Shown: piece after piece, positions 1 through 64,000 of the stretch
Position numbering within the stretch: position 1 is the first letter of the stretch
How the letters are laid out: the number at the start of each line of letters is the position of its first letter
DNA from: Bryoerythrophyllum caledonicum
Lineage: Eukaryota; Streptophyta; Bryopsida; Pottiales; Pottiaceae
DNA length: 64,000 nucleotides
NCBI GenBank assembly: GCA_963971425.1
Contig: OZ020520.1
Coordinates: forward strand, 24,198,754-24,262,753
Direction: 5' to 3'
Notes under the pieces: model-generated
Seen by the model: only the letters and a program-made list of their open reading frames with translations
What the model was told of the DNA's origin: nothing
Database searches by the model: none
Program-made: the position numbers and the translations under genes

Positions 1-608
1 TCGAAGCAAACTTGGAAACAACGTCCAAAAATGCCTTGCAGCCTGAACAAACATACATTAGCTTTGGGCCGACCTTGGCTGGAACTTTTACCGAGTGTGG
101 TAGAGAACATGCATTGAAGACTTGCGTAGCAGACCTCAAGCGGAATTCCTCACACACACACAATATACCGTTCAAGTCAAACACAATGTTTAACTACGGT
201 TTGACCACTCTAGGGGTTGAACGAGGAACACGGACTAGGGCGCTATGAACGCTCTTGAGTGGCTTGACCACCTGGAATTCAGATGGGAAAGAGTCGAGGT
301 ACATGTTACTAAACATTAAAAAATATATAACAATTGAGCACAAAATATAATACGAAGAAGAAAGCACTACAAAAGACAGTACAATCTTTTAGCCATGAAG
401 TAGTGAGAACTTAAGTTATACGTGTGAGTTGATGGCCAAAGTAGCATCAATGGGCTTTGCACCAACCATAGGAGGATGCTCAGAAGAGCCAGCATCATCT
501 TTGATGAAATCAAATTTGAGGCTAAGGGCATCTGAAATTCAGCAAATTTGATTACAGGTTATGAACAAACATGCAAAAAATGCAACGATAGTTGATATTA
601 AACAGGAT

Positions 609-640
609 CCACATTCAGCTCGACTCAAACTGATTGTGCA
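609..640. repeat. Degenerate copy of the TGCATATTCAGCTCGA palindrome
   Basis: One arm resembles the consensus arm (ATTCAGCTCGA on the plus strand). The other arm (AACTGATTGTGCA) has diverged. It is probably an old copy of the family seen intact at 2180-2218. Confidence 0.5.
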
Positions 641-701
641 AGTGTATGAGTACTGAACATTACGATGCACACAGGGGGAGAACAAGATATACAGAAAGTA
701 A

Positions 702-734
702 TGCATATCCAGCTCGAGTCGAGCAGAATATGCA
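702..734. repeat. 33-bp palindromic repeat, two mismatches
   Basis: Arms of 16 bases around a single central base, reading TGCATATCCAGCTCGA then TCGAGCAGAATATGCA. It differs from the consensus at two positions that break pairing. Confidence 0.8.
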
Positions 735-2179
735 ATAGCCGTAATAATGACTTTAGAAGAAGGACCAAACATTACAAAACAGAGAGAGCTATACTACTAC
801 ATATTTGCAGTAGTTTTACTTCAACTTAAGTGAAGTCAAAAAAGGAAAAATAAAAGGATCAAGACGTAAACAACATACAACGGAAGGAAGTGATGAAGGA
901 GATTGGAAATGGAAACAACATCGAATTTACTGTGCCAAAGTTAAAACGGACAATAAACATCCAAGATTATTTACAAACAGAAGTTAATGTACGAAAGTAA
1001 TTGAGGAAACAAAATTAACAAGAACAAGTAATCTCGATATACTAGTCCTCATCAAGAGTTCCACCTAAAGAGTGTTCTGGAGATGCTCGAGTGTTGCTCG
1101 GTGTGATGACTTCATTCGCAACTTCTATCTCTTCCACTGGGATCACATTGATTGGCTCAACATTGGGATCGGCGGAAACCATGGGCTTGGCTCCAACATA
1201 GGCTGTCGCTTGCGGTGGAGAACGAGGAGAAGACGGATTCGGATCCGATGTCAGCAAAGGCAGTTGGACAGACGCCTCTCCAAACAAGGGGACCCTCTCC
1301 ATAACAGTAGGGCTTGCAGCCGTCCTACGAGTATCACCTAAAATATGCTCCATCGGCTTGGGCTGCGGTGGCGACATCTGTTCAAACCTTGCAAACATAG
1401 AAGCGATCATCGCTTGCATGTTCCGCTCCATGTCGGCTCTTTGCGCTGCAAAGAGCTCATCTTGGTGCTCTTCCTGCCGTCTTGACAACTCTTGGTTGAG
1501 CCTCTCTTGCTCCTCGACCTTCTTTAAGAGCATCTCGACCTTCAATGCTATATCGGCCTGTGCAGTGGGAGGCGACGTAGATAGCGCGGGCGAGTTCACC
1601 ATCACAGGAGTTCGTTGGCGCTTGTGCGGGGGCGTTGGTGCAGAGGCCATCACTTCAACATCATCGTCAGTATTTCCATCTAAGGAATCAGCCCTACTCT
1701 GCGAGCAATGGTTAGATGGATCAGCTGCACCATCTGCAATCACACTGCATCGCCGAAGAGCAACATCCTCATAATCATCCGCACAAAATGCACCAGTATC
1801 TGCGCCTTCATTTACGCGAGCATAAGCGGGGTCTGATGGCTCAGCTACTACAACATCTGAGCTCGTACCATCCACAGTAGGTTGCTCATCGTCATCTTCT
1901 TCATCATCATCATCGTCATCAACTCGTCTCTTGCCCTTACCCTTACCACGAGGGGGCTTAACAGGATATTTTGTCTCGTCAACTGGATAATCGTCGGCAA
2001 CAAAATCTACTTTGCATAGAGACAAAGCCAACATGGCCTTGCTTTCGTACCGATCACTCTCAAAAGTCTCGCAAATGCAGGCACACCCTAGAGATTCGAT
2101 TTGAAAGGTACACCAGAGACACTGGCAATCAATTAAACTAACTCAAGCGACATATAATTGTATTCCATGAAACTACATT

Positions 2180-2218
2180 ACTTGCATATTCAGCTCGACT
2201 CGAGCTGAATATGCAAGT
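2180..2218. repeat. 39-bp perfect palindrome (19-bp arms, 1-nt centre)
   Basis: The best-preserved copy of the family: arm ACTTGCATATTCAGCTCGA, central C, then the exact reverse complement. It lies in the last intron of the ParB/methyltransferase-like pseudogene, one of three copies in that intron. Confidence 0.95.
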
Positions 2219-2241
2219 GCTTATCGATCAATAATCTCGGG

Positions 2242-2276
2242 TTGCATATTCAGCTTGACTTGAGCTGAATATACAA
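2242..2276. repeat. 35-bp palindrome copy, slightly diverged
   Basis: Arms TTGCATATTCAGCTTGA and TTGAGCTGAATATACAA around a central C. It is the second of three copies in the same intron. Confidence 0.9.
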
Positions 2277-2301
2277 TTCGGAACTAATGATTGATAAACA
2301 C

Positions 2302-2336
2302 TTGCATATTCAGCTCGAGTCGAGCTGAATATGCAA
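2302..2336. repeat. 35-bp perfect palindrome (17-bp arms, 1-nt centre)
   Basis: Arm TTGCATATTCAGCTCGA, central G, exact reverse complement. It is the third copy in this intron, about 30 bp from the splice donor. Confidence 0.95.
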
Positions 2337-3765
2337 ACAAGAAAGCTCGACATAAATTCTTACCATAGATGCAATAAGAAACTTTAAGCCTCCAAATGCA
2401 GAAAAGACTAAGTCCCCGAGTTTGCACCATTCTTCGAGTACTTGAAAATAGAACTCAGTAGTGTTCACACGATACTCCAATTCGTTGTACTTGCGGACCT
2501 TGGTGTTCGCAATATGAAGCGGATAGACATACTCCTTTGTAACTAAGTTAGGGCGAGCTAACGGCTTACGGACTAGCCAAAGACGTTCCACAGAATCTTT
2601 CGTCAACTTGTTGCCTATCGACAGATCTTCGAGCCGCTCATACTTGCCAGGAATGTATGCGGAACTATATGTCACGTATTCGTCCGCAAACATGAACTTC
2701 TCGGTTCGGGAAAAGACTTGCCTCTCATCTGTCTTGGTCCCACAAATCCATAGCCAGACATTTGGATCTGTCAGTCCAGGGCTGCCTCCAGTCCGCAATG
2801 CCTCCATGAAGTCCTTGAAGAATGGGTTAGCCACAGTTGATAATGGCTTCAAATCTTGCCCGGGAGCTGATCTGAAATCGATCAATGCAAGCCAAGGCTT
2901 CTTGGCACGGGGATCCCATGTGTTTTCGGGCCACACATCCAACACATCATTGATGATGTTGTACTTCCGGATGTATGCAAACCCGGACGCTTCTTCGAAG
3001 TATTTGTGTTTGTCCAAGAACAACTTAAACCAAGCTTTCGCGTACGGCGATAGCTCCTCCGCAGACTTGTTCTTGCTCTGAAGTTGTCGCGCCTCAGTGA
3101 AGAATGCCTCACCGGGTTGATCGACAAGCACCCTCATGGTTGCGGATGAGACGTGATATTCATGCTTAAAACGCTTCCAGTTACCAGGTACAAAATTTTT
3201 CTTTGCATCAAAAAATGCAAGACTAGGCTTTAGTTCCTACAACTCCCTACGGACGACGTTCTTCCTCTTGCGCCGCTCGATCCAATCCAAAGCCGTGTAG
3301 TTACTATCCAATACACTGGTTGGTGTCTTGATAACCACCTTCGGGTTGTACAGTCGCCGTTTTGGTCCGTTGCGGTTCAAAATGTGGTTCAACAACTTCA
3401 CATGATCTACATCAGTGAGGCTACCAAGCCACTTGAAGAACTCTCGACTCAGACCACAATCCTTCGTTGGCGTCGACTTGAGGTTGTCTTTGAATTTGCG
3501 AAGGAGGTTGGTGTCAATGTCAATCAAATCCTCTTGAGCACTTGCAGCCATCGCATCTCGCCAGAGATTGAAAGTAGAATCAAGCGACGTGATAATCTTG
3601 ACCTCATTTGAGAGAGCCAGCTGAAGAACCGGACTAGATTTGCTAGCATACTGCTGGTTCTTCGCAACGTCCATGCAGGCAAACCGACATTGAATAGCCT
3701 CAATAAATTCCTGCAGGAGGCGTAATGATTGTGCTAGTAAAAGTGAACAAATGTTGACATGGGTG

Positions 3766-3798
3766 TGCATATTCAGCTTAACTCGAGCTGAATATGCA
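3766..3798. repeat. 33-bp palindrome copy
   Basis: Arms TGCATATTCAGCTTAA and TCGAGCTGAATATGCA around a central C. It lies in the intron between 3711 and 3891, in tandem with the next copy. Confidence 0.9.
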
Positions 3799-3809
3799 TT
3801 TGCAAAGGT

Positions 3810-3844
3810 TTGCATATTCAGCTCGAGTCGAGCTGAATATGCAA
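3810..3844. repeat. 35-bp perfect palindrome
   Basis: Same sequence as the copy at 2302-2336, with the same central G. It lies 11 bp after the preceding copy in the same intron. Confidence 0.95.
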
Positions 3845-5360
3845 TCGCAATCAGGATTGCTAACCTTATACGCCTTGTCGTTGGCTCTTGGAGCTCCACG
3901 GCCACCCGACGTATTCTTCTTCTATGGTGGCGTTGGGCGACTTGGATTGGTCCATGTCGACCGTGTGGACAGGATGTTGGTCGACCACGTTGGGTTGAAG
4001 ACCGAAAAGTGATTGACTCGATTGTAGAATGTCGAGATCTTACGGAGCTTCTCTTTGTCATCGGACCATACGATAAAGCACTTCCACACGCGAAAGTACC
4101 TCACTGTGGTGTCATCAATAGATTCATCTGCTATCATCGCTAAGCTTGCCGCCACGCTATGTGGCCATTTGTGATATAGAACTTCCCCTTTCGAATGTCT
4201 TCCCAATCTCCATCAGGCTTCTCCTTTGTCATCAGCATTACGCAAAGCGTCTACTTTATGGATTTATCGGGCATGTGAATGAGGTAATTCATTACCGTTT
4301 CCATGCCTTTCTTCTCAAAAGCCCGAATTGTCCAATCTTCTGGTGCTGGTGATATCTGCCGCACGTACAGCTCCTTCTTCATGTCAGGGTCGTAGAGGAA
4401 GCAGTCCTGGCAATCTGTCCAAAACTTTTCGTACACATCCGATGCATTCATATAGTCAATGGCTTCTCTTGGACGCAACTCGAACGGCAGATCGGTGATC
4501 GCAGAGGCGATGCTGGCCTCACTGTCTGGCTTACCAACTTCTTGATTTTTTGCACTAGATTTTAGTGCTCTTCGAGTTGAAGCCTCCGGTCCAAGTGATT
4601 GGCGCTGCTTCTTTGGTGGCGTCGGGTTTGTAGACAATGACTTCCTCGAATTTATCCTACCAATTCGAGCCGCTCTAGTCCTCTGACCAGTGTTACCGCC
4701 TTGACTAACGTTGCCACTCTCGGTCCTGCAAAAGACCTCCACCGGAATCATCTCGGATGAGGTCTGCGAGTTTTGAAGAACCTTCATCGCCATTGCATGG
4801 AGGAGACTTATCAACTTCGATGACAAAGCTTTAGCGCGAAGAGGCCCACCAATGCTGCTTTTCAGTAATCTTCGTCCTGCTGTTTGAGGATGTCCTTCTT
4901 TATTGACTCAAACAATGAGTTCTCAATACTGTCAAGAAATGAATCAAGGCTGAAGACTTGAGTCATACAGTCGATGAGAACCATGTATTGAAGACTGCTT
5001 TCAGTTGTCGTCTCACTTTTAACCACGAGAAACTTCTTATGGTAGTCAAACCCAATTATCTTCTCATCCGGTGAAACGTGCAAGAACATATCCATGCCTT
5101 GATATTTGTGAGTCAACACCAGGCTGTTAGAGTGACCGATATGTTCAAACCCCCACGCCTCATGCCTCTCTAGATCTCGAAGCTCGTAGCAGTTGAGTAA
5201 CTCGTGTTCCTCTCCATCGTCGGACTCGATCGCAATACTTGTTGGTTTATACTATTACTCCAGGACCTCTTGGTTCTTCATTGGATTTCTGCAATGGAAT
5301 TAGCAAGTGTAGTCAAATTTTATTATGCGTACTTAATGCATCACAGTATTTCCTCAAGTG

Positions 5361-5393
5361 TGCATATTCAGCTTGAGTCGAGCTGGATATGCA
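5361..5393. repeat. 33-bp palindrome copy, two changes
   Basis: Arms TGCATATTCAGCTTGA and TCGAGCTGGATATGCA. It lies about 100 bp upstream of the first recognisable exon of the pseudogene, so may be intronic or 5' flanking. Confidence 0.85.
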
Positions 5394-5399
5394 ATACAA

Positions 5400-7123
5400 C
5401 AATTAATTGCACAGGTGTGGTTATATCTTATCGTATCCAATGTACAGTATTCAAGGCAACAATTAAGCAATATAATTAGCAAATAATTAAATAATTTTAT
5501 GATCAAATTATTGCATTTAAAATATAGATATATATTTATATCTTGTCATCATTTTTTAATCATTTTGTCAATCATGGTCAATTATTTGTTCTCTCATGAT
5601 TGGCGACTTGGCTTGATAACCAAAAAAATATTTGTATTGATTTTTACAAGTATTGAATAAGTACTGATCATGTCTATCTACAACTAAGGTGTCCAGCCAC
5701 ATAGATGGCAATGTCAAAATTGTGAAAGATGCCAATATCAAATATGACAATGTTGGTAATGTCAAAGATGGCGATATTGAAATGGAGGTAGGAGAGAGTG
5801 GAAGCAGGAAGAAACGTATGAGAATGTGTTTTGAAAAGAATATCAATAATTAAAGTACAATATACTAAAGTAAAAAATATACATATAAACAGATATAAAA
5901 TAATAATTTATTTCAAATGACAACAGACTACGAAGATATTAATTTAAATACTACATAATCAACATACATCTTTAAACGTTCAAGTTTGACACGATATCAA
6001 GAGCTAAAATTTTAAAACTCATAGGCAAATGGCTAAATGTACAAAAGCCAAAACTTACAAAAGCATAAATATTGGCTAAAGCTTGAGCATTTTATAAGAA
6101 TAGATTGGAATCCAATACTAGCACAAGTCTGAGTCTTGTGTGTGTATAAATTCAAACTTGTAAAGGTTGATAAACAAATATTTATGACCATTGCTATGAA
6201 CTTAGAAAGTTTAATTGAAAATTAGAATAATTTTTGTAACATGAATTAGTGACTCTAGCGACATTGCTTAAACAAGAATGTAATGTTGAAAGGTAATTAA
6301 TTTTTAATTTTTTGAAGCATTGCATTTACGAGCAATGGAAAATGATTAAAAAAATTGTATAACAAATAAGAAAAACAACTAAAAAATATATAAATCATAA
6401 ATATATAATATCATGTAATATATTCTAAAAGTAACAAATAACAAATAATTAATTTCACACCAAGATTACAATTAAAAAAAATTGGATTTCTTTTTTAATT
6501 TGAAACAAGCTAAATTAATTTTGGTGTTTTTTATACTAATGACATAAAAGAATATTCTAATATCATCATATAAAAATATCATATCTATATATATATATAT
6601 ATATATATGAATTTTGAGAATATATAAATTTATATTATTAAAATAGAATTAAAAAAAAAACTAACAAAGAGAGAGAAACAGTGAAGAAAAAGTGGAGAGT
6701 ATTGAAACATGTATTTTACCCTGAATGTATAGGCGTCCTAAGTGTTTTTTAATTATATTCTTTGAATATTTATATACACATACATTAATATACCAAACAT
6801 ATTTAAAATAAAATATTTATTCTAAATGATGTTATTCTTTTTAATAAATACATATTCAGATAGAAATGATTATAGCAAATATGATTTCAATTGTATTTAA
6901 AATAACAATTATAATGAAAAGTAACCAGAATGCACTTCATTCTAAAGTAGAATAAAAACGACAAGAAGTGAAACTATAACATTAACGGAAAGATTATCCA
7001 AGAATAAATTATTTTTAATTTTTACTAAATTTTTCAACATAAAACAAAATTTTGTCAAAACATATAACATTTTAAAAGTACTAAATTCAATGTTTATTTT
7101 TTTATGCAAAGCCACTGTTTTTA
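5400..7123. other. AT-rich spacer left of the foldback element
   Basis: No gene is recognised. The stretch is very AT-rich, with a TA dinucleotide run near 6590-6608. A block at 5985-6195 recurs in direct orientation at 35835-36045. Confidence 0.6.
5985..6195 (+). repeat. Dispersed ~210-bp repeat, copy A
   Basis: It matches 35835-36045 in the same orientation; shared blocks include AAACTTACAAAAGCATAAAT and GTTGATAAACAAATATTTAT. There is no coding content, and the element type is unknown. Copy B abuts the right end of the foldback element. Confidence 0.7.
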
Positions 7124-7516
7124 GTGTGTAGGAGGAGAACAAATGAAGAAGATTGTTAAGGAAAGATTTTGAAGATAGTTCTTTGAGACTGTTATAAAAT
7201 TTATAATGAAACTGTTGGTATTTACAATAAAACTACTAAAGAGATGGTTCAAGTAGTAAGATTTAATCCATTTGAACTAATGTCAGAATGAACAAAAAAT
7301 GATTATAATTTTTTAACAACTTGATTATATGATTTTAGAAAATGAGCATTAAAAATTACGGAAAATTTAGCAATGCAAGGTGGAAATATGTACGCTCTTG
7401 GATGGAGACCTTGTAAGATTTCGTTTTTTTTTCAGACATATGTATCTTTTTATTTATTTTTTACTTATTTATTAAAATTTTATTTTTTATTTTTTATTTT
7501 AATTATCATTTATATC
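7124..7516 (+). repeat. Foldback left arm, distal part
   Basis: Reverse complement of about 35440-35831. It ends at the Copia insertion site, with the ATATC target copy at 7512-7516. Confidence 0.85.
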
Positions 7517-7932
7517 TATTGAAATTAGAAGAAGTAGAGAGATGGTTGCATAAGCTAGAATACACTCACAAGGTATTTACAAACAATGGTTGGAGTGAGA
7601 TATTGCCTTCTTTCGAAGGCCTTAAATTATACCACTTGTTTGGCACCTTCCTAGTGCCTTTTTCAACAACTTCCAAGTGACTTCATCCCACATGGATCTC
7701 ATGGCCGCCCTCTAAGACTTTGCTACCACCCACTTGACTAATCTACCTTATCTTTGACTTCATATAGTCAAAGCAAGTAGGCTAGTCCTTATTCTTTGAC
7801 TTAGTCATTCTCATGTGCAACATGTGGCTCTTCTACCTCTCTCCATTTTCTCCCCTTTTACTTTCACCCAAAATCTACCTCGATTAACTATTTACAATAT
7901 CGTAAAACTACGAGCAACTCTAAACTCCAATA
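7517..7932 (-). repeat. Copia 3' LTR
   Basis: A 416-bp repeat that begins TATTG and ends CAATA on the plus strand, about 94-95% identical by eye to 33455-33870. It is preceded on the minus strand by a purine-rich tract. Confidence 0.95.
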
Positions 7933-7946
7933 CTCCCACTTTGCGA
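7933..7946 (-). other. Copia polypurine tract
   Basis: The minus strand reads GCAAAGTGGGAG directly before the 3' LTR (TATTGG...). This is the expected place and composition for the plus-strand primer of an LTR element. Confidence 0.75.
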
Positions 7947-9229
7947 GTAGTTACCTCCCCGCAATCCCATCGCCGTAGCTAACCTTTGATGACGCTCTCT
8001 CGCAAGTGCCTCCGTCAGTACATCCGCCACTATGTCTTCCGTTGGGCAATACTTCAAGGTAATCTCACCGCTCTCCAACTTCTCGCGAATGAAGTAATGT
8101 TGCACATCAATGTGCTTCATGCGTGAGTGATGTGTGGGGTTCTTCGCAAGGGCTATGCACCCTTGGTTGTCGCACATGATGATGGTTGCTCCTTCTTGAA
8201 CAAACCCCACATCCGCCAAAAGCTTGCGAGGCCAAATAGCCTCCTTCGTACTTTGGCTAGTTGCCATGTACTCCGCCTCCGTCGTAGACAAAGCAATGGT
8301 CGGTTGCCTCTTGCAATTCCACGAGATGGCACCATCTCCAACAAAGAACACATGTCCCGTTGTTGAATGTCGCTCGTTCGCATCTCCGGCCCAATCCGCA
8401 TTGCAATAGCCTCTCAAAACAATGTCCTTGCCACAATTTGTGGTCCTTGGTACCTTGCAAGTACCGCATGATACGCTTCACCGCACTCCAATATGTCGGA
8501 CCAGCCCTAGACATGAATTGGCTCACCATGCTCACCGCAAGTGCAAGGTCCGCCCGTGTGGCTACCATGGCATACATCAACGACCCAACTCGACTCTTGT
8601 ATGGCACACCTTGCACCTCACCTTGAATGCTCTCATACTCTTCCTCCGAGAGTTTCAATAACTTCGCACTCACATCAAGTGGTGTACCTATGGGCTTGCA
8701 CTCCTCCATGTTGAAGCGCTTGAGCACCTCCTCAATATACTTCCTCTGGCTCATGGTGATGGTATGTGCTTTGCGGTCCCTCGTGAATTCGACACCAAGA
8801 CAGTACTTTAATTCACCAAGATCCGTCATATCAAACTCCACATCAAGTTTGCCCTTGAGCCACGTCAACTTTGCCATAAGGCTAGCCAAGATGATCAAGT
8901 CATCCACATAGATGAGCACTATCAACAAGTACTCACCCGTTTGCTTGATGTACAAGGAGTGATCCACTTCATTTCTTGTAAAACCTTCTTGAATGAAGAA
9001 CGAGTTGATCCGTTGGTACCATGCTCTTGGTGATTGTTTCTGTCCGTATATCGACTTCTAGAGTTTGCACACAAGATGCTCATAGTCCCTCTTCTCAAAG
9101 CCTTGCGGTTGGCTCATATAGATGTCCTCCTCCAACTCGCCATTCAAAAATGCGGTCTTCACGTCCATTTGATGGATCTCCAAATCGAGCGCCGCTCCAA
9201 GCGCAAAGATGCACCGAATGGTGTTGAAC
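7933..9229 (-). pseudogene. Copia reverse transcriptase C-terminal part and RNase H
   Basis: The segment at about 9060-8430 carries the polymerase motif LIYVDDLI and DLGELKYCLGVEF. The RNase H part at 8417-7920 has ADWAGD, LSTTEAEYMA and the terminal HIDVQHYFIREK block. The two lie in different frames with the join near 8430, so a frameshift disrupts the polyprotein. A TAG near 9058-9060 interrupts the RT just before KSIYGQKQSPRAWY. The sequence continues across the MITE into 9484-10050. Confidence 0.92.
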
Positions 9230-9471
9230 AGAGTTGTCTACATAGACGGATAGGGGCCCAAAGACAACGGACGGACAGACAGTCGGACAGTTGGATAGGA
9301 CGGACAACACCCTTATCGGACAGATGCTTAGAATATTCCAAAGAATATCCCCTAAATCTATGTGTATATTTTAGAGTATTTCCGAATATTCCCAAATATT
9401 CTACAATATTCTCTATTGGACGGACAACGGGATGGACGGACACTACCGGACGGACAGACGCCGGAACAACC
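9230..9471. mobile_element. 242-bp MITE in the Copia RT, with GGACGGACA subterminal repeats
   Basis: It is flanked by a direct repeat ATGGTGTTGAAC (9218-9229 and 9472-9483), the target duplication of up to 12 bp. Both ends are rich in GGACGGACA/GACA units that become TGTCCGTCC on the other side, giving imperfect inverted ends starting near GTTGT. The middle is AT-rich. It has no coding capacity. The target length fits a Mutator-type origin, but no partner element is visible. Confidence 0.85.
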
Positions 9472-9483
9472 ATGGTGTTGAAC

Positions 9484-10050
9484 TTTGCAATGGGAGCAAA
9501 AGTTTCATGAAAGTCCACTCCTGCAACTTGCAAGAATCCTTTCCCCACCAATCTTGCTTTGAGGCGCACAACTTCTCTCGAAGCATCCTTCTTTGTACAA
9601 AATATCCACTTGCACCCAACGCTCTTGCGACCCTTTGGAAGAGGTGTCAACTCCCACGTCTCATTGGTCATAAGTGAGTCATACTCCTCTTGCATGGCCG
9701 CCTCCCACTTGCTCGCATCCTCGGATCGCATGGCTTCACACAAATTTAATGGATCCTCGAGGGTGGCCACGTTAGCGCGCTCTGCTTCATGTTGTGGCAA
9801 GATGTGGTTCATCCACCAATCGCCGGGCGGTCGCCGTTCCCTTCTTGGATATCGAGGTTTTTGGATGCTTCCATCTTCTTCAACACCACTTGGCTATGGT
9901 GTTCGTGAAGGTGGTACGTTTGAATTTTCTTCTCTATAAACCACCGTCTCCTCCGCCTTGCAATCACTATCTTCACTCACAGTTGAGGGAGTTGGTTTGG
10001 AAGATTCTTCCACCAAAATCAACGATGGCATGTCACTACTCAACACTAGT
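9484..10050 (-). pseudogene. Copia integrase-RT linker and RT N-terminal part
   Basis: The minus strand encodes the linker (EESSKPTPSTVSEDSD), then PRYPRRERRPP, NHILPQHE, and the RT start with SVGCKWIFCTKKD and FAPIAKFNT. It stops at the MITE junction and resumes at 9229. In-frame stops are present in the linker. Confidence 0.9.
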
Positions 10051-10469
10051 GCTATTGTTGTACCATGAATTTTTTTTTAAAATTAGTTAGGTAGTAGGAA
10101 GTGATAAATTAGACAAGCGGGTTAAGATTGTCATCTAATCTAAACTAGAATTATCACGTAGTAGGAAATAAAGCAACTAGAATAATAGAACTAAGGGGCC
10201 TCCTTAAACAACATAAGAGAGGGCTTTAAATCTGAGTCTTAGACTTGAGTTCCAATCCAAGCAAGGGCTCGACCCGAGACCCGACCTCCCAAATTCCCAT
10301 AGGCTAGCTCGGATAAGCTAGCTCAGATACGCTAGCTCGGATAGGCCAATTCGGATTAAGGGGGCACGGATAGGCCAGCTCAGATGAGGAGAGCTCGGCG
10401 CCAGGGAAGGACGAGGAAGGAGTCCTAGAAGGGACTAAGAAGTGACCAGCTGACCTTTATCCGGGACTA

Positions 10470-10990
10470 TAAAAAACACTACGAGCAAGAAGAGCATCAT
10501 CCGAGGACTACGAGGCCAAGGAGAGCATCATCTGAGCACTGCGACTAAGGAGAGCATCATCCGAGCACTGCGACCAAGGAGAGCACTACGAGCAAGGAGA
10601 GCATCATCCGAGCACTGCAAGGCCAAGGGCGATCCTAGCACGAGCTGAGCACTACGAGGCCAAGGGCGATCCCAGCACGAGTTGAGCACTGCGAGGCCAG
10701 GGGAGCATCATCCGAGCACTGCGAGCAAGAGGACCATCATCCGAGCACTGCAGGGCAAAGAGAGCACGATCCGAGCACGATCCGAGCACTGCGAGCAAGG
10801 CGAGCATCATCCGAGCACTGTAGGGCAAAGGGAGCACGATCCGAGCACGATCCGAGCACAATCCGAGCACTGCGAGCAAGGCGAGCATCATCCGAGCACT
10901 GCAAGGCAAAGGCAGCACGATCCGAGCACTGCGAGCAAAGGAAGCATCATCCGAGCACTGCAGGGCCAAAGGCGAGTACTGCCCGAGCTA
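10470..10990 (+). repeat. Tandem array of a ~28-30 bp GAGCATCATCCGAGCACTGC unit
   Basis: Many variant copies of gagcatcatccgagcactgcgagcaagg, with internal duplications of GCACGATCCGA. Open frames across this array arise from the repetition itself. It lies in the 5' leader or LTR-like part of the gag-like element. Confidence 0.9.
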
Positions 10991-11039
10991 AGAGCAAGAT
11001 TATAAGCAAGGTAAAAACAGGGAGCTAATCCAAGCCGCG

Positions 11040-11260
11040 AGTAAGACTGTCCGAGCTGAGGGGACCTCGAGCAAGCTGAAGGGACCTCGTGAGGAACCGA
11101 GGAAATCTGAGGGAACCAGGCCCGAGCTGATCGAGTGACCTCGTGAGGAACTGAGGGAATTTGAAGGAACCAGGCCCGAGCTGATCGAGTGAGTTCGTGA
11201 GAGTCTCAGGGGATCTTGTGAGAATCCGAGAGAATCTCAAGGAATCCTCTGCTGGCTGAG
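11040..11260 (+). repeat. Degenerate tandem repeats (GAGGGAACCAGGCCCGAGCTG)
   Basis: Repeated blocks of ccgagctgatcgagtgacctcgtgaggaactgaggga, about two to four variable copies. A possible primer-binding-like TGGTGCCGGAAG follows a CCCCACA at about 11284-11302, which could mark a former LTR end. That reading is weak. Confidence 0.6.
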
Positions 11261-11798
11261 GTAACCTTGTGTGGGACTCCGTCCCCACATGGTGCCGGAA
11301 GATAACTTTAAAATCCGGCTAAAGCGAAAAAAAATAGTTAAGAGTTATGTTAGTCCGCGCCAAACTACAGCCTATAGTCTCCAGGTAGAAATAAGGGCGG
11401 ATGGGTAGGACTGCAAACCCTAATTAAGCCAAAAGCTGGTAAAATCTGAGCCGGAGCAGTTCCCAAAATTCCGGGGCAGTCAGTTATCCGGAACCGACAG
11501 CCGGAACCGTCGCTATCAACTGTCATCATGATACCGTACAAACGGCTGGACTACTTAAGGCTAGGGTTTGGCGGGACACTCTTTCTTCTCACTTCGTCTT
11601 CTCGTGTCCAGACTATCTCTCTCTCTCTTTCTTTTTGCTCTCATTCCCGCTCTCACACTTACGGTTTTGCTAACCGCTTGCCGTTAGGGTTTGGACTTCA
11701 GACGGTTAGAACGGAAGTGCGTCCGTTAGGGAGAGTCTTTGTGAGGTTGGTGCGTGCAGGGACAACCTCGAGGGATTGTGAGGTAATAGGCAGGGCCC

Positions 11799-13859
11799 AT
11801 GAAGTCTGTGCCTATGGCAAAGAAGAAGAGGACGGATAGGGATGGGCGCGGCCGGAGAGACGAAGAATCGGCTATTGCGTTCCCGCCCTTAGCACGCGTC
11901 CTCCCGGACATTCCAGAAGACTTGGAAGAGTTCAACCTGCTCAAGTCGAGGCTGAAGACGATGGGCTGCGCGGGTTTACTCGAAGTTCCACGGGGCATGA
12001 GGGAGGAGGTCTACGTCCGGGAACTCATAGGCACCCCGGACGAGAAATACAAGGGGCTGATGAGGGCCCATCCGGAGAGTTGGGGAGTCCCGGAGTGGCC
12101 CCAGGCATATGACTTCCGGGCCGGCCGCACCAAGGTAGTAGAACGGCGGGACGAGTTCCTGGCGGACGAGTTTGGTAACCCAGCGGACCCAAAGGACGGC
12201 TACAACCTGCAAGACCTTAAGCACCTAGACGCCCAACTCGTGCTAGGGTTTTTAAACCCTATCTTCCATCCGGAAAAGCCGAAGCGGTTGGTAGCGAAGT
12301 GGGCCTACACCTTCCTATGAGCACTCCGGGAGAAGATAGTAGTGGATTAGAGGACACTCATGACGGACATGATCAACCGTCTGGTGGCCAATCTCCAGAG
12401 GGTGAAGAAGACGGCAACACCCCTGGCATCCTACGTGGTGCACCTCTATGCGCACCACCAACAACTCACCCCAGCGGAAATCCGGACGTATGACGTAGTC
12501 CTCAACTTCCAGAAGTACGGAGGGGAGGAGTCTGAAGAAGGAGAGTCCGGAGAAGAGGAGCCAGCTCCGGAGGCAGCCACCACCAGCACTTCGGAAGGCC
12601 GGAAGGCCCCGAAGAGGACTCGGGGGAAGGAACCCGAGACGGAGAGCCCGGGCATCCACAGCTCCTCCGCGTCGTCCGGAGATGACGAGTCCGGACCCTC
12701 AGAAAGGACCAGTCGGAAGAAGAGGAAGGTGGACCGGGACGACTCCAAGGGTCAGCTCAAGCTAATGGATGAGCTGACCCGCGACATTGGCTGGAGAGTT
12801 GGGATCCTCAAAGAGACCAACCACATCATCACCACCAGTGTGGAGCAGATCTTCCGGAGCTTGGGCGTCGAACGACTGGAGGATGCAATCAACCGGGTGG
12901 AGGAACTCCGGAGTCGGGAGATGGGTAACAAAGCATTGCATACCCAGATCGCTTCTCTGTACAAGGTCAATATTGAGAACGAGCGGAAGACGAAGCAGTA
13001 TCTGGCGGAGGCAGCTCAGGCGGTGGTGGCCCGGAAATTGGCCGAGGAAAAGGCCAACGCTTCCGCAGCCGCCTTACTGGAGGTCCGGGCCTTCCTGGAT
13101 ATTCCGGTGGACGTGGTCAACCGGAGCCGGCTCTTCACCGAACTGGTGGAGAAGAAGGAGAAGGTCACCCGGGCCAACATCATCTGATTCCTCCTCGATC
13201 AAGCGGATAAGATGGGGCAAACCTGGGAACAAATAAAGCTGCTGATTGACAACATCGTCGTGGAATACCCGGAAGTACCACCAGCACCTGGTCCGGAAGT
13301 TACCCCGACCACCACACGGACTGTAGCTCCTCCGGAACCACCGACCAAGACCACGCCAGCTCTGGGAACCTCTGCGAATCCGGAGTCCCTGGATACTCCG
13401 CCACGAACCCCAACGGAAGGAATCGTGCTTCCCAACCCCAGTACGAGTGAGATTCTGAAGACGCTTCCGGATCTCCTGTCGCCACCAAATATGAGGCTGC
13501 CAGATCCTCCGACGGAAGGCGCCCTTCCGGCTGCACCAAGGTCCGTATCCCGGAGGTTGGCAGACGGACCCCGGAGCCCTTCCGGAAGTTACAGGGACTT
13601 GGTCCGGGAGACTGGGTCAGCTTCCGTGGCAAGGGCCCCGGCACCTCAGGTTCCGGAAGAATCACCACAACCGCCACCTCCACCACCGGCCGCCAGTACC
13701 CCGGTGACAGTTGTGGCCCCAGCATCCGAACCCTCGACCCGGAAGGCCACTCTTTCGCCAGCAACGTCGAAGAAAGCGAAAGGCAAGGCACGCGTTCCGG
13801 TGGAGATCTCTCCCTCCCGCCGGAGTGGGAGAAACCGGGGCCCAGGAGCTCCAACCTAG
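11799..13859 (+). pseudogene. Gag-like protein of unknown family, copy 1 (two in-frame TGA)
   Basis: One continuous frame starts with a basic N-terminus (MAKKKRTDRDGR), passes a globular part (DGYNLQDLKHLDAQ), an acidic serine-rich linker (about codons 240-310), a helical part (QIASLYKVNIENERK...EKANASAAALLEVR) and ends with a long Pro/Ser/Thr-rich tail finishing in basic SRRSGRNRG. TGA at 12318-12320 and 13185-13187 break the frame. Both would be CGA (Arg) before a C-to-T change. Copy 2 has a sense codon (GGC, Gly) at the second site, which supports decay. No zinc knuckle, protease or polymerase was seen, and I do not recognise the family. Calling it gag-like rests on position in a TSD-flanked element and on the coiled-coil and acidic layout. 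Confidence 0.65.
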
Positions 13860-14670
13860 GATTAGTTAATTTTTGTACTTCATTACTTTTGTCTCAGGGT
13901 TAGAACCCGGATGAGCAGCGACTAACGATGGGGCCCCAAGTGCACCCGGCTGTTGCCGGAGTCAATAGCCAGTTTTGTAGTCAGAAAAAGGATTCCGGAG
14001 ATGGGACTGTTCCGTGATTTCTGGATCTGAAATCCGATCTGGATTCCTTTTCCGGATTTCTCAGATCTTTTAGATAAGATCTAGTAGACTTCCCATTGTT
14101 AGTTAGGAAGATATCTAAGTTTAGGCAGGACCTGGTAAGTACTTAGTAGAAGGATTTTGGGCAAAACCCTTTCATCTTGTTCATTTCACTCGGAAATATA
14201 CGTTACCGTTTTTTCACTAGATTTGCTACCTTGTGTTAGTATGGGACGTATGAATCCTGTGAGTGACGGATCCATTCTTGAGGGTATGGTTGTGTGAGGA
14301 ATTTTTCCGGACTAGAGTAACTCACTTGTTTTGCTGGAGGGGGAAGTTATCGAGGGTAGTGTCAGGAGATCGCCCGGGAGAGCTGGAGAGAACTATTGCA
14401 GAGGTGTTCCTGGTAGTTCCCAGGGTCCGGAAGTAGCCAGGAGGGGAAGAGATGAACTGCAGAGGTGTTCCTGGTAATCTCTAGTTTGCGGAGGAAACCG
14501 TGTTAAACTGAACTCCGGTCAATACCGGAGTTCTACCCTAAGATAGGAAGAAAAGCTTGATACCAGTACCTAGATAAAATAACCATAGCGAACCGTGAGT
14601 CTCTGATTCGGAAATTTACAGTCATACCCCCCGGAATGCCGTTGTAGCCGGGTTAGTCTCTGTGTGACCG

Positions 14671-14692
14671 CATCCGGAAGGCCTTCCGGATG
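14671..14692. repeat. Perfect 22-bp palindrome
   Basis: The arm CATCCGGAAGG is followed directly by its reverse complement. It is one of several TCCGGA-containing palindromes in this spacer. Confidence 0.9.
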
Positions 14693-14961
14693 TCGTGAGA
14701 GTCGAAGTCCGGCACAACAATCGAATTACCAGTTAGCATAGTAGGAAGAGTGTTGTTTGGTCACTCTAAAAATCCGGACAGTGTGTGCCTAGCCACTTTA
14801 AGTCACAGGGTAGTGGGAAACCCAGCCGCTTACACAAAACCGGGTCAGTAGACTTCGGCCACTCGCTTAAAAACTCCAGGAGACTCTCTAAGGAGGAACA
14901 GAGACTAATCAAACCACCCTCCTGATTTCCGGAAACTCTTCTCCGGAAACCATTGTATAAC

Positions 14962-14985
14962 ATCCGGATCCGGACGGATCCGGAT
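14962..14985. repeat. 24-bp inverted repeat (11-bp arms, 2-nt loop)
   Basis: The arm ATCCGGATCCG, spacer GA, then CGGATCCGGAT. It lies in the CCGGA-rich spacer. Confidence 0.9.
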
Positions 14986-15219
14986 CTAATATAAGTGATA
15001 AAGAACTGGAGCTAACTCGTAATTGGATTGCTTGGATAAGCTTAGTAATCCGGAGTATTGGAAGAAGATATTTAGGTCTCTGTGGGAACGAAACTGGAGC
15101 GGTTACTTTGGGAAGCTCTTAGTGACGATTAGGAGCATTCCGGAGGAATACTGTCTCTACGAACTGCAACACCTTGTGTAAACCGTGGGTAAAGAAGAAT
15201 CTCCCGACCAAGAGGAATG

Positions 15220-17206
15220 GCGGCTTCCCACCCAACGGGCTCCAAAGCCAAGGGCATCTCCCCGGCGACCCCAAGGACCCCTAGGAGTTAACCGAACTCC
15301 AAGAAGACCTCCTTCGTATGGGTTGTCTATCCCTTCTAGATTTTTGTTGGAGTTTTCGTGTAGAGTCCACTGTACAGGAGCTATGGCAAAACCCTTTGCC
15401 GATACCGGAAGGTGATTGCATCCGCGCTTGCCCGGACTGATGGACAATGGGAAGGTGGCAGGAAGTGTACGGATTCCCACGACAGTGAGCAGGTTGGACA
15501 AGTTTGAAGAAGGAAGAATATGCGAAGGGACGTTTCGGCACCAAGGACGCCAAGAATGGGTATGCGGTAAGTGATTGCCTAGGCTTATGGGCCAAACGGG
15601 TCTTCTCCTTCCTCGTACCAATCCGCATCCGGAGAAACCTACTCGAGTCACAATCACCCTCGCTAATACGGTGTATGGCTCTTATCTTGGAGAGTGAGTG
15701 GTGAATTGGGCAATCATTGTGAATGATGTAGTTTTCCGTTTGATCAAGTGTGTCAATAGCACTAAACGTTCCCGTCTTGCTCCGTTTTTGGTCCACCTCT
15801 ATCATCATTTCAAGGAAACTACCGCAGAGGAAGCCATGGCCTTTGGGACTCACCTCACGATGAAGAAGTTTGATGGGACGGAGTCAGAATCCGAGACGGG
15901 GTCGGAAGAAGAGAGCAGCTCCTCACAATCCGAGGAGGATGATTTACCACTCTCCAAGCGCCAAAGACAGAAACAGGGAGGAGCCCCCTCCACCCGCACC
16001 GGCGCAGCCATCCGCGCCGCAGCCATCGGACCGGCACAACTCGGAGGCAAGTCTTATCCAGCCTCGGAGCTAATAGAAGCCCTTCGCGTATATGTGGAAG
16101 ACGCAGATTGGACTTTGGGACAAGTGAGCGGCTTGGTAGGCAACCCTCCGCGTGAAGGGTTGATCGCGGCGATCAAGAAGAAGGTCGGAGGAGCTTGGGA
16201 TCTCCGCACCATGGAGCAAAAGGTCAACCGACTCACACTCGACATAGCAAAGGTAAAGAGCCGGGCGTCGGAGGCGGAGAGAAGTTGCAAGGTAGCTCTT
16301 TTTCAAGCTAATGCCTCGGCGGCAGCGTTACAGCAGGTCGACGAGGCCTTACGTTTTTCTGCAGATGTAGTATTGAAGGCCAAGATGTTTGATGCGCGAT
16401 TGGAAAGGGATGACCACATTTCTAGCAAGAGAGTGATTGGCTTCATGATGGAGCAAACCGTGAAGGTTGAGATGGCTTATGCCAACAAGAGATTATTGAT
16501 GAACAATCTCACTTACATCCTATCCAAGTTTGTAGAAGACTCTGACAGCTCCGATAAGGACGGAGACTCGGGTTCGAAGACCAATCCGGAGAAGCGAGGC
16601 TTAGGTGAACACAGTCCACAGAAGGGAAAGAAAGAGGTGGACCTTGATAGCCCGGATTTTCCCCCTCAACTCCCGAGTTCGAGGGTTCTGGCAGGACCAT
16701 CTCCTTCGGAGGTCACCACACAGATGCAGAGCGGTGGGAAGGAACGCCCGGGGGTTGCGATGGAGCCACCACTCCCCGTGCCTCCTCGCCAGCTGCCACT
16801 CAGTGACCCTTCTCGCACCACACCGATTGTGGCTCCTTTGCAAAGAGGACCTCACCATGGGAAGACTGCAAGTGAGAGTTCCTCTTACTTGTACACCCTA
16901 GGACCAACATCCGGCCAAGATGGCATCATGGGAACTCCGAGTCAGGTATCGGTCCCCCAGACACAATCCAGGCTTCATCCAGGCATGACTACCGTGCCAC
17001 CCACCCCGAATGGCTCGGATACCGCCTTACCCTCAAGGGAAACCTTGCTAAGGGTACTGACCGTCCAATCCACGCCTTCCACGGATGTGTTTGCACCATT
17101 GGTAACGCTTGCGGCGGCCGCGGCCACCCCGACTTGTAGCTGGAGTTCTTGGAAGCGCAAGAGGAGAGAGGAGCGGAAGAGACTCGAGGAGTTGGCCCGG
17201 AAGTAG
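15220..17206 (+). pseudogene. Gag-like protein, copy 2 (older, frameshifted)
   Basis: Homologous to copy 1. Shared landmarks are FGTKDAKNGYAVSDCLGL against FGNPADPKDGYNLQDLKHL, HPEKPTR against HPEKPKR, VVNW against VVDW, VHLYHHF against VHLYAHH, and ANASAAAL in both. The 5' third switches frame near 15620 and is broken by stops, including TGA at 15695-15697. From 15698 an uninterrupted frame of 502 codons runs through an acidic serine-rich linker (SESETGSEEESSSS), a helical region and a Pro/Ser-rich tail ending in a basic RKRREERKRLEELARK stretch. The start is not resolvable; an ATG at 15220 gives a basic N-terminus but soon meets a stop. Divergence from copy 1 is large, so it is not a recent tandem duplication. 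Confidence 0.6.
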
Positions 17207-17613
17207 GCCAGGATCTTAGTTCGTAGGTCACTGTTCAGTCCAGGATTTGGCCCCCGGTTGACTTTGGTTTTGACTTGGTTTTGCCTTGGGTTTTGTGTAA
17301 TAAGTGACCTCTGACGGTGCACGTTGTGTGGAGTAGCAGCCACCGCCGCCAAGAGTAGTTAATGCGCCGCCTTTTAGTTAGAAGGTATCGTTTGAGTTTG
17401 GACTCTTGAGTGAGTCCTTGGCAGTATAAGAGAGGAGTCTCGTGGCCTCTCTCTTCACTGCTTGATGTGTGTACTTGCTTTCACTTTAATTCTAAATCTA
17501 TGCTCTCAGAAAACCTTCGATGGTTGGAGAGCTCGGATTCCATACATGACTGTGAGTGCCATTTCAAGTAGTCCACTCCTCAAGTCTATACTAATTGTCT
17601 AATCACTCTTTCG

Positions 17614-17766
17614 TTGTTCCATCAAGTAGATTAGTCTGGGTGGATGGGAATAACAGGTGAGGTGAGAAGATAGCTAGTAGGGGCGTGACTCCAACTCTAA
17701 CAGTTACAATTGTTTCCTTGTTCCATCAAGTAGATTAGTCGGAGTGGATGGGAATAACAGGTGAGA
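17614..17766 (+). repeat. ~49-bp direct repeat, two copies 104 bp apart
   Basis: TTGTTCCATCAAGTAGATTA followed by a block ending GGAATAACAGGTGAG occurs at 17614-17662 and 17718-17766. Confidence 0.85.
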
Positions 17767-18242
17767 TTGTAAGTGTCTAGGGAAGGACGAGGGGGGAGTG
17801 ACGGATGTGTAAGGGTCCTAGCGAATCTTGAGTGACCTGCCGACGTCAGATAGGTGTCGGTTGTGAGGGCTTGGGTCGATCCCTGAAATATCCCACCTCC
17901 AACCGCATAGGATGTGGAGGGAGACTAAGAAGAGGACGGATAGTGGGCGGGTAGGCCCCTTGCTCACTTACATTACGCCACTCGTAGTTTCGGAAACACG
18001 AGCCTAACACCCCTTCGGGAGGATCTCAGTAACACCATAACCATCCAACTGAGTGAGTAGAGTTAGAAGGAGAGAATGGGAGGAAGAGTAGCTGTTACTT
18101 GTGTCAAACACTAAAATCTTTGTGAGTCGACAGACTACCGTCCGTGGTGATATAATCTTTATCCGGGTACTCGTGTACTCCGGATGTCTATAGTGTGCAT
18201 AGCTGTAAAGATCACCCCCCTTCCCTTAACCGGGACTAAATC

Positions 18243-18375
18243 GAGGTAGGTCCCTACCCGAAGGTCCCTACCTTTCGAGCGAGGTAGGTCCCTACCCGAA
18301 GGTCCCTACATTCCGAGCGAGGTAGGTCCCTATCCAAAGGTCCCTACCTTCCGAGCGAAGTAGGCTCTTACCCGG
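18243..18375 (+). repeat. 38-bp tandem repeat, three full copies plus a partial
   Basis: The unit starts GAGGTAGGTCCCTACCCGAA and begins at 18243, 18281, 18319 and, degenerately, 18357. Each unit contains an internal inverted pair, GTAGGTCCCTAC and GGTCCCTACC. Confidence 0.9.
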
Positions 18376-18630
18376 GGGAAAGCACTCGTACGGGGAGCGG
18401 GGTGGTGGATGTAGATAACGCTCAAGCATTGTAATCTAACATTTTTCCTTTCTTTCCTTTGATGTAATTATTGTGATATAGGTAACATTGTGTACATCTA
18501 GACTGGTTGTTTATATCTAGACTGGTTGTTACTCGTTGTAGTTCTCGGTGATTCTCTGTGGGAATAATTACCTTAAAAATATCTTTGTGTTAAGATGTGA
18601 ATACTTCTCAACACGTACTACGATAGCTAT

Positions 18631-18886
18631 CTTCATCAAACACTACATCACGGCTCTTAATGATGATCCTCGTCTCAACACACACGAGACGATATGCCTT
18701 GGTTCCCTCACAATATCCAAGAAATAAACACTTGGTACCTTTAGCATCAAGCTTGCCCCTCTTTGCATCAGGCACCTTCGCATAGGCAATGCATCCAAAC
18801 ACACGCATGTGTGCAATGCATGGCTTGCGGCCACTCCAAGCCTCTTGCTGTGTCATGGTAACAAGATCCCGAGTTGGACATCGATT
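18631..18886 (-). pseudogene. Copia integrase C-terminal segment
   Basis: The minus strand encodes TQQEAWSGRKPCIAHMRVFG, then KCLFLGYCEGTKAYRL and SRDVVFDEDS, the classic Copia integrase C-terminal blocks. It continues seamlessly from the segment beyond the MULE (AVYIR, then NRCPTRDLVTM here), and after the gag-like insertion into 10050. That proves both insertions landed in one coding region. Confidence 0.95.
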
Positions 18887-18896
18887 GCGGATGTAC

Positions 18897-18960
18897 GGAC
18901 GAAGCTATTTTGCGTGCCGTGAGCGGTGAGCGGAGAGCGGTGAGCGGTGAGCGGTGAGCC
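18897..18960 (+). repeat. MULE left terminal inverted repeat with GGTGAGC array
   Basis: It starts GGACGAAGCTATTTTGCGTG, then repeated GTGAGCG/GAGAGCG units. It pairs with the right end at 30953-31025. Short subterminal arrays of this type are usual transposase-binding regions; binding here is inferred. Confidence 0.9.
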
Positions 18961-20713
18961 TAGAGTAAAATAGTGGGGCATTTTTTGGGAAAAGTTATTG
19001 ATAAAGTTGGAATTAATGTAAATGAGAAAGTGAAAATTAAAGCAAAAGGTGACGGTAGAGGGCCTATAGCCATGGATTCCTAGTCTTATATGATTTATTT
19101 GTTTGTATACCAAAGTACCTAGGGAGGTACTTTTTAAGAAGGGGGTGGTGAATGAAATTGGTGAGGGTTGTAGAAACCCTATGACCGTGGATTTCCAAAA
19201 CTCTCTTCAATAAGTGATGTTGCATAAATATCCCTATTATTCAGCATCATGTTTATATGAAACCGACTTGTGTGTTGATTTTTACATTTTATCAGCATTC
19301 ATAGAAAATGCAATGCCAGTTACGTTGCATGATCGTACATAATAGAAATAAATAGTATATTTTAAATTTCAGAATACCCGTAGAAAACATGGAATGTTTT
19401 AGGATACAAATTATAATGATTAAAGATACCTCATATATATAGTGGAAAATGTGGACTTGGGAGAATAGAGTGCTTGTGTAGGAAGAGATGATAGGAAGGA
19501 TTTTTGTATATTAAATTACTGGTCAAAGTAGGAGCTAGGTAGACAGTTTTGGAGTGGCATATTATATGTAAAGTAAACTTCATTCCAGAGCATTGTTGAA
19601 TTTTTACATTGCTCAACTTGTTGGTACATGATAAACTTAGTAAATTTAAATGGCCTACAATGAAAGTCTTCATGAATCGACAAAATTTTTAATCTGAGGA
19701 ACAAATTTAAATCTCGCAATCTGAAAGACGACACGGTTCAATCAAAATTCCAGACATTAATCTTATTGAATATGAATGAAACCAAACAGAGCAAAAGGCA
19801 TGCAACTCATAGTACTTTAGTGATTCTCATTGGTTATTCATTGTATTCCTTGCTATTGCATGAGTTTTAGAACTATGAATCAGGTTAATATACTCCATGG
19901 GTGCTTACGCTTGAGCAAGCGTATATATGAACTTCAAATTTCACAACGACACTCTTCATGGAAGATACAACAAGTTGGGTAATTGAAGGCAAAAATTTCA
20001 CAATGTAAATATGTTGTTAAATTTGTACTTGTCTTTAACGTTCCAAGAGTTCAAGATATGGAGATCACCAAATGAAGGAAGATTAAAGCAAATAATGTAA
20101 TAGGATGAAGATATATTGGGCTATAGCACTAAAGAAATAGCCAAGAAGTGTAGCATGAAATTTGGTTGTGAGGATGACAAAAAGAAATATATATTTTGCA
20201 AGCCACATTATGTTAGCAGCCAATGAAACAATCGTGCACTGAATTACAGAAAGGCGGGAATTCAATAATTGACCAAATAGAAGTTTGAATTGAGACTGCT
20301 AATATGGAAACAAAATATGGAAATTCTAAAGGATAAGGATCGTTTACAAACAGATCATAACATAAACGCCAAAGAAAAAGGAGAGTCCACAGAAGATAAA
20401 AAGTGTGCTCACGCAGATGCAGACGAACTAGAGGCCGAGGAGGAGGATAGGACATGTCTTTCGACGTCTGCTTCTACATCTAGAAAATGGAGCACATGGG
20501 AATCATATCACCGATTGTGGGTATGGATTTGAGGAGACGAGGTAGTCGCCATTAAGTCTGCGACATGGGCGGCCCAAGGTGGCAGCAGAAAATCTTTGGT
20601 TGGGGAAGCCGCCCTGGCAATCAGACTGCAGAGTCCATAGAGAAATTAGGTTATCAAATCAAGGAATTCTTCACAGAGAATGGCAGAGAATTTCAAATTT
20701 AACAACTTTGAAC
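18961..20713. other. MULE left internal non-coding stretch
   Basis: AT-rich sequence between the left end and the 3' end of the ParB/methyltransferase-like gene. Small open frames have no recognisable features. Confidence 0.55.
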
Positions 20714-23700
20714 TTACGTACTCAGTCTATTTCTTTTCACAATCTTGCGGATAGGAATGTCTTCGTCTAAGAGAGTTGCCATTGGAGGCGCCTCGCTTGG
20801 GATGGTCGAATCGACTGATGGCGATGATAGGGCCTTCAACTTCTCGTTGAAGACAACGGTGTCGCTTTCCAAAGCAACAATATGACGGCCGGACATCTGG
20901 CATGCGCGCACAGAATTTCCTGCAAAGGAATAACAAAATTAGTTATGACTACAATTATGTACATTGCTTAAGAAATGAAGAAGACTCACCGATAGAGGCA
21001 AACGCATCTAGAACAACCGCTTGAGGCTGTGATAAAGCCTCGATCAACATCTGGAGGAAGGTAGCGTCCTTCTCACGTGGCCCCCTCCATGGAATGGATC
21101 CTCGCATGGACTGTGATTCGGCAGAGGTGAAATTGAAAAGAACATCGGATTCTTCCACGCCCATTCCCATCTCACAGAGGGCGTCGTTTTTATTGAACTT
21201 GAAGTTGGCAACATCCACATTCTGTCGAACAAGGAACAAAACACGGAACCTACGCGACTGCGATTGCAATGCACGTCGAATCCAATAGAGACAGTTAGAA
21301 TGAGATATACAATAAAATCAACAAATAAAACATCTGAAATGTAAGAAGGAGGATCGGTTAAGCGCACCTTCAGCGAAGCATCAATGTGCGAGGTGAATGG
21401 GAGGTCGTTTATTGCCCACCAATCTCTGAGGATTTTGAAACCGTATCCGCCCGCATAAGACAACACATCGGACCGGATAGAGGGGACCTCGGGCAAGAAG
21501 ATTAGCATCCCGCCCTTGTCATGGAGGAAGAAATCTGAAAACTCAAATAAGCTCTCCACGACCGGAATCGAATACTCGTTCCAGGTTGGAATGTCATTTG
21601 TATGCTTCGAGATGGATGGAACCGGCATCCCGTCAGGGATGTCTGCCAAGATCAAGTCGAATCCACTGTGAGGGCAGTGAGCTGAACGACCTGAACTGCA
21701 AGCTTTCTTCCTCGCCTGGACAAGCACAAGTCAGTAATAGTGTTTTGAAACAATGGCATTGGATGTTTTGTTACAATGAAGAGGATAATTTATAGTTCTA
21801 GTTGTAAAACAATCCTATTCTTTTGGGACAACAACAATCAATAAGTACAGGAAAAGAAATAGACATATCTTGAAATTGAGATGTAAAAAACAAGCTTAAG
21901 TACCTGGAGGCCAAACTTATTCATGGCAAGAAAAGAAATAGACATATCTTGAAATTGAGATGTAAAAAACTAGCTTAAGTACCTGGAGGACAAACTTATT
22001 CATGGCAAGAAGCGTGGAATGCTGGTCAGGGAAAGAATCCATGATCATAGAGATTGATGTGTTGTCTACAAAGACACTCGCTGGTGGAGGTGGCGAGGTT
22101 CTCCCAGCCTTCACCGTCATGATAAGCATGTTAGAGTTCTGTGAAAGGGGACTTGAAGCGTTCGATGCTTCGGGTGCTGATCGCTTTGATCTCCTCTGAG
22201 ACTGCAAGGGCGCCACTAAGGACTCTGAATCCAACATCTCAATGTCATCAATACGAGCGGTGGAGGCCAAAGTGATCAGCTGAGCATGTTGTGAGGCTAG
22301 TTCCGCCTTCGCGGCGGCAAGTGCTTTGGCCACTTCCACTGCTGCAGCCTCCAATTCAGCCTTTGCGGCAGCCTCTGACTCTGCTTTTGCTTTAGCAGCA
22401 ACTTCAGCATCAGCGGTAGCCTTTCTCTTGGAGACACGGGTCTTCTTCGCACCAAGTTCTGTAGAAACAGAAGGAAGTATTGTTTCCGTACTCAATAGAT
22501 CTGGCTGGACACTGTTCCGTAATTCGATATCAAATGAAGGAGGCCTCTTAACGGGACAATCCAAATACCAACCACAACGCTCCCAATGCTCACGCCCCCA
22601 TGTCTTCATGATATCGTCAGTGAACATGAACATATCACTAGTCTTCTCCAAGTAATTGGAGAAGGATGGTGGAGTACGAGAAATTGCCTTCCTCGGGAAT
22701 AGAATGTACATGAAGTACCTGTAGAGAGTCCGGTTGATGGCTTGCTTAAGTCCTACTTGCTTCTCGGGTGGATTATTCTTATGAACTCCCTTCCCCTTAA
22801 ACTCGTTATGGAAGGCAATATCCCAGAGCTGCACGCGCATCTGTTCAACATATTCGGGTATTGTTTGGATAGGCATACCATGCTCAGGAAAGTAGTCAAT
22901 ATTAACCTCCATGTCATATAATATCCCTTGGAACAATGATTCAGTCTCCCCTGAAAGCTGCAATTACCATTCAAACAATAGTAAGAAATAGAAGCACAAT
23001 GAAATAACACTATCAAAGAATGGTAATTCAGCTTGTACCTGAGCCCACCATGTGGCCTTGTGAAGCCATTCTGGAAAGTCATGGTCTGGGAACTTAGACT
23101 TCGGAAAGCGAACTTGTTCACGAAGGGAAGATGGCTTGTTCCACCTTTCCAACCATTTCACTTTCATGCTTGGGACCATAGCGGAGGTGGCGAGGTAGTA
23201 GAGCTTCTCCTGAGACATCTCAGGATCATCTTCGCGGTCCTCATAGTGGATTCGAACTTGTTGAAGAAACTCGGAAGTGTGCTTGGGGTCAGCAATTGGC
23301 AATTGCTTCTTGAGCTCAGATGTTAGTTGAACCTTCACTTTCTCAATTGCGGCTGAAACAAAGTCATGAAACTTGGCGGAAGTCCAAAGAGAGTCATCTG
23401 GAAACTTCTCCTTGAACTTTCGATTAGCATGAGCAGCTGCCTCCCCCAACTCTTGCTACAAAACCAAGCAAGGTGTCGCGTCAACAACACTGAACATTCT
23501 GATCAACACACCAACAATTGAAGTAGGGGAAAGCATCCACTATAACATTGATGAAAAATGCAAGTATACTGAGTATATGTTATAGAAGAGCAAGAATACC
23601 TGATAAAGAATTGCGATTAGAGACTTGAATGTCAAGGTATACCATGTTCTGTCCTTGGACTTCTGCTTTGCCTCGGCAGCTGAAATTTCATCCTTGCTCA

Positions 23701-25727
23701 CCAAGGACTCAAAATACTGTAGTGGCTGCCCGGCAATGCCCTGAATACGATATAATTTGTGGACAAGGTTCATGGTGACGTGAGATTTTTGGTTCCTCCT
23801 GCAAGCTCAAATTCATAAGTTAGAATTTAATTTCACCAACTAACTGAAAGCAAATGGTAATCATACCAGTTAACTTGGTGAAGAGCTGTTAGTAGAGGAG
23901 CCACTTGACCCTCCACATTGAGGATAATAGATTCCACCGCATAATGCCACTTAGCATCGTTGGAATGGTCTCGATTGATTATTGGCATCCATGCTTGTAA
24001 TCTGTGGTTCCCATCCCAAACATGGAACATTCTTCCAGAAAACTGCTTTAAATCCTCATCCATCTCCAATTCAGTCTCAAATTGTTCATTTGCTTGAGTC
24101 CACAATGGACTCCAAGAATCTGAAATGGCTTGGGTGACAGTTACCGTCTTGCCCTCGTTGTCCTCCATAGCCACGTAGAATACACCGTGGCCATCCATAT
24201 ATCCCGTGCTCACAAAATGCGCACCCAAACCCATCACATCATTCTTCAAAGAAGGTCGAACTACCGGTAATGAAATCATTCTGCATAGAGGAATATTCAA
24301 CTTTGATTTGTGCCTTGGTTTAAATCGGAGCCTTTCCAACACAAGGTTAGTATTCACAGATTCTTTGATGACCAGTTCATCCATCTCCTTTCCAAGCTCG
24401 TCGGCGGACATAAGCTTCGAATTCTCATCTAGGTCCTCCAAATCAAGGTCTGCCGTCTCTATCAACGGCTGGACTTCTGCAATATCATGGAATACCACAT
24501 GAGATTTGGAAATCAAAATGAAACAAAACAAAAGTAAGTCCAATCACATTACCAATACCTTCGTTCTCCTGATCATGTTGGCACCCCCCTCGGGGGGGGT
24601 GCTGTCCGACAGCACCCCCCCCGAGGGGGGTGCCGCTATCGGCGACCCCCTTGCGGTTCGCGACTTCTGAGCCAGGTCGGCGGCCCGCAGGGTAGTGCCG
24701 ACAGCGGCACCCCCTCGGGGAAGGCTTTGTCAATGTCGACAGCCCCGCCCCCCCGACGTGCAGCTGCCGCCTTCTCTCCTACGGGGTGCCGACCGTGATC
24801 CAAAGTCGCGACCCGCAAGGGGGTGCCGACAGCGGCACCCCCTCAAAGGTGGCGCCGCAGATATCGATAGAGAAAATAACGAATAAACTCAAGGATTACG
24901 AAGAAGAGGAGGAAATACATGAGATGCTTACCCTCCATGTCGAGTCTTCGATGATCGCAACTTCCCTCAATCTCGAGGCTGTGGGTGTCGCTCTTTCGAT
25001 CAGATTGAAGCCCGTTGTCCTCGGCTGCGACGACTTGCGTCCAAGCCTCACGTTAGATTTAGATTTTGTGAACTCATCAAGCAAGCATGTGAGTGCAATC
25101 AGTTGCGCACTATCGTGAAACCCTACATTGAATGAAATCGTTCCTCCTCTCTTCTTCACTGCGAATGCCTCGAAACCCTTAGCAAATAGAAGTGGTTCTT
25201 CCTGTCTACCTCATATCGGCAGCAATAAAACCCTATTTTCTCAAAATGGCAGGTAAGGGCGGGTAAGGGCGGGAACTCACGACGGGATTGGACGGGAACA
25301 AGACTTGGCCATATGTAACAAAAGACTATTGACTTAACGGCTTTAGGGTCTTTTCAGCCTTTGACATCTTGGACCTCGCACAAAATGCTAAAATCACAAA
25401 GACAAACATAACTTGGACTTGAATTAACTCACATTGATCGCAATCCATGGCCGACCTCGGGGGGGTGCAAATTCCTTTGCCGTTGAATTGCAAATCGAAA
25501 TTGGGTTGTTTATCCTCCGTAACGTGCTCTGCAATTCTCTGAAGCTCCGGACCACTCCGACAACTCATAACTGGACTCAAGTCAGATGCATCCTCAAAGT
25601 TTAAAACCCTTGCGGTCTCGCCTGAATCTATCTCCCTCGGCATCGACTTCTTCTCTCTCATTTGCCTACTCCGTTTTAGCGTCTTTGCATCACTAAAGTA
25701 CAGAGCTTTTCTCTTTTGCCTCTTCAT
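20714..25727 (-). CDS. ParB-like / beta-class methyltransferase-like transposon protein (copy 2, intact)
   Basis: Ten exons, all with consistent phases: 25433-25727, 24932-25122, 24559-24568 (a 10-nt micro-exon), 23867-24476, 23600-23798, 23039-23455, 21983-22957, 21368-21715, 20990-21257 and 20714-20919. They give about 1172 residues. The N-terminus is basic (MKRQKRK) and may be nuclear. Around residue 320 stands a ParB/Srx-type motif, DGNHRLQA. A long Ala/Lys/Glu helix lies in exon 7. Near residue 918 is FDLILADIPDG, in the place of catalytic motif IV, and at about 1095-1116 LDAFASIG...GRHIVALESD, the SAM-binding motif. Motif IV before the SAM motif is the order of beta-class N4-cytosine/N6-adenine methyltransferases, and ParB-methyltransferase fusions are known in phages and bacteria. 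DPPY is replaced by DIPD, so activity is doubtful. The gene is divergent from the MULE transposase. Start: first ATG of a splice-consistent exon. Confidence 0.8.
21851..22008. repeat. 79-bp tandem duplication over an exon 7 splice donor
   Basis: Two copies of a unit beginning GAAAAGAAATAGACATATCT start at 21851 and 21930. Each includes the same exon end and donor (CTCCAG then GTACTT on the minus strand). The gene therefore has two candidate donors, at 21983 and 21904. Only the proximal one keeps frame, because the unit length is not a multiple of three. Confidence 0.85.
24580..24634. repeat. 55-bp perfect GC-rich palindrome in an intron of the ParB/methyltransferase-like gene
   Basis: Arms of 27 bp, beginning GGCACCCCCCTCGGGG and ending GGTGCTGTC, around one central C. 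It is followed to about 24850 by further GGTGCCG/CGGCACCCCC units. It lies 11 bp from the micro-exon. Related units occur in the intron of the transposase gene at 28584-28860. Confidence 0.95.
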
Positions 25728-26357
25728 AATTTTTGAATTATGATTCTACTTGCATTCAACTCCTCTTTCACCACCACCTTTTAGCGGCCATTCTTTCAAG
25801 GTTTCAACGTAGTTAATTCAGCAAGTCTGCTCATTTTTATTCAAAATTTTCTAAATTATTGTAAATATCCCACCAATTCTGTGTTCAGATCGTGGAAGTG
25901 ACTCGAATTCTTTGTTATTTTCAATTTCTTATAATTTTATGTGGCGGCCGTTTCAATCTAAACATATCCCTCTCCAGGAAAAACCGTACGAAGGCGGCTC
26001 TGAGATTAGATCAGCTAATTCAGAGTCATGTTAGTGCTGGCCAAATTCTTTGCCAGATCAAGATTGCTTTCATTAGAATATTATATACAGGATCTGAGAA
26101 GCGGAGCTTATCAATATTAATAGCGCAACATTATTGCAATTTGACGGCCCTTTCCATGTCTCCCTAGCATCATCCATCGTGGATACACGTATGCCCACTG
26201 TCCTTTAATAACCTTATGGTTGCTATAGTTACTCTCAGGGGCTTAAAGTATATATACTCCTATATATCTCCCTTGAATCAACTCTTTCAATGTCGTCTTT
26301 GTTAGAATTCAATTCACTTTGTCTTTGATAGAATTCAATTCAATTGTCCTCTAAATT
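25728..26357. promoter_or_regulatory. Divergent intergenic region of the MULE
   Basis: These 630 bp separate the start codons of the two MULE genes, so both promoters must lie here or in 5' introns. TATATATACT at about 26248 (gcttaaagtatatatactcctatatatc) is a TATA-like site for the plus-strand transposase, about 100 bp before its ATG. A direct repeat of TTAGAATTCAATTCA/ATAGAATTCAATTCA sits just upstream of the ATG. Regulation is inferred from position only. Confidence 0.5.
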
Positions 26358-29300
26358 ATGGCTGACCTTGAAGATGAACTGAGCAGTAGTGTCTTGCTTC
26401 GAGGAGATGGTCCTGGAGTCCCTGTTTCATTTGTAGTAGATGAAACTGGCTTTGCTTCTGTGAGTGGAAGTCGTCTTGCATTGAGGTTCAAGATCTCTGA
26501 GGAAACGGTTCATGTTGACCGAGAAGTGTTTGATGCAGTCACGGGTGAACTTACTCATTCAATTGCTCAGATTAGTAGTGGCCGTGGTGAGGACGAGATT
26601 TGGTCGCTGAAGGCAGGGAAATACCGAGTTTATGGCAAGTTCGATAGCATCCATGGAACACCCTTACCTGCGTTTACACCGCGTCTGTCATCTAGTGCTA
26701 GTGAGGTCACACCACTGCTTTCAAAGGTCAAATTAGAGCCAGTTAATGACAATGTTTTTGTTTTGAGTGACGACTCTGATTGCGAGTGCCTTCCATTGAA
26801 TCCTGGCATTACTTCGTTTCAATCCTCATCTCTTTCTTCCAATCCTCGTCCATCGTCCTCTTGCTTTGTTCCCGATCCTAGATCTAAACCCCCTCTTGCA
26901 CCATCTGCCTCGTCTCCACTAAGCATAGTGGACTGCCTCCGAAATTTGAGTTCCCGGCGTAGATCAAAGTCAGTCCTTAGTAGAATAGATTTCAATTCCA
27001 TCACCATAGAGAAAGTCGACTTTTTGCCTCCCACTTTTGATGGAGACATCGTGTTTGAACTACCTCCTCTTGGAAACACTCTTCCTTCTTCCAAGGCAGG
27101 CCACCTCCACGGTATGGATAAGAAACATGATGGTCATGCTTGGACTCGTACCGTCACTTCTCACATCAAGTCTGATCAGCAGCTCACGTTCCGGATGTCT
27201 TCATGCTTGGGACACCTAAGGTGCACTAATAGTCTCTGCGACTATCTCAAACGTCCCAATCGAACATCTCCTTCTAATGAGACAGAGTGGGAGGGTACCG
27301 CCTCCTCTTCATTTCTCCCTGGCTGTGAGCCACCTTTCAATTCTTCTGTTCTTTGTGCCATTTGTCTGCTTCCCCCGACATGCATAGACAGTTGTATGGC
27401 TAAAGTCTATTATGTTGTTGGAGAGAGTCATATGTCACGTGCATGTGTGCATTTGGGATATCATCGTCATGCGGTGAAGAGAGGTAATTGCAGAGAGTCA
27501 AACGCAAAACTTAGGGCCTTGATTGGGGAACAAGTTGAACGGACTCCCAGTGCGACAAACTCCTCCATCATCTTGGAAGCAAGTAAGGATTACCTTGGAG
27601 AACTGCTCCTCTGCCCTGACGGTGTTCCGCACAAGACCTTGGGATTAGATGAACTTGTCCCTGTCTTGAACAAGGTGAAGCAGATGACCTCCCCTAGTCT
27701 CCGCAATGAAGTCACAACATTCCGTTACTTGCGTCGATTTGGAGTCATGGACAGTATAACAAAATTGAGAGGCTCTAGCAATTGGGCTTTTGTCCAAGAG
27801 AACCGTTTTCTGGGACAAGGTGCAGACGCAGACAAGGTCTTTATATTTAAGATGGCAGAGATTGGACCAGGGAGTGGTGTTGATTTAGTACGCCGAATGC
27901 AGCCTGGCGGTGATTTGCAAGACTCTTGGATGATGTTCGATCATGTGAAGCGCGTCAAAGGATGGACTACAATGGCTTCCCATGTGTATGATTCCACGTA
28001 TTGCCGTGTTATGACCATTGCTATTTGTGACATGCAATCCGAGGATGTCGCTGCGCAACGAGTATTCTGGAACAATTTGAATGCAGTGGCGGGTAGGCAT
28101 GATATGCCAAATGTGAATTTCAAAGGCTTCATGGCCGATAGCGCACAGGCAAATTGGAATGCTATACGTATTACTTACGGAAGTGGAGACGCGAATATCC
28201 GAATGGACAACCGGGAAAGGACCTGCCTCTTTCATTGGACGCAATCATTGGAAAAACATACAAAGGCAGACATTAGGGCAGACTTGCAAGACCAACACAA
28301 GCGACTTTGCAAACAATATAAGAATTCCACATCCATGGAGGAGGCACAGACTAAATACCTCGCCATTCGATCATGGTGGTTATCTTCTGGAGCAACGACG
28401 GATGATGGCCTCGTCCGACTCGACTTATGGCTTGCCTTTTGGCATTTCCGCTATCGACAGTGGGGAGGCTTCATGGATCATGTAAGCTACCCATACTTCA
28501 CTTTTATTTTCTCTGACGTGACCATCTACCAATTTTTTTTTCATTTGTTGAATATTGTCGAAGTCCTTTTTTTCTTCCTGCTAGATGGAGGTGCTGCCTT
28601 CGGCACCCCCCTAAGTCTCGGAAATTAATAAATCACATTTTACTCGTCAAATGTCACAATAGCGGCACCCTCCCTGGATGCTGTACCTCTGAAATCTTTG
28701 CTCTACTTCAGAGTGGGTGCCGCTGTCGGCACCCCCTTGGAGTCGTCGACTGTTGTATTCAGAGTTCCACACGAAAAGAGGTGTTGTTGTCGGCCCCTCC
28801 TTCTGAGTCGAGCAATGATTACTTCCGCCAACCACCCCTAAATGGGAGCCGATAGCGCCATCCCTCTTTGCTAAGGATATTCACAACTCTATTTTGATTA
28901 GTTTTTTTTTATAGTGCCAAATTGACATATTGACGTAGAATTGTTTATGTCTTCCAGGCTTTATCCGAGTCGGAATTAGCTGAGATGCCTTCATGTAATC
29001 TAGCGGAAACCGTTCACAACAAGTGGTTGCAGCAGTCAGGCAAGAGAGGCAACGACTTATATGTGGCAACCGTAGATGACATGGTTCGTGCCTTCATGCA
29101 AGTTGTGGCCTATTATGGATTTCTGAAGGGTGAGAAGGCTGGAACTGGCCCAGGAAAAGAAGAACTTCGACTTCGTGCCGCCCAACGAACTGCGCAACAG
29201 TCTGGTAATTCAAAAGTACTTCACGAAGCGTTTTCCAACATGCCTGGGGCCGACGAATTTTGCATCCGTGACCCTCATCTTGAAGGTGAAGAAGTCTTTC

Positions 29301-30409
29301 TCTCAATGAAAAGAAAGGCTGATCTACCGCCGGGTTCTGAATTTGACTCTCACCGACCCGACAAGATCAGTATCTCACGCCCTCGTGTGAAGACTGGACG
29401 GATAAATCCAGAAATAAGTGTCCTTCCAATCGAGGTTGACGTCCAATATCCGGGTCAAGAACATGATGCAGCTCGAGCCCCTGATTCCCCGACTCCGCCA
29501 TCCTCCTTACGAGTACAACACACCAAGAATGTTATGGAATCAGATTGCGACGAGAGACAATGGCACATTGCTAGACTTCCGAAAACCTCTGCAAAAGCGT
29601 GTTTTGCTCAACAGGCCATCACAAAGAAGAAATGTGTTGCCAAGATCGTACAAGGCGGGAGAAGTACCGTTGCCCCGACTTACACAGGTATGATGGACAG
29701 CTACAAGAAGAATAGGCATGAGAAGATGCAGTTCTTCTTTTGCAATGACGACATCGAGCGTTGTGTCAAAGGCAGTCGAAGGAAGTGGGTTTTGTCCAAA
29801 CCTGAAATCCCAGATGTATGGCCCGTTAAGATGGGCACGAATCTTGTGAGTAAGGAAATATTAGCACTTGAAAACGCTGGGTTCCGCCTGGCCGAGCGCC
29901 TACAATTGTCTCCAAGGAAGCTTTTTAGTGACATTGCCGCGCCCGTGGACTTGGAGGAATATCCTCCGCCCGTAAACCCATTAGAGCATCCCACAAGGAG
30001 GTATGGAAAGAATATCCGCAGAAATCCGCAGGCACCGACTACAAAACATCATAACAGTTGCGCCTCTGCACTCTCCGTGGTTGGCAAAATTCGCAAGATC
30101 CTTATGGTGCCGCGACCAGCTCTAGGGTGCATTGTGAATTTGGAGTCCACAAGCATTTCCAAGGTCTCCACATATTTGGTGGTGATTGGTCAGTTTCCGA
30201 GTTGTAGTTGTCCATCTTTCAAGGAGATGTCTGACAAGTCGCTTGGCAAACGCGCGCAATGGACATACTGTAAGCACCTCTACTTCATCCTGAATATTGT
30301 CTGTGGATTAGATCCTGAGGTTGATGTATTTATGCATGCTCCTAGTTTCAGCTGGAATGAGACCAAACAAGTTATTCAACTTTTGATTCTCAAACAGTAT
30401 AGTGCGTAG
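26358..30409 (+). CDS. MULE transposase with SWIM zinc finger
   Basis: Two exons, 26358-28481 and 28958-30409 (donor CAT-gtaagc, acceptor cttccag), join in frame to about 1191 residues. Exon 1 has a Ser/Pro-rich N-terminal region, then a cysteine-rich segment (CAICLLPPTCIDSC) and the MULE core with MTIAICDMQSED, GFMADSAQANWNAIRI and the C-x2-H motif ERTCLFHW, followed by LAFWHFRYRQWGGF. Exon 2 begins with NLAETVHNKWLQQSG. It has a C-terminal SWIM-type finger, C-S-C-P...C-K-H (about residues 1119-1146), and ends shortly after HAPSFSWNE. The frame has no stop or shift and the splice sites are good, so it may be active. It would catalyse cut-and-paste movement of the surrounding element. The exact catalytic DDE residues were not assigned. 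The single intron holds GC-rich palindromic repeats. Confidence 0.9.
28584..28860. repeat. GGTGCCG...CGGCACCCCC repeats in the transposase intron
   Basis: Several inverted pairs occur, such as GGTGCTGCCTTCGGCACCCC and GGTGCCGCTGTCGGCACCCC. They resemble the units flanking the 55-bp palindrome of the opposite-strand gene. They form imperfect hairpins and have no coding role. Confidence 0.8.
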
Positions 30410-30952
30410 TTATCCGTATGGGCATTTCAACACTGTGTTACATTTCTTTTATATTATTCAAAAACGGTGAGACTACAAGGGCCACCGGATGTGTTTCTAA
30501 ATTGACAATTGTTTAGATAGGGCGCAACCTCATGTATATACAATCAAATGCACGACACCTTCCATTTGAGATATGAACAAGTATTTAAATATCTGGAATC
30601 CAAAACTACATGGAGAAGTCCAGGAACTATAAGGACATTATCTAAGATGTCAAATGCTTTGTATTCAAATAATAAACCTTCGTTACATTATTTCACAATG
30701 AAATACTTCAAGTTATTTGTAAGTTCACAATTTACTTGTCTAAGGTCCTACACTTCCTGTATTGCCAAGTTGAATGAATCCATACGTTCATGGAATCACA
30801 CCCTCGTATACGGTATGTTTTTCCCAAAAAATTAAGCGGCCTCTTTCCACGGCTTTAGGTCACACATATTTTACTAATTTTAGATATTATATTCTACAAT
30901 TATTCCTAAACTTTTTATTTTCCAAAAAAATCTCACAACAAATTTTTATTTT
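30410..30952. other. MULE right internal non-coding stretch
   Basis: AT-rich sequence between the transposase stop codon and the right inverted end; probably 3' untranslated sequence. No gene is recognised. Confidence 0.55.
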
Positions 30953-31025
30953 TCAGCTCTCGGCTCACGGCTCACGGCTCACCGCTCACCGCTCACCGCT
31001 CTAGGCACGCAAAATAGCAATCCCC
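30953..31025 (-). repeat. MULE right terminal inverted repeat with GGTGAGC array
   Basis: Reads GGCTCACGGCTCACC..., then GGCACGCAAAATAGC. Its reverse complement starts GGGGATTGCTATTTTGCGTG and matches the left end from GCTATTTT on. It abuts the second GCGGATGTAC. Confidence 0.9.
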
Positions 31026-31035
31026 GCGGATGTAC

Positions 31036-32855
31036 ACCGCATTGGTCACCGCTTCCGCCCAAAACGAGAGCTTGAGTCGTTGAGCATGAATCATACTCCT
31101 TGCCATCTCCACAATGGTGCGATTTGCACGCTCCGCCACCCCATTTTATTGCGGTGTGTATGGTGTTGATGGTTGTCGCTTAATGCCGTGCTTCTTCAAA
31201 AATCCTTTGAATGCCTTGGACATGAACTCCCCGCCATTGTTGGACCGAAACACCTTAATCTTGTGCTCCGATTGAGTCTCCGCAAGTGCCTTGAACTCAT
31301 TGAACTTCTCAAGGCACTCCCCCTTCGTCTTCAATGTGTATAACGACACCGTCCTTAAAAAGTCATCGATGAAGGTCACAAAGTACCTTGCACCACGTAT
31401 AGACGTCGTTCTCATGGAACCGCACACATCCAAATGCACAATCTCCAAGGGCTTGGTGGCACGTGTCCCTCCATCCTTTGGAAATGGGATCTTATGTTAT
31501 TTGCCTTCAACACACCCTTCACAAAATGAGATAGACAAGTCATCATTGCCGAGGGTCATCCCACTTACCATGGTTTGAAGAAAGTGCACACTCCTCACAT
31601 TCAAATGCCGAAGTCAACAATGCCAAAGCTCCATTGCACCCTTGTTCGATGATGATTGTGCTACGTTAGCCGTATCCGCCTTGTGCACGTTTGTGAAGGT
31701 CACTTGGTACAAATTGGCTTCACGCGGTGCCACAACATGTACAACTCTATTCGATGCTTTCAATGTACATTCATTTACATTGAATTGCACCTTCAATCCA
31801 CTCGACACAAGCTTGCTCATCGAGAGCAAGTTTGCTTGCCTCTTTGGCACATGGAGGACCTCGTTGATGGTTATCTTCCTTAGACGCCCTCCAACAAGCA
31901 CTTGCACCACAATAGACCCAACTCCAATGGCGTTCACGACACTATCATCACCCAAATGAACATTGCGTGGTGGAATTACCTCGTATGTGTCGAATGCCAT
32001 CCTATGTGGTGTCATATGTTTTGTGGCACCCGAATCCAAGATCCACTTGCACATGGACTTGAAATGAGATCCATCTTGAGTCGTAAACGCGTAGTCATCA
32101 TCGTCCTTGGCATGGTTGGCACCCTCCTTCTCTTTTGCTTGGTTTGCATTGTCGCGCTCCCACTTCTTCGGCTTGAAGCAATTTCGTGCAAGGTGGCCCG
32201 GTTTGCCACAATTGTAACACAACTTGGGCTCTCCACGTGATGATGAGTTTCCCCTCTTGTTTGGCCTTGAAAACAAGGCCGCATCATCACCATGAACCTC
32301 CCTCTCCTTGCGTTTCAACACTTCGTGCATCATTCGTGCGGTAACAAACTCCATGGTAAGGTCCTCGAATGATGGCGGCAAGCTCTCAAGCAACATCATG
32401 ACGATATCCTCATCTCTTACGGGAACCTCCAAGCAATTAAGTTGATCCGCAAGTTCCTTCACTTTGTTGATGTTTGTTAACATGTCATCACCTTCTTGCA
32501 TCTTGATGGTAAAGAACTTATGTCGAATGAAGAGGATGTTGGACAAACTCTTCATTTCGTGGATGTTGCACAATGTCTGCCATGCTTCCGCGGGTCCTTT
32601 GCAACTCCTTATGTGGCCAAGTTGTTTGTCCGCCAAATTGAGTCCAATGACGGTCATGGCCTTCTTCGCACGTCGATTGTAATCCTTGACCACCGTAGGA
32701 TCGTCATCCTTGGCAAGAGGGTCGTCGGTGCCCTCCACAATCTCCCAAAGGTCCATGGACTCCAAGACCATCTCAATCTTGAACTTCCAAAGGCTAAAGT
32801 TCTCACCTTTGAACTTGTCAATGGTCCTAGCACTCTCACTCTCAAATCAGGCCAT
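31036..32855 (-). pseudogene. Copia gag, protease and integrase N-terminal part
   Basis: The start at 32855 reads Met-Ala-stop (TGA 32847-32849, a likely CGA) and then runs FESESARTIDKFKGENF. Gag continues to the zinc knuckle CYNCGKPGHLARNC, followed by the protease ILDSGATKHM. A TGA at 31614-31616 cuts the pre-integrase block after ELWHC. Integrase follows with LDVCGSM, FVTFIDDF and RSNNGGEF, where the second catalytic Asp is Asn, and TPQ-stop-NGVAERANRT (TAA 31146-31148, likely CAA). It ends at AVYIR, where the MULE is inserted. The polyprotein is clearly inactive. Confidence 0.95.
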
Positions 32856-33454
32856 ATTGACACTCTAATGGCCAAGATCACCCCTTACTTGTTTCTAATG
32901 TGCACTAATGCACCTCAATCACTCAATTTAGCCCTATCTAGACTCCCAAGTGCATGTAGGCACCTCTAACACTCAAATAGGCCTCCTTTGAGCACTATTA
33001 CACAACAAAGCAACCTCACACACCCAAATCAGCCCATTCAAGGCTCTAATTTGCAAGTATACACTTCAATGACCTCAAAGAGCTTCACCTAGACTCCAAT
33101 GTGCATACTAAGCACCTGACTTACTGAAATCAACACCTTAACAGCGTAAATAAGCACATACACCATGATTGAACACTTACAAGGTCTGAAACTCTTCAAT
33201 GTCCACCACCGCCGCTCTTCCAAACTCCTTGTGACTCCCCAATTGCCACACGTGCTCCAAACGACTCCTTGAATACCTCATATACTTTAAATCAGCCCTT
33301 GTGCACTCCAATGCTCCAAATGCACCCTCCGACTCCTCCAACGCTCCAAATCAGCCCTTGTGCTCCTCGAACACTCAAACCCTCGCAATACCTCCTCCAA
33401 ACACTAAATGCAACAAAACTTTCACTCGCAACTCACATGAGTGGGCCCATAACC
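32856..33454 (-). other. Copia 5' leader between LTR and gag
   Basis: Non-coding and C/A-rich on the plus strand, with repeated CACTC/CTCCAA motifs. Plant Copia elements normally have a tRNA primer site next to the LTR. The sequence after the LTR here (GGTTATGGGCCCA on minus) is not one I can assign. Confidence 0.6.
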
Positions 33455-33870
33455 TATTGAAGTTAGAAGAAGTAGAGAGATGGTTGCACAAGTTAGAATA
33501 CACTCACAAGGTATTTGCAAACAATGGTTGGAGTGAGATATTGCCTTCTTTCAAAGGTCTTTACTTATACCACTTGTTTGGCACCTTCCTAGTGCCTTCT
33601 TCAACAACTTCCAAGTGACTTCATCCCACATGGGTCTCATGGCCGCCCCCTAAGACTTTGCTACCACCCACTTGACTAATCTACCTTATCTTTGACTTCG
33701 TACAGTCAAAGCAAGTGGGCTAGTCCTTATCCTTTGACTTAGCCATTTCCATGTGCAACATGTGGCTCTTCTATCTCTCCCCATTTTCTCCCCTTTTACT
33801 TTCCCTCAAAATCTATCTCGATTAACTATTTACAATATCGTAAAACTACGAGCAACTCTAAACTCCAATA
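33455..33870 (-). repeat. Copia 5' LTR
   Basis: 416 bp, the pair of 7517-7932. It is followed by target copy ATATC at 33871-33875 and then by foldback sequence that continues exactly from 7516. Confidence 0.95.
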
Positions 33871-33875
33871 ATATC

Positions 33876-34518
33876 ATTGTAGGAATGGATTGAGGAAAGT
33901 CAATTGGGACTTGGGAGATATGTTCTAAGATTTTATATTTAATAAAATAAAAATAAACTTCAGAAATACCAACAAGATCAAAAGACAACATTTTCACGGA
34001 TTTCAACATTTTATCAAAAAATGTTTGAAAATCTGACTCCAACGTTGTTTAAAATATCAACAGAAGAAGCGTTACTAGGTAACATTTCGGATTTATGTGA
34101 AACATAGTTCAATGATATAGAATCCGATGTAGCATTTTTCACTAGTAATTTAACTTATATGACGAATGGTTTTTACAATACTATTCATAAAGATAATGAT
34201 GCCGAAAGCTATGCTTACGGTATTTGAATATCAATTTCTAGTATGAATAGAGATTTAGTTGATTCTAGAGATAGTTTTCTATTTACCGATGATGAGTTTG
34301 TATTCCCGTCGTATAGATGTTTCATAGATTTTATATTTTGCAATGGTACAATAGAAGTAATATGGCAAAGTAATATGGATTACCATGGTACCATTCCTTT
34401 AGAAATAGATTATAGACTTGATAGAATTGATAGTGGTTGTGAGATTAATCAATCATTAGCTGGAAGAATTAGAAATTTAGTCTTAGATAAAAGAATTGAT
34501 AAAAACGTGAATCAAAAG
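33876..34518 (+). repeat. Foldback left arm, proximal part
   Basis: Reverse complement of about 34797-35436. Together with 7124-7516 it rebuilds a full arm that mirrors the right arm. It overlaps the 5' half of the open frame at 34243-34746. Confidence 0.9.
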
Positions 34519-34746
34519 ATTAATTATAATTCCACTAAGCTAATTGAAAGAAACTATTTGTATTGGCTCGTAGAGATTCTTCTACACATGAAGAAAACAC
34601 TTCATGTTGATATGTTTGATTGTTCCTCATATGAGACATATAATCATTTTGTCTTTCCTCCTACATTTAAAATATTGGGTTTACACCCTAATTCAAATCC
34701 CTTGTTCAACTCGTACTTCCTCCACCACTTTCAATTTCAACTTTGA
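34243..34746 (+). CDS. Unrecognised 167-codon open frame in the foldback element
   Basis: The first half lies in the inverted arm and the second half in the loop. The protein is acidic and aromatic-rich (SFLFTDDEFVFPSYRC, SNMDYHGTIPLEIDYR) with no motif I recognise. The long AT-rich frame and its preservation in part of the opposite arm suggest an old coding remnant of the parent element, but start and expression are unproven. Confidence 0.3.
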   Translation: MNRDLVDSRDSFLFTDDEFVFPSYRCFIDFIFCNGTIEVIWQSNMDYHGTIPLEIDYRLDRIDSGCEINQSLAGRIRNLVLDKRIDKNVNQKINYNSTKLIERNYLYWLVEILLHMKKTLHVDMFDCSSYETYNHFVFPPTFKILGLHPNSNPLFNSYFLHHFQFQL

Positions 34747-34796
34747 ATAAAGTAAAATAAATTATTATAAAAAAATTCACGTTTTCACCAATTCTT

Positions 34797-35831
34797 TTGG
34801 TTCACGTTTTCATCAATTCTTTTATCTAAGACTAAATTTCTAATTCTTCCAGCTAATGATTGATTAATCTCACAACCACTATCAATTCTATCAAGTCTAT
34901 AATCTATTTCTAAAGGAATGGTACCATGGTAATCCATTTTATTTTGTCATATCACTTCTATTGTACCATTGCAAAATATAAAATCTATGAAACATCTATA
35001 CGACGAGAATACAAACTCATCATCGGTAAATAGAAAACTATCTCTAGAATCAACTAAATCTCTATTCATACTAGAAATTGATATTCAAATACCGTAAGCA
35101 TAGCTTTCGGCATCATTATCTTTATGAATAGTATTATAAAAACCATTCGTCATATAAGTTAAATTACTAGTGAAAACTGTTACATCGGATTCGAAATCAT
35201 TGAACTATGTTTCACATAAATCCGGAATGTTACCTAGTAACGCTTCTTCTGTTGATATTTTAAACAACGTTGGAGTCAGATTTTCAAACATTTTTTGATA
35301 AAATGTTGAAATCCGTGAAAATGTTGTCTTTTGATCTTGTTGGTATTTCTGAAGTTTATTTTTATTTTATTAAATATAAAATCTTAGAACATATCTCCCA
35401 AGTCCCAATTGACTTTCCTCAATCCATTCTTACAACGATATAAATGTTAATTAAAATAATAAATAATAAATATAATTTTAATAAATAAGTAAAAAATAAA
35501 TAAAAAGATACATATGTATGAAAAAAAAAACGAAATCTTACAAGGTCTCCATCCAAAAGCGTACATACTTCCACCTTGCATTGCAAAAAATTTCCGTAAT
35601 TTTTTATGCTCATTTTTTAAAATCATATAATGAAGTTATTAAAAAATTATAATTATTTTTTGTTTCTTCTGACATTAGTTCAAATGGATTAAATCTTACT
35701 ACTTGAACCATCTCTTTAGTAGTTTTATTGTAAATACCAACACTTTCATTATAAATTTTACAACAGACTTAAAAAACTATCTTCAAAATCTTTCCTTCAC
35801 AATCTTCTTCATTTGTTCTCCTTCTACACAC
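34797..35831 (-). repeat. Foldback right arm
   Basis: An uninterrupted arm that is the reverse complement of 33876-34518 followed by 7124-7516. It gives the undisturbed sequence of the site where Copia integrated on the left. Confidence 0.9.
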
Positions 35832-35834
35832 GTG

Positions 35835-36045
35835 ATACCGAGAGTTAAAATTTAAAAAATCATAGACAGATGGCTAAATATAAAAAAACCAAAACTTACA
35901 AAAGCATAAATATTAGCTAAAGATTGAGCCTCGTATAAGAATAGATTGGAATCCAACACTAGCACGAGTTTCAGTATTGTGTGCATAAATTCAAACTTGC
36001 AAAGGTTGATAAACAAATATTTATGACCATTGCTATAACCTATTA
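35835..36045 (+). repeat. Dispersed ~210-bp repeat, copy B
   Basis: Direct-orientation match to 5985-6195. It begins 4 bp after the foldback right end, so the foldback may have landed at the edge of this repeat. Confidence 0.7.
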
Positions 36046-38458
36046 CATTGATTTCCCTTTCTACTCTTTTTATTGCAATATATAATTTTGAAGCATTTTT
36101 TGGCAAAATAGTCAACAAATCAATTAACAACTTTATTTGCATATACACTATGGTGGTAAATATTGACGCATATTGATAGTTTGATAGTAGAGCTTTACTT
36201 TATTTCCTGTTTTGCTTATGAATTGAACTGATTCACTTTGATTTGTCTGTTGTTGGAACTTCTAAATGTTGTGCAATGGATAATTATTCAAAAATATATA
36301 TAATGCAAATTCAAGGCAAGTTGTAGAAATAAATAGAGCATGAATGGATTACATGCTCTTCATTTTGCACAAATGAAATCCATGCATAATAGTGGAAATC
36401 AATGTTCTTGATTCCTATCCAATGCAGGCTAAAGCTCCTTCATAGTATACTAGGTTTCTAACGATCCTCAAACATCCAACAATCATACTTTCCATCCTTT
36501 GTGACATGTTCCACTATCAAAGTTTTACTCCTTATTTGAACAAGATAAAATGTTTGGTTCACTTGGAGAACCATTTGACAACAAATGCAAAGAAATTGGT
36601 ATTGCACACCCCATAACAAAGAAGAAGCACAACAAGCAATACATTGAGTAAGACTTGCATCCAAAAATTATCCAAACTTTACATTCCCACTAATTATTAC
36701 GTTAATCACTAATTGAACCAAAAAAATTCACCAATACTTAGGCCAATTTTTGGACTCTCATATCATAGCATTATTTGAGGCGGATTTGGTACCATACAAA
36801 GAATCCACAATTCCATCCAAACTAAAAAACCTAACTTGAATTGTCAACTTTCCGACTACTAATATTCACAAAAGACTACATGAACTGCAGCATATCATTA
36901 GAGCGGAAATGATGGCTTACCACAAAATCCTTTGCATATTTGCCACAAGATACCTCAATGAATCACCACTCATTTTTATGGATTATATAAGATTTGTATC
37001 ATACCTTCTACATACACAAATAAAACACCCTACTCTCCAAAATAGCCACCTAAAACAAACCATCTTAGCATCCATGGTTGAAATATCACTCTTTAAAGCT
37101 AGGGCCGACGTTAACATTGACCGCAACAAAACAAGCCAATAAATTAGCAAAAGAACAAAGAGAAAAAACCTACCACAACGCCAAACATCCCTAGGAACAT
37201 GCCCATGCAACTCCATATTATTTTCAAGAATACAAATGGTCCTCTCTAGAAGACACCCAAACAAAAGTTCAATAGGTTTTAATTAAATATCTAAAAATAC
37301 ATGACCGTACAAATAATTTAGAAATACTTACATAAAAAATTTCTAACATTGAAAAATGGATAGGCAATAAAAACCATGACAACAAATTTTCCACAAATTT
37401 TTGGAAAAATCTTACAATCACAAATTCACAAAAAGCATGCCTAGTCAAATTCCGCACCGGCATCACATAGGAAATGCTTGTAAACAATTTTTCTTTGGAT
37501 TAGAAATATCTCCATCTATATCATGCTCAATATGCACCACTATGGCTACACGTACTACTTAAATGCCAAAATCATTGCATACCTCTTCCAATCCAAATCA
37601 CCTTCACCATGTGACTTCATTTACTAATGTAAGGACTCAATCCTTTAAGGCCTACGAGCTCACAAGACTTGGGAGAATCTATGAGCAAAACATGTAGAAC
37701 ATATAAATTATTCCAGAACAACATCTACTCAACAAAACCTTTCATTGCGACCCCACCTCTCAAAAATCATTGTAGTTTGTCAATGCCTGCATTGATCTTG
37801 GTGGCCTTGGTCCCAATAGATGTCCATCTTGTTCCACCTCAAAATGTTCCTTTGAGGTGACCTGTAGTGCTTGCTATAAAGGTTAACTTGCCCAGCGCCC
37901 ATACAATCCAAAAATGAATGTAATGATTGGAAGGAATAAAATAGGAGGTAAGTCACCCCCTTTCACTTTCAGAAGAATTCCATTCTTTAAAATAGGATTG
38001 AAGTTATCCCCATAGTAACTTTGTATACAACATTATATTTCATGATCTTATGTTAGAAACTGAGATCATATTGAAAGGGCAACTTGACTTGGAAGAGGTA
38101 TGGAAGAACTACCAATCAATTCTTTGGAGACTTGGGATACTATGGGAAAGCTTTAGCTTACGTTAGGTAGGGCCCAAGAACATTGATTGCTTACCAATGC
38201 ATTTCATTAGTGTAGAAAAGAGAGCATGAGATTCTTCATGCTCTATTTCTTTCCATATTAAAATGTCACCATCTCTTTCTCTTCTCTTTTCCCTTCTAAG
38301 CGGACTATCAAGCGAAAGTCTATTATCGAACAACTAATTACAAGAGGTGAAGATATTCATAACTATTGCCAAAATGAGGATCAGTCATTAAAAAATACTA
38401 GATATGCACTGTTAGGAAGTGCTCCTTAAAACTGCCAATTTAGCATAAACAAATAAGA
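36046..38458. other. Spacer downstream of phosphomevalonate kinase
   Basis: AT-rich, with only short open frames lacking recognisable domains. The right-hand part must contain the 3' untranslated region of the kinase gene. Confidence 0.6.
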
Positions 38459-41400
38459 TCACGCTTCACGCGGATCAGCTTTTTCTAATCTCACTCCTTC
38501 TGGATCTTCCTGTACCGAGGAGCTCAAGACCCCCCTGCTGCTCCAATTTGACTCTACTTTATCCCTCACAGTGCTCCCTATGGTCACAGCAAAGACAGCA
38601 TCAAAGCCGCCTGCACCAGGAACTCCAGCCAATAATACTCCGTCCATATCCATTGTTGCATCTAACAATGCTGTCTGAGAAGAGGGCTCAATCTGCACAG
38701 AAACGTAAACCAATGTACATCACTACAGTGGGTTTTGCAAGAGTAGCAACAGACTGAACAGTCGTGGATTTGATACTTAAAAAAACTGTCATAGAAAAGC
38801 AAAATGTTTCCCAGCCTCATGCAATAGTAACTCACATATATATTCTACCCAACAAAGAAGTCAAGACGATAAGAGCTCACAATAAGGTAAACCAACTTCC
38901 GAGATAGGCGCGTGCAAAATTCAATGTAGAGGAACGTCGAAAGCAAAGCCTACATAAATCTAAGAAATTGCATCCCTCGTGAGTTACTCGGAAGGAAAGA
39001 ATCGACTTACAGGTACACCTGCTGCTTCTCCCACATGCCTCAAAAGAGACCGCACCTGAAGAAAGGCCTCCCTTGTCTCCAGCAAAGCCGTGACGACTTC
39101 CAAGCTTTCCGGAGAGTCGCCGTGAAGGCTCCTCCACTACACACAAACGACACACAAGATTGAGGCAGATTTTTGTCCAAACATCAACTTCAAACCACGG
39201 ATATGAAGTGCAGCCTGCCCATTCAACAGTATTTTGAAGTCCGCTACTTTTAACATGAGCTGAAAACATGGTCGGATAACAAGCCAATATCACAAGCCAT
39301 TGCAGCTTGAAACATAACTGTGCTTCCGGCTAAAACATGGAACTGAAGTTGCGAAATATGAAGAACCGTTAACTTCTTTGTACCTTGTCAGCAGAACTGG
39401 TGCTACAAGCTTGTAAGGTGCTCTTATATGCTTCTCCTGACTGCGACGCATCTTTAAGGTGGAGAAGACCCTTTTCTACGCTTAGATTCGCTTCAGCAAG
39501 TGCAGCCCATACAGGCTTAGCCTTCTCAGGGTCTCGCTTACGCCAGGCTTGTACTGCCCCTACCATCGAGGGAGTGTGTGAGCCACCAAATCCTGGCTCT
39601 CCTACAACCTACGCTAGAAAATATCATCAAACATTAGAGATATTACCAGGGAAGGAAAGGGACTGGGCTAAAGGTTCATTGCTAGCTATAAATTTCAGAA
39701 GAACACATATATAAAGTAAAGGATGATTTTCCCACCATAATGAAATCAAAGGGACTAAGAGCGAGCTCAAGAACCAATCAAAAACACTTAAGTTTCCAAT
39801 TCTAACACTACAAAAAAAGGGGCCAGTTTCAAACAAGTGACTAAAACTAGCAAGGAGATACTTACCAACAAAAGCCCAGGAGGAAGAGCATACGCCAATC
39901 TGTCACCATCCCAGTTTTCAGATAAGACTTGCTTCATGACTTCCAAAGATGTGATCAATCTGCCACTAGCCTGCACATACAAGGCGATGACTTGAGAACT
40001 TCACTCTGTAAGAGCACGACCGATTCGTCTCAGCTAGCAGCAGTTCAGGAGAGTACCTGCGCGGAAGAAAGAACGGAAGGAGAAAATCTGACATAACGTT
40101 GACTACCGTAAACAGCACAGCTCACATCGAATCCACTGCCAATTTTTCCCTGAGCTGCACAGTGTGCTGCTTGGGCAACAGAATGCACCAGATTCAGATC
40201 TGCCTCCACATCTTCACTAACACCCCCTCGCAAAGGTAGATCTATCCGCCCGAGATATTGCAGAAGAGCGGCAACTACTGCAGTAGTCATTGCTGCTGAC
40301 GAACCCAATCCAGTCTTGGCAACTTCGGGTAAGGCCACCTCGCCTTCCGCAGGCTGAGAGTTGCTCGTGATTGGCGAAAACGCAGGAAGGGAGGCGAGAC
40401 TCGAGTGTGTAACTGGGAGTCCTCGCGCCTCAAGCTACACACAAATGAGAAGTGAAAGAATAATGTATTGACAAATAGTGTATCTCTGATATCTTCCTTG
40501 AGTGGAAAGTGCAGACATTCATCAGCAAAGAGTATCTGAATCCAGCCTGACTATGACAAAGATAAAAGAACCCCATGAATTTCTAGCACAAAACCAAGGC
40601 GAAGTGATCACATCATTATGATCAGATACACTCAACTACGTTGGAGAATGCTCTACCTGCTTGCGGAAAGAGTAGAAATCATTGCTGCCCAATATTGTGA
40701 TTTCAATCCCTGCAAGTACGACCAAATATTGTGAGAAACAAGTTGAAGGAGTAAACTCCGAAATTCAGCACAAAATAGTCATGTATTCTTGAACTTAAAA
40801 TAGACGCAGCTCTTACACCTAGTCAACAATGTGTGAAAGATGAAATCGAAAGGATCAGAACTGCAGGTGGATCTGTGATCTACCTTGCAACAATTGATCC
40901 CGGAAGAGGTCAAGCTCATCAGTGGACGCTCCAACAAGTCCAGCTTTAACAGCTGCTACAGCAAGCTGCACTGCTTGCTCCACAAAGGAGCTGCCACCTT
41001 CACTGCACATTCGCCAGAATAATGAGTTTCTTCACACTGCCTCGATGTAGCCCTGCGCAATTCAGATCAAAGTGTGCGCAGACTACCCTAGTAGTGCGGT
41101 ATTTATACTACTTTCACTCACTAAAAAACTCTGTCATATATTGTCATCTTCAATCTTCCTCCTGATACAACTGCCTCAACATAGCTCCCAGAACCCTCTA
41201 GAAAACTAGAGCCAACATACTTCGAAGATCACCTAAACTCGATGAAGAATTTGATTTCTCTAATAACATGCTTTTTCCTATGAAAAACAACTGGCGTCAA
41301 AATGTTCCAAAATGAGTACCTCGAAACCTTTTTCAGGCTAACATCGCGATGAGAGAGCTTGTAATCAGTCTCCTTTCCAAGCTGCGGCGAAATTACTCTG

Positions 41401-42164
41401 ACGTCTGTCCATGACTAGAATGCGTCCCACGAAAATAAATTAAAAGGATTTCTGCGGCTTACAAGTTCTAAATCATTGTTTCAAGGTCTAAATCACAGCT
41501 TTCATATTTGTATGCTTCGCGACCGCTGTGAAGATAATGCCACGCATGGCAATAATAGATTTGCAAATCAGCTCGGCATTTCAACAAATCAGAACCCTAA
41601 CCTTAACAAAATTTGAATCCTCTAATTTTCCCTGTCTTTATCAATCCACAAATTTAACATTATATGTCTCTTCTACCTCGAAGCTCAATCCGATTTCTGC
41701 GCCAAAGTTCTCATTCATTATTTCTTCAAAAACTCTAAAACAAATCCTCAAACTCCAAGTTACAATCTCCGCGGCCTTGGCCTACGAAGACTCTTCCACT
41801 GTGATGGTGTCTCATTCAATCTCATGGAGAAATCACTAGGAAAACGACAAGGATTGTAAAATTGAACACCTCAATCGAACTAATTTTAATTGAAAACAGC
41901 GCAGTTGCTCACCCAGGACCAGCTATCGGGCGCCAATCCCTGGTGAATCGGCTTGACGACGGCGTAGAAGCGTGCCGAGGTGGAAACCACCAGCCCTGCG
42001 TGCGGCTGCTCCAGCACCAAATACGCGCCAGTGATCAACACCTTCCCCGGCGCTGAAGCCACGCTGAAGCAAACAACAACCTCAAATCATCAACACAAGC
42101 AACAACTAACGCGCTCACATGCAAAACGAGGGCGAAGGGGAGCGTACACCGAAGCGCGATCCAT
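38459..42164 (-). CDS. PMK: Phosphomevalonate kinase
   Basis: GHMP-family kinase that converts mevalonate-5-phosphate to mevalonate-5-diphosphate with ATP in the mevalonate (isoprenoid) pathway. Ten exons with GT-AG borders and consistent phases: 42119-42164, 41913-42052, 41320-41414, 40884-41002, 40657-40709, 40057-40434, 39866-39970, 39384-39608, 39011-39136 and 38459-38692. They add to 1521 nt, 506 residues, close to the usual plant length of about 505. The N-terminus has SPGKVLITGAYLVLEQP, exon 6 the ATP-binding KTGLGSSAAMTTA and GKIGSGFDV, exon 8 EPGFGGSHTPSMVGAVQAW, and the last exon the C-terminal GVPGAGGFDAVFAV. No stop or shift is present. The exon 1 boundary is the least certain, as two acceptors lie near 42052-42066. 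It is the only clear host gene in the window. Confidence 0.95.
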
Positions 42165-43467
42165 GGCGATGGCGATGACGAAGTGATCTCGATTGTTGTG
42201 ATGAAATTGCACGCGAACGTGAAACGAAAACAAAACGATCCCGCAAAAGCTGCGATTGGACGAAGGCGTGAATGGACGAAGACGAAGACGAAGACGACGA
42301 CGATGACGAATGAAGAAGTGATACTGGACGAAGACGAAGTGGACGGAATGTGCGCCTAAAGTAGACGTTCAAAGTAGAGGCGCTGAATGTACAACAGGAG
42401 TAGATGAAAGAAATGTGCGGAAAAGCAGAATGTGGAGTACAGGATCTAGGTTCGTGGTTCGAACTTAAAATGTTGATTATGGGAACATCATCTAGGGTGA
42501 CGGTACATTCCGCTTTCGTGTGGTTGTTGGTTTGTAGGATAAGACATGGATGAATAGTGGTTGTTTACCTTGTGGAACGAACAGACACTTTATTCACACC
42601 GGTCGCCTTCGAAAACTTCTTCTTGGTTGTTTATTGTATGCCAAGGTTGGATTCGGCTTTAAATATTTCTGAAAATAACTGCCAGAATTTTTGGAAAATC
42701 TTCTTGAAAAACTTCAATATTTTAACACGGTGAAAAAACGGATTTTGAAGAATAATATATTTTCAAACATTTGCAAAACTTCTATTTTATACATAACTAA
42801 TTATATGGAACAAGAGTGCCGAATCCAATCCTAGGGTATGGTATTGATTTTAAGTTTTTGGAATATGTTGACCTCTTGTCATCTAGGAGTACTGAGGTAG
42901 GACAACGTATAACTGGCTGGCGACCCAATATGGTAACCCCTATGTTAATCAACCAAAGCCTATATCCGACACTTATACAATTGGGGGATATCTAACTCAC
43001 TTCCATTCTAGTACCACCCATTCAGCTCCAGGTGAAGGTTTGCTATTAGTCAAGACCCCTTACTTTTGGTCGGATACGTATTGGCGGCCACCGGCTAAAA
43101 CATGGCAGCAAACTTTGAAAATTCATAGCTAAATTAAATTTCATCGAAAAAATATGAAATAGTTTGGATTGAGATTGTATTTCTATTGGCTACTACTAAG
43201 AAATAAATGTATTGTTTGTTCTTCCCATACATGCTCATTGCTTAACTAGTCGAAATGGAGGGTTTACCTTATACCCTACTTGAATTTTGGAGAGGAAACA
43301 AAGTTGGTCAATACATCACTTATAAATTCAGTGATCAATGCATTAGTCATGTTAAGACAAACTACATTTTCTCTTTGGAATCTATGACGGGTATAGAACG
43401 GAGCGGTATTGGGTTGCCGATCGGTTTTAGGTTGTCGTACCTTAGAGAAGAAGAAGAACTTTGGTCC
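42165..43467. other. Upstream region of PMK, no gene
   Basis: Holds the presumed PMK promoter and 5' untranslated region. A GAC/GAA-rich trinucleotide stretch lies at about 42273-42315, possibly transcribed in the leader. Nothing else is recognised. Confidence 0.5.
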
Positions 43468-44379
43468 TTAACCCCTAAAGGCCCAAGGCATTTTCACACC
43501 AAAAACACTTCAACTCTACTCGTTCTAGTGCAATGAGTAATGAGATAATCAAAACCTTATATTTTTACATCTAAACATAGGATCTAAATTAAGACTTATT
43601 CATTAATGTCCTCACAAAATTTCATAAACTTTGACGGCACGGATTGAAAGATTACAGTGTTTGAAGTAGAGAAATCTATTCTTTTCCTTCCCTGCTTTGA
43701 GTGGATCAGCAAACTTTGATTACATTTGGTGTCAAATTTTTGCACTACACAAGGTCTGAAAAGTGTACCAATATGTTAATCATGATGTTATTTCCTTCTA
43801 CATCATTTTTTAGAGGTAGAGAAGGAATGTAGTGTATTCAAAACATGTGTGCAAGGAATGGAGGTTCAAAATTTGTCAATTCACTTTTTTTTTTGTGAAC
43901 TAAATATATTTTAGAATGATAATCCGAATGATTAATAAGAAGGTTTACACCACACCTTGTAGTAGGAAAAATAAAATGTAAGAAATATAAAGATCTCTAA
44001 GTTTTATGTGGAAAAGAAGAAGTTTTTTTGGTACCTTGCCTAACAAAGTGTGGCAATGTACAAAAATGTTTGACTTAGATTATTATGCTATTTTCCACTT
44101 AAGAAAAGAAATATATTATTTTCCAATACTTATATTGTCTTTGCAAAAGTTTTTGGAGTTGCCCGACATGCACGGTCTCCCCATTTGAAATTCAAAATCC
44201 TATAACTTTTTCATAAAAAGTCGGATTTAGGAAGAAAAAAAATAAGACTCACACAAAGCTTTTAGCAATGTCCATCTACAATAGAAGTTTAAAAAAGGAA
44301 TGTTATAAATTGACACCATTGGAACCTGCCCAAACCTCTAAGAATCTCCCGAGGGGACTCTTGGGCTTTTAAGGATTAA
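43468..44379 (+). mobile_element. TTAA-ended MITE-like element, copy E1
   Basis: The 912-bp unit begins TTAACCCCTAAAGGCCCAAG and ends with a sequence whose reverse complement begins TTAATCCTTAAAAGCCCAAG. It is related over its whole length to 46273-47212 and 53298-54248 in reverse orientation, and over its left part to 48269-48590 and 58911-59545. It has no coding capacity. TTAA may be the terminus or the duplicated target. Confidence 0.8.
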
Positions 44380-46272
44380 AGGAGCCTAGCGTGAATAACG
44401 TGTTTGTTTGTTCCACCACTAATGGAACCCCCTTAACCGATAAGTTAAGCAATGTGTATATATGAGAAACAAATAATAATGCATTTATTTTTCAGTGATC
44501 ACCAATAGAATTACAATTTCAAACCAAGTGATTTCATATTTTCCGATGGAATGTGATTCAGTCATGAATTTTCAAAGTGTGTTGCCAAGTCTAGACGGTG
44601 GTTGCCAATGGTTATCCTCAAGAAGCGCCAACAAAGAATAAGGGGTGTTGACTAACAATAAATTTTAATATGGAGCTGAATGGGTGATAATATGATGGAA
44701 GTGGGTTGGATATATCCCAATTTTACAGATGTTGGTCATGGATTTTGGTTACTAGGGAGTTGCCCCAAATCAAAGGACATCAAATATAGATTTGGTAAAA
44801 GAAACACTATACTAACTATGATATTAAGTATTGGCAACACTAAATACAAACACAAACATAGATGTCAACTAAGGCATAAATGTGACTAACATTAAATGTA
44901 AGAATAACACTATTTATCAACTTTAATACATTTTTAGAGTAGAAATGTCAAATGTGTACATTTAAGACTAGGTTTCTCCGACCCTGAAGCGTGGCCTGAC
45001 ATTTCTTTTTATTTACTTCATTGTATACTAAATTTTTATATCTTATATTTGAAGTGAGCATTATCTACCTATATTAAAGGCGTCAATCTATCTCTCCGCC
45101 GCTCCCGCTCACGTGACCTTTGGATTTGCCATTTGAATCAAATGTGCCCTTTGGATTGAATGTGAACTTTGAAAGAATCCTCCATATGTGCCCTTTGGAT
45201 TGAATGTGAACTTTGAAAGAATCCTCCATATGTGCCCTTTGGAGGAATCCTTTAAGGTGCCCTTTTATTCAAATTTAGCTTATTGAGTTTTAAAATTGTA
45301 TTATGTATCAAAAATAGAAAAATAAAACAATAATTTCCAACATATTGAAACTACACAATATACTACCTCGGGTACATAAAATAAATGATAGTTATCTAAA
45401 GACAATAACAGTATATGAAATAAATAATGGGTATTTAAAGTGAATAATAGTTATATATAGTACATAATGTGTATATAATGGGTAAATTTTATTTTTGCAT
45501 TTACATACGTTTATTTAACTTGGGATTGCCCCGGCCAGTTGATGACAACAGGGGATGTACTAGTAATGACATAAGTAACAATAAATATCAATCCACACAT
45601 AGTACTATGATTAGGAATATATCAATTTTTGGAGTGTAAATGACTTGTCAGTTCAATCATATTCTTACATTACAACAACTTGAATAGTATTTATATAATA
45701 TGAGAGGAGGAACGATATTATAAAAACTATATACTTGATAAACAATCACTATATATTTATCTCATTCTATTATCAATATTATATATTGCCTTCCTAAGGA
45801 CACATAAAATGTGTTGTTGTCTTTTTGTATTGAGTGCAAAATATGCCTATTAGAATTTTCTACTCCAGTTTAGATTTTATCTTATATTTCTACTTCAATT
45901 TTTGATTTTATAGTTTTTAATAAATTGCAATAACAATTGTGAGTTCGTTTAGTTTAGTGTGAGCGGCAAGCATCTTGGTCCATTTACGCTAAGCTATGCT
46001 AACACACATTAAAATCAAAGGTAAATTTTACTTCTAATGATTCCAATGGAAAGATCACCAATTTCTTCCACTATTTAGATGGAGAAAACTCATAACACAA
46101 CAAATAATATGATCTAAAACTTTGAGTATATATCGACGCATCACATAAGAATTGCTACATTAAATAAGAATCTGTTTATAAAAAAAAAATCTATATATTA
46201 TTGTAAGAAATTCCAAATTAAAGTTTTGAATTTTATGATCTATACTAAATAATAGTGAAATCACACATGAGT
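44380..46272. other. AT-rich spacer, no gene
   Basis: It contains a short tandem repeat at 45143-45245 and otherwise nothing recognisable. Confidence 0.55.
45143..45245 (+). repeat. 44-bp tandem repeat, two copies plus a partial
   Basis: The unit TGTGCCCTTTGGATTGAATG... starts at 45143 and 45187, with a partial unit at 45231. Confidence 0.9.
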
Positions 46273-47212
46273 TTAATCCCTAAATTTTCAAGAGTCCCCT
46301 TAGGGAACTCTTGAAGGTTTCTACGGTGTCAATTTAGAACATTCTTCTTTGAGTTTTTAATTGTAGATGGACATTAACAAAAGCTTTTCGGCAGTACAAT
46401 TTTTTCCTAATTTGGACATTTAATGCAAAAGTAAAGCCATCTTAAAGCAAACTTCTCGAGAGCAAACACGCCAGACAACTCCAAAAACTTTTGCTAGGAC
46501 ACTCTATTAAATGTGAGATTTACAATGAAAACAACTAATATTATTTTCTTCCATCTTTTAAAAAAAAATGATTGTCTATAGTGAAACTAGCACATTAATC
46601 CATGCCAAACATTTTCACACATTGTCGAACGAGGTACAAAAAAACATCTTGTTTTCCACATAAGATGTAGAGATCTTCATATTTTTTACATTTTATTTTT
46701 TCTCCTACAAGATGTGGTGTGAAACTTCTTGTTGGCCATTTGGATTCACATTCTAAATCTTATTTATTTCACAGACAAATAAAACGTGAATTGGCAATTT
46801 TTGAACCTCCACTCTTTGCAAATTGTTTTGAATATACAACATCCCTTCTCTACTTCTAAAATTTTTTTCTAAAAATTGGTTTACAAGGAACTAATATCAT
46901 GCTTAACATGCTAGTAATGGATGTAGACCTTGTGTAATGCAAAAATTTGACACCAAGTGAAGTCAAAGTTTGTTATCAACCCAACCTAGGAAAGAAAATG
47001 ATATGTTTTCACTACTTCAAATTCTATAATCTTTCAATATGTACAATCAAAGTGAATTAAATCTTGTGAATATGTTATTTGATAAATATTAATTGAGATC
47101 TTGCGGTTTAATCTAATTTTTTACAAAAAAAAATTGTCCTTGTTCATTGCACTCGAATCAACAATTTTAAAGGGTTTTTGGTGGAAAATTGTCACAAAAA
47201 TTTGGGAATTAA
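46273..47212 (-). mobile_element. TTAA-ended MITE-like element, copy E2
   Basis: The 940-bp unit lies in reverse orientation to E1. It begins TTAATCCCTAAATTTTCAAG and ends GGGAATTAA. Shared internal landmarks are TGTAGATGGACATT and GACACCAAGTGAAGTCAAAG. It is more diverged than E1 and E4. Confidence 0.75.
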
Positions 47213-48268
47213 ATCTTCATTGAAAAACCCAAGATTACATACCTACAAATTTCATTCTTGATTCATGTAATTCTAAATAAACCTCAATGTGGTATTTTAC
47301 CATGGTTATCTAAATAAAAAGAAACAATTGATTTGTAAAAAAAAGTTTCCCTCTCATCTACATGTACCTGTACATGAATGGAAGGTTTAGATACTGTAGG
47401 TAGGTTGATGTGTTTGCATTTTCAAATCTACATATCTACATATTTATACATTTATGTATCTGGATAGGTACTTCTATATGAATGTATGTATCATGTATGT
47501 ATGTATATATATATATATATACACATCTAAGTATTGAACTACATATCTATTGTATCAAAGTTATTATAAAGACCGCTCCATGTAAATATACATTTTACTT
47601 ATATATCGTACCCAAGGGTCAGATTCGTCACCCTTGTGCCGAGTAATGATTTATTATTAAAAATAGAAGCCAGACAAAGTTTTTTAAATTCTCCAAATTT
47701 CGATTTTCACTATGTTAAAAATTGATGTTTAAAAAAAAATCAATTATTTTTAGATTTCATTGTTATTTTGTTAGTATTATTTTTTTGTTTTTGTTTGTCT
47801 ATTTTGGGTGGTCAAATCCAACCCTAGGGTACAACATTGAGAAATAGCATCCACTAATTGCATTGCATTACGGCATTACGAATGAACATAGAGTATGGTA
47901 AAAAGAGGGATGAATTTGATAACAATACATGCCAATTTCCTACCATTTAGAGACCAATGATCCACAGATGGGTTTTTAAAAATAAAACCCGAGCACGTTC
48001 TTTTGGTGTTAATTTTCAACAATTACCTTCAAGATTTTCAAAGGAGAGGAACTCCAATCCCCGTCGAGGACCCGCGTGAATACAATGTTTGTTCATTCTC
48101 TTCACGAAGTCCATGACCACAAGACATAGAATAGTGTAATAGAACTATTCCCCCCCCCTTTTGAGGATAAACACTTTTCTACACTAAGTGCTTGCCTACA
48201 CTAAGTGCCTAAGAGACAATCAACATGTCATCCCCCAAGGGCTTTTTGGGTACCTATACAACGAGGTC
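47213..48268. other. Spacer, no gene
   Basis: AT-rich, with a TATA/GTATGTAT simple-repeat stretch near 47485-47525. Nothing coding is recognised. Confidence 0.5.
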
Positions 48269-48590
48269 TTAATCCCTAAATTACCAAGCCATTTTCAAAC
48301 CAAAAACACTTCAAAACTGCTTGTCTCAGTGCAATGAGTAAGGAAGAAAACCAAACGTACTATGTCTAGCTTTGACTGTAGGATCTCAATTGAGACTTAC
48401 TAAATAACATACTAAAAAAATTTCATATACTTTGGCCTCACAAAATGAAAGATTATAGTGTTTGAAGTACAAAAAAGGATTCATTTTCTTCCCTGCGTTT
48501 AGTGGATCAACAAACTTTGACTTCACTTGGTGTCTAATTTTTGCACTACGCAAGGTCTAAATTCATTACCACCAACATGCAATTAAGCAA
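48269..48590 (+). repeat. Element terminus E3, left of the DUF7869 gene
   Basis: It begins TTAATCCCTAAATTACCAAG and follows E5 (58911) closely and E1 more distantly for about 320 bp, then diverges into unique sequence. Its orientation is outward-facing left end, so it may be the left terminus of a larger element that contains the transposase-like gene. Confidence 0.7.
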
Positions 48591-49083
48591 TTTTGCCCTC
48601 ACCATTTAAAAGTGCACTTGAGTAAAAATGCGGCCATTGTGCGCAAAATTGTCAAAATTGCAAAATTTTAAATTTTTAAAAAGAAGAAAATGAAGTTTGT
48701 GCAAACATATTGTGTATCATCAAAATCGTTGATATAAGAAGCTATGTAATGGAATTTTCAACAAAGTCTCAATAAAATTTCAAAGAAATATCAAAAGGAT
48801 TGTACTGTACAAAAATACGCAATCACCAATAATGATACGATAAGCAACAATTGCCAAATCATAACTGGATATTCTAAATAGTACATGATATACAAATCAA
48901 TGAAAATCAATATAAATGCATCTATACATGGACATAAAGATGTTATTTAGCAATAGTAAAAATCTCTTTAATCCATAGAATTGCTCCACAATGTCCTACA
49001 TAACCCTTTCAATATACTACCCTTGCACATACACTATATAGCAATTATCATACACAATATATTCATAATACTTTCACTATCTA
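48591..49083. other. Spacer between E3 and the DUF7869 gene
   Basis: AT-rich; probably 3' untranslated sequence of the minus-strand gene. No other feature is seen. Confidence 0.5.
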
Positions 49084-49392
49084 CTATGTAGCATTTAAGG
49101 TTGCTTGCAAGCGGTTGTCGTCGATAGCTTCGGTTTGCATTGCAATATATTCTAGTATGTGAGCCTTAGCCGATTGAAGAATGCGAATCCTACTTTCAAC
49201 CTGCATTCCAAATACATTGCGCTTTCTCCACCGACAAGCACCACTCATGATTCTTTCCGGTTCATCTACCCATGAAAAAATGCATGCCTCTTTCTCTACC
49301 CAACTATGGCTCTCACCAGATGGCTCCCACAATGAATCCATGCAATTTGCATACCGTTGTGCAGATGACCCCACTCCATCAACAACGACCCC
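49084..49392 (-). pseudogene. C-terminal extension of the DUF7869 gene beyond an in-frame TGA
   Basis: It is in the same frame as the 958-residue frame at 49393-52269, separated only by TGA (49393-49395). It encodes about 100 residues with YANCMDSLWEPSG and SWVEKEACIFSW, which reads as the natural tryptophan-rich end of the protein. The stop fits CGA to TGA. Confidence 0.65.
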
Positions 49393-52269
49393 TCAAATGA
49401 TGGGCCAGTACCAACAAACCTTCATCTTCAATCTCCATCGACCTTTTCCGTCTTCAATCACCTTCCCTACATAGAATGGTACACCACCTTCTACTTCTGC
49501 TCGATCAACACTCAAGGCTACAAATTGTCCACAACCAATATCAGATTGTGGATTAAATGGTGGAAACGGGTCGTGGTTATCTTCATGAACTGCTCCTTCG
49601 GCTTCTTCCTCAACATGGTTGCATTCCGTTCTTTGTGCCCTACGCACTGCTTGATTTGATGGTCTTTCTCTACGAGGACCAAAATATCTTCGAGCCTCGG
49701 CATTTGGTAGCATAGCCACTATCTGGTCCACCGCAGTTATCTCGCGATTATCTTCACTTGGACCGTCCATTACATCCAAGGCTGTACGTTCTGCAGGTGC
49801 GGTGTTGGAGACCTCTGAAGGCCAAAATGATGAAGAACAATGGTCGTTGTTGCGATTTTTGTGTGGAAATTCAGCTAGATAGAGTTTCAACTTTTCCGCC
49901 TCCTCTTTTGCATCACGATTCCTGTCCTCGTGCTGCAATCTTTGAATGCACCTTTGTTTATATGCAATGAAGTCATCCAACGCCTTTAGCTCCAGCTCGT
50001 CTGCTTCAAATACTTTCGCAAAAGCTGGTCGCTCATCTCTACTTGGAAACGACCTCAAAGTCTTTGTTCCTGCCTCTGGTCCCCATGGATCCTTGCAATA
50101 ATGCTTGTGTTGTACTCGAACCTCACGAATCCCCTCTCGATTATCCATATAAAATCGCATGTGGTGCGGAAATGTTATGCCAACCAATGCATCCGGACCT
50201 GTTAGTAAGTGAGGAGTTATAAACAATTTCCAATCCCACACATTCTCTAACAGTCGGGCGCTAACAAATGCTTCCGTAGGGGATGTTCCTCTTTCTATAA
50301 GACTAAGCATCTCCTTCAACGAGTCCACGTCCGACCTCTTCAATGTACTTGATATACAACTGAAGCGTTGATCAATATCTTCATGCGTATGGCCCACTAT
50401 AAGAAAAGAGAGTTCCACCTCGTGGAAAAAGCCCAATCCCACCAATGTAGCACAGAGAGCAAACATATAAATGTTTTTATTCTCGCGTGTGCAGTTGTCC
50501 GCTTGGATGCGCAATGTTGGTGGCAAAAATCCCTTCCTCCGCAACACATCTCCTATCACGTACAACAATGTGCTCACAACCTGGTTGCTATCATGTTTGT
50601 GGTGAGCCCCAAACCACACATTGCAATATAAACCAATCCCATGTACAAGGGCCCCACACAAGTGGGTCTTCACAAACCGGTGCTCAATGTTCTTCACAGT
50701 TTGACGCATCCTTGGTACCATAGTTGTGTTTTGGTCCATGCCATCCACAATGATGCACATGTACAACTCAGGGCTAATATAACAAGACCTCTTGAATATC
50801 CAGTAATGCCTACGTTCCTCCATCTGGTTGCACAGATGCAACATAAACAACTCTTTTATCTTTATCCTTGCATCCGCATAGGTGGTTCCCTCCATGGCAC
50901 ATTTATACTCCCAACAATGATAACACTTTGAGAATCTTGAGAATGGAGGTACGTGGACGTGAGGATACCTGATGCGCCACATCCTCCGGAACGAGCTGAT
51001 CGAAATGGTATCCCCATTACAAATTCTCTTGACTTCCTCGTTCACGTAATTGAATACATCAAACTTTACTGTATTCATGGGAAGGAGAATAAGAGGCACC
51101 ACTTCGTTGTCACTCTTACGGCGGATAGAACGATGTGGTTGAGGACAACCAGCTTCATCCACGGATGATTTAAAGCAAGCCTCTGCCGCGGACATTCTAG
51201 TGCTCTCTCTAACCGGGTCTGAAAGGGTGTTGCCGTGAATCGCCGTCACTCTTCCATATATTAAACAATCTTTCTTCAATTGCTTAAAGCGCCTCTGCGA
51301 ATAGCCAACCCCAAGGGCATAGCAGGCATTACAAACTTGTTTGCCATCTAACTTCGTTACAAATTTATCCCGATGAGTTCCTTCCGTTCGTGTGTAAAAA
51401 GAAACCAGCATTTGTCTCATCCACGTACTTCGTACAGAAAACTTGGAAGCCCATGCATTATATCGCATGTCCAATAGATACCTTGCTTGAACGTCCCTCA
51501 AACAATTACGTTTGCAACCTCCTTGTGCTATTGCACTTTGCACGTTTATAAGAGATACCTTAGTTGCTGTAGTTTCTGTCAAGGATGCCTCGCTTGAGAC
51601 TCTCCTTCTCCTATTCTGCATAGAATATGGACGACGCGTTGGTCTAACGTAAGCTAACCCATCTACATTGGGGAGATCTCGGATATTAGAGGCAGTACAT
51701 TGAGAAAATGGCGAATTCTCATCTACGGGGTTTGAAGCTTGACTAGTGCGTCGAGACCTTTCCGTGGATCTTGGTGTGTTAAACCGATCATGGAAATCAA
51801 ATTCTGGAGCCATCATTCGTGTAGGTGTTGTTTGAGATCCATCTTCACCATGGGCATTTCTAATATTAGGTTCTACAGCCAAGACACGTAGCAAAGACCG
51901 GTGCCAACGAATGATCAAGCCATTACACATGCCAAGACGCTCTCCTACAACCTCTCCGGTCCAATGCAATGCATTATCTGCCCTAATGATACGCACCGCC
52001 ACCTCGAATGGGAACAACTTTGACCCATTCAATTCCATGCCACTTTCGAATGCATGCTCCCTTGTTCCCAAACCCACAACATCTCCACTTTCTGAAAGCA
52101 GTTCTACAGTCCTTTCCAATTCAGATGTACTAATCCCAACAAATCTTCTTTGACTTTGCCTTGCACGTGCTGCTCGTACTAATCGGGCCCCTACAGAGCT
52201 ATTGGATAGGATATTATTTCTACGGGTGTTTGGAGGTGCCAAAGACGTTTGATATGTGTTGGTCTCCAT
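49393..52269 (-). CDS. DUF7869 / DDE-like putative transposase
   Basis: Intronless frame of 958 residues. The N-terminal third holds a cysteine-containing segment (GGCKRNCLRD...KQVCNACYALGVGYSQRRF, about residues 250-330). The core has IIVDGMDQN near residue 508, LRIQADNCTRENKN near 590 and VGHTHEDIDQRFS near 628, the pattern of the DUF7869 family, which I take to be an RNase H-like integrase fold. The C-terminal part has an Arg-rich segment and an acidic stretch. A TGA then cuts off the last 100 residues or so, so the copy may be slightly damaged. It lies between a left terminus (48269) and a right-facing terminus (54248) of one TTAA-ended family, a good candidate for the enzyme that moves that family. 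Transposase activity is inferred. Confidence 0.7.
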   Translation of the reverse strand: METNTYQTSLAPPNTRRNNILSNSSVGARLVRAARARQSQRRFVGISTSELERTVELLSESGDVVGLGTREHAFESGMELNGSKLFPFEVAVRIIRADNALHWTGEVVGERLGMCNGLIIRWHRSLLRVLAVEPNIRNAHGEDGSQTTPTRMMAPEFDFHDRFNTPRSTERSRRTSQASNPVDENSPFSQCTASNIRDLPNVDGLAYVRPTRRPYSMQNRRRRVSSEASLTETTATKVSLINVQSAIAQGGCKRNCLRDVQARYLLDMRYNAWASKFSVRSTWMRQMLVSFYTRTEGTHRDKFVTKLDGKQVCNACYALGVGYSQRRFKQLKKDCLIYGRVTAIHGNTLSDPVRESTRMSAAEACFKSSVDEAGCPQPHRSIRRKSDNEVVPLILLPMNTVKFDVFNYVNEEVKRICNGDTISISSFRRMWRIRYPHVHVPPFSRFSKCYHCWEYKCAMEGTTYADARIKIKELFMLHLCNQMEERRHYWIFKRSCYISPELYMCIIVDGMDQNTTMVPRMRQTVKNIEHRFVKTHLCGALVHGIGLYCNVWFGAHHKHDSNQVVSTLLYVIGDVLRRKGFLPPTLRIQADNCTRENKNIYMFALCATLVGLGFFHEVELSFLIVGHTHEDIDQRFSCISSTLKRSDVDSLKEMLSLIERGTSPTEAFVSARLLENVWDWKLFITPHLLTGPDALVGITFPHHMRFYMDNREGIREVRVQHKHYCKDPWGPEAGTKTLRSFPSRDERPAFAKVFEADELELKALDDFIAYKQRCIQRLQHEDRNRDAKEEAEKLKLYLAEFPHKNRNNDHCSSSFWPSEVSNTAPAERTALDVMDGPSEDNREITAVDQIVAMLPNAEARRYFGPRRERPSNQAVRRAQRTECNHVEEEAEGAVHEDNHDPFPPFNPQSDIGCGQFVALSVDRAEVEGGVPFYVGKVIEDGKGRWRLKMKVCWYWPII

Positions 52270-53297
52270 TGTTGCTATCGGTACAAAAAAAACATAGCGG
52301 TTGCAAATTGGTCAACATATATGTAGACATTAACCTCTAAAAAATCAATTCAGGGTCAACAAGAAGGTATATACTACAATATAAAAATAAAATAAAAGAA
52401 ATATTAAAATAGAACTAATTTTAAATTAGAAAACATGATATAATTTATTTTCTTTTGTATTTGAAATTGTTCAGGAAACAAATATGTAACCTTATTTGTT
52501 AATGTGTGAAATTGTTTGACTTGGATTTAAATGCACCAATTTTATTGAAGTTTTTTTTGTTTTGATATTATCATTTCACCTCACAGTTTAATGAAGGCTT
52601 CAGTACAATTTGGAGTTATTTAACAACAAATAAACATAAACTACAAATAATATTTCAATGTTTACCTCATAAGTTGTGCCTTTCTACTTCACATGTTCTC
52701 TTGCAAAGGACAAATGTTACTTCATTGTGCCCAAAATGATCTATGATAGATTGTTATAAGTTTGCCCCACGTTCACCTTGGCCAAATCCACAATATCTAA
52801 TTCGTGGACCTTTGTCTCTTTTGCAGTATGTCTTAGTAGTCCTGGTTTACTTTGTAGTTCTATGCCTATCTTTCAAACATTGTATGGTGATAATCATTAG
52901 CCTCCTCCAGATCATTTAGCTAAAACAATACAATAACCTCAAATTCCTAGTAGTTTGTTAAATCAATGTATCAAAAAATGTCTCTTTCAGATGAGACGTT
53001 CTATGATAGATTCAACAAATTTTTACTATAATTTTCAATCATAGGGAATTTAAATTAACTACTATATGAATACACTCATATATTTTAGTAAACTTTAACT
53101 GCACAGATCATAAGGTTTATGCTTTGAATAGTGCATTCTGGTTTTATTATTCCCTACATGGAAATTGTCAGGGTATTTTGAATAAAATTAATGACATATT
53201 TACAATCAATAATCAATGCCTAAATTTTATGCCAAGTGTATATTCTAACTTGTATTAGGTCATTGCAAACAAAAAAAGTCACAACTAATAGAGGTGT
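52270..53297. other. Upstream region of the DUF7869 gene
   Basis: AT-rich; presumed promoter side of the minus-strand gene. No other feature is recognised. Confidence 0.5.
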
Positions 53298-54248
53298 TTA
53301 ACCCCTAAAGGCCCAAGAGTTCTCCTCAAGGGACTCTTCAAGGTCTGGGCAGGTTCCTATGGTGTTAATTTATAACATTTCTTTTTGAAATTTCTACTGT
53401 AGATGGACATTTGGAAGCTTTGTGTGAGTCAAATTTTTTCCTAAATTCGACATTTTATGAAAAACCTATAGGGTTTTGAATTCCGAATGGGGAGATCAGG
53501 CACGTTGGGCAACTCCAAAAACTATTGTTAGGACAATCTATTGAATGTGAGATTTTCAAAATTAGATAATAATATTATTTCCTTTCATATTGTCAAAAAA
53601 ATCTCTTCTCTTAAGTGGAAAATAGCATAATAATCTAAGTCAAACATTTTCACACATTGTCACACTTTGTCAGATAAAGGTACCAAAAAAACTTCTTCTT
53701 TTCCACATAAAACTTAGAGACCTTCATATTTCTTACATTTGATTTTTTCTACAACAAGATGTGGCCTAAACCTTCTTATTGACCATTTGGATTATCATTC
53801 TAAAACATGTTTAGTTCACAAAAAAATGAAACGTGAGCTGGCAATTTTTGAACCTCCACTCCTTCCACATTTGCATAGAATATGCTACACTCCTTCTCTA
53901 CCTCTAAAAATTGGTGTACAAGGAAATAACATCATGATGAACATGATGGTAACGTTCTCAGACCTTGTGTAGTGCAAAAATTTGACACCAAGTGTAGTCA
54001 AAGGTTGTTGATATGCTTTAAGCAAGGAAAAAATAAAAGTATTCTCTACTTCAAACAATATAATATTTCAATCCGTGCGGTCAAAGTTTATGAAATTTTG
54101 TGAGGACGTTAATGAAATAAGTCTTAGTTTAGATCCTATGGTTAGATGTAGAAATAAAAGGTTTTGATTACCTCATTACTCATTGCACTAGAACGAGCAT
54201 ATTTGGAGTGTTTTTGGTGTGAAAATGCCTTGGGCCTTTAGGGGTTAA
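53298..54248 (-). mobile_element. TTAA-ended MITE-like element, copy E4
   Basis: The 951-bp unit is in reverse orientation to E1. Its plus-strand ends are TTAACCCCTAAAGGCCCAAG on the left and CTTGGGCCTTTAGGGGTTAA on the right, a 20-bp perfect terminal inverted repeat. It is either a separate MITE or the right end of an element starting at 48269. Confidence 0.85.
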
Positions 54249-55800
54249 GATATAAGAAGTAGAATTGCAATGACTAGGTCTATAGAAATTACTCATTTCC
54301 TTAGGAAAACAATTTAGTTTTATAACAAATAAACCATAGTAGTTTGTCTTGTACAAACAGTGGATAGAATCATGATTCTTGCTTATAGTGGGTTAACAAT
54401 ATATTTTGAAGTAGAATAAACTCTTTAATTTCTCCCCACCTCAAAAAAATCATTATTGAACTCTACAGTACTATTTTTGAAAACAATACGGAGATATTTC
54501 TCACCTAAGGTATGTTGCAGGTCTTTGTTGGGCAATCACTAGAATTAGATGGCGTTGAACGTTTGATGCTTGTGTCGGCGCTAGTGGTAGTCATGAACTT
54601 CAGCTTCTGCCAAAAACCTACACAAATTGTTAAAAATTCAATTGGAGCTCTACCAAAGACATTGATTGAAAAGTTTTTCGACCACCATCAAGGTCGCCAT
54701 CAATATATTTCTTTCCAAAGTAGCAAAATTGACCATGCTCGTTGATCTTTTAAAAAATCTTTACCAAAGCTAAAAAATGCAAAAAAAAACCATGCTTGTC
54801 GATCTTCTACAAAAATATGAAGGATGTACAACGTGACCCTCCATCATTTTGGTATCACCAACCTTCTAACAAGGACGCGCCTAAAATGCCTTCCTTTCCT
54901 CCTTAGTCATGGAGTTCCTTACAAGCCACAACTTGATAATAGCCTGGAAATAGACACAAAATTTAGAAACAAGAAACAACAATTCGCCTTCAAAAGGTGA
55001 CATCCGTAGTGCTCATATGTACAAAGAATAAGCAATATTTTATGTCCAGCTTCATTAGACTTCCACAAATGCCATACACACAGATCAACAACATCAAACC
55101 CAAAACAAGCCTAGCTGAGTGTCTGCTAAATCAAGGAAAAAAAACTCGCAATTGTTTTATGAAGACTAAAAGGTACATAAGGCACATGACTTATATGAAA
55201 AGCCCTGCCCAAACAATCCATACCTAAATATCTATGATCGGCATGTATAGGCAAAAGGTGGCCAAGATTCATGACCTCTCTTTCATTTACATTGCAAGTC
55301 AAAATACTTCACATTTGATTCTAGAAACCACGAAGCTCTTCCTTCCTTGGATATGAAAAAAAATAAAAATTGTTACTAACATTCCAAGTAAACTTATCGT
55401 ATAGGTAGTGGAATATTATCTTCATCACTATTTATTTTTTGTATTCTAGATTTCTAGATCTACCATTCCACAACCTCCAAGCTCATGCAATTCTTACATC
55501 CCACCAGACTGAAATTAGACACTAGACCAATGTAAGAGTTAATATTCCACTTGACTGTAGGAATGAAGCGCCAAGGCGACTCCCCACCCGCTCAACCAGC
55601 CTTTTCTCTTTGCCATTTTCACACATGAAAGAAGAAGAAAAACTCAGAACATGTGCAAACCAAGGCACCTAGACATTCCGCGGATCATCTAGGAACGTTG
55701 GACATTTCACCGATGATGTTTGCACGGTTCTGGTTTCAGTTAACGTGTTACCAATAATGTTTGTACGATTCTGGTTTGCAACCGATCATGTTTGAAGAAT
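54249..55800. other. Spacer, no gene
   Basis: AT-rich. Short open frames such as 54512-54745 and 54997-55227 show no recognisable domain. Confidence 0.5.
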
Positions 55801-56025
55801 CACTACACTAAAATTGGTATTTAGTGTTATGCACGGTAAATGACTTATAAATGCTATAATTTTTACACTTGATAATTTTTTTACTGAGAGCACACCAATA
55901 TGTACTATCCATAGAAGAGGATCAATGTAAACATAGTTGGTAAAAATATTTATCACGAGTAAAAACTTATAGCATTTACAAGTCATTTACCGTGCATAAC
56001 ACTAAATACCAATTTTAGTGTACAA
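55801..56025. mobile_element. Small MITE with ~75-bp inverted arms
   Basis: The left arm begins CACTAAAATTGGTATTTAGT at about 55806 and recurs inverted at about 55952-56022, ending ACTAAATACCAATTTTAGTG. The total is about 220 bp. The CACTA-like start hints at an EnSpm/CACTA relative, but no clean 3-bp duplication is seen. A partial copy (ACACTAAAATTGGAGTGATT) lies at about 56171. Confidence 0.7.
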
Positions 56026-56425
56026 CTTATAATCACTCCAACTGTGGTTTTTCATGCTTGAAGAATCACTACAGCTTATAATCACTCCAACTGTTTGAAG
56101 AATCACAACTTATAATCACTGGATCAAGTTTGCAACCGATCAAGTTTGAAGAATCACCACAGCTTTGAATAAGTTGTACACTAAAATTGGAGTGATTATA
56201 AGTTGGAGTGATTATAAGTTGTACCACTCCAACTCGAATCACCATGAATCACCCACAGTGGAGGGATTATAAGGCCAACTGGAATCACCATGAATCACGA
56301 CTGAATCACGAGGCCAACTTGAATCACCATCACTTGATTGTGGCATATGACTGAATCACGAGTTGTGTTGTGAACTGTGCCTATGAATCATCAACTTGAA
56401 TCGTGTCGTGTCATGAACTGTGAAC

Positions 56426-56600
56426 TGCGCATATCCATCAATCGGCGAATCATCATCAACTGCGTATGTCGGAGGATTCAAGTTGTGGCGCAGTTCACTG
56501 CGCATATCCATCAATCGGCGAATCACCATCAATTGCGTATGTCGGAGGATTCAAGTTGTGGCGCAGTTCAATGCGCATATCCATCAATGTTGCGAATCAC
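56426..56600 (+). repeat. 73-bp tandem repeat, about 2.3 copies
   Basis: The unit CTGCGCATATCCATCAATCG... contains GTATGTCGGAGGATTCAAG. Successive units start near 56427, 56500 and 56573. The overlapping open frames result from the repeat period. Confidence 0.9.
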
Positions 56601-57019
56601 CATCACGTCTGCGCCTATGCCACAATCACCATTGTGATTTATAGGCAACTATCACGACAGTATGCACATTCAACTGGACTTTGTGGATCACCACAACTTC
56701 CACACAAAAACCGCTTCCACAGAAAATCTCATACAATTGTGGACACATGTCCCTCAAAAATCATTTGTTCCACAAAAAACTTCAACGTGGACGTCTCCAC
56801 AAACAGAAAGGAAATCATGCAGCATATCACCTCAGTAGCATAGCTCGCTGCCAACCCTAGAATCAGGAGGTTTCTCACCGAAAATCATACCGAACAAATA
56901 ATCATACCAAAGAAATATGAGTGTTGTGCCAAGATCCAAGAGGTTGACACCAAATTTGTAAAATAGGAGGTGTTAATAAACACCATTGGTTTTGACTGCG
57001 CAAAACTGCGCCGTGGTCA

Positions 57020-57900
57020 GCTCTAAATCGGAGACTCAATCACCTGAAATAAAAAAATGGACGTTGAGGAGATCCTAGCGCCGCAGGAAACCCTAGCGCC
57101 GCCTCCATCGCGCTCTAGAACCTCTAGCCGTACAGAGGTGTGCGGCCGCACACCTCGTGACATCAAAAATTCAACGACCGTCCAAGAACCGTAACCGTGT
57201 GCCACCCGGAGCGAAGCTTCCACGAAATTGAGCACCGAGCACCAAGCACACCTGCGCGACCGAGCACACCTGCGCGACCGAGCACTGAGCAGGTGAGCGG
57301 AGTGAAGTATAACGTGAAGTTTGAGCACTGAGCAGGTTGTAAGTTCAAGCACTGAGCAGGTGAGCGGAGTGAGATATTAACGTATTCACACGTGAATTTC
57401 GAGCACTGAGCAGATGAGGGGAGTGAAGCATAACCTTATTACGTGTGAAACTTGCGCGACCCGACACAGTGATTCTTGAACTTGCGCGACCTTACACATT
57501 GATCACCTCGTGATTCTAGAACCTGCGCGACCTTACACACTGATCACCTCGTGATTCTAGAACCTGCGCGACCCGACACTCTACTTACCTGCGGCACTCA
57601 CCTGCGCGACCCGACACTCATCTGCGGCGTTGAGGGGACTCTAGCGCTGAGCACCTCCTCACCTGCGCGACCCGACACTCCGCTCACCTGCGGCGCTCAC
57701 GTGCATCGCTCACCTGCGACGTTGAGGAGACCCTAGCGGAGCTGATCCTTGCCGAGCAACACTTGAGCCGACACCTGCGCAATACTTGCGCCAAGCACCT
57801 CCTAGAACACCTGCGCAACCCTAGCGCCGAGCACCTCCTCCAGTCGCTTCAAACAGGAGTTGCTTCGAACAGAGTTTGCTCTCTTCGTTTGGGGTGTGCG
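57020..57900 (+). repeat. GC-rich repeat field (GAGCACTGAGCAGGTGAGCGG; ACCTGCGCGACCC)
   Basis: Variant copies of GAGCACTGAGCAGGTGAGCG occur at 57280-57420, and of CCTGCGCGACCCGACACTC at 57450-57690. GTGCGGCCGC occurs at both ends (57140 and 57896). No coding frame is recognised. Confidence 0.75.
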
Positions 57901-58616
57901 GCCGCGGACCTCCAGGGAGTCACTTTGCAATGACCGCCCAAGATCCTGATATCACCCCTTGATATCCTTCAAATACCCTACCCTACACCAACCCCCAGTA
58001 ACATCATGGTATCACTAAATTGTCATCGAGGTATCAGATAGATATCATCCGAGAACCGCACATTGGACTCCTCACAAGCTCACAACGCTTTCTGCCACTC
58101 GATGATGTCATTGGTGGCGGCTTTTGCGACCAACTAACGACTCGATTTGTGTAGTCTAGTGCACAAATTTGTTCAAGTTGACAAGTTGACGATTTGTGTA
58201 GTAGACAAGTTGCAGCACTTTGTGGATGGCGGTGGAGCAACTGACGACTCGATTTGTGTAGTTTAGTGCTCGACTCAATGGTAGCCGGCTGCTTGAGTAT
58301 CTTTTCACGTAAGTTTGAACTTTTTAACTTAAATTGTATATACAGGCCCATATTTCCTTTCTAGAATACAAAATTTTGATTATGGTTTAGCAAGACTAAC
58401 ACCTTCGTATTGAAGATTCATTTACTAAGAGCTTTTATTTGAAGGTCATTTTAATATGTGAACCTTATCATATTACATCATATATGGTCAATAATATGGT
58501 CACCAGTGGCACCTTCTGTGGTGTAAGGATTAACCTACAATATTTGTATTTGTGTGTTTTCACACCTTTGGAGTGAAGATTTATCAACTTTGATCTTTCA
58601 TTTACAGGTCATTTTT

Positions 58617-58850
58617 TGTGGAGGTCATCTTTCATTTGGAGGTCATTTCATTTGGAGGTCATTTCATCTGGAGGTCATTTCATCTGGAGGTCATCTTTGA
58701 TTTTGAGGTCATTTCATCTAGAAGCCATCTTTCATTTGGAGGTAATTTTATTTGGAGGTCATCTTTTATTTGGAGGTAATTTCATTTGAGGTAATTTCAT
58801 TTGGAGGTCATTTCACTTTGAGGTTATTTCATTTATATATCAGTTCACTT
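58617..58850 (+). repeat. ~19-20 bp tandem repeat (CATTTGGAGGTCATTT)
   Basis: About ten variant copies of TCATTTGGAGGTCATTTCAT, slowly degrading to the right. Confidence 0.9.
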
Positions 58851-58910
58851 GATGGGCATATACACCAACTTGTAGAGTTAGAAAATTGTACGGTTACAAA
58901 AAATTGAAGT

Positions 58911-59545
58911 TTAACCCTTAAATTACCAAGCCATTTTCAAACCAAAAACACTTCAAAACTATTGTCTCAGTCCAATGAGTAAGGAAGAAAATCAGAGGTT
59001 ATATTTCTAGTTTTAACCGTAGGATCTCAATTAAGACCTATTAACTACCATAGACTCAAATTTTCAAATACTTTGACCGCACGGATTGAAAGATTATAGT
59101 GTTTGAAGTACAGGAAAGGGTTCATTTTCTTCACTGCGTTAAGTGGGTCAGCAGACTTTGACTTCACTTGGTGTCCAATTTTTGCACTACACAAGGTCTA
59201 AATTCATTACCACCATGTTAATAATGATATGAGTACCTTGTACACCAATTTTTAGAGGAAAATAAAAGGTGTAGTGTATTCAAAAAAATTGTGCAAGGAT
59301 TGGAGGTTCAAAAATTGTTAATTCACATTTTAATTTTTTGTGAACCTAATATGTTTTAGAATGATCATCCGAATGGTCAATAACAAGGTTTACACCACAT
59401 AATGCCGTGGGAAAAATGAAAAATAAACAATATGAATATCATAAAGTTTTATGTAGAAAGGAAGAACAATTTTTGGTACCTTGCTCGACAATGTGCGACA
59501 ATGTGTCAAAATGTTTGACTTGAATTAACATGCTAATTTCTTATT
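58911..59545 (+). repeat. Element terminus E5, directly upstream of the 1346-residue gene
   Basis: It begins TTAACCCTTAAATTACCAAG. It matches E3 closely and E1 for about 630 bp, ending near ATGTTTGACTTGAATTAACA. The gene at 59612 starts about 70 bp after homology ends, so this looks like the left terminus of a larger element whose right end lies beyond the window. Confidence 0.75.
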
Positions 59546-59611
59546 ATCTTTTACATTTAAAAACTATACAAACAACAATAAATTTTACACCATACTAACA
59601 ATTACTATTGT

Positions 59612-62600
59612 ATGGTAATGTCATTCAGGTTTTTAGAGTGTGGCGTTATGGCACCTAATATTGACAAGGACTGGGAGAGCCACGGCTGGTGGATTGCGGA
59701 AGTGGAGCCATTTAAGCCATTCTTGTGGGTGACAATCTATTCCTTTGAGCTAACAAAGCGTTCATCAGGATTGGGGAGACGTTGCGGCGAAATCCAAGCA
59801 ATCTCTGGCCGACCTGATGATATGGTATATGTGACGTTAGTATCGGATCCTGATACAACAGCGGTGAAGTTTTCTCTTTCTAAGAAGTTGCTTCTAGCAC
59901 CTGTTCCTGCAAGTCTCATCCAAAATCCAGGACAAGTGAAATTACTCAAATCACTGCAGGCATTTTGGGTCAGCATACATCCTACGGTACGTACTGCTAG
60001 ACACAATAATGTTTTGGCTTGTCTGGCATTATCGCCGGAGATGGTGCTACAGGCAAAGAAGATTATGAATGAGCATATTAGATATGAGGCAATACGGACG
60101 GCGGATCCAACAAGTGCAGCAGCTCAAGCTCTACCAGAAGAACCAGAAGAGATAGAACCACTTTATCGTGCTATTGCACGTCGACCGCAATTGGATTGGC
60201 AACCTGCAGGGGAGAGGCGTATGCGTGGGGACCAACAGTCCACCGCATCCATTGATATGCCTACATCATCTCGTCCTCCAGTACGAAGGGAACGTCCTTC
60301 AAAGCGGCCACGACGGGATCAGAGGGATATAAGTTCTGGTTCTGGTGGAGGCTCTTTAGGTTTGGATGCGAGAGGTACAACGTTGATAGGGAGAGCTTCA
60401 GGATCGGGTGGTAGGGTTCCAAGGTCGAGACTCAGAGCGTCTACATCTCATCGTAGGATCCCTACATCTACCCCGAAAGGTACTGTAAATTTGTCGCCCG
60501 TGACGCAGGAGGATGAAGAGTTCCAGAATCTCGAAAACGACCCCGTAGAGGATTCAGAGGAGGAAAGACAAATGCCAAATTATGCTCCAACTTCACATAC
60601 ATACAAAGTTCCAGTGCCTACAATGGAGGAGATTTTGAAAGGATCGTTGTGGGGGAACATTGTGTTTAACGCACATGTAGATCGCATTGTCTCAGTGGAA
60701 AATCCAGAAACGAACCATCGAGTTTTATCACAGAAGAGGGCTACAGATGTATATAGCCGCTTAAGAGATCCAGAGTTCAGGAACCGGGTGAGTAGATTGG
60801 TACTTCGACCGATCAGATACATTTTGCATACTACTACCGACGACGGTACAATTTCACAGGAAGAGGTGCCGTTTCCGAATGAAGGGGCAGCACGAGAGTT
60901 TGAGCGCGTTTTCCTTACACACGGGAGTGCTTCTATAAATGGTGGTGTAGGATCTCAGTTGGCTTGGCTTGAAGACCATATTATTTGGGAGGCAGTGGAT
61001 GGGCAACATATAGTCGCAGCTTGCAAATTTGCACAGGAACAGTGGAGGAATGATAAGATCCCAACAACTGAGTACCTCGAGTTTTTTGAGCGGCGGGAGG
61101 CAACCTTTGTGGTATATGATGATCGCCGTTTTTACATTGATAAGTCCGTGCGGATCAACGTAGCGGAGTGGGAGAGAACATCATATTCCACCGTGGAAGA
61201 GGATTTAAGGAAGCTCCGCCAGATTTGGGTTCTATATGGGAGGGCCAATAGCTTGGTCCGTGGAGATGATGCACGTAGAGGCATTGCTTTGGTGAGTGCC
61301 GCAAGCGCAGTGCATAAGTTGCACAAGATGGCTGACGGTAATGAAGTTACGATTAAGAAGTTGGCCAAGAACATGCAGGACCTGACCCGTCATGCGTGGA
61401 ATCCGAGTGATGATTGTTTTGATGCTATCATTCGCGTTTGCAAAGACTACGAAGATGGACTTCTATTTTACAGCAAGAAGGAAGAGACAAAGTGGAAGCA
61501 ATATGCACAGAAAAAAGAGTTGGATTCCAATGTGGATGTGCGACCGAAACGAAAGGTGATGACTCAGAATTGGTTGAGGCCGCTCAGCTGGATTCCAGAT
61601 TCACATTATCTACAGTTGATACGATCATGTGCAGCTAAGCCGTTGGGGATAAACGGGCGTAGACCTCGCCAAGCATATTACTTCAATGGTGTAGACGACA
61701 AGATTCCACAACGCCGGACCATTGCCTTTGCGGTTGATCGGTTTCAGAGGGGAGAAGCGGTGATGAATATCATCCGTTGGTTGATGGTGGACAACAAAGA
61801 ATTTGCACCAAGTTCTATGGAGGAGTTCTTTTGTATATCCGTACTGAAGTATTTTCCAAGGGGCAAGGGACAACTTTATACCTTGGCAAAACATTTGGAT
61901 GCTCCTACAAAAACGGCATGGATTGCTCCTGTACGAGAGAAGGTGTCTAAGCTGGAAGACATAGTCCATCTCATCCCTCCTTCCATCAAATATCATTATC
62001 ATAATGTTGCAGCAGGGGGGCGTGGATACAATGGTTTATCTGTGGATGTGGGAGATTTAAGCACTACTAGTTGGGAATGGCAAATGCAAGTTCAGAAGCC
62101 AGGTCCTGATGATCCACAGAACTCTCTTATGGTTCGGTTTAGAAGAGGGTTATTTCATTCAGATCATGTACGATTGGGAAAACCATGCTTGTGGGTGATT
62201 GATTGTCGGCGTGGCGGTGGGAGGCATGGAGATGGTCCATGGGATGATGAACAATTATCTAGAGCGTTTGCACAACTCGCATTATGGATGACAAACATTG
62301 AACGATGGAACGTCATCTTTTTATTACCACCGGCCGTGTACGCCAACGAAGAGTTGTTCGCGAAGTTAAAGCTTCCTGAGGGTTGTTCTATGCGGCATGG
62401 AATTTGGGCATTTGATCCCAACTCGGTTGATCCATATGCTCTCGATTTTACAGAGAGTGGGCGCTTGCAGCAAATGGTACAACCGATTGGAGCTGTTGTG
62501 ATTTGCATGCAGCATCCTATTGGTACTTCCCCTGGCCCCAACTATGTTTCAGGGGATTGTCCACTTCCACTTGTATTTCAGGATTTATGGAGTGATGCAT

Positions 62601-63652
62601 GCAAGCCTTCTGAAGCTGATCATTTGGAGAGATCTCCAACGGAGTTGTCTAGGCTCGTGGGTCCGTACTTGCCTCAAGGTTGGGGTTTAGTGGCATGTGG
62701 TATTTCCACGGCCATTCCTAGGATCCTTCAAGGGAATTTCCAGGGATCTGAGATCATTGTCATTGACGATTGCACGGAGAGGGCTAGATTCCTAGACAAT
62801 GAATTGTGCAATAATTTCCAAGGACAAATGTTGATCACTCAGACGACAAGTGGAACAAATGTGGCTCCTAATACCGCACAAGAGACCGAAGAGGCGATTG
62901 GTGAAGACAGGCAAGAGAACAACGACGTCGAGGAAGGAACTTTGAATGAGAGATTGCCACGTTCACCTGGACCAGAATATTATTCGTCTGACAATAGCTC
63001 CGCCGATGAGGACTCAAGCACCGATGAAGAAGAAGTGGATAAGTCTCCTGCAAGGGAGAGGATTCCATCAACGCAGCCAACAGTGGGAGACACTTTGGGA
63101 GAGATGTCAGGGACACCTGTGGAGAGGATGGAAGAGATTGGTGTAGTGGATAGTTTGGTGGCAATGGGAAGAGAGGCAAATACATTAGCTTCTCAAAGAC
63201 TTGAGGTAGAGCAAGAATTGTCCGATTCGCTTGAATTTTTCTCCGTGCAGATGAGGGTTCGGCAGCCTTCAAGGTCTTCTCAAGCACAAATTGAATCAGA
63301 GACACAAGAGAGGGTTGTAGACCGTACTGGAAGTGATACGCAACCGATATTGACTTCTGTTCCAAGATCTGGCATATCAGAGGACGTTAGTGCCTTTCAG
63401 GGGGCTTTCTCATCAGACCGAGAGATGTTGTTTAAGGATGGCTTCTACTACAATGATGATGGTGTAAGACACACGCGGCACGGTGAGCTAGGCAGTTACG
63501 AATATGTTGAATCTGCGTCCATAAGTCTTGGAGATACGATAGATCATCCGGTGCAGGCTCATGAATTGTCCGCTATGGTAGCGAATGCCGTAGGACACGT
63601 AGAGGGAGTTGAGTCGCCAGAGGATGATGAGAGCCTTTCTGCTATAGCATAG
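59612..63652 (+). CDS. ParB-like / methyltransferase-like transposon protein (copy 3, intact, single exon)
   Basis: An uninterrupted frame of 1346 residues. The N-terminal third is of unknown fold (MAPNIDKDWESHGWW), followed by a basic, Ser/Arg-rich linker (about 195-300). A ParB-type motif, VDGQHIVAACKFAQ, stands near residue 462, followed by EFFERREATFVVYDDRRF. Around 861 LWVIDCRRGGG takes the place of methyltransferase motif IV, with WNVIFLLPP as the next strand. Near 1023-1055 the permuted SAM-motif position reads WGLVACGISTAIP...SEIIVIDDCTERAR. The catalytic DPPY and the glycine-rich SAM loop are not preserved, so it may be a pseudo-enzyme. An acidic tail follows. Two in-frame ATGs (59612 and 59648) could start it. 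It lies just inside terminus E5, and its 5' end faces that of the DUF7869 gene. Confidence 0.68.
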   Translation: MVMSFRFLECGVMAPNIDKDWESHGWWIAEVEPFKPFLWVTIYSFELTKRSSGLGRRCGEIQAISGRPDDMVYVTLVSDPDTTAVKFSLSKKLLLAPVPASLIQNPGQVKLLKSLQAFWVSIHPTVRTARHNNVLACLALSPEMVLQAKKIMNEHIRYEAIRTADPTSAAAQALPEEPEEIEPLYRAIARRPQLDWQPAGERRMRGDQQSTASIDMPTSSRPPVRRERPSKRPRRDQRDISSGSGGGSLGLDARGTTLIGRASGSGGRVPRSRLRASTSHRRIPTSTPKGTVNLSPVTQEDEEFQNLENDPVEDSEEERQMPNYAPTSHTYKVPVPTMEEILKGSLWGNIVFNAHVDRIVSVENPETNHRVLSQKRATDVYSRLRDPEFRNRVSRLVLRPIRYILHTTTDDGTISQEEVPFPNEGAAREFERVFLTHGSASINGGVGSQLAWLEDHIIWEAVDGQHIVAACKFAQEQWRNDKIPTTEYLEFFERREATFVVYDDRRFYIDKSVRINVAEWERTSYSTVEEDLRKLRQIWVLYGRANSLVRGDDARRGIALVSAASAVHKLHKMADGNEVTIKKLAKNMQDLTRHAWNPSDDCFDAIIRVCKDYEDGLLFYSKKEETKWKQYAQKKELDSNVDVRPKRKVMTQNWLRPLSWIPDSHYLQLIRSCAAKPLGINGRRPRQAYYFNGVDDKIPQRRTIAFAVDRFQRGEAVMNIIRWLMVDNKEFAPSSMEEFFCISVLKYFPRGKGQLYTLAKHLDAPTKTAWIAPVREKVSKLEDIVHLIPPSIKYHYHNVAAGGRGYNGLSVDVGDLSTTSWEWQMQVQKPGPDDPQNSLMVRFRRGLFHSDHVRLGKPCLWVIDCRRGGGRHGDGPWDDEQLSRAFAQLALWMTNIERWNVIFLLPPAVYANEELFAKLKLPEGCSMRHGIWAFDPNSVDPYALDFTESGRLQQMVQPIGAVVICMQHPIGTSPGPNYVSGDCPLPLVFQDLWSDACKPSEADHLERSPTELSRLVGPYLPQGWGLVACGISTAIPRILQGNFQGSEIIVIDDCTERARFLDNELCNNFQGQMLITQTTSGTNVAPNTAQETEEAIGEDRQENNDVEEGTLNERLPRSPGPEYYSSDNSSADEDSSTDEEEVDKSPARERIPSTQPTVGDTLGEMSGTPVERMEEIGVVDSLVAMGREANTLASQRLEVEQELSDSLEFFSVQMRVRQPSRSSQAQIESETQERVVDRTGSDTQPILTSVPRSGISEDVSAFQGAFSSDREMLFKDGFYYNDDGVRHTRHGELGSYEYVESASISLGDTIDHPVQAHELSAMVANAVGHVEGVESPEDDESLSAIA

Positions 63653-64000
63653 TAGAACAAGTGATGTTTTTGTGGCAGATAGATCAGTATGATACATTTG
63701 ATATGTTTAAGTTTAATATGATATGTTTGATTTCAATATTTCTTTACAAAAGTTTTAAATTGTTTGATTAACTTAGTATGTTTTTGCATATAATAAACAG
63801 TGAGATGCCTCACACTTTCTCACTGAATTGTGTCTTTTATTATTGCATTTAAAAAAAATTGTATTGTAGTGAGATGTATTCTAAAATTTTATAATTATTT
63901 AAACGTGTATCTACAAAATGTAAGTACATACATCATTGTTACAATCTTAAAAGGGACAAAAATTAGATTAATAATCATGTATTCTTTAAAAGTTCCAGCT
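63653..64000 (+). terminator. 3' flank of the 1346-residue gene with a poly(A) signal
   Basis: AT-rich sequence with AATAAA at 63792-63797, about 140 bp after the stop codon; likely the 3' untranslated region. No further gene is seen to the window edge. Confidence 0.5.

Follow-up and report, generated by a model that had tools for sequence, protein, structure and literature searches.

Does a plant transposon carry its own DNA-binding or DNA-marking partner, one that could protect or target the element? The locus that raises this question lies in a 64,000-nucleotide stretch of the Bryoerythrophyllum caledonicum genome, which we call the window, and it touches on the evasion of DNA-methylation silencing by transposons, for which to our knowledge molecular detail exists for few systems. 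Positions 18897–31025 span a DNA transposon of 12.1 kb that is complete: it is flanked by a target-site duplication (TSD), its ends are inverted, and it encodes two divergent genes whose predicted spliced frames are open. A scan for shared 10-mers located GCGGATGTAC at 18887–18896 and again at 31026–31035 (no strand assigned), a perfect 10-bp TSD. The inverted ends have 62-nt arms that are 90% complementary. The left terminal inverted repeat (18897–18965, plus strand) reads GGACGAA GCTATTTTGCGTGCC, with GTGAGCG repeats next, six of them when one mismatch is allowed, and its outermost 7 bases match the opposite end poorly. The right one (30957–31025, minus strand) has the same core and five GTGAGCG subterminal repeats. 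The 12.1-kb element with a 10-bp duplication and inverted ends, as described by the first-pass annotation, was borne out, and so were its two intact divergent genes: the predicted models are open on opposite strands and encode a ParB/methyltransferase-like (ParB/MT-like) protein of 1203 amino acids and a transposase of 1191.

The predicted transposase gene lies on the plus strand and has two exons, at 26358–28481 and 28958–30409, the latter including the stop codon. Exon 1 encodes MMFDH (27930–27953), MADSAQANW (28131–28157) and CLFHW (28215–28238), and exon 2 a SWIM-type CxC...CxH (30203–30286). In an alignment of the window sequence with 18 of its 59 homologues, D528, D594, C623 and H626 are invariant in all 19 sequences, and this D/D/CxxH set provides the putative catalytic residues. 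Mutator elements have TSDs of 8–11 bp and a D...D...CxxH core as their signature; the window element combines a 10-bp TSD and terminal inverted repeats with such a core. Pfam returned no match for the window transposase at E ≤ 10, and hence no MULE DDE model, and no MULE model for the 19 aligned transposases at E ≤ 1. The SWIM finger scored above the cut-off in a distant homologue, P0054 (E 6.8e-5, 22.8 bits), fell below threshold at the matching CxC...CxH in window exon 2 (E 0.48, 10.5 bits), and gave no match in P0001. The element, annotated earlier as carrying a MULE transposase, thus looks Mutator-like and is not a proven member of the superfamily. Three features speak for this assignment: the TSD length, the unvarying D/D/CxxH residues, and the SWIM finger, of which P0054 shows a clear form and the window protein a sub-threshold one. 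We keep the term "Mutator-like" because no MULE model matched, though such a miss leaves room for a divergent member.

The ParB/MT-like gene is predicted on the minus strand with ten exons, all nine introns being GT-AG, and a stop codon ending at 20714. Exon 1 (25433–25727) contains the start codon and is followed by exon 2 (24932–25209), a 16-bp exon 3 (24553–24568) and exon 4 (23867–24476), which encodes the ParB-like box WDGNHRLQAW at 23989–24018. After exon 5 (23600–23798) come a conserved linker in exon 6 (23039–23455) and exon 7 (21983–22957), in which a conserved part gives way to an alanine-rich part of low conservation. Exon 8 (21368–21715) holds the motif-IV position (ADIPDG, 21629–21664), exon 9 (20990–21257) motif X (PWRGPREK, 21066–21098) and the beginning of motif I, and exon 10 (20714–20919) the remainder of motif I, followed by motif II (GRHIVALESD, 20861–20890) and the stop. 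WDGNHRLQAW, GFDLILADIPDG, VLDAFASIGNS and GRHIVALESD, the motifs claimed for this protein, could all be found.

Is the N-terminal part a ParB? Bacterial ParB binds ~16-bp palindromes (parS) near its own gene, and ParB-methyltransferase fusions occur in phages and plasmids. A profile search with exon 4 found 322 homologues, and in an alignment (A6) of 61 of the 120 listed among them with four sequences from the same genome, the G, N and R of the GNHR box are invariant in all 65 sequences. Comparison with Spo0J-type ParB by hhalign gave no significant profile similarity (probability 0.24%, aligned at the box alone). PDB profile searches returned no match with alignment A2, no ParB with A6 (a single ribosomal-protein match, E 0.0086, judged to be chance) and no ParB with a shortened piece of the window protein (one S-layer match, E 0.77), while PHROGs, Pfam and NCBIfam gave just scattered weak matches, none of them ParB. 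Of the proposed ParB motif (DGNHRLQA), then, the conserved box stands; the ParB identity is an unconfirmed motif match only.

In the C-terminal part, a block of motifs X, I and II follows the motif-IV position, the beta-class layout. The Pfam N6_N4_Mtase model matches five of six family members (best 1e-6); the window protein scores 21.1 bits where the curated cut-off is 26.7. A PDB profile search with the domain found RsrI (E 5.8e-4). Motifs X, I and II align with those of RsrI, DpnA and CcrM, beta-class N6-adenine methyltransferases with solved structures, whereas the N-terminal half that bears motif IV was unaligned in the profile search and DPPY is replaced in the window protein. Motif IV reads D-[IFL]-[PK]-[DE]-G in all six aligned family members, the canonical (D/N/S)PP(Y/F/W) being absent, and DVPED, not DPPY/W, in the relative L045 described below. 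These matches support a C-terminal domain homologous to the beta-class amino-methyltransferases (N6_N4_Mtase), and catalysis is unproven because D-x-[PK]-[DE] replaces DPPY. The permuted beta-class methyltransferase first proposed here is upheld in its C-terminal homology and motifs X, I and II, but its DIPDG lacks the canonical DPPY/W.

A full-length query with this protein found no match among 5.8 billion proteins, scoring being limited to the 8000 candidates with most words in common with the query; the likely reason is that predictions made without splicing are no longer than single exons. Two origins were considered and rejected: a viral one, as no relative turned up in the viral contigs scanned, and a prokaryotic one, as the genome contigs gave a single relative, L045, spliced and eukaryote-like but filed under a cyanobacterial MAG. 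A phage search returned 14 records with a best E of 2, Rfam gave no match at the gathering threshold, and the collections scanned yielded no convincingly bacterial or viral relative.

The family has moved recently: we fetched 16 further places in the genome, and 14 of them have perfect 10-bp TSDs, at differing sites. All 14 have the right end, which is absent within the stretch read at the remaining two; 13 of the 16 are near-identical copies (~99% or more). The exact 15-mer of the end was counted 470 times across 437 Mb, and its reversed control 0 times. With the window included, the transposase frame is uninterrupted in 14 of 17 places and the ParB/MT-like frame in 10, so other copies do carry the second gene; one copy, L021, is missing most of it even though its transposase is intact and its TSD perfect. 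Genome-wide signatures number 1,242 for the ParB/MT-like gene vs. 1,080 for the transposase, and the two genes are repeatedly found together. A listed methyltransferase-like gene lies within 30 kb of 17 of 39 transposase places and is divergent in 17/17 (39 of 78 transposase entries, one per gene, against 92 methyltransferase entries, with second-exon entries, most of those from near-identical copies and those without a listing left out). On contig C1, counting exact matches on that contig (56 ParB, 76 transposase), a transposase signature lies within 20 kb of 29 of the 56 ParB signatures, against a random mean of 2.4, and 26 of these 29 pairs are divergent by nearest match. The pairing also recurs in lineages ~50% diverged. 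The idea of a mobile element with a dedicated partner gene is thereby supported, and the partner is conserved.

The ParB/MT-like protein, its MT-like domain included, is under purifying selection. Between the window and L013, dN/dS over exons 4–10 is 0.21; exon by exon, dS is unsaturated in 9 of 46 comparisons, and these give 0.05–0.31 overall and 0.09–0.31 for the MT-like exons 8–9. When 12 recent copies are compared, the ParB/MT-like gene shows two stops and a nonsynonymous/synonymous ratio of 0.71, vs. 0.53 for the transposase, and current constraint is therefore weak or unmeasurable.

What might such a protein recognize? In the window and in copies, the introns of both genes contain a 16-bp palindrome, GTGCCG-N4-CGGCAC (sites are given without strand). 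Intron 2 of the ParB/MT-like gene has GTGCCG-ACAG-CGGCAC at 24695–24710 and, 128 bp away, at 24823–24838; the transposase intron has a one-mismatch form, GTGCTG-CCTT-CGGCAC, at 28591–28606 and GTGCCG-CTGT-CGGCAC 126 bp away at 28717–28732. Genome-wide the palindrome occurs 1,901 times vs. 16 for a reversed control, and with a 5-bp spacer (N5) it occurs 4 times vs. 12 for its own reversed control, which disfavors reading the palindromes as hairpins only. Of the first 50 among the 1,901, 45 have a family landmark or signature no more than 10 kb away, with landmarks taken from partial lists and landmark zones making up 4% of the stretch; the other five have no landmark within 15 kb. Counted by cluster, 9 of 12 are near landmarks (two of the 12 being near-identical copies of one element) vs. 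0.52 at random, and 106,932 bp outside elements contained none. L042 and L043, over the portions examined, each show a single relaxed site. The 16-bp dyad with its rigid 4-bp spacing is concentrated in elements of this family. In the first 10.2 Mb of C1, 6 of 9 exact ParB signatures have an exact palindrome no more than 8 kb away and 3 have none in that range, and palindromes cluster 0.5–2.3 kb 3′ of 4 of the 9. At 4 of 21 exact transposase signatures, from three lineages, palindromes occupy the transposase-intron place, while 17 of 21 have no exact palindrome within 2.5 kb. We infer the tie between protein and palindrome from co-occurrence alone.

Given these intron palindromes, marking or targeting of the element is a testable idea. 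Our preferred reading, to which we give an even chance, is that this Mutator-type transposon is autonomous, has been active recently and brings along a self-recognition kit that is VANC-like in its working. The ParB/MT-like protein would bind the palindromic dyads, probably as a dimer, and gather on element DNA, where its MT-like domain would methylate nearby bases (N4-cytosine or N6-adenine) or bind SAM without catalysis. The element would thereby be marked as "self", and host silencing countered or the transposase aided. The working analogue is VANC21: VANC proteins do this for the Mutator-like VANDAL elements of Arabidopsis, using motif arrays that lie in introns. A bolder version, which we hold tentatively and consider rather unlikely, has the protein loading at parS-like sites, spreading and chemically marking the element, a partition-type, non-5mC self-marking that a super-lineage of eukaryotic transposons would have spread over roughly a thousand copies within a single plant genome. 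Bacterial ParB-parS shares the GNHR-type box and ~16-bp palindromes near the gene; it differs in that the sites here lie in introns of a eukaryotic transposon and that profile similarity to the Spo0J type is not significant.

The palindromes could instead be sites for the transposase or a host factor (enhancer, replication, excision), with the ParB/MT-like protein acting elsewhere. We think this somewhat unlikely, although it would suit their presence in introns of both genes and the ParB signatures that lack a nearby exact palindrome, and the subterminal GTGAGCG arrays at both ends offer another candidate binding motif. Nothing direct speaks against it, as a rigid spacer and conserved dyad suit any dimeric binder, but the clusters 3′ of ParB signatures lean the other way. 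In our judgment it is quite improbable that the palindromes belong to GC-rich tandem repeats that are neutral and have spread in family introns, and that they owe their symmetry to repeat turnover rather than to binding. Those of L041 and L044 do sit in tandem arrays, with units of ~128 or 169 bp, and the GC-rich part of ParB/MT-like intron 2 varies among copies. Against this, unit flanks are 57% identical and the dyad 97–100% (L041, 72/72 inside vs. 377/663 outside; L044, 175/180 vs. 1293/2259), the same dyad is found in lineages with differing array units, its center is pyrimidine-purine in 42 of 50 palindromes, and the N4 form vastly outnumbers N5.

Two further alternatives concern the protein. 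The MT-like domain may be catalytically dead, leaving a DNA-binding accessory or anti-silencing factor only, and we put this a little below an even chance: the altered motif IV in the six family members and L045 points to it, whereas motifs X, I and II, SAM binders in known enzymes, are conserved and exons 8–9 have been constrained, although selection by itself is no proof of catalysis. Mutator elements often capture genes, and L021 does without most of this one, as might be expected of a Pack-MULE-like passenger, a captured host or bacterial gene of no function for the element. The signature counts, recurrent divergent pairing, low dN/dS and lack of a convincing bacterial or viral relative in the collections scanned all argue against a passenger, which we regard as very improbable.

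The preferred, VANC-like reading can be set beside known systems. VANDAL elements belong to the Mutator-like superfamily. The VANC target motif YAGTATTAY is enriched in its own VANDAL family and has built up as fast-changing tandem repeats in the non-coding DNA of Arabidopsis elements, introns included, and experiments show loss of host methylation as the VANC effect (PMC5735166, PMC10398659). The window family is similar in these respects, with an accessory gene, motif arrays in non-coding DNA and a motif enriched in its own family; its palindromes provide the candidate target-motif arrays in the carrier's non-coding DNA that a VANC-like system would have. VANC is a different protein from the ParB/MT-like one, and YAGTATTAY, unlike GTGCCG-N4-CGGCAC, is no palindrome. 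In Ectocarpus, according to the excerpts consulted, Sola1-1_Ec32 has an accessory gene with ParB-like and N4C/N6A methyltransferase domains, encoded on the other strand from its transposase; cases in green and red algae are also mentioned, and the authors suggest that the accessory protein binds and modifies its own element (PMC12477816). Both systems place the two domains in one protein (1104 vs. 1203 amino acids) within a large DNA transposon; the Ectocarpus carrier is a Sola1 and ours Mutator-type, and the likeness is one of domain description (PMC12477816). For that gene, the same excerpts do not mention binding sites, palindromes or a selection test. A ParB-like and methyltransferase transposon partner is already in print for algae, and the Mutator-type element is a new variant; new here are the 16-bp palindromes in introns of both genes of such an element. 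A plant-type transposon family that was recently active appears to join a bacterial-style DNA-binding and MT-like protein to intronic palindromes of its own, which are short and rigid.

The first-pass annotation had described a 10-bp target duplication and inverted ends, and both were borne out: GCGGATGTAC lies on either side of window positions 18897-31025, marking the element boundary, and the inverted ends share the core GCTATTTTGCGTGCC and GTGAGCG-type subterminal repeats. With one mismatch allowed, six of these repeats were counted at 18897-18965 and five at 30957-31025; their number differs in the copies L013 and L016, and they are candidate transposase sites. Reading frames around the element, judged by eye, resemble copia pol. 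The core plus GTGAGCGG is present at 17 places in the genome including the window, and all 16 others were fetched for comparison. Identity to the window element is about 99% or higher for 13 of them; the remaining three are L013 (about 95%), L016 (98% but rearranged) and the diverged L011. The right end was located in 14 of the 16, each flanked by its own perfect 10-bp duplication, the duplicated sequences being different. In 437 Mb there are 470 exact matches to the 15-mer end, versus 0 for its reversed control. The family was active recently.

Using gene models drawn by eye from GT-AG boundaries and frame, the minus-strand ParB/methyltransferase (ParB/MT) gene is predicted to splice to 1203 aa and the plus-strand transposase gene to 1191 aa, with frames uninterrupted in 10 and 14 of 17 copies, respectively. 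A 79-bp tandem duplication (96%, window 21848-22005) covers the donor site of ParB/MT exon 7 together with the end of that exon, so two donors are possible; both units also align in most near-identical copies. Allowing up to two mismatches, the ParB-box signature has 1,242 occurrences in the genome, and the transposase signature has 1,080, both motif matches rather than proven genes, and each with a reversed control of 0. The gene pair, whose presence elsewhere the first-pass annotation had suggested checking, does recur. A listed methyltransferase exon lies within 30 kb at 17 of 39 transposase places, divergent in all 17, and on contig C1 an exact transposase signature lies within 20 kb of 29 of 56 exact ParB signatures (random mean 2.4), with 26 of these 29 pairs divergent and 4.2-10.8 kb apart. 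A transposase group at 69-70% identity (C4:570410, C12:12606005, C14:20574194 and others in genome G000) has no listed ParB/MT partner within 30 kb, which may reflect loss or a partner that has diverged strongly.

What kind of protein is the ParB/MT product? The ParB motif initially noted, DGNHRLQA, stands as a conserved box, with WDGNHRL in exon 4; across 65 aligned sequences G, N and R are invariant, and D and H exceed 90%. ParB homology was not confirmed, however: PDB profiles, PHROGs, Pfam and NCBIfam returned no ParB match for the protein, and hhalign against ParB gave 0.24% probability, aligning DGNHRLQA with the ParB GERRxRA box. Variants of the box are DGNHKL in the recent copy L024 and KGNHRL in the Ceratodon protein P0125. 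A protein of the moss Ceratodon purpureus (53%) is the sole organism-named exon 4 homologue among the 120 matches listed.

The proposed beta-class methyltransferase layout held for motifs X, I and II of the C-terminus, which match amino-methyltransferases of this class in Pfam and PDB profiles, but not for motif IV. Pfam N6_N4_Mtase matches five of six family members (best 1e-6; the window protein 3.4e-4, below the curated cut-off), and the PDB profile search returned RsrI (5.8e-4), DpnA (1.8e-3) and CcrM (5.6e-3). In known amino-methyltransferases an aromatic residue of motif IV stacks on the flipped base. All six family members have D-[IFL]-[PK]-[DE]-G here (DIPDG in the window) and the far relative L045 has DVPED, so this residue is absent and catalysis is putative. 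L045 is a contig assigned to an uncultured Synechococcales MAG, probably as a contaminant; its positions 1-4691 encode a spliced, eukaryote-like relative of the ParB/MT protein with 24-37% identity over several exons.

Searched as a whole protein, the transposase matched no Pfam model at E≤10, and none of its 59 relatives in the protein collection has an informative name. The FDH and ADS aspartates and CxxH are invariant in 19 aligned sequences. A SWIM finger was detected in P0054, a relative 31% identical (E 6.8e-5, above the cut-off); exon 2 of the window gene matches SWIM weakly at CxC...CxH (E 0.48, 10.5 bits, below the cut-off), and the close relative P0001 gave no SWIM match. This protein anatomy and the 10-bp duplication fit a divergent Mutator-type transposase.

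Comparison with L013 gave dN/dS values of 0.21 (ParB/MT exons 4-10) and 0.37 (transposase). Among 46 between-lineage exon comparisons, dS was unsaturated in nine, giving ratios of 0.048 and 0.068 for ParB/MT exon 6, 0.089 to 0.307 for exon 8 (six pairs) and 0.152 for exon 9; exon 4 was saturated in all six of its comparisons. Among the 12 recent copies the ratio was 0.71 in ParB/MT, where two stops occur, against 0.53 in the transposase, from few changes and with little power. The ParB/MT protein has been kept over the life of the lineage, its methyltransferase-like part included.

Introns of both genes, in the window element and its copies, contain the palindrome GTGCCG-N4-CGGCAC. Arrays in diverged relatives hold four exact dyads in L041 and eight in L044, whose units share 100% or 97% identity in the dyad and 57% beyond it; in L042 and L043 the parts read contain just a single relaxed TGCCG-N4-CGGCA each. 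Genome-wide there are 1,901 sites versus 16 for the reversed-sequence control, while a 5-bp-spacer version has four (its own reversed control, 12). Zones of 5 kb and 10 kb around ParB, methyltransferase, transposase or end signatures cover 2.4% and 4.0% of C1 0-10.2 Mb, the interval of the first 50 listed sites, and take in 41 and 45 of these sites, respectively. By cluster, 9 of 12 are near signatures (random mean 0.33 or 0.52), two clusters being near-identical copies. Of the 50 sites, 42 have a pyrimidine-purine centre, and 106,932 bp checked outside elements contained no palindrome. Four of 21 exact transposase signatures, from three lineages, have palindromes 0.45-0.9 kb 3' of MADSAQANW, where the window transposase gene has its intron; the remaining 17 lack any within 2.5 kb. 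Palindromes lie within 8 kb of six of nine exact ParB signatures, with none for the other three. The fixed 4-bp spacing favours a candidate site of a dimeric DNA binder over a simple hairpin. Intron 2 of the ParB/MT gene also holds a perfect inverted repeat (27 bp, 1-nt gap; window 24580-24634), and this GC-rich stretch differs among near-identical copies.

Have such systems been seen before? The protein kind is already known, because an Ectocarpus Sola1 element is described in PMC12477816 with a 1104-aa ParB-like plus N4C/N6A methyltransferase gene opposite its transposase; green and red algal cases are mentioned there via two cited works. The matches listed from open-licence PMC literature, mostly titles and openings of abstracts, include no report that places such a gene in a Mutator-type element or a land-plant element, or that describes intron palindromes. 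In Arabidopsis VANDAL elements, VANC proteins bind short motifs that have built up in tandem repeats within the non-coding DNA of their own family, introns included, and cause loss of host methylation (PMC5735166; PMC10398659). The layout is similar to that of the window element, although protein and motif both differ. We propose that binding would first provide sequence-specific self-recognition of the element, and that marking or anti-silencing of the element may then follow. A 10,053-bp copy, L021 (with L037), has lost most of the ParB/MT gene by deletion and retains an intact transposase and a perfect 10-bp duplication; it is a natural test of the need for the ParB/MT gene in cis.
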